Source: a virus
Strand: one strand, 5' to 3'
IMG/VR virus record: IMGVR_UViG_3300006810_000317
Span: 1 to 26,693 of that record
Length of the DNA: 26,693 nucleotides
Shown: positions 1-26,693 of the stretch, piece by piece
Numbering within the stretch: the first letter of the stretch is position 1
Layout: each line of letters opens with the position of its first letter
Program-made: the position numbers and the translations under genes
The notes under the pieces: generated by a model
Told to the model about the DNA's origin: nothing
The model's database searches: none
Seen by the model: only the letters and a program-made list of their open reading frames with translations

Positions 1-1
1 A

Positions 2-3000
2 ACAGATTATAATGTCAGAAGAAATGAGCAAGTATATTTTGATCCTGCAGAAACCGTTGGTTTAGGAACCACTGCTGGAGTTGGCATTGGAACAACTATT
101 TCGTTTGCAAACCCTGGAGCAGGAATAACTCAAAAATTCATCCCAACAAAAACTCTTTACTTTAAGGGGCATAAGTTTAAAACTGGAGATCAATTAACAT
201 ATTCTCCAGGAAATGGTGGAACAGGTCTTTATGTTCAAGATGAAACTAACGCTGGAATAGGAACAACCCTCACTGACGGTCAAAAATTATTTGTTGCAAG
301 AATAGATGATAACTTAATTGGAATTGCAACAGTAAAAGTTGGTCTTGGAACAACTGGAACTTTTGTTGGAGCAGCTGCGTCTCATAGAAACTCCTCAACA
401 TTATTCTTTAAGGGAGTTGGTGTTGGAAATACTCATAGTTTCACAACAAATCATACTGTTATAACTGGAGATGTTAATAAAAATACTGTTACTGTTCTTG
501 CAACAGAAGAGCATGGACTACATGCAAGTCACAAAGTTGATGTAACAGTAAATCCTGGAACTAGTAAAACAATTATAGTAAAATACAACGAACATAATAG
601 AAAAATTGTATTCAATCCACTAGGATTCTCTTCTACTGGTATTAATACTTCTACTGGTACAATCACTATTAATGATCACAATTTCCAAGGAGGGGAGAAA
701 GTAATTTATACTGTTGGTGTTGGTAGTGACGTTTCCTCTGGATTAACCACTGAGAGCATTTACTACATTTCTAAAGTTGACAATAATAGATTTAAATTAT
801 CAAATACTTACTATGATGCAACCAGAGATATTCCAGTTACAGTTGGAATTGCAAGCACTGGATTAACTGGTGGAAATATTAATCCAATTAATCCACCAGC
901 AACTCTTTATAAAGATTCTACAGTTACATTTGATCTTTCAGATTCTTCTCTTGGATATTCTGTTTTGGGATCAAATTATCCTGCATTTGAATTAAATCTC
1001 TATAGAGATAAGGATTTTAAAACTATTTGGCAAAAATCTGATAATACTAATACATTTGAATTTACCACGTCAGGTCAAGTTGGATCTGCTGGAGGAAAAG
1101 CAGTTTTAGTTGTTAATGATAACCTGCCAGAAATTCTTTATTATAATTTTGATTTAGTTTATGATGCAAGTCTACCAACAATCAAATCTGAACTTTCGGT
1201 TGATGATGAAGTTATTTCTGGAAATGAGTTGCTCATAAAAAACAGTGGATATATCGGCACTCATAAAATTAGAGTTGGAACCACTACTTCTTTCCTTTAT
1301 GATTTGAGCGTATATCCAGAAAAAGCATCATATATTTCATCCACTTCAGAAATAAGTTATGTAACCGATTGTACTCATACTGAAGGACCTATTGCTGAAG
1401 TTGAAGTTTTGAATGGTGGAAAAAATTATTATAATCTTCCAGGAATATCAAATGTCAATAGTATTGCTGGAGCAGGTGCTATTTTAGAGGCAAAAAGTTC
1501 CACTATTGGTGAAATTAAATCACTCAGACTTCAAGATATTGGATTCAATGTTCCTACCGACACCACTCTAAAACCAAATCTTTTATTCCCACAAACAATT
1601 GCCGTTGACACTTTGGCATCTATCGAAAGTGTTGGCATATCTTCTTTTGGTAGAGGATTTTCTTTAGCACCTAAACTTGTTGTTATTGACGGAAAAACTC
1701 AACTTCCAGTTGAAGATGTAGATTTAAGAATGACTCTTGGCAAAAATGAAATTGAAATTTTCAGAAATACTAATAGTCTTTCTAATGTTACTCCAACAAT
1801 TATTCCTACTGGAACTGATTCTGGAGTAGGTATTAGTACGATTGAATATTTCCCATCAACTAAGGATGCACTAGTAACCTTAAAAGTTGGATTTAGTACT
1901 GCAAATTCATTCCCGTTTGCTGTTGGAGACAAAGTACTTGTAGAAAACATCAGTGTTGGTGTTGGATCTACAGGTAAAAATTATAATTCATCTGGATATG
2001 ACTACAAGTTATTTGAACTCACTGAAGTAACTCCCAATCTTGGAGGAATTGGATCTGTCAGATTCAATATGTCAAATTATTTTAAAGATAATGAATTCCC
2101 AGGACAGTTTGACGAAATAAACTCTTCAGGAAGAATTACAGCACAGAAGCATTTCCCCCTCTTCAATATCAATCTAGAACTCAGCAATTACATAATTGGC
2201 GAAACGGTAACTTCAGATTCTGCAACTGGAGTTGTTGAAGACTGGAGACCTGCTACTGGAATTCTCAGAGTTTCTTCCAATGAGAAGTTTGTAGTTGGAG
2301 AGAAGATTACTGGATCTTCTTCTAATTTCTCTTCAGTGCCTTCTTCAGTAGTTTCTTTCGAAACTTACTTGAATCTCAAGGCATCTACAAAAACCGTTAG
2401 AGGATGGCAAAGTGATTCTGGAGAACTCAATTATAATCTCCAAAGAATTCAAGATAGTTTCTATTATCAAAAATTCTCATATTCACTTAAGTCTGAAGTT
2501 CCATATGATACATGGAATAATGTAGTTTCTTCAACAAACCATACACTTGGATATAAGAAATTCTCAGATTATCAATTAGTATCTTCTAATGATAATTCTA
2601 TGAAAGTTGGTATTTCGACAGAATTAGGAACGGTTGACTTCGTAAACAATTTGGATGGATTTGTAGATCTCAATTGCGTTCCTGATTTTGATTTAGTTTC
2701 TGAGAATAACATCAACTCTGGAACTGTTTCAGATGAAATGATATTCTCTAGTAGAATTTTGACAGATTATTTTGAATCTGTAGGAAATAGAGTTCTTTCT
2801 ATTGACAATCTTCAAGATCAATTTAATAGCGAACCAAGATCAACTCCTTTCAGTGTTGTTAATACTTTTGATCTGGGATATAGGTCCCATAAGTTTATTA
2901 CCTATGTACGGGACAAAAGATACACTGCACAAAGACAAATTTTACTCGTTGATTTACTTCATAATGGTAGTAGTGCATATATGAACCAGTATGGTCGAAT

Positions 3001-6000
3001 AGAAACCGCTTACGATCAAGGATCTTTTGATTTCTCTATTAGTGGTTCTGATGGACAATTATTATTCTACCCAACTAAATTTACTATCAATGATTATGAG
3101 GTAACCAGTATTGATTATAGTTTGAAATCTGCTCTCGCTGGAATTGGAACAACTAATTTTGGTGGAATTGTAGAAGTCTCAACTGCTAGTACAACTGTCA
3201 ATAGCGGAGTTACAAAAACTATCGTATCTATTGCGAGCACATACACTTCAGCAAAAGTTCTAGTGAATATTGACGCTGACATTAATGATAATAAGCATGA
3301 GTTTGTTGAGTTGAATGTGGTTCATGATGGAACTAATGTTGAACTTTTAGAATATGGAAGGTTAACCACGGGTGGATTTGCAGAATCCTCGGAACTAACT
3401 GGACTTGGAACATATTATCCTTATATTGACGGTTCTAATTTAAAAATTGATTTTATACCTGCTGTTGGAATTGCAACCACAGGTGCTATTAATACGATGT
3501 CTGTTGGACTTGCAACTGCTACGTCTACTGGCATCTCCACCATATCAATGCAGAGAGCTACATTAACAGCACAGACTACTTCTATTAGTGCATCTGGTTC
3601 TCCTGGATTTACCACGGTATCTTCATTCGGCGGAGAATCTGATGTAGCATATTATCTTGTACAAGTCACAGATACTACAAATCATAGAGTTCAGTTGTCT
3701 GAGGTGATTGTTGCTGATAGTTATGTTGACACATCTAATCCATATGATACTTTCTTTACCGAATTTGCCAACATTGAAACTCATGCTGGACTTGGAACTT
3801 TTGGATCGGTCATTTCTACAGATGGAACTAACTCTTTAGTCTTTACGCCTGAAGAGAGTATTGACACTGTAGTAACAGTATTTTCAAATAGTCTCTGTTT
3901 GGTTGTTCAAGATCCCTCTTCGCCAACCCAAATTGATTTCACTAATGGATTAATTCAAACTCAACCAGGAAATTACACTGGAACTGAGTCTGATATTATG
4001 AGATCTTTTGGATTGACTCACAATAATGATGAAATTTTTGAAAGATATTTCACTGGTAATGATAGCACTATCGTCGATATAACAAATAATACCATTACTA
4101 TTCCAAACCACTTTTTTGTAACTGGAGAAAAAATTGAATATTCTCATGTAGGAACTGCTGCATCTGCAATTGGAATTGCAACAACTTCATTCGTAGGAGC
4201 ATCAAATACTACGTTCTTACCTGGAGAAAATATTTTCGCTATTAAGGTTGATGATAATACTATTAAGATTGCTTCAAGTGCGGAAAATGCCCTTAAGTTC
4301 GTACCTCAATTTGTAGAACTTGAGAGTGTAGGTATTGGAACTTCGCATAGATTTGTAGCAACAAATCAAAATGCAAAAGTAGTGGTTGCTATTGATAATG
4401 TTATTCAGTCTCCAGTTGTAGCAACATCAGTTACTACTGGTATTTCTACAAATCTTACAGTATTTGATGATTTAGTTAGATTTAGTGGTATAACATCATT
4501 CTTCGGATCTGATTTAATTAAAATTGGTGATGAGATTATGAAGATTGAAGGTGTTGGTATTGGAACCACTAACGCTATAAGAGTTCGTAGGGAATGGTTA
4601 GGAACTAAAGCTGGTGCTGCAGATACAGGTGCTCTCGTTACTAAAGTTACTGGAAATTACAATATTGTTGATAATACGTTAACTTTTGCAGAGGCACCTT
4701 ACGGTAAAACTCCTATTGGATCTACGACTAATCCTCCTGATCAAAGAGATTATGAGGGTATTACTACTTCATCAAGTTTCCAAGGTAGATCCTTTATGAG
4801 ATCTGGAATTACGGATGAGAGTGCAGATTCTTATTCTAAAAACTATATCTTTGATAATGTCAACAACCAATTCAATGGAACTGCTAACGAATTTACTCTG
4901 AAACAATCTGGATCAAACATTAGCGGAATTACTGGAGAAAATGCTGTTATATTAATTAATGATATATTCCAAGTTCCATCTGCAACTGAAGACTATACCA
5001 TAACAGAAACTTCTGGAATTAGTTCTGTTGTATTCAATGGTTCTGTACCACAAGATCCTCTTGGACCAGATGTCGGTATTTCAAGTTTCCCCAAAGGAGG
5101 AGTAATTGTATCAATTGCTTCTACTGAAGGATTTGGTTATCAACCTTTAGTTGCTGCTGGCGGAACTGCAATCATTTCTGGATTTGGAACTATTTCTTCT
5201 ATTAGTATCGGTAATAGTGGTTCGGGATATAGATCTGGAATTCAAACAACTGTCAATGTTGGAGTTGGTACATCTAGTACTGGAACTGGAAACATTGAAT
5301 TTATCGGAACTGCTGCTATTAGTGGTGGTCATATTGTGAGCATCGCGATTACAAATCCAGGAACAGGTTACACTCACACTAACCAACCTTATGTTGTAAT
5401 TGACGCTCCACTTTCTTATTCAAATATGCGTCTTTTCTACAGTTCTGATTCCGTCGCTGGAGTTGGGACTGAAGCAACCATCGATGTTGTTGTAGGTCAA
5501 GGTTCTAGCGTAATTGATTTTGAAATTCAAAACACTGGATATGGATATAGAGATAAGCAGATACTGACAGTTGCTATAGGTGGTACAGTAGGAATTCCTA
5601 CCACATCATCTTTCAGTGGAAATGAATTCCAAGTCACTATTGATGAGGTTGCTGATGATAAATTTGGAGGATGGTCTTTAGGAACTTTACAGGTTCTTGA
5701 TAGTATTGAAGATTTGATTGATGGAGCTAGAAAAGATTTCCCACTTAAATTAAACGGAACAATTACTTCAATTGTTTCTTCTCCAGGGTCTAAAATCAAT
5801 GTTCAAGATGTATTACTCATCTTTGTTAACGATATTTTACAAGAACCAGGTATAGGATATGAATTTACCGGTGGTAGTGTAATAACCTTTACAGAGTCAT
5901 TAAAGATTGGTGATAAAGTTACAATTATTTTCTATAAAGGAAATGGTGATAGTGATGTCGTCTTTAGAGATGTCATCGAAACTGTTAAAAAAGGTGATAC

Positions 6001-7141
6001 ACTTCAACTTAAGCATATGGCAGGTTCTCAACCACAATCTCTTGAAGAAGATGCCAGAAGTGTCTTTGATGTTCTTTCAACGAATAATGTTGAGACCAAT
6101 GCTTATTATGGTCCTGGAAACACCAATGATGTAAATCTCAAGAGACCTGTTACTTGGTGCAGACAAACCAACGACAAAATTATTGATGGTATTCCCACTG
6201 GAAAAGATAGAGAACTTTACGAACCCATTGTAAGTCCAACATCATATATTACTAAAACTGTTGGTGTTGGTTCAACTGCAATCTACGTTGACAATTTAAG
6301 ACCACTATTTAATCCACAAAACGAAGCATCTGATCTGGCATTCCAGAAGAAAATAACATTTGTTCCCCAAGAAACTAAGAGTGGCGCAGCTGCTACTGCA
6401 GTTGTTTCTGGATTTGGTACTATTTCCTCTGTAGTCATATCCGATGGTGGTGTTGGTTACACCACTGCTACAGTAAGTTTTGGATATACCTCTGCTTCTA
6501 GAGCATTTGGTACAGTAACTATAAGTGCTGGTGGAACTGTGACAGGAGTTGCAATTACTTCTCCTGGAGTTGGTTATACCTACACTGATGTTCCCACTGT
6601 GCTGATTTCTCCCCCAGGTCACAATGAAGAAGAAACCACTGTAGATGCCTATACTGGTGATAATGGAATTATTGTTGGTTTTGGAACTACTGCTGGTCCA
6701 CAACTAATCTTCGATATTCATATTCCATATGATTCTTTCCTTAGAAACACTGTTGTTGCTGGAACTGCAGTTACTCTTACATCTATCGATGTAAATGATT
6801 ACTTTGTTGTTAAAAATTCTAATGTTGGAGTTGCAACTACTTTTGTCGATGGCATTTATGAAGTTGCGAGTACTGAATTTTTAACTAGAGATGTTGTTGG
6901 AGTATCTACTCTGGTTAAGAGACTGTTTGTTAATGAATCCAATCCTCCATCTGGTTATTCTGGTATTTCCACCTCTGATGATGGATTTGGTGACTTTAGT
7001 TGGGGTAGGATTGATATTAAATCAAGGGCTAGATCTGTTTCTTATACATCATATAATTCAACTTTGGTTGGACTTACTACATCAACTAGGATTGTTAGAT
7101 CCAATTCACTGAAGTCTAAAAATTATACAGATAATTCCTAA
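2..7141 (+). CDS. Giant virion structural protein in the gp7 (baseplate wedge) position, 5' end outside window
   Basis: The frame is open from the first bases of the window, so the gene begins upstream; a TTG at 965 is internal and not a start. At least 2379 residues are visible. The protein is rich in Gly, Ser, Thr and Asn, with many GxGTT/GIATT motifs and no membrane segment or catalytic motif that I can see. It is built from repeated beta-rich modules: TGEKxxY modules near nt 161-345, 667-810 and 4098-4280; a triplicated domain of about 120 aa at 2887-3900; an IGDE module near 4510-4660; VNDI-x-Q-x-P modules near 4333-4495, 4858-5045 and 5700-5945; and GxGYT repeats at 5100-5600 and 6370-6620. 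It lies directly before gp8, where T4 has baseplate wedge gp7 (1032 aa), so a gp7-like role is inferred from position. I saw no direct gp7 similarity, and it could be another baseplate or fibre protein. It ends in a TAA that abuts a late promoter box. Confidence 0.8.
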   Translation, partial: TDYNVRRNEQVYFDPAETVGLGTTAGVGIGTTISFANPGAGITQKFIPTKTLYFKGHKFKTGDQLTYSPGNGGTGLYVQDETNAGIGTTLTDGQKLFVARIDDNLIGIATVKVGLGTTGTFVGAAASHRNSSTLFFKGVGVGNTHSFTTNHTVITGDVNKNTVTVLATEEHGLHASHKVDVTVNPGTSKTIIVKYNEHNRKIVFNPLGFSSTGINTSTGTITINDHNFQGGEKVIYTVGVGSDVSSGLTTESIYYISKVDNNRFKLSNTYYDATRDIPVTVGIASTGLTGGNINPINPPATLYKDSTVTFDLSDSSLGYSVLGSNYPAFELNLYRDKDFKTIWQKSDNTNTFEFTTSGQVGSAGGKAVLVVNDNLPEILYYNFDLVYDASLPTIKSELSVDDEVISGNELLIKNSGYIGTHKIRVGTTTSFLYDLSVYPEKASYISSTSEISYVTDCTHTEGPIAEVEVLNGGKNYYNLPGISNVNSIAGAGAILEAKSSTIGEIKSLRLQDIGFNVPTDTTLKPNLLFPQTIAVDTLASIESVGISSFGRGFSLAPKLVVIDGKTQLPVEDVDLRMTLGKNEIEIFRNTNSLSNVTPTIIPTGTDSGVGISTIEYFPSTKDALVTLKVGFSTANSFPFAVGDKVLVENISVGVGSTGKNYNSSGYDYKLFELTEVTPNLGGIGSVRFNMSNYFKDNEFPGQFDEINSSGRITAQKHFPLFNINLELSNYIIGETVTSDSATGVVEDWRPATGILRVSSNEKFVVGEKITGSSSNFSSVPSSVVSFETYLNLKASTKTVRGWQSDSGELNYNLQRIQDSFYYQKFSYSLKSEVPYDTWNNVVSSTNHTLGYKKFSDYQLVSSNDNSMKVGISTELGTVDFVNNLDGFVDLNCVPDFDLVSENNINSGTVSDEMIFSSRILTDYFESVGNRVLSIDNLQDQFNSEPRSTPFSVVNTFDLGYRSHKFITYVRDKRYTAQRQILLVDLLHNGSSAYMNQYGRIETAYDQGSFDFSISGSDGQLLFYPTKFTINDYEVTSIDYSLKSALAGIGTTNFGGIVEVSTASTTVNSGVTKTIVSIASTYTSAKVLVNIDADINDNKHEFVELNVVHDGTNVELLEYGRLTTGGFAESSELTGLGTYYPYIDGSNLKIDFIPAVGIATTGAINTMSVGLATATSTGISTISMQRATLTAQTTSISASGSPGFTTVSSFGGESDVAYYLVQVTDTTNHRVQLSEVIVADSYVDTSNPYDTFFTEFANIETHAGLGTFGSVISTDGTNSLVFTPEESIDTVVTVFSNSLCLVVQDPSSPTQIDFTNGLIQTQPGNYTGTESDIMRSFGLTHNNDEIFERYFTGNDSTIVDITNNTITIPNHFFVTGEKIEYSHVGTAASAIGIATTSFVGASNTTFLPGENIFAIKVDDNTIKIASSAENALKFVPQFVELESVGIGTSHRFVATNQNAKVVVAIDNVIQSPVVATSVTTGISTNLTVFDDLVRFSGITSFFGSDLIKIGDEIMKIEGVGIGTTNAIRVRREWLGTKAGAADTGALVTKVTGNYNIVDNTLTFAEAPYGKTPIGSTTNPPDQRDYEGITTSSSFQGRSFMRSGITDESADSYSKNYIFDNVNNQFNGTANEFTLKQSGSNISGITGENAVILINDIFQVPSATEDYTITETSGISSVVFNGSVPQDPLGPDVGISSFPKGGVIVSIASTEGFGYQPLVAAGGTAIISGFGTISSISIGNSGSGYRSGIQTTVNVGVGTSSTGTGNIEFIGTAAISGGHIVSIAITNPGTGYTHTNQPYVVIDAPLSYSNMRLFYSSDSVAGVGTEATIDVVVGQGSSVIDFEIQNTGYGYRDKQILTVAIGGTVGIPTTSSFSGNEFQVTIDEVADDKFGGWSLGTLQVLDSIEDLIDGARKDFPLKLNGTITSIVSSPGSKINVQDVLLIFVNDILQEPGIGYEFTGGSVITFTESLKIGDKVTIIFYKGNGDSDVVFRDVIETVKKGDTLQLKHMAGSQPQSLEEDARSVFDVLSTNNVETNAYYGPGNTNDVNLKRPVTWCRQTNDKIIDGIPTGKDRELYEPIVSPTSYITKTVGVGSTAIYVDNLRPLFNPQNEASDLAFQKKITFVPQETKSGAAATAVVSGFGTISSVVISDGGVGYTTATVSFGYTSASRAFGTVTISAGGTVTGVAITSPGVGYTYTDVPTVLISPPGHNEEETTVDAYTGDNGIIVGFGTTAGPQLIFDIHIPYDSFLRNTVVAGTAVTLTSIDVNDYFVVKNSNVGVATTFVDGIYEVASTEFLTRDVVGVSTLVKRLFVNESNPPSGYSGISTSDDGFGDFSWGRIDIKSRARSVSYTSYNSTLVGLTTSTRIVRSNSLKSKNYTDNS
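2887..3900 (+). repeat. Three degenerate copies of a ~120-aa domain in the giant structural protein
   Basis: Three successive segments start near nt 2887, 3250 and 3641. Each has a beta-strand-like start (SHKFITYV, SAKVLVNI, VAYYLVQV), then a V-(D/N/S)-x4-(H/A)-(N/D) stretch (VDLLHNG, LNVVHDG, SEVIVAD), then a YGR or comparable turn, then a G-x-x-L-x-F-x-P-type strand (GQLLFYPT, SNLKIDFIP, NSLVFTPE). Spacing is about 120-130 residues. The copies differ at the DNA level, so this is an old protein-level repeat and not a recent duplication. Confidence 0.55.
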
Positions 7142-7147
7142 TAAATA
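7140..7147 (+). promoter_or_regulatory. T4-type late promoter box (AATAAATA) before gp8
   Basis: AATAAATA differs from the T4 late consensus TATAAATA at one position. It overlaps the stop codon of the upstream giant gene (TAA at 7139-7141) and ends 18 nt before the gp8 start. In T4, transcription starts a few bases after such a box and depends on gp55 and gp33. Use here is inferred from sequence and position only. Confidence 0.6.
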
Positions 7148-7165
7148 AAGAAAAACCTGCGTCAA

Positions 7166-8719
7166 ATGGCTGCCATTATAACGGATCAGATTAGAATATT
7201 AAACGCAAAGAATTTTGTTGCTGATATTAACAATACCAGCAACTCTTACTATTCTTTCGTTGGTTTGACTAATCCTTCAGATTATCAAAGTGATTGGGAT
7301 ACTGATCCTCCTGCACCTAAGGATAATTTCAATCAAGAGAATGACTATTGGGATACAATGGTCGCTCTTAAGAAAATTGGCACTTCAGATGCAAAACAAG
7401 TAGTTCCAAAAAGAACATGGACTTCTGGAACCACTTATGACATGTATCGTCATGATTATAGTCGAACCAATACTGCAAAAGTATCTGGTTCAACTTCACT
7501 ATATCTTGCAAGTTACTTTGTGATTAATAGTGACTATCGAGTTTATATGTGTTTGCAGAATGGAATGGATCCAGACAATCCAACTGGTAGACCATCTCTA
7601 GATGAACCAACGTTCGTTGATTTAGAACCAAGAAGCGCAGGAAATAGTGGTGACGGTTATATCTGGAAATATCTCTATACTATTAGACCTAGAGACGTTG
7701 TAAAGTTTGAGTCAACTGAGTACATGCCAGTTCCAGCAGACTGGTCTACCTCGACTGATACTGCAGCAGTTAGAGATAATGCTGTTGATGGTGGCATTAA
7801 AATTGTAACGATTACTAATCGTGGTGTTGGACTAGGTACAGCAAACTCAACATATACAGGAGTTCCTATCAGGGGAGATGGAACTGGTGCAGAATGTACT
7901 ATTGTTATCAACGGTAACCAACAAGTAGGTCAAGTTATTGTTTCTAGTCAAGGATCTGGATACACATATGGAAATGTTGATCTAGTTGCTGGAGGAGTTC
8001 CCACTGGAAGCACTAGACCTACTTTTGATGTTATCATTCCACCTCAAGGTGGTCATGGAGCAGACATTTATAGAGAACTTGGTGCATATAACGTCCTTCT
8101 TTATTCTAGAATTGAAAATGATAACGAAAATCCAGATTTTATTACCGGTAATCAAATTTCTAGAATTGGAGTGGTTGTAAATCCAGAACAATTTGGATCT
8201 ACTTCAGTATTAAATTCTGATAAAGCATCTGCCGTTGGTGCTCTTAAATTAGTTGGAACTGGATATAGCACAGCAACTTTTACAGCAGACTCTTATTTTA
8301 CTCAAACAGTTTCTACTGGAACAACAGCAGTAGGAAGAGTTGTAAATTATAATCAAACTACTGGTGTTCTGAAGTTTTGGCAAGATAGAAGTCTTTCTGG
8401 ATTTAACACCGTTGGAACTGCACAAACTCAACCCACATATGGGTTTGATCTTACAGAATTTACATCTTCACCTGGATCAGGTGGAAGTTTGACTATTACT
8501 CCGTCAACAGGTTCTAACTTAGGTATTGATACTAACTTCACGGGTATATCTACTGTAATAAATAATCGTACATACTATCTTGGTCAGACTTTTACGAGTG
8601 GTATTGCCAATCCTGAGGTCAAAAAGCACTCCGGTAATATTATTTACGTTGACAATAGACCATCTATAACAAGATCGTCAAACCAAAAGGAAGACATAAA
8701 AGTTATTTTGCAGTTCTAA
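7166..8719 (+). CDS. 8: Baseplate wedge protein gp8
   Basis: 517 aa, against 334 aa for T4 gp8, a subunit of the baseplate wedge. Two blocks resemble T4 gp8. The GDGYIWKYLY motif (residues 162-172) is followed by FESTEYMPVP, as in T4 GDGYVWEYLF and the segment after it. The C-terminus (486-517) matches the T4 end, with HSGNIIYVDNRP against HSGEMIYMENRP and a closing hydrophobic ILQF. The extra length is an insert at about residues 207-460 that carries a GxGYT repeat (GSGYTYGNV near 263) and a TG-x-x-x-G-x-V-x-x-(Y/W) module (about 376-410), both also found in neighbouring genes. The ATG at 7166 follows a late promoter box but has no clear Shine-Dalgarno sequence; upstream in-frame codons run straight into the previous stop region. 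The gene is followed after 6 nt by the DUF4815 gene. Confidence 0.93.
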   Translation: MAAIITDQIRILNAKNFVADINNTSNSYYSFVGLTNPSDYQSDWDTDPPAPKDNFNQENDYWDTMVALKKIGTSDAKQVVPKRTWTSGTTYDMYRHDYSRTNTAKVSGSTSLYLASYFVINSDYRVYMCLQNGMDPDNPTGRPSLDEPTFVDLEPRSAGNSGDGYIWKYLYTIRPRDVVKFESTEYMPVPADWSTSTDTAAVRDNAVDGGIKIVTITNRGVGLGTANSTYTGVPIRGDGTGAECTIVINGNQQVGQVIVSSQGSGYTYGNVDLVAGGVPTGSTRPTFDVIIPPQGGHGADIYRELGAYNVLLYSRIENDNENPDFITGNQISRIGVVVNPEQFGSTSVLNSDKASAVGALKLVGTGYSTATFTADSYFTQTVSTGTTAVGRVVNYNQTTGVLKFWQDRSLSGFNTVGTAQTQPTYGFDLTEFTSSPGSGGSLTITPSTGSNLGIDTNFTGISTVINNRTYYLGQTFTSGIANPEVKKHSGNIIYVDNRPSITRSSNQKEDIKVILQF

Positions 8720-8725
8720 AGAATT

Positions 8726-10963
8726 ATGCCACAGCAGACGAATCTCAACGTAGCGCCATATTTTGACGACTTTGATCCCGCTAACGATTACCACAAGGTA
8801 TTATTCAAACCAGGTTATCCTGTGCAGGCAAGGGAACTAACTTCCCTTCAGTCTATTCTGCAAAATCAAGTTGAAAAGTTTGGTCAACACTTCTTCAAAG
8901 AAGGTGCTAAAGTAATTCCTGGAAACACGTCATATTCTAGATTATACTATGCAATTCAGTTAGATAATAACTTCCAAGGGGTTCCTGTGTCTGCATATGC
9001 AGATCAGTTAATTGGAACAACGATCACGGGAGTAAGATCTGGTATAACTGCTTCTGTTGATAGTATTCTTTTACCAGAAGATTCTGAAAATGGCAATTTA
9101 ACACTTTATATTAGTTACATTGGATCTAGCACCACAAATAATTCATCTCAGACTTTCTTTAATGCTGAAAACTTAACTTGTAATGAAGTTATAATTTCAG
9201 GTTTACTTGGTAATAGCACTATTCCTGCTGGAGCTCCTTTTGCAACTACCATAGCAACTAATGCAGCTGCCACCGGATCTGCATTTCAAATTGATAGTGG
9301 AGTTTACTTTATTCGCGGTAACTTTATTAATGTCAATAGAGAAACCCTAGTTTTAGATCAATACGGAAACACTCCAAGTTACAGAATTGGTTTCTTTGTA
9401 GATGAAGAAATTGTAACTGCAGATTTAGATGAAGAACTTAATGATAATTCTCAAGGTTATAATAACTACGCTGCTCCAGGAGCAGATAGACTTAGAATTA
9501 GTGTAAGTTTATTTAAAAAACCTTTAGATGATCTTGCAGATGATAATTTTATTTTACTTGCTACTGTAATCGACGGAGTTCTTCAAGAAACTAAAAATAG
9601 AAGAGGCGATCTTGGTGGTGGTCCTGGATATCTTGACATCAGAGATATGATGGCAAGAAGAACTTTTGATGAATCTGGTCATTACTATGTAAAACCATTT
9701 GATGTTAGTATAGCAGAATCTTTAGATGATGGACTTGGTAATAATGGAATTTTCAATGTTGGACAATTTACTCCTGGAGGATCAACTCCCAGTGATGCCG
9801 TTGCACTTTATAAAGTTTCTCCAGGAAAAGCATATGTAAAGGGATATGAAATTGAAACTTTAAAGCCAACGTTCCTTGATGTTGATAAACCAAGAACAAC
9901 TAGAACAATAGCAGATCAAAATTTTCTTTATAATACTGGTCCAACATTTAAAGTCAATAGTGTTTACAGATCACCTACAGTTGGAGTTGGTAACACTTTT
10001 GTCGTAAGTTTACGAGATCAAAGAGTTGGTGTCAATTCTGAAACTGCACCTGGAAAAGAAATTGGTCTTGCAAGAGTCTATGATTTTAGATTAGAATCTG
10101 GAACTTATGACGCTACAAATGCTAATTTAAACCAGTGGGATCTTGCCCTTTATGATGTAGAAACAACCACTGAAATTGCTTTAAACCAGTCTCATACTCT
10201 TAGTGTGCCTACTTTTGTAAAAGGAAATTCTAGTGGGGCAACAGGTTTTATTAGATATGCTGTTAATGCTGGAACTGCAGTTACTGTATATGATACAAAT
10301 GGCATATTCGTTCCAAATGAAAGACTTTCCTTCAATGGAATTGAAAATGGTAGAATTGCGATTGCTGTTACTGCAAACTCCATTTCCAATGTAAAATCGA
10401 TATATGCAACCTCTAATACTCTCGATCTTGCAGATGGAATAACGGGTATTAATACTTTTAGTGCTAATGTAATTCAATCTGTAAAAGCCAGTGTAGGTAT
10501 TGCAACCATTAGTCCTCTCTCTGGCGGAGTTAGCACGGTAACAAGTCCAAATAACCTGTTCCCAGGAAATGTAAAAGAAAATGATCTCATTAGATATACA
10601 GATACAACCGCAGGATTAACTCCAGATCCTATTGTTGCTAGAGTTGTAAGCGTTGGTACTACAACAATTAGTGTTGAAGGTGTAGCAACTGTTTCCGGAA
10701 TTGCAAGTGGATTCTTACCATCCTCAACTTTAAGTGTAACAGATTTAACTGTTCTTTCAACTCAACTTGCATCTTCTTCCGATAGCACTCTTTATACCCC
10801 ATTACCCAAAACAAATATTTCTGCATTTGATTCTTCTGAAGCGATTATCACTATTAGAAAATCCTTTACCGTAAATATTTCTTCAAATCAACTTACTACT
10901 GCAGTTTTAGCAGGTGACAATGAAACATTTTTACCTTTACTGCCGAAAGATATCTGTTGGTAA
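8726..10963 (+). CDS. DUF4815 virion structural protein, N-terminal part (frame-disrupted)
   Basis: 745 codons up to a premature TAA. The N-terminus carries the DUF4815 signature of phage baseplate or tail proteins: VAPYFDDFDP, then HKVLFKPGYPVQARELTSLQ and a QHFFKEGAKVIPG stretch (residues 10-67), and later FQIDSGVYFIRGNF (about 192-205). The last in-frame residues (after ETFLP, near residue 737) lose sense and end in KDICW-stop. Reading one base back after CCT 10934-10936 continues as FTAERYLLVRSDGTTEELTG in the frame of the next open reading frame. This part and 10957-16272 are therefore most likely one gene of about 2515 aa, interrupted by a one-base deletion, a sequencing error, or a -1 ribosomal shift. 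In position it replaces T4 genes 9-12 and wac, so a baseplate or fibre-attachment role is inferred. Confidence 0.85.
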   Translation: MPQQTNLNVAPYFDDFDPANDYHKVLFKPGYPVQARELTSLQSILQNQVEKFGQHFFKEGAKVIPGNTSYSRLYYAIQLDNNFQGVPVSAYADQLIGTTITGVRSGITASVDSILLPEDSENGNLTLYISYIGSSTTNNSSQTFFNAENLTCNEVIISGLLGNSTIPAGAPFATTIATNAAATGSAFQIDSGVYFIRGNFINVNRETLVLDQYGNTPSYRIGFFVDEEIVTADLDEELNDNSQGYNNYAAPGADRLRISVSLFKKPLDDLADDNFILLATVIDGVLQETKNRRGDLGGGPGYLDIRDMMARRTFDESGHYYVKPFDVSIAESLDDGLGNNGIFNVGQFTPGGSTPSDAVALYKVSPGKAYVKGYEIETLKPTFLDVDKPRTTRTIADQNFLYNTGPTFKVNSVYRSPTVGVGNTFVVSLRDQRVGVNSETAPGKEIGLARVYDFRLESGTYDATNANLNQWDLALYDVETTTEIALNQSHTLSVPTFVKGNSSGATGFIRYAVNAGTAVTVYDTNGIFVPNERLSFNGIENGRIAIAVTANSISNVKSIYATSNTLDLADGITGINTFSANVIQSVKASVGIATISPLSGGVSTVTSPNNLFPGNVKENDLIRYTDTTAGLTPDPIVARVVSVGTTTISVEGVATVSGIASGFLPSSTLSVTDLTVLSTQLASSSDSTLYTPLPKTNISAFDSSEAIITIRKSFTVNISSNQLTTAVLAGDNETFLPLLPKDICW
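10924..10962 (+). other. Apparent -1 frameshift site within the DUF4815 gene
   Basis: Only in this interval are both frames open: the downstream frame has a TGA at 10921-10923, and the upstream frame stops at TAA 10961-10963. The best join is inside the T run at 10936-10938 (CCTTTACTG). Adding one T, or re-reading T10936, gives FLPFTAERYLLVRSDG without a break. There is no perfect X-XXY-YYZ slippery heptamer; A-TTT-TTA at 10927-10933 is only a partial match. A T-run indel (natural or technical) is therefore more likely than programmed shifting. Confidence 0.75.
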
Positions 10964-13900
10964 GATCTGATGGAACTACTGAAGAATTAACTGGAGATAG
11001 ATTTGAACTTTCTGGAGATGCAAAATCTCTTCAGATTAGAAATCTTGGAACTGACAATGTTGGAGCAACTTTGATTGCTAGTTTAAGAAAAACTAACATA
11101 AAATCAAAAGTAAAAATTAAAAACAGAATTAAAACTCTTGTTGTCAACAAGTCTAGACTTGAAGGATCTGGTATCGGAACAACCACATTAAATAATGGAT
11201 TAACATATGGTAATTATCCATTCGGAACAAGAGTCGAAGATGAAACAATTTCTTTGAATTCTCCAGATGTTATTGAAATTCATGGAATTTATGAGTCTGC
11301 GGATAATGAACCTGCATCTGCACCAAAAACTACTCTTTTAAACATTAATAGTGCTTCAACAACTACAGATGATATTTTAATTGGAGAAAGAATAACAGGT
11401 CAAACTAGTGGTTCTGTTGCTATAGTTGCTGAAATTATCAATTCTTCTACAATCTCGTTTATTTACAAAAATGAGTCTGTATTTATTGAAGGAGAAACAC
11501 TTGAGTTTGAAGAAACTGGTATTTCTGCTAGAGTATCAACTTTAAGTACACCAAGTTTCAACGTATCTTCGAACTATAGATTTAGAACTGGTCAAGAAGA
11601 GACTTTCTATAATTATGGAAGTATTAAGAGAAAAGCGGAAAACAGTGCTCCAATAAAACAATTAAAAATATATTGTACTACTGCGTATTTTGATTCTACG
11701 GATAATGGAGACATTATAACTGCAGAGTCTTACAAAAACTTTGATTATGGAACAGAAGTAAAACTTGTAAATGGAATTAGGAATACAGACATTATAGATC
11801 TTAGACCTAGAGTTTCGGAATTTACTGTGACCGAAGGTTCTAGATCACCTTTAGAATTTATTGGGAGATCTATTAGTGCTGATGGTCAATCAATTCCTAA
11901 TATTTTAGCATCTGACGAAACTATTAATGCAGATATTTCTTACTATCAGGGTAGGATTGATAGAGTTTATTTAAGTAAAGAGGGAACTTTCCAAGTCATT
12001 TATGGAATTCCATCAGATGATCCAGTAAGACCAAATCCAATTGATGATGCAATTGAAATTTGCACCATAGAACTTCCACCATATCTCTATAATACTAGAG
12101 ATGCCCGATTGGCATTTACAAATTATAAGAGATATCGTATGCAAGATATCAAGAAACTTGAAGATAGAATTAAAGGTCTTGAATATTATACTACACTTTC
12201 TTTACTTGAAAAAGAGACTGCAAATTTATTCATTCAAGATGGAGATGGTCTGAATAGATTTAAATCTGGATTCTTCGTTGACAACTTCTCAGGATTCCTT
12301 GCTCAAGAAGATCGAATTAAAATCAAAAATTCAATCGATAGAAAATTTGGTGAACTTAGACCATCGCATTATACAAATTCAGTTGACATGACTCTTGGTC
12401 CTGTCGTTAATGCTGACCCTGGTGCAGATTCTAGTGTTGCTGCGTTTGATGGTAACAATGTAAGAAAATCAAAAGATATTATTACTCTTGACTATGCTGA
12501 AACAGAGTATATTGCTCAGGAATACGCAACTAGATCTGAAAGTGTTACTCCATTTTTGATTAGTTTCTGGAATGGAACTGTAGATTTAACTCCTGCCACG
12601 GATAACTGGGTAGATACCTCTCGTATGGAGACTAAAATTATTCAAAATGAAGGTAACTACTCAGCAACATTCGATAAATTGGTAGAAAATGGTGATATTG
12701 ATGCCCAAACTGGTCTGGGTGATATTATTTGGGATTCATGGGAAACCGAATGGTCTGGTGTTATTAATGAAGAAGAAAGTACCAAAGAAAGATTCATTAG
12801 TGGTGGGGCAGACAGAGTTGATGAACAAGGACCTGGTGGAAGATCTAGAACTAGTACATCAACTAGAACTATAACTGATAAGACAGTTGAAGAAACTTAT
12901 ATAACCAAAACCGAAGAAGGAACTAAGTCTAGAAGTGGAACTAAAACAGTTATTACTGAGGTATTTGATAGACAAGACTTCGGAGACAGAGTTGTTAGCA
13001 GAGATCTCATAAAAACTATGAGATCCAGAAATGTTGAATTTGTTGGTAAGAGGTTAAAACCTCTGACAAGAATGTATGCATTCTTCGATGGAAAAGACGT
13101 TACGAAATTCTGTGTTCCCAAACTTCTTGAAATTACTATGAATTCTGGAACTTTCCAGGTTGGTGAGACTGTAGAAGGCACGATGCAAAGCACTGGTCTT
13201 TCTGAAGAATCTAATGAAACTTCTCCTAAGATCACATTTAGAGTTGCACAATCAAATCACAGAGAGGGTGCATATGATTCTCCGACTAAAACTTTCCGCG
13301 AAAACCCATATACTAATCGTCCTCTATCTAATGCATATTCGTCTACTTCAAATATTCTGAATGTCGATACTCTTTCTTTGGCTGAGCAGGCGAAGGGAGA
13401 CTTCTATGGATATGTTCAAACTGGAATGAAGTTTATTGGAAAGACTAGTAAGGCAGAAGCAACTTTAGAAAACGTCAGATTGATTTCGGATATTTCTTCT
13501 ACTTTAATCGGTAGTTATTATATCCCTGATCCAGAAAATACTAATTTCCCCAAATTTGAAACGGGAACTAAAATATTTACTTTGATAAATGATCCCGACA
13601 ATAATCCAGATTTGGCATCTACAATTGCCGAAGATACGTTTATTTCTGCCGGAACTTTAGAGAAAGTTCAACAGACAATTCTTTCTGTTAGAAATGCAAA
13701 GGTAGAAAAGAAACAAGAATTCCAAGAAGAATCGGTCAATAGAGATCTTGGGACTTCGTTAGTTTCTACTGAAACCATTAGTGAAACTCAAAGGACTCAA
13801 ACAGTTGTTACTTGGTATGATCCTCTTGCACAATCCTTCTTAGTTAAAGATGAAACTGGGGTTTTCCTTACTAGTTGTGACGTTTTCTTTAGAACGGTTG

Positions 13901-16272
13901 ACGATGGAGATGTTCCATGCGTTTTCCAATTGAGATCCATGGAAAATGGAACACCTACAACTAAGATTCTTCCTGGTTCTGAAATTATCTTAGATCCTTC
14001 TGATATTCAAACTTCTTCTGACGGATCAATTGCTACTAATATTAAATTTAAGTACCCAATTTATGTTGAGGGTGGGCAGGAATATGCAATCGCATTGGCA
14101 TCAAACTCAACAAAATATTCGGTCTATATCTCCAGAATTGGAGAAAATGATTTACTTACAGATACGTTTATTTCCAGTCAACCTTACCTTGGGTCTCTGT
14201 TCAAGTCACAGAACAATACTACTTGGGAACCAAGTCAGTGGGAAGATCTCAAGTTTGTTCTATACAGAGCAGATTTCCTTAATAGCGGTAGTGTTGAATT
14301 CTACAGTCCAGATCTTAAACAAGGAAATGCTCAGATTGCTAAGTTAATTCCTGATCCTTTGAGCATCGAATCTAAAACAATTAGAGTTGGACTTGGAACT
14401 ACTGTATCTGACTCTGGATACGTAATTGGAAATACTTTCTTCCAAGATGGAACAAATGCTACTGGTGACTTGGTTGGAACTGCAGGATCAGTGACAGGAA
14501 CTTTGACAGTATCTAATGCTGGTCTTGGATATACCCCTGCTGATGGATCTTACACCTTTACTGGGGTAAATCTGGTTACTATTACTGGAAACGGTAGAGG
14601 AGCAACTGCAGATATTAGTATTCTTAACGGAAGTGTAGTTTCTAGTGGAGCAACTATCGTATCTGGTGGTTCTGGATATCAAGTTGGTGATGTTCTCGGA
14701 ATTACTACCATTGGTATTGCTACGATGGGTAGAAATGCGAGACTTACCATAACTGGTATTGGTCACACTAATGAACTTATTTTAGATAATGTTCAGGGCA
14801 ATTTTGTAGTGGGAACTGGCAAATCACTTAATTACTTTAACAGTGTTGGAGCTGCTAAGACATTAAACAATGACCTTCCTGGTGCTCCTGGTGGAGATGT
14901 TCAAATTGATACTATTAACGTCATTAGCGATGGATTGCACATCAATGTCAGACATAAAAATCATGGTATGTACTTTGCTGACAACAGAGTCAGAATTTCT
15001 GGTATAAGACCAGACGTTAAACCAACCACCCTTACTGCAGCATATCCATCAGACTCTACGTCTGGAATTACTGTTGGTCTTGGTGCAACTTTCTCTACTT
15101 TTGAAAATGTTGGTGTTGGAACTACTAATGTGGGTCTGTTGTTAATTGGTGATGAAATTATTGAATATACTAGTGTTACGGGAAATACCGTTGGTGGAGA
15201 TATTGTTAGAGGACCAAATCCAAGATCGTATCCAGTTGGAACACCAGTTTACAAATATGAATTAGGTGGAGTAAGTCTCAATCGTATTAATAAAACTCAT
15301 GATATGAATGATGTGACTGAGGCAGATCCATTTACGTTTGATTCCTACAAGATCAAACTTGACATGAGTGCAAATACAGGAACTTCAAGAGAAACTGATG
15401 TTGGATTCCCACAACTCTTCATCAACCGTTCTAAAACTACTGGAGGAACTAAGGTAAGAGCAACACAGAATATGCCATTTGAATTGATTACTCCTAATGT
15501 CTCTAATATAACGGTTCCTGGAACTAATATTACAGGTGAAATTAGAACAGTTACATCCACTAGTTTTAGTGGAAATGAACCTGCATACCAAGATGCTGGA
15601 TTTGAAGACATTACCATTAATCAAAAGAATTATTTTGAAACTCCTAGAATGATTGCATCTAAAGTAAATGAAGATGCAAAACTAAGCACACTTCCTGGAA
15701 ATAAATCCATGAATATGAGATTGTTCTTGACTTCAGTGGATTCCAGATTGTCTCCCGTTATTGATAGTCAAAGAGTAAGTGCAGTTCTTACTTCAAATAG
15801 AGTTAATGATGTCATTGGTAATTATGCAACTGATCCTAGAGTAGATAGTATTTTTGAAGATCCAACAGCATGTCAGTATATTTCTAAAGAAATTGTATTG
15901 GAAAATCCTGCATCTTCCTTACAAATCTTATTTGCTGCACATGTAAACGTTGAGGCAGACATTAGAGCATTCTACGCAGTAGGAAACAAACCTGGAGTTG
16001 AACCCATCTTCTCACCATTCCCAGGTTATTCTAATCTTAATACTAGAGGACAAGTTATCGATCCTGCAAACAATAATGGACAACCCGATTCTTTGATTGT
16101 CAAATCTAATAATTTAGTTCATGAATCTCGCAATGCAAACTTTAAAGATTACACGTTCTCTATTGATAATCTGCCATCATTCAGAACATATAGAATTAAG
16201 ATCAGTTTGACATCTAGAACGCAATGTTATGTTCCTAGAATTAGAGATTTGAGAGTAATTGCATTAGCTTGA
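10957..16272 (+). CDS. DUF4815 virion structural protein, C-terminal part
   Basis: This frame opens at 10924 and has only a TTG (10957) as a possible start, with no ribosome binding site. I read it as the continuation of the gene starting at 8726, not as a separate gene. Recognisable stretches, numbered from the TTG: a GERITG and SGSVAI module (near 140-150), a long helical section around residues 380-430 (YKRYRMQDIKKLEDRIKGLE), a Ser/Thr/Arg-rich linker (about 610-680) followed by RNVEFVGKRLKPLTRMYAFF and a KFCVPKLLE block, then TWYDPLAQSFLV near 952. Two GxGYT-type repeats (nt 14521-14700) and an IGDE module (nt 15040-15260) follow. The last 150 residues are a regular beta-rich domain ending in RIRDLRVIALA. 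The protein is probably a large baseplate or fibre-network component. The stop is followed after 1 nt by the next start. Confidence 0.82.
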   Translation: MVRSDGTTEELTGDRFELSGDAKSLQIRNLGTDNVGATLIASLRKTNIKSKVKIKNRIKTLVVNKSRLEGSGIGTTTLNNGLTYGNYPFGTRVEDETISLNSPDVIEIHGIYESADNEPASAPKTTLLNINSASTTTDDILIGERITGQTSGSVAIVAEIINSSTISFIYKNESVFIEGETLEFEETGISARVSTLSTPSFNVSSNYRFRTGQEETFYNYGSIKRKAENSAPIKQLKIYCTTAYFDSTDNGDIITAESYKNFDYGTEVKLVNGIRNTDIIDLRPRVSEFTVTEGSRSPLEFIGRSISADGQSIPNILASDETINADISYYQGRIDRVYLSKEGTFQVIYGIPSDDPVRPNPIDDAIEICTIELPPYLYNTRDARLAFTNYKRYRMQDIKKLEDRIKGLEYYTTLSLLEKETANLFIQDGDGLNRFKSGFFVDNFSGFLAQEDRIKIKNSIDRKFGELRPSHYTNSVDMTLGPVVNADPGADSSVAAFDGNNVRKSKDIITLDYAETEYIAQEYATRSESVTPFLISFWNGTVDLTPATDNWVDTSRMETKIIQNEGNYSATFDKLVENGDIDAQTGLGDIIWDSWETEWSGVINEEESTKERFISGGADRVDEQGPGGRSRTSTSTRTITDKTVEETYITKTEEGTKSRSGTKTVITEVFDRQDFGDRVVSRDLIKTMRSRNVEFVGKRLKPLTRMYAFFDGKDVTKFCVPKLLEITMNSGTFQVGETVEGTMQSTGLSEESNETSPKITFRVAQSNHREGAYDSPTKTFRENPYTNRPLSNAYSSTSNILNVDTLSLAEQAKGDFYGYVQTGMKFIGKTSKAEATLENVRLISDISSTLIGSYYIPDPENTNFPKFETGTKIFTLINDPDNNPDLASTIAEDTFISAGTLEKVQQTILSVRNAKVEKKQEFQEESVNRDLGTSLVSTETISETQRTQTVVTWYDPLAQSFLVKDETGVFLTSCDVFFRTVDDGDVPCVFQLRSMENGTPTTKILPGSEIILDPSDIQTSSDGSIATNIKFKYPIYVEGGQEYAIALASNSTKYSVYISRIGENDLLTDTFISSQPYLGSLFKSQNNTTWEPSQWEDLKFVLYRADFLNSGSVEFYSPDLKQGNAQIAKLIPDPLSIESKTIRVGLGTTVSDSGYVIGNTFFQDGTNATGDLVGTAGSVTGTLTVSNAGLGYTPADGSYTFTGVNLVTITGNGRGATADISILNGSVVSSGATIVSGGSGYQVGDVLGITTIGIATMGRNARLTITGIGHTNELILDNVQGNFVVGTGKSLNYFNSVGAAKTLNNDLPGAPGGDVQIDTINVISDGLHINVRHKNHGMYFADNRVRISGIRPDVKPTTLTAAYPSDSTSGITVGLGATFSTFENVGVGTTNVGLLLIGDEIIEYTSVTGNTVGGDIVRGPNPRSYPVGTPVYKYELGGVSLNRINKTHDMNDVTEADPFTFDSYKIKLDMSANTGTSRETDVGFPQLFINRSKTTGGTKVRATQNMPFELITPNVSNITVPGTNITGEIRTVTSTSFSGNEPAYQDAGFEDITINQKNYFETPRMIASKVNEDAKLSTLPGNKSMNMRLFLTSVDSRLSPVIDSQRVSAVLTSNRVNDVIGNYATDPRVDSIFEDPTACQYISKEIVLENPASSLQILFAAHVNVEADIRAFYAVGNKPGVEPIFSPFPGYSNLNTRGQVIDPANNNGQPDSLIVKSNNLVHESRNANFKDYTFSIDNLPSFRTYRIKISLTSRTQCYVPRIRDLRVIALA

Positions 16273-16273
16273 T

Positions 16274-16507
16274 ATGGATTTTTACGAATTAAAAGGCAAT
16301 AAGGATCTCGCAAGAGATCCTTCCACCGGTGCAATAGTAAATGTGAATGGATTAAACTATTCTCAATATCTTTCCACCCGTGAAGTGAAAAGTAAAAAGA
16401 ATGAAAAATTACAGACAGTTGAGCAAGACCTTGCTAATGTAAAGGATGAACTTAACGAGATCAAATCTTTACTAAAGGAGTTATTAAATGGATCCCGATC
16501 AAATTGA
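16274..16507 (+). CDS. Small coiled-coil protein of unknown function
   Basis: 77 aa. The N-terminal half (YELKGNKDLARDPSTGAIVN) is polar, with a DPSTGAIVN turn. The C-terminal half (about residues 40-73) is a predicted coiled coil with leucines at heptad spacing (LQTVEQDLANVKDELNEIK, then LLKELL). Its ATG comes 1 nt after the DUF4815 stop and its end overlaps the next gene by 20 nt, so translation is probably coupled. A small coiled coil beside a large baseplate or fibre protein could be a trimerising accessory or a chaperone, but nothing in the sequence proves it. I do not recognise the family by function. Confidence 0.75.
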   Translation: MDFYELKGNKDLARDPSTGAIVNVNGLNYSQYLSTREVKSKKNEKLQTVEQDLANVKDELNEIKSLLKELLNGSRSN

Positions 16508-16670
16508 ACTAACAAATTTATCCAAAAGTTTTGCATATCAAAAGATTGCAACTGAGATAGATAGTTGTGATGATCGCAATATACTAAAAAATATTGCCAA
16601 GTCTTTTTGTAAACTATATTACAAACAGCAAGAAACCATGCAAGTAATAGGTATTCCAGATGGCAACTAA
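16488..16670 (+). CDS. Small conserved-looking helical protein, unknown function
   Basis: 60 aa, almost entirely helix-forming: LTNLSKSFAYQKIATEIDSC, then RNILKNIAKSFCKLYYKQQE. It has two cysteines (residues 27 and 41) but no recognisable metal or catalytic motif. The ATG at 16488 has a good Shine-Dalgarno (AAGGAG at 16475-16480, 7 nt spacing). This supports it as a real gene in spite of its length and its 20-nt overlap with the gene before. It overlaps the following gene by 11 nt. Function is unknown. Confidence 0.72.
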   Translation: MDPDQIELTNLSKSFAYQKIATEIDSCDDRNILKNIAKSFCKLYYKQQETMQVIGIPDGN

Positions 16671-17046
16671 AAACATTACTTTTGATCCCGATTCGGGAGT
16701 TCCATATGGTTTAAATTTAACGATGTATGGTGGATCAGATTTTGAGGTTAATTTGAATGTAAAGACAACCTCAAGTGCCGCCTTTGATTTAACTGGATAC
16801 AGTGGATCAGCAGCAATGTCTAAAAGTGTTGCTGTTGGAGCTACTCTTGGAATTACTTCATCCTTTACTGTTGGGTTTACCAGTGCATATGACGGTAAAA
16901 TGAAAATTTCTTTGGGTTCTACTGATACTAGAGCAACTAAGGAAGGAAGATATGTATATGATATTTTAGTTTCTGCGGGAGGAACTTACTACACTCTCGC
17001 AAACGGAAACGTATATGTTTACAATCCAGTTTCATCCGCACCCTAA
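16660..17046 (+). CDS. Small virion structural protein with beta-sandwich-like fold
   Basis: 128 aa. Alternating strand patterns without helices, with phrases common in phage baseplate and neck Ig-like domains: SDFEVNLNV, FDLTGYSGSAAMSKS (about 42-56), then DGKMKISLGSTDT and GRYVYDILVSAGGTYYTL, ending in a strand containing GNVYVYNPV. The arrangement (substituted strand, LTGY, DG-x-(L/M)-x-(I/L)-x-L, YxYDI) resembles the BppU-type N-terminal sandwich domain; I offer this as a similarity seen by eye. The gene overlaps its upstream neighbour by 11 nt, and its TAA is the TAA of a late promoter box for gp13. A minor tail or baseplate component is the likely role. Confidence 0.75.
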   Translation: MATKNITFDPDSGVPYGLNLTMYGGSDFEVNLNVKTTSSAAFDLTGYSGSAAMSKSVAVGATLGITSSFTVGFTSAYDGKMKISLGSTDTRATKEGRYVYDILVSAGGTYYTLANGNVYVYNPVSSAP

Positions 17047-17049
17047 ATA
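17043..17049 (+). promoter_or_regulatory. Late promoter box (CTAAATA) before gp13
   Basis: CTAAATA contains the stop codon of the upstream gene (TAA 17044-17046) and ends 22 nt before the gp13 ATG. It matches the TAAATA core of the T4 late promoter with a C in front. An AGGA at 17055-17058 lies in the leader. Confidence 0.55.
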
Positions 17050-17071
17050 CACTTAGGAAACTTGTGAATAA

Positions 17072-17917
17072 ATGGCACAACCAGCAAGTAGAGCAGATTT
17101 AATTAATTACTGTAAGAGGCAATTGGGAGCACCTGTGCTCGAAATCAATGTTGCCGATGAGCAAGTAGATGACTTGGTGGATGATGCACTTCAATATTTT
17201 CATGAGAGACATTTTGATGGAGTCACTCAGACATTTTTAAAATATAAAGTAACACAAGACGATATTGATAGAGGAAGAGCAAGAGGAGGAAATTCTACAG
17301 TAGGTATAGTTACAACGACAGCGAGCGCCACTATTGCTGGAATTTCCACCACATTTTCCTTTGAAGAAAATAGTAATTATTTACAAGTTCCTCCTTCAGT
17401 CATAGGAGTAACTAAAATATTCAGATTTGATGGATCCAACACTGTAACAAATAACATGTTTAGTGTTAAATATCAGTTGTTTTTGAATGATATTTACTAT
17501 TGGGGTTCTACAGAACTTTTAACATATGCAATGACTAAGACGTATTTGGAAGATATTGATTTTCTTCTGAATACCGAAAAAATGATCAGATTTAATCAAA
17601 GATCTGATAGATTATATCTTGATGTTGATTGGGGATCAGTTAACGTTGGAGATTATTTTATAATTGATTGTTATCGTCTTTTAGATCCTAATGATTTTAG
17701 TAGAGTGTGGAATGATTCATTCCTAAAGAAATATACTACTGCTTTGATAAAAAGACAGTGGGGTCAAAATTTAATTAAATTCCAAGGAGTTAAACTTCCT
17801 GGCGGAATTGAATTGAACGGAAGACAAATTTATGATGATGCTGAAAAAGAATTAGAAATAATTAGAGAGCATATGTCAAATACTTATGAACTTCCACCTT
17901 TAGATATGATAGGATAA
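17072..17917 (+). CDS. 13: Neck protein gp13 (head completion)
   Basis: 281 aa, close to the 309 aa of T4 gp13, which together with gp14 closes the filled head and makes the joining site for the tail. The N-terminus (SRADLINYCKRQLGAPVLEI) and the following acidic helix (DEQVDDLVDDALQYFHERHF) are typical of this family. A short beta-rich stretch with GIVTTTAS-type sequence (about residues 75-95) looks like a small local insert. The C-terminal section has the family pattern YTTALIKRQWGQNLIKFQGV, LPGGIELNG and a final helix ending in YELPPLDMIG. It lies immediately before gp14 with 4 nt between them, as in T4. A late promoter box precedes it. Confidence 0.94.
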   Translation: MAQPASRADLINYCKRQLGAPVLEINVADEQVDDLVDDALQYFHERHFDGVTQTFLKYKVTQDDIDRGRARGGNSTVGIVTTTASATIAGISTTFSFEENSNYLQVPPSVIGVTKIFRFDGSNTVTNNMFSVKYQLFLNDIYYWGSTELLTYAMTKTYLEDIDFLLNTEKMIRFNQRSDRLYLDVDWGSVNVGDYFIIDCYRLLDPNDFSRVWNDSFLKKYTTALIKRQWGQNLIKFQGVKLPGGIELNGRQIYDDAEKELEIIREHMSNTYELPPLDMIG

Positions 17918-17921
17918 GATT

Positions 17922-19352
17922 ATGCTCAATCCATTTTTCACACAAGGAACGACTGGTGAGCAAAATCTTGTTCAAGATTTAATTAATGAACAGTTGAGAA
18001 TGTATGGGGTGGATATTTTCTATCTCCCTAGAAAGTATTTAACTGAAAACACCATTATCAGAGAAGTAGTCCAGTCTAAATTTGACATGGCACTTCCATT
18101 AGAGGCGTATGTGGATAATTATGACCAGTATTCTGGTGCAGGTAATATTTTATCTAAGTTTGGAATTGAATCCAAAGATGAAGTTAGATTGATTATATCG
18201 AGAGAAAGATTTGAAAATTATATTACCCCTCTAATTGAAGATCAATCAAATATAAAATTATCAACCAGACCCAAAGGTGGAGACTTAATATGGTTTCCCC
18301 TTGACGACAGAATTTATGAAATCAAAGACATAGAATACGCTAAACCATATTATCAGTTACAAAATCTTTATGTCTATGAGTTGTATTGCGAACTCTTCAG
18401 ACTCGAAGATGAAGTTATTGCAACTGGTATTGAGGATATTGACAATAATCTCATCGGAGAAGAATATGATGGTCAAACTAGTGATGGCACAAACACCATT
18501 CAAGGACCAACGCAAACACTTACTTTAGTTGGTGCTCCAACAACAGCAACGGCAACAGGCGCAATATTCGATGGCGGCGTAAGATTCTTTACTGTAACAA
18601 ATAGAGGTGGTGGATATAGTAGCATTCCTACCGTTGGGGTTTCTTCTGCTCCTTCAGGAGGAATAACTGCTGTTGGAATTGCTACTCTAATTGGGGGAAT
18701 AAACGTTTGTAATCTGAACGCCAATCCAAAAGATCAATCAGTACAAGCTGTTAATGTTGTTAAATCTGGTGCAGGATATACTGTAGCACCCACAATCACG
18801 TTTAGTGGTGGTGGTTCTGGAGGAACTGGTGCAGCTGCAACTGCAACTATCGGTGATGGTGTTGTTGGTATTATTACTGTCACCTCTGGTGGTGGCGGAT
18901 ATACAGAAAATCCAGCAATTACATTCACAGGTGTATCTACGGTATCTGCTGCTGCAACAGCAATCGTTAGTGCCGCAGGAACTATTTCTGCTATTCACAT
19001 AACCAACGCTGGTCTTGGTTATACAGTTGCTCCAGCAATCACGATTGCATCTCCAAGTGGATCTGGATCAGGAACATTCTCCTTTAATGAAATTGTTACT
19101 GGATCTGTTAGTGGAACGACAGGAAGAGTTAGAATTTGGAACGCAGAAACAAATGTACTCGAACTTGGTACTGTTGACGGGGAGTTTAGTGTTGGGGAAA
19201 ACATAGTTGGATCTACTTCTGGTGCTTCTTATGCATTAAGAACTGTTGATGTTAATCCTACAGATGACGGTTTTGCGGATAATATCAACATTGAAAATGA
19301 AGCAGATGCTATTTTGGATTTCTCAGAACAGAATCCATTTGGTATGCCCTAA
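17922..19352 (+). CDS. 14: Neck protein gp14 (head completion) with large glycine-rich repeat insert
   Basis: 476 aa, against 256 aa for T4 gp14. Residues 1-175 are the gp14 core: LNPFFTQGTTGEQNLVQDLI, then YGVDIFYLPRKYL, FDMALPLEAYVDNYDQYSG and an FRLEDE end. The terminal block (about 448-476: DDGFADNINIENEADAILDF, ending QNPFGMP) also fits the family. Between them lies an insert of about 260 residues with four GxGY-x3-P repeats (starting near 229, 283, 324 and 365) and a GE-x-I-x-G-x2-SG module (about 388-440). The insert is absent from T4 and probably forms surface beta-structures on the neck. The start has a good Shine-Dalgarno (AGGA 17911-17914, 7 nt spacing). gp14 works with gp13 at the head-tail junction. 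Confidence 0.93.
   Translation: MLNPFFTQGTTGEQNLVQDLINEQLRMYGVDIFYLPRKYLTENTIIREVVQSKFDMALPLEAYVDNYDQYSGAGNILSKFGIESKDEVRLIISRERFENYITPLIEDQSNIKLSTRPKGGDLIWFPLDDRIYEIKDIEYAKPYYQLQNLYVYELYCELFRLEDEVIATGIEDIDNNLIGEEYDGQTSDGTNTIQGPTQTLTLVGAPTTATATGAIFDGGVRFFTVTNRGGGYSSIPTVGVSSAPSGGITAVGIATLIGGINVCNLNANPKDQSVQAVNVVKSGAGYTVAPTITFSGGGSGGTGAAATATIGDGVVGIITVTSGGGGYTENPAITFTGVSTVSAAATAIVSAAGTISAIHITNAGLGYTVAPAITIASPSGSGSGTFSFNEIVTGSVSGTTGRVRIWNAETNVLELGTVDGEFSVGENIVGSTSGASYALRTVDVNPTDDGFADNINIENEADAILDFSEQNPFGMP
18606..19047 (+). repeat. Four GxGYTxxPTV-type repeats inside gp14
   Basis: Copies GGGYSSIPTV, GAGYTVAPTI, GGGYTENPAI and GLGYTVAPAI occur at gp14 residues about 229, 283, 324 and 365. The last two spacings are 41 residues. 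Each copy is preceded by a strand of the type (V/I)-x-V-x-(S/N)-x-G and followed by a Gly/Ala-rich strand (ATATIG, ATAIVS). The same motif occurs in five other proteins of the window. Confidence 0.75.
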
Positions 19353-19355
19353 ATA
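19349..19355 (+). promoter_or_regulatory. Late promoter box (CTAAATA) before gp15
   Basis: CTAAATA includes the gp14 stop codon (TAA 19350-19352) and ends 38 nt before the gp15 ATG. It is the only candidate promoter in the 41-nt gap between gp14 and gp15. Confidence 0.55.
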
Positions 19356-19358
19356 AAA

Positions 19359-19372
19359 ACACAAGACTGTGT
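19359..19372 (+). other. Small stem-loop in the gp15 leader
   Basis: ACACA and TGTGT can pair as a 5-bp stem with loop AGAC, just downstream of the late promoter box and upstream of the gp15 Shine-Dalgarno (AGGA 19383-19386). No T run follows, so it does not look like an intrinsic terminator. It might protect the 5' end of the transcript, or be chance. Confidence 0.25.
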
Positions 19373-19393
19373 AAGAACTTGTAGGACTAAACT

Positions 19394-20392
19394 ATGTTTG
19401 AATATTTTTACAACGAAATTTTGAGGAGAACCATTATATCTTTTGGTACTCTTTTTAACAATATCAGCATAAAACACCAAGATTCTTCTGATGAAGTTGT
19501 TAGTGTTGTAAAAGTTCCTTTGGCTTATGGTCCTACCCAAAAGTTTCTTGCAAGACTAGAGCAGTCTCCTGATCTCAACAAACCCTTTGCAATTACTTTG
19601 CCAAGGATGTCATTTGAGTTCACTGGACTCACATATGATCCATCTAGAAAAGTAACGACTACTCAAACGTTTGTTGTAAAAGATCCAGATGATGGGGCAG
19701 AGACAAAGAAGTCCTACATGCCTGTTCCTTATAATATGGCATTTGAGTTGAGTATCATGGCTAAACTAAATGATGATGCTCTTCAAATTGTTGAACAAAT
19801 TCTTCCATATTTTCAACCAGCATATAATCTGTCAGTAGAGTTAGTTGAAGCAATTCAAGAGAAAAGAGATATTCCTGTGGTGTTAGAAAACATCACTATG
19901 CAAGATGATTATGAAGGAGATTTTACTTCTAGAAGAGTTCTTCTTTACACTTTAAGATTTACTGCAAAAACATATCTGTTTGGTCCTTCCACCAAGGTAT
20001 CCAAAGATATCATTAAAAAGGCAACTGTCAGTTATCTTACTGGAACAGATTCCTCAAATACAATCAGAGAATATTCTTACTCTGCAGAACCAAGAGCAAT
20101 CAAAAATTATACTGGAGATGTTACTACTTTACTCTCCGATGATATCACAGCAAAACAAACCATCTTTGATGTTGATGATGCAAGTGATCTGAGTGCTAGC
20201 ACATATATCAATATTGGTGATGAAGAGATGTTTATCAAGTCTATCTCTGGAAATAAGTTAACAGTCAAGCGTGGTCAAGATAATACACTTGCAACCACTC
20301 ACGTTAGAGGAGCAGATGTTAAGAAGATCACTGCTGCCGATAATGCACTTATCGAGACTGGTGATGATTTTGGATTTAGTGGTACATTCTGA
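19394..20392 (+). CDS. 15: Tail sheath stabiliser / tail completion protein gp15
   Basis: 332 aa, against 272 aa in T4. In T4, gp15 caps the tail tube and sheath and binds the neck. The N-terminus MFEYFYNEILRRTI resembles T4 MFGYFYNSSFRR. Further family-like stretches are VPLAYGPTQKFLAR, LPRMSFEFTGLTYDPSRK, MPVPYNMAFELSIMAK, and EILPYFQP-like QILPYFQPAYNLSVEL, running to YLFGPSTK at about residue 200. Residues 245-332 are an extension: an IGDE module (YINIGDEEMFIKSISGNKLT, then VKRG) that also occurs in the giant 5' gene and in the DUF4815 gene. The start is supported by AGGA seven bases upstream. The stop overlaps the gp16 ATG (TGATG). Confidence 0.95.
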   Translation: MFEYFYNEILRRTIISFGTLFNNISIKHQDSSDEVVSVVKVPLAYGPTQKFLARLEQSPDLNKPFAITLPRMSFEFTGLTYDPSRKVTTTQTFVVKDPDDGAETKKSYMPVPYNMAFELSIMAKLNDDALQIVEQILPYFQPAYNLSVELVEAIQEKRDIPVVLENITMQDDYEGDFTSRRVLLYTLRFTAKTYLFGPSTKVSKDIIKKATVSYLTGTDSSNTIREYSYSAEPRAIKNYTGDVTTLLSDDITAKQTIFDVDDASDLSASTYINIGDEEMFIKSISGNKLTVKRGQDNTLATTHVRGADVKKITAADNALIETGDDFGFSGTF

Positions 20393-20823
20393 TGGTTATG
20401 ACAAAAAAATTCGATAAACTCAACGAGACTTTTAATACCTCGGATGGGGATGTCGTTCAACCAGAAGTTCTTGAAAGTAAAATTGAAAAGGTAAAAGAAG
20501 GTGTTGATGAGATAAGAAAAGATTATGATTACACTAGAGGTAATTTATATTCACTTATAGAAAAAGGTCAAGAAGCAATCAACGGTATTCTTGAACTTGC
20601 TCAAGAAAGTGAGATGCCTAGAGCATATGAAGTTGCAGGTCAGTTAATTAAAAACGTTGCTGATGCAACTGATAAATTAATGGATCTGCAAAAGAAACTA
20701 AAAGAAGTTGAAGCAGAAGAAAAAATTAAAGGACCGTCAACTGTCAATAATGCTCTATTTGTTGGATCTACAGCAGACTTAGCAAAAATGTTAAAAGAGG
20801 GACTTAAGGAAGATCCTAAATAG
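20392..20823 (+). CDS. 16: Small terminase subunit gp16
   Basis: 143 aa, against 164 aa in T4. gp16 forms the ring that recognises phage DNA and stimulates the gp17 packaging motor. Family features visible: an early DYDYTRGNLYSLIEKGQEA helix (T4 DDYGVVRRNMHFQ), a long helical hairpin ending in MDLQKKLKEVEAEEK, and the C-terminal NNALFVGSTADLAKML (T4 NATVFMGSPTDLMDEI). The ATG overlaps the gp15 stop by one base; a second in-frame ATG lies 6 nt downstream. Unlike T4, where 16 and 17 are adjacent, about 5.8 kb separates it from gp17 here. The end of the gene contains a late promoter box. Confidence 0.92.
   Translation: MVMTKKFDKLNETFNTSDGDVVQPEVLESKIEKVKEGVDEIRKDYDYTRGNLYSLIEKGQEAINGILELAQESEMPRAYEVAGQLIKNVADATDKLMDLQKKLKEVEAEEKIKGPSTVNNALFVGSTADLAKMLKEGLKEDPK
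20816..20822 (+). promoter_or_regulatory. Late promoter box (CTAAATA) before the fibre-like gene
   Basis: CTAAATA overlaps the last codons of gp16 and most of its TAG stop, and ends 45 nt before the next ATG. The leader also has AAAGG at 20852-20856 as a plausible ribosome binding site. Confidence 0.5.
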
Positions 20824-20867
20824 AAAGAAAGGGAGAGAAATCCCGAAGTACAAAGGTTACTAATAAA

Positions 20868-23800
20868 ATGTCTAAGGATTTACCTTCGATGAATGATTTT
20901 GAGGAGGACAAGAGTCTTCCTTCAGTAGAAGATTTTATTACAGAAGAGAACGCAGAGGAACTCCCTTCTGTAGAAGATTTTATTGTAGAAGAAGAGATAA
21001 AAGAAGAAATTCAGACTATTGAAGATGCTGAAGGAAATACATTTGCAGAAGTAAAGGATATTATACCCCCTTGGCCTGAATTAATTAGAATGATTAATGA
21101 TGTCAGGGAAGAAATTCCTGACATCCCAGAAGTAAAATATTATGATAAAGAACTTGAAGATCTTGCAGAACAGATCTCTCAACTTCCCGAAGTAAGATAT
21201 TATGATAGAGAAGTAGAAGCAATATGCGAACAGATTGACTCAGTAAGGGAACAAATTAAAGATCTCCCAGAGGTCAAATATTATGATGAGCAGGTTGATG
21301 CTATTGAAGACAGAATTGACAGTCTTCAAACTGATGTAGCAAATCTGCCTGAAGTTAAGTATTATGATGCTGAGATTGAGGCAATTTGCGAAGCAATTGA
21401 TCAAGTTAAAGAATCAATTCCCACATTTCCAAAGTGGGTTAATGAAATAAATGAAGTCCCTGATTTCTCTTGGATCGGTAAAACTTTCAGTATTATCGAC
21501 GATGACTTTGTAAAAGTCTCTGATAAAATTGAAGGATTAAGAGGTAAGGTTGAATATGACCTAGGGCAACTATCTGAAGATTTAGAGACAAAGCACTTTA
21601 ATAATACAGTCAAGATTGATTCCGATATCAAAGATCTTGACAGTAAAGTAAACGTTCGTATTGACGAAGAGAAAGATAAGATTTGGAAAGAACTAAGATC
21701 TTCGTCTATGAAGATATGGGAGTATCACAAAGAGTTTAAAGATGATGATCGTAAATTAAAGAAACAAATTCTTGGCGAATATAATAAGTTAAAACAAAGC
21801 ATTAAAGACGAACTTAAAGAAGTAAGTCAAGAGAGTGTCAAAACTGATGAACTTCTTCTTAAATACTTCACTGAATTAAGAGAGGAGATTACTAATCTCC
21901 CTGAAGTAAAATATTATGATAAAGATATTGATTATGTAAAATCTGATATCAAAGGTCTCTATAAGATCATTGAGGATATTAAGTCTTCTCAAAAGAAACT
22001 GCAGGAAGAGCAGAAACTTTTAGCAGAGACTAATGTTCCTCTGGATATGGATCCTCCAGATACAAAAAATCCAGATCCACTTACTCCTATTGATCAGAAC
22101 TTTGTTACTCTTGATCAGTTACAGCAACACTACAAGAGATTTGTAGAAAGAGTACAGTATCAACTCGGATCAATTGGTGGCGGTGGTGCTGGATTCATCA
22201 GAGACCTCGATGATGTTGAGTTTGATGGAACAGTAGGCGATAACAAACTTCTCATTTATGATCAATCACGTTCTAAGTGGGTAGGTATTGCCAGCACTGC
22301 TTTAGGTGGTGGATCTGGTACAGTTGGTTCTGCTGGAACTTGGTCAACTTCTCCTGCAGGCATTCATACAACAAAAAACGTTGGTGTTGCCACTACTGCA
22401 AGATCCGATTATGCACTTTACGTTGGTGGTGATCAGTATGTCGATGGTAATATCACCGTTGGCGGAACGATTACTTATGAAGATGTCAAGAACGTTGACT
22501 CTCTCGGAATCGTTACCGCAAGAACTGGTGTTGATGTTTTAGCAGGTGGTATTAATGTCACTGGTGTTTCTACCATCAGTACTGGTGTTGGAACAATTCA
22601 CGTTGGAGTTGGAACAACAGCACTACTAGTTGATGGTGATGCTAGAGTTACAGGAATTCTTACCGTTGGTAGAGCATCTGTAACTATTGATGGCAATAAT
22701 AATGAAATAAGAGTTGGTCTGGTTACAATTACCAACTCACAAGTTATACTTGGAGATAATGTTACGATTAATGCGGGTGCAACAGGTATTAACTCTGCCC
22801 CCAATGTTCTTTATGTTGCCAAAGATGGAAATGACTCTAACAATGGAACTTCTATTGATAACGCAAAACTGACTATTGCTGGTGCTGTTTCTATTGCTCA
22901 GTCTGGTACAACTATTAAAGTTCTTTCTGGAAATTATGTAGAAACTAATCCTATTGAACTTCCAGCATTTACCGCTGTTATTGGTGATGACTTAAGAACA
23001 GTAAAAGTTCTACCCAGTACTCCTACTAGTGATATTTTCCATGTCAATAAAGGTTGTAAGGTTTCAAATATCACGTTCTCTGGACACACTGCTCCTGCAG
23101 CTGCCATTGCTTTCCCCACAGGAATAGCAACTAACGTTGGTGGTGGTAAATGGAAAGGTCCATATATTCAAAACTGTACTAGTGATACCACCACAGGAAC
23201 AGGTATCTACATTGATGGTAACTTAGCAGAAAAAACTAAGTCCATGAATGTTGACGCTTTCACTCAATATAATCAAGGTGGTGTTGGTGTTGCAGTTACC
23301 AATGAAGGTTATGCACAGTTAGTTTCTGTATTTACTATTTGCTGCGATAAAGCAATTACAGTTCATAAGGGTGGACAAGCGGATCTGGCGAATAGTAACT
23401 GTAGTTTTGGAACTCAAGGATTAGTTGCTGATGGTGTCAGTCCTGAACAGTTCACTGGAATTGTAACTGCATCTGCTACAGCAGCACAGGACAATGTAAC
23501 TATTAATGTAGGAGCAGTAACAACCAGACCTTATGATGGTCAAGTTGTATACTTTGATCAATTATATAAATCCATTGAAACCATTACCGTTGGATCTGGT
23601 GGAACAGGATACACTCAAGCTCCAACTGTAACTGTTGATGCTCCAACAGGACTAAATGGAGAAACTGCATCTGCTTTTGCCACTATTGAAAATGGTGCTG
23701 TAACTGAAATTTCTATTATTAGTAGTGGAAGTCAGTACACTTCTACACCTTCAATTACTATTTCTGGACCTCAGAGTGGTATCAACACCGCGACTGCAAC

Positions 23801-24209
23801 TGCCAATATGGCAGACACCTATTACACAATAAATAGTGCTACACCCATCGTTTCTGGAATTACTACATTAACACTTGCAGAAAATCTTATTAATACGGTA
23901 GGGGTTGGTTCTACAGCATACTTCTTCCAACAAAGTAAAATTGTTGCAAGTTCTCATACGTTTGAATATATTGGTTCTGGTAATACAATTACTTTAGCAA
24001 CACCAAAACGAGGTGGAGTTACTATTCAAGCAAATGAAGTTGTAAGTCAAAATGGTGGAAGAGTAATATACACCAGCACAGACCAAGCAGGTAACTTTAG
24101 AATTGGTGATGATCTTCAGATCAACCAAGCAACAGGAACTATTAGTGGAAGAGCATTTTCCAAGAGTTTGTTCTCAGAAATAACACCCTTTATCTTAGCA
24201 CTCAGTTAA
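20868..24209 (+). CDS. Fibre-like virion protein: coiled-coil repeats followed by beta-helix
   Basis: 1113 aa. Residues 1-45 hold three LPS-(M/V)-(N/E)-DF motifs in an acidic stretch. Residues 80-375 are helical with five PEV-(K/R)-YYD repeats, a strong coiled-coil candidate. Near 446 the DLDDVEFDG motif opens a beta-rich part typical of phage tail-fibre proteins (DNKLLIYDQSRSKWVG; YALYVGGDQYVDGNITVGGT). About 645-865 looks like a right-handed beta-helix, opening with VLYVAKDGNDSNNGTS as in pectin-lyase-like folds, with ladder-type strands and GIYIDGN. Residues 905-970 contain two GxGYT-type repeats. The C-terminus (GNFRIGDDLQINQATGTISG, then FSKSLFSEITPFIL) looks like a closing domain. It is likely a trimeric fibre or head/neck appendage. 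The position between gp16 and gp17 gives no direct clue to its site in the virion. Confidence 0.8.
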   Translation: MSKDLPSMNDFEEDKSLPSVEDFITEENAEELPSVEDFIVEEEIKEEIQTIEDAEGNTFAEVKDIIPPWPELIRMINDVREEIPDIPEVKYYDKELEDLAEQISQLPEVRYYDREVEAICEQIDSVREQIKDLPEVKYYDEQVDAIEDRIDSLQTDVANLPEVKYYDAEIEAICEAIDQVKESIPTFPKWVNEINEVPDFSWIGKTFSIIDDDFVKVSDKIEGLRGKVEYDLGQLSEDLETKHFNNTVKIDSDIKDLDSKVNVRIDEEKDKIWKELRSSSMKIWEYHKEFKDDDRKLKKQILGEYNKLKQSIKDELKEVSQESVKTDELLLKYFTELREEITNLPEVKYYDKDIDYVKSDIKGLYKIIEDIKSSQKKLQEEQKLLAETNVPLDMDPPDTKNPDPLTPIDQNFVTLDQLQQHYKRFVERVQYQLGSIGGGGAGFIRDLDDVEFDGTVGDNKLLIYDQSRSKWVGIASTALGGGSGTVGSAGTWSTSPAGIHTTKNVGVATTARSDYALYVGGDQYVDGNITVGGTITYEDVKNVDSLGIVTARTGVDVLAGGINVTGVSTISTGVGTIHVGVGTTALLVDGDARVTGILTVGRASVTIDGNNNEIRVGLVTITNSQVILGDNVTINAGATGINSAPNVLYVAKDGNDSNNGTSIDNAKLTIAGAVSIAQSGTTIKVLSGNYVETNPIELPAFTAVIGDDLRTVKVLPSTPTSDIFHVNKGCKVSNITFSGHTAPAAAIAFPTGIATNVGGGKWKGPYIQNCTSDTTTGTGIYIDGNLAEKTKSMNVDAFTQYNQGGVGVAVTNEGYAQLVSVFTICCDKAITVHKGGQADLANSNCSFGTQGLVADGVSPEQFTGIVTASATAAQDNVTINVGAVTTRPYDGQVVYFDQLYKSIETITVGSGGTGYTQAPTVTVDAPTGLNGETASAFATIENGAVTEISIISSGSQYTSTPSITISGPQSGINTATATANMADTYYTINSATPIVSGITTLTLAENLINTVGVGSTAYFFQQSKIVASSHTFEYIGSGNTITLATPKRGGVTIQANEVVSQNGGRVIYTSTDQAGNFRIGDDLQINQATGTISGRAFSKSLFSEITPFILALS
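21126..21920 (+). repeat. Five PEV(K/R)YYD repeats in the coiled-coil part of the fibre-like protein
   Basis: Copies start at nt 21126, 21186, 21267, 21348 and 21900 (residues 87, 107, 134, 161 and 345). The first four are spaced 20, 27 and 27 residues apart, and the fifth lies 184 residues on. Each is preceded by a hydrophobic residue plus proline and followed by an acidic helix (KELEDLAEQI, REVEAICEQI, EQVDAIEDRI, AEIEAICEAI, KDIDYVKSDI). The pattern suggests helices broken at regular prolines. The codons differ between copies. Confidence 0.85.
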
Positions 24210-24542
24210 ATGGCACAATTAGCACTTAACAGATTTCAAACTGAAACTGCAATTTTGACTACAGATGATCAAACGATCTACACTGCTCCCGCAGGTTATA
24301 CTGGAATTATCTTGTATGCTCACATTACCAATTATGGATCTGCAGCAACTACAGTTACATGCAAACATGTAAGATCTGGAACTGAAACAGAAATTATCAA
24401 TGCTGCGAATGTTCCTGTTAATGATGCATATATTCCTTTGGATGGAAAGTTAGTCCTTGAAACAAATGATTCCTTCACGGCAAGTGCAGGTGCAGGAACA
24501 ACACTTAAAATTCTTCTTTCAGTCTTGGAGACCGCAAACTAA
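24210..24542 (+). CDS. Small beta-rich virion protein
   Basis: 110 aa, all beta-type with a jelly-roll or sandwich look: TIYTAPAGYTGIILYAHITN, then TTVTCKHVRSGTETEI, VPVNDAYIPLDGKLVLETN, DSFTASAGAGTTLKILLSVL. The phrase YTAPAGYTG...I...N, with a late strand LV-L-x-x-x-D, is common in small phage head-decoration or tail-associated proteins. I infer a structural role from this and from the neighbours. The ATG directly follows the stop of the fibre-like gene, and the stop overlaps the next ATG by one base, so the three genes read as one translational unit. Confidence 0.78.
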   Translation: MAQLALNRFQTETAILTTDDQTIYTAPAGYTGIILYAHITNYGSAATTVTCKHVRSGTETEIINAANVPVNDAYIPLDGKLVLETNDSFTASAGAGTTLKILLSVLETAN

Positions 24543-24715
24543 TGCCTAGACTTCTAAGTTCAGTAAACGGTTCAAGTCAAGTAGGTATTTCCAGTGATGG
24601 AACTGATTTAGGTAATATGACTCGTTTAAATTTAGAAAGTAATAGAGTTCAATTAGATACTGCTACCGGAGTAGCAACAGTGTTTAGTGATCCACTAACC
24701 ATTGTTGGTTTATAA
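24542..24715 (+). CDS. 57-aa small protein, probable virion-associated
   Basis: ATG at 24542 overlaps the TAA of the gene before (TAATG), with GGAG at 24527-24530 (11 nt spacing). It reads 57 codons to TAA 24713-24715. The protein (MPRLLSSVNGSSQVGISSDG, later LNLESNRVQLDTATG and ATVFSDPLTIVGL) has the Gly/Ser/Thr-rich beta character of its neighbours. The tight overlap, the ribosome binding site, and a stop codon embedded in a perfect late promoter support it as real in spite of its size. Function is not recognisable. Confidence 0.7.
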   Translation: MPRLLSSVNGSSQVGISSDGTDLGNMTRLNLESNRVQLDTATGVATVFSDPLTIVGL

Positions 24716-24718
24716 ATA
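24711..24718 (+). promoter_or_regulatory. Perfect T4 late promoter box (TATAAATA)
   Basis: TATAAATA is identical to the T4 late consensus. It contains the stop codon of the 57-aa gene and ends 21 nt before the ATG of the DUF192-containing gene. It is the strongest of the five late boxes and could drive that gene, the 106-aa gene and gp17. Confidence 0.7.
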
Positions 24719-24739
24719 TTACTATGAACTCCTACTAAT

Positions 24740-26299
24740 ATGAAGAACGGACGTTGCCCTGCAGGTCAATATTACTGTTATACCAATAAGGAATGTAGAC
24801 CCATTCCTGCTGGTTTTATGGTGGACCCTAAAGGTATGCTCCGTAAAGAAAATGGTGCGACTATTGATGAAGCAAATAAAAGTGGAGACTCATCACTCCG
24901 CGATTGGTTTAGTAAGAGTAAATCATCTGACGGAAAACCTGGTTGGGTTCAGTTAGGTGGTAAATATGCAGGTAAACCCTGTGCTAGACAACCAGGTCAA
25001 ACCACAAAACCAAAGTGCGGTTCTAGTAAGATGAAACGCAATCTTTCCAAATCAGAGGAAGATGCAGCGTTCCGTCGTAAGAATCGTCAAGATCCGAATC
25101 CAGATAGAAAAGGGAAGGCAATTAACGTGAAGACTGAAGAATTTACAACCTTACCTCTTGAAGTTGAGATTCCTAATAACATTAGAGACTTCAATCTTGG
25201 ACTCATGTTCCGTGAAAGTCTGGATACTAATAGTGGAATGCTGTTCATCTTTGATGAAGTTGCAGAACAGTCCTTCCATATGACGGAAACAAGAATTCCT
25301 CTTGACATTGCTTTCATCACAGAGGAAGGTATCATTGAAAGCATCAAAGAATTAGAACCATTTGACGAGAATCCAGTTGCTTCGGATGGAGAAGTACTGT
25401 GTGCGTTAGAAGTAAACCGTGGATGGTTCGCAGAAAATAATGTAGAAGTTGGTGATGAAATTGACATTGTAGAAGGCGAAAAAGATGCCTGCTACCATAA
25501 AGTCAAGTCACGTTATTCAGTTTGGCCAAGTGCATATGCGTCAGGAGCATTGGTCAAATGTAGAAAAGTTGGTGCGAAGAACTGGGGAAATAAAACCAAA
25601 AAAGAAGAATTTGAACTTGATGAAAAGTGCTGGAAAGGTTATGAAAAGAAAGGTATGAAGACCATGTTTGGGAAGAGATATCCTAACTGTGTCAAAAAAG
25701 AAGCAGTTGAGTGTAATCACACCGATAATGGAGTTGAATGTCCTGTACATGGAATGTCACCATGCAAATCTGCACCAAAGGGTGGAGATGGTGGAAAACC
25801 AGGTGCAGATAAAAACTATGTCAAACCAATGGCAGAAGCAGTGAGACTTCCTGCTAAGACTGGTAATATTATTGCAGCATCTCTTAACTGGAGAGGAAGA
25901 TATTATATCCTTAGAATGTTCTTCCCACAGACTAACAAACCAACTAAAACTGAAGTACAACTTCAGATAGACAAAGTATATCCTGGCGCAAGAGTACAAA
26001 GTTACCACGCGACCGATTATGTCCCAGGACAACCACTACTCCAAGTTGCAGAAGGAGCAGCATGGACTAGGAAAGCAGGAAAAAACAAAGAGGGTGGACT
26101 CAACGAAAAAGGCAGAAAGTCTTACGAAAGAGAAAATCCAGGCAGCGACCTTAAGGCACCTTCAAAGAAGGTTGGAAATCCCCGCAGGGCATCCTTTTGC
26201 GCCAGAATGAAGGGAATGAAGAAGAAACTCACCTCTTCCAAAACTGCAAACGATCCCGATAGCAGAATCAACAAATCACTTAGAGCTTGGAACTGCTGA
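24740..26299 (+). CDS. Multidomain DUF192-containing phage protein
   Basis: 519 aa, basic, and assembled from several small units. Residues 1-40 are Cys-rich (RCPAGQYYCYTNKECRPIPA). Residues 52-125 hold SLRDWFSKS, GWVQLGGKYAGKPCARQPGQ and a KPKCGSSKMKRNLS basic tract. About 138-246 is a DUF192-like domain (LGLMFRES, GMLFIFDE, FHMTETRIPLDIAFITEEG, a CALEVNRGWF strand, VGDEIDI). About 256-325 holds SRYSVWPSAYASGALVKCRK and a CWKGYEKKGMKTMFGKRYPN block. At 325-342 a Cys/His cluster (CNHTDNGVECPVHGMSPC) could bind zinc. At 371-438 is a domain shared with the next gene. At 440-519 is a Lys/Arg-rich tail (WTRKAGKNKEGGLNEKGRKS, then PRRASFCARMKGM and SLRAWNC) common in phage proteins of unknown function. 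No enzymatic activity can be assigned. A head-internal or DNA-associated role is possible from the basic charge but unproven. Confidence 0.8.
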   Translation: MKNGRCPAGQYYCYTNKECRPIPAGFMVDPKGMLRKENGATIDEANKSGDSSLRDWFSKSKSSDGKPGWVQLGGKYAGKPCARQPGQTTKPKCGSSKMKRNLSKSEEDAAFRRKNRQDPNPDRKGKAINVKTEEFTTLPLEVEIPNNIRDFNLGLMFRESLDTNSGMLFIFDEVAEQSFHMTETRIPLDIAFITEEGIIESIKELEPFDENPVASDGEVLCALEVNRGWFAENNVEVGDEIDIVEGEKDACYHKVKSRYSVWPSAYASGALVKCRKVGAKNWGNKTKKEEFELDEKCWKGYEKKGMKTMFGKRYPNCVKKEAVECNHTDNGVECPVHGMSPCKSAPKGGDGGKPGADKNYVKPMAEAVRLPAKTGNIIAASLNWRGRYYILRMFFPQTNKPTKTEVQLQIDKVYPGARVQSYHATDYVPGQPLLQVAEGAAWTRKAGKNKEGGLNEKGRKSYERENPGSDLKAPSKKVGNPRRASFCARMKGMKKKLTSSKTANDPDSRINKSLRAWNC

Positions 26300-26300
26300 T

Positions 26301-26621
26301 ATGAAAAGTTTTCAACAATTTATGTCAGAGTCGGTCAATATCTCTGGCGATTTCAACGGAACATTAGTTATCAATAATTCTGAGGAAAACTCAGAACCTA
26401 TTGGCGAATCTTATTTTGCGGATATTGTTTGGGAAGGAAAAATTTATAGGATGGAATTTGAAGGAAATATAATTTCCAAAAATGATTTAACAGAAGCACT
26501 GCAAGGAGAATATCCTGGTGCCATTGTCCATAACATTTATCCAGTATCGGAACAAAAAAGTACTTTAAAAATTAAAAGCACACAAAGATATCAACCAGAA
26601 AAATTAACTTGGGGTGAATAG
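26301..26621 (+). CDS. 106-aa protein with capsid-targeting-like N-terminus and a domain shared with its neighbour
   Basis: The N-terminus MKSFQQFMSES closely resembles the capsid-targeting sequence of T4 internal head proteins (MKTYQEFIAEA), which the prohead protease gp21 cuts after the Glu. Here the equivalent cut would be after E10. A second site of the (I/L)-x-E type, IGE|S at residues 34-36, lies just before the conserved part. Residues 37-87 (ADIVWEGKIYRMEFEG, then EYPGAIVHNIYPV) align with residues 371-438 of the protein encoded just upstream. The ATG follows that gene's stop after 1 nt, and gp17 starts 3 nt after its own stop. A small protein packaged in the head and perhaps injected is a reasonable inference. 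It could instead be a soluble accessory protein. Confidence 0.72.
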   Translation: MKSFQQFMSESVNISGDFNGTLVINNSEENSEPIGESYFADIVWEGKIYRMEFEGNIISKNDLTEALQGEYPGAIVHNIYPVSEQKSTLKIKSTQRYQPEKLTWGE

Positions 26622-26624
26622 TGA

Positions 26625-26693
26625 ATGGCTCAGTGGAATAAGAATACACAAGATTATTTAAACCAGGAAAGAACACTTCATGAAGTTTTTATG
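26625..26693 (+). CDS. 17: Large terminase subunit gp17, N-terminal 23 codons (cut by window end)
   Basis: The ATG at 26625 starts an open frame through the last base, giving MAQWNKNTQDYLNQERTLHE and then VFM. This resembles the N-termini of cyanophage large terminases as I remember them, and a large terminase is expected downstream of gp16 in this gene order. The ATPase and nuclease motifs lie outside the window, so the call rests on the short N-terminus and context. A G-rich stretch at 26611-26617 (GGGGTGA) can serve as the ribosome binding site. A GTG at 26621 is in another frame and is not the start. Confidence 0.7.
   Translation, partial: MAQWNKNTQDYLNQERTLHEVFM

What the first reader, a model, noticed from the sequence alone, without database searches (positions are those of the whole stretch)
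26301..26410. Capsid-targeting-like leader on the 106-aa protein
Seen: MKSFQQFMSES matches the layout M-K-(T/S)-(Y/F)-Q-x-F-(I/M)-x-E of the T4 internal-protein leader MKTYQEFIAEA. The Glu at position 10 fits the gp21-type cut (I/L-x-E), with M in place of I/L. A second such site (IGE|S, residues 34-36) sits right at the border of the conserved domain. Known: T4 IPI-IPIII carry this leader, are cut by gp21, packaged and injected. Inference: this is a packaged, possibly injected effector with a mature form starting at residue 11 or 37.
Basis: partly seen in the sequence, partly recalled or inferred. Interest (0 to 1): 0.63.

Follow-up and report, generated by a model that had tools for sequence, protein, structure and literature searches.

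The report
Capsid-packing tag on a cyanophage protein
A small protein of a virus of marine cyanobacteria begins with the same ten-residue tag that coliphage T4 uses to load proteins into its head for delivery into the cell, and related viruses carry the tag on many unrelated proteins, which gives a way to list what they may inject.

Summary
The ORF at 26301-26621 encodes 106 aa (phrog_1742, unknown function) and starts MKSFQQFMSES. The leader is conserved at protein level in all 38 aligned homologues. M1, F7 and E10 are invariant, residue 4 is F/Y and residue 8 is L/I/M. Published T4 IPIII work maps targeting to residues 4 and 7 and processing to 8 and 10. Chance is excluded: S-SCSM1 has 2 strict leaders against 0.005 expected, and the other sits on the cytidylyltransferase found in its virions. 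Virion-detected cytidylyltransferases of S-SM1 and S-SZBM1 start with the leader or a one-residue-shorter form. Among IMG/VR loci fetched by the leader, 130 leader ORFs fall into 48 sequence-unrelated groups. Cyanophage major capsid proteins keep an L-x-E|A site like gp23's, so an E10 cut is plausible. Not supported: a second cut at residues 34-36 (37 of 38 homologues lack I/L there). Against packaging: neither of two published virion proteomes reports this family. It is also acidic, unlike the basic T4 internal proteins. Verdict: most likely a T4-type capsid-targeting leader on a low-copy head protein; injection and effector role are inferred only. Known kind; apparently undescribed in cyanophages.

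The parts
26301..26621 (+). 106-aa protein, phrog_1742 family, unknown function; starts 1 base after the stop of the upstream gene
   Evidence: ORF list; phrog_1742 E 1.2e-39 over residues 1-105; tblastn hits in 156 phage records, 135 of them over at least 80% of the query, mostly cyanophages
26301..26330 (+). leader MKSFQQFMSE (residues 1-10), capsid-targeting-like
   Evidence: conserved in 38/38 aligned homologues with synonymous codon change; same layout as T4 ipII/ipIII
26328..26333 (+). predicted prohead-protease cut between E10 and S11 (M-S-E|S)
   Evidence: P3 is L/I in 34/38 and M in 4/38; E10 invariant; cyanophage major capsid proteins keep FLAE|A or ILTE|A like T4 gp23 FLTE|A
26331..26372 (+). 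conserved segment residues 11-24 (SVNISGDFNGTLVI), no confident predicted structure
   Evidence: mean majority-residue fraction 0.85; pLDDT under 50
26400..26411 (+). claimed second site IGE|S (residues 34-37); E36 invariant but L/I-x-E not conserved
26409..26543 (+). folded core, residues 37-81, strand-strand-helix-strand
   Evidence: AlphaFold2 models
24740..26299 (+). upstream 519-aa protein (phrog_727; DUF192 and DUF6321 domains); the gene at the same position in S-SCSM1 (SSCSM1_29) is a mass-spectrometry virion protein; no leader here
25877..26002 (+). second copy of the strand-strand-helix-strand domain inside the upstream protein
   Evidence: hhalign E 0.00068, probability 27%; phrog_1742 E 0.0085; domain HMM hits in upstream genes of about 24 loci
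26625..26693 (+). start of the next gene (MAQWNKNTQDYLNQERTLHEVFM...), cut by the window end; same start as the gene following the homologue in S-SRM01
   Evidence: sequence; S-SRM01 gene starts MAQWNKNEQDYLNQERTLFEV

Best explanation
The first ten residues are a T4-type capsid-targeting leader. During head assembly the leader would bind the prohead core scaffold (targeting residues F4 and F7). The protein would be enclosed, and the gp21-type prohead protease would cut after E10 (recognition residues M8 and E10), freeing a 96-residue mature protein. That protein would stay in the head at low copy number and leave with the DNA at infection. Shown here: the leader, its conservation at exactly those positions, its presence on many unrelated proteins, one of which (cytidylyltransferase) is detected in virions, and retention of an L-x-E|A site in the cyanophage capsid protein. 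Inferred: scaffold binding, cutting, packaging and injection of this particular protein. What the mature strand-strand-helix-strand domain does is unknown; a role on a host or core-protein target by protein-protein contact is a guess.
For: Leader conserved in 38/38 homologues. All phage relatives in the spread listing, apart from the weak partial hits (P1-like phages and S-PRM1), align from query residue 1. T4 leaders confirmed from sequence. T4 IPIII experiments: the first 10 residues suffice, targeting at 4 and 7, processing at 8 and 10 (PMC9026906). S-SCSM1: only two strict leaders in the genome, this family and the virion-detected NMNAT MKSFLQFLKEA (PMC9602691). S-SM1 cytidyltransferase GC190 starts MKKFSAFLNEA and GC190 was detected in its virion (PMC3037559). 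S-SZBM1 cytidylyltransferase starts MRFRQFIIEA and was detected. 130 leader ORFs fall into 48 unrelated groups. 12 of 80 leader loci carry more than one leader ORF, five in a row in L175. Capsid proteins keep a gp23-like L-x-E|A site. A gp21-family protease is present in 6 of 8 long contigs holding the family.
Against: The homologue is not annotated as a virion protein in S-SCSM1 (45 detected proteins, several of 61-93 aa) nor listed for S-SZBM1 (30 proteins), although usable tryptic peptides exist. The mature protein is acidic (pI 4.6; family median 4.8) while T4 IPI-III are basic (pI 9.0-9.7). The segment just after the cut is as conserved as the leader (0.85 against 0.84), so conservation alone does not mark a discarded propeptide. 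The window record ends before genes 21-23, so the protease of this phage was not seen.
Confidence: 0.7

Rival explanations
1. The leader targets the protein to the prohead core, but the protein works only in assembly, as a minor core or scaffold helper, and is lost or degraded before the virion is mature.
For: Absence from two virion proteomes with a leader that still looks functional. T4 IPIII itself aids head assembly (PMC9026906). The gene lies among head and packaging genes, between terminase subunits.
Against: Leader-bearing cytidylyltransferases do stay in virions. Low copy number also explains the missing peptides.
Confidence: 0.2
2. The N-terminus is a short amphipathic docking helix for another partner, and the protein acts in the infected cell and is never packaged.
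For: No virion peptides in two studies; acidic protein.
Against: It would not explain why the same start, with Glu at 10 and I/L/M at 8, is on dozens of unrelated proteins, on virion-detected enzymes and on T4 internal proteins.
Confidence: 0.08
3. It is an ordinary structural protein of the head or neck surface whose N-terminus resembles the T4 leader by chance.
For: Neighbours are virion proteins, and the domain also occurs inside the upstream protein, whose S-SCSM1 counterpart is in virions.
Against: Chance expectation is 0.005 strict leaders per genome, and the family itself is the one not seen in virions.
Confidence: 0.02

Closest known systems
T4 internal proteins IPI, IPII, IPIII with their capsid targeting sequence
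   Same: Start MK(S/T)(F/Y)xxF(I/L/M)xE(S/A); size about 100 aa for IPI and IPII; Glu at residue 10 (IPII, IPIII); same leader on unrelated bodies.
   Different: No similarity after the leader was apparent; acidic instead of basic; located between the terminase genes instead of next to e or 57B; not detected in two cyanophage virion proteomes; no activity known.
Cyanophage virion-associated cytidylyltransferase / NMNAT (T4-GC190, phrog_395)
   Same: Starts with the same leader in S-SCSM1 and S-SM1 and with a one-residue-shorter form in S-SZBM1.
   Different: Enzyme of about 360-420 aa, detected in virions; no relation after the leader.
phrog_727 (DUF192/DUF6321) cyanophage virion proteins
   Same: Contain a copy of the same strand-strand-helix-strand domain; some relatives carry the leader (S-SZBM1_192, L104, L118).
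   Different: Long multidomain proteins; the copy in this window has no leader.

Membership tests
T4-type capsid-targeting (CTS) internal proteins | N-terminal 10-residue leader with aromatic at 4 and 7, I/L-type residue at 8 and Glu at 10 | tested here: met
   38/38 homologues; M at 8 in this window and 3 others
T4-type capsid-targeting (CTS) internal proteins | Same leader on otherwise unrelated proteins of one phage group | tested here: met
   48 unrelated clusters; two in the S-SCSM1 genome
T4-type capsid-targeting (CTS) internal proteins | Prohead protease of the gp21 family and its L/I-x-E site in the same phages | tested here: met
   PF03420 in 6 of 8 contigs; FLAE|A and ILTE|A in cyanophage capsid proteins. 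Cutting itself not seen; protease not in this window.
T4-type capsid-targeting (CTS) internal proteins | Present in the mature virion | tested here: inconclusive
   Not annotated or listed in two published virion proteomes; depth of both is limited
T4-type capsid-targeting (CTS) internal proteins | Basic mature protein | tested here: not met
   pI 4.6 here against 9.0-9.7 for T4 IPs; a property of the T4 examples, not of the leader
T4-type capsid-targeting (CTS) internal proteins | Cut after residue 10 and injected with DNA | not testable with these tools
   Needs N-terminal peptides and an injection assay
T7 Gp2 / RNA polymerase epsilon (YkzG) fold | Significant structural match over the domain | tested here: inconclusive
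   Foldseek E 0.16-0.28, VIA Z 4.5, 49 residues, rmsd 2.5; below trust level
phrog_1742 | Match to the family profile over full length | tested here: met
   E 1.2e-39, residues 1-105, profile 1-106/108

The most novel reading that the evidence does not exclude
Marine T4-like phages use a shared packing tag to load dozens of unrelated proteins into the head, and this one is an acidic, injected protein with a Gp2/epsilon-like fold that binds host RNA polymerase at the very start of infection.
Probability: 0.06. Interest if true: 0.8.

Novelty: new member of a known kind. Interest (0 to 1): 0.5.

Why it matters
What cyanophages inject with their DNA is largely unknown. A ten-residue tag that can be read from sequence gives a candidate list: dozens of unrelated proteins, among them a cytidylyltransferase repeatedly found in virions without an explanation of how it gets there. 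It also carries the T4 tool of packing foreign proteins by leader fusion to a group of very abundant ocean phages, as a testable prediction.

Tried and rejected
Chance resemblance: rejected by shuffles. Second gp21 site at residues 34-36: rejected as a conserved site. Known family or defence counterpart: no Pfam match and no PADLOC match. Weak hits in P1-like phages (E 7-8, 28% over half the length) were judged chance. PDB sequence search: only matches above E 0.5. Fold searches in the PDB: nothing significant; T7 Gp2 and YkzG lead the lists but a small strand-strand-helix-strand unit matches many proteins. In BFVD the best hit is the S-T4 homologue, and DUF6321 cyanophage proteins and the S-SCSM1 virion protein also appear. 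No paper in the held library mentions both cyanophage and capsid targeting except a T4 review whose only cyanophage mention is a cited title, and none prints such leader strings.

Full report
What is there. The window is a 26,693-base virus record from a T4-like cyanophage: it holds gp13- and gp14-like neck proteins, gp15, terminase small subunit and tail-fibre-like genes, and its nearest DNA matches are mostly Synechococcus phages such as SynMITS9220M01 and Bellamy. The ORF at 26301-26621 follows the stop of a 519-aa gene by one base and encodes 106 aa. It belongs to phrog_1742, unknown function, over its full length.

The leader is real and under protein-level selection. In 38 homologues from phage records and IMG/VR contigs the first ten residues read MK(S)(F/Y)xxF(L/I/M)xE, with M1, F7 and E10 invariant. 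Codons 3-11 vary synonymously. The T4 genes read here start MKTYQEFIAEA (ipII, ipIII) and MKTFKEFTST (ipI). According to the review of Black's work (PMC9026906), ten residues of IPIII suffice for packaging, residues 4 and 7 carry targeting and residues 8 and 10 carry processing. These are the positions kept in the cyanophage family.

Beyond chance. In the complete S-SCSM1 genome only two ATG starts match the strict pattern, against 0.005 expected from shuffles; one internal match occurs in 66,532 residues. The two are this family and the NMNAT-like cytidylyltransferase. In 617 kb around the family, nine further leader ORFs appear (0.4 expected), all cytidylyltransferase relatives by their shared sequence. 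Among loci fetched by a leader DNA pattern, 130 leader ORFs fall into 48 groups without similarity after the leader. The extra leaders in the same loci (12 of 80 loci with two or more, five in a row in L175) are mostly not explained by that choice.

Link to the virion. NMNAT of S-SCSM1 (MKSFLQFLKEA) was detected in purified virions (PMC9602691). GC190 of S-SM1, detected in virions (PMC3037559), starts MKKFSAFLNEA. S-SZBM1_140, detected (PMC9146016), starts MRFRQFIIEA, one residue shorter. Cyanophage capsid proteins keep GSFLAE|A or GILTE|A where T4 gp23 has GSFLTE|A. A gp21-family protease lies in 6 of 8 long contigs that hold the family.

Evidence that does not fit. SSCSM1_30, the homologue, is labelled hypothetical while its neighbours 29 and 31 and proteins of 61-93 aa are labelled virion proteins. 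SSZBM1_191 is missing from the S-SZBM1 table while 190 and 195 are present. Predicted tryptic peptides are available in both. The mature form is acidic. The most economical reading is low copy number, but loss before maturation is not excluded.

The second site. E36 is invariant, and the predicted folded core starts at residue 37. But only the window itself among the 38 has I or L at residue 34; V is commonest. The T4 rule is L/I-x-E (PMC9026906). A cut there is therefore not predicted for the family.

The mature domain. AlphaFold2 gives strand-strand-helix-strand for residues 37-81, with low confidence elsewhere. A related domain sits in the upstream 519-aa protein (window 25877-26002), whose positional counterpart in S-SCSM1 is a virion protein, and in leader-bearing DUF5661 proteins such as L104. 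Fold comparison puts T7 Gp2 and the RNA polymerase epsilon subunit YkzG near the top, at non-significant levels. That is a lead only.

Conclusion. It works, most likely, like a T4 internal protein in its packing step. Membership is met for the leader, for its use on unrelated proteins and for the presence of the protease family; presence in the virion is inconclusive; cutting and injection are untested. That T4 Ip1-3 are injected inhibitors of type IV restriction enzymes (PMC12373910) makes an anti-defence role a reasonable guess, no more. The kind is known; its spread in cyanophages appears undescribed in the held literature.

Noticed in passing
L175:6505-9422 (- strand): Five leader-bearing ORFs of 119-275 aa in about 3 kb with unrelated bodies, like an island of internal-protein genes.
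   Followed up: partly
L121:3736-4149 and L113:10529-11047: Leader-bearing proteins with a YHGT start motif that suggests an ADP-ribosyltransferase or RNA 2'-phosphotransferase relative (weak phrog_5470 match for L121 only).
   Followed up: partly
L124:2436-3041: Leader-bearing protein with weak HAD-phosphatase matches (DUF2608 E 8.5e-07).
   Followed up: no
window 24740-26299: 519-aa protein joins DUF192, the strand-strand-helix-strand domain and DUF6321; in S-SZBM1 the gene at this position is a 165-aa form that begins with the leader.
   Followed up: partly
L004:7591-8001 (S-SRM01): An endonuclease VII-type gene sits directly before the family gene, in place of the usual upstream protein.
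   Followed up: no
window 26331-26372: Residues 11-24 (consensus SVNIAGDFNGNLYI) are as conserved as the leader but have no confident predicted structure; role unexplained.
   Followed up: no
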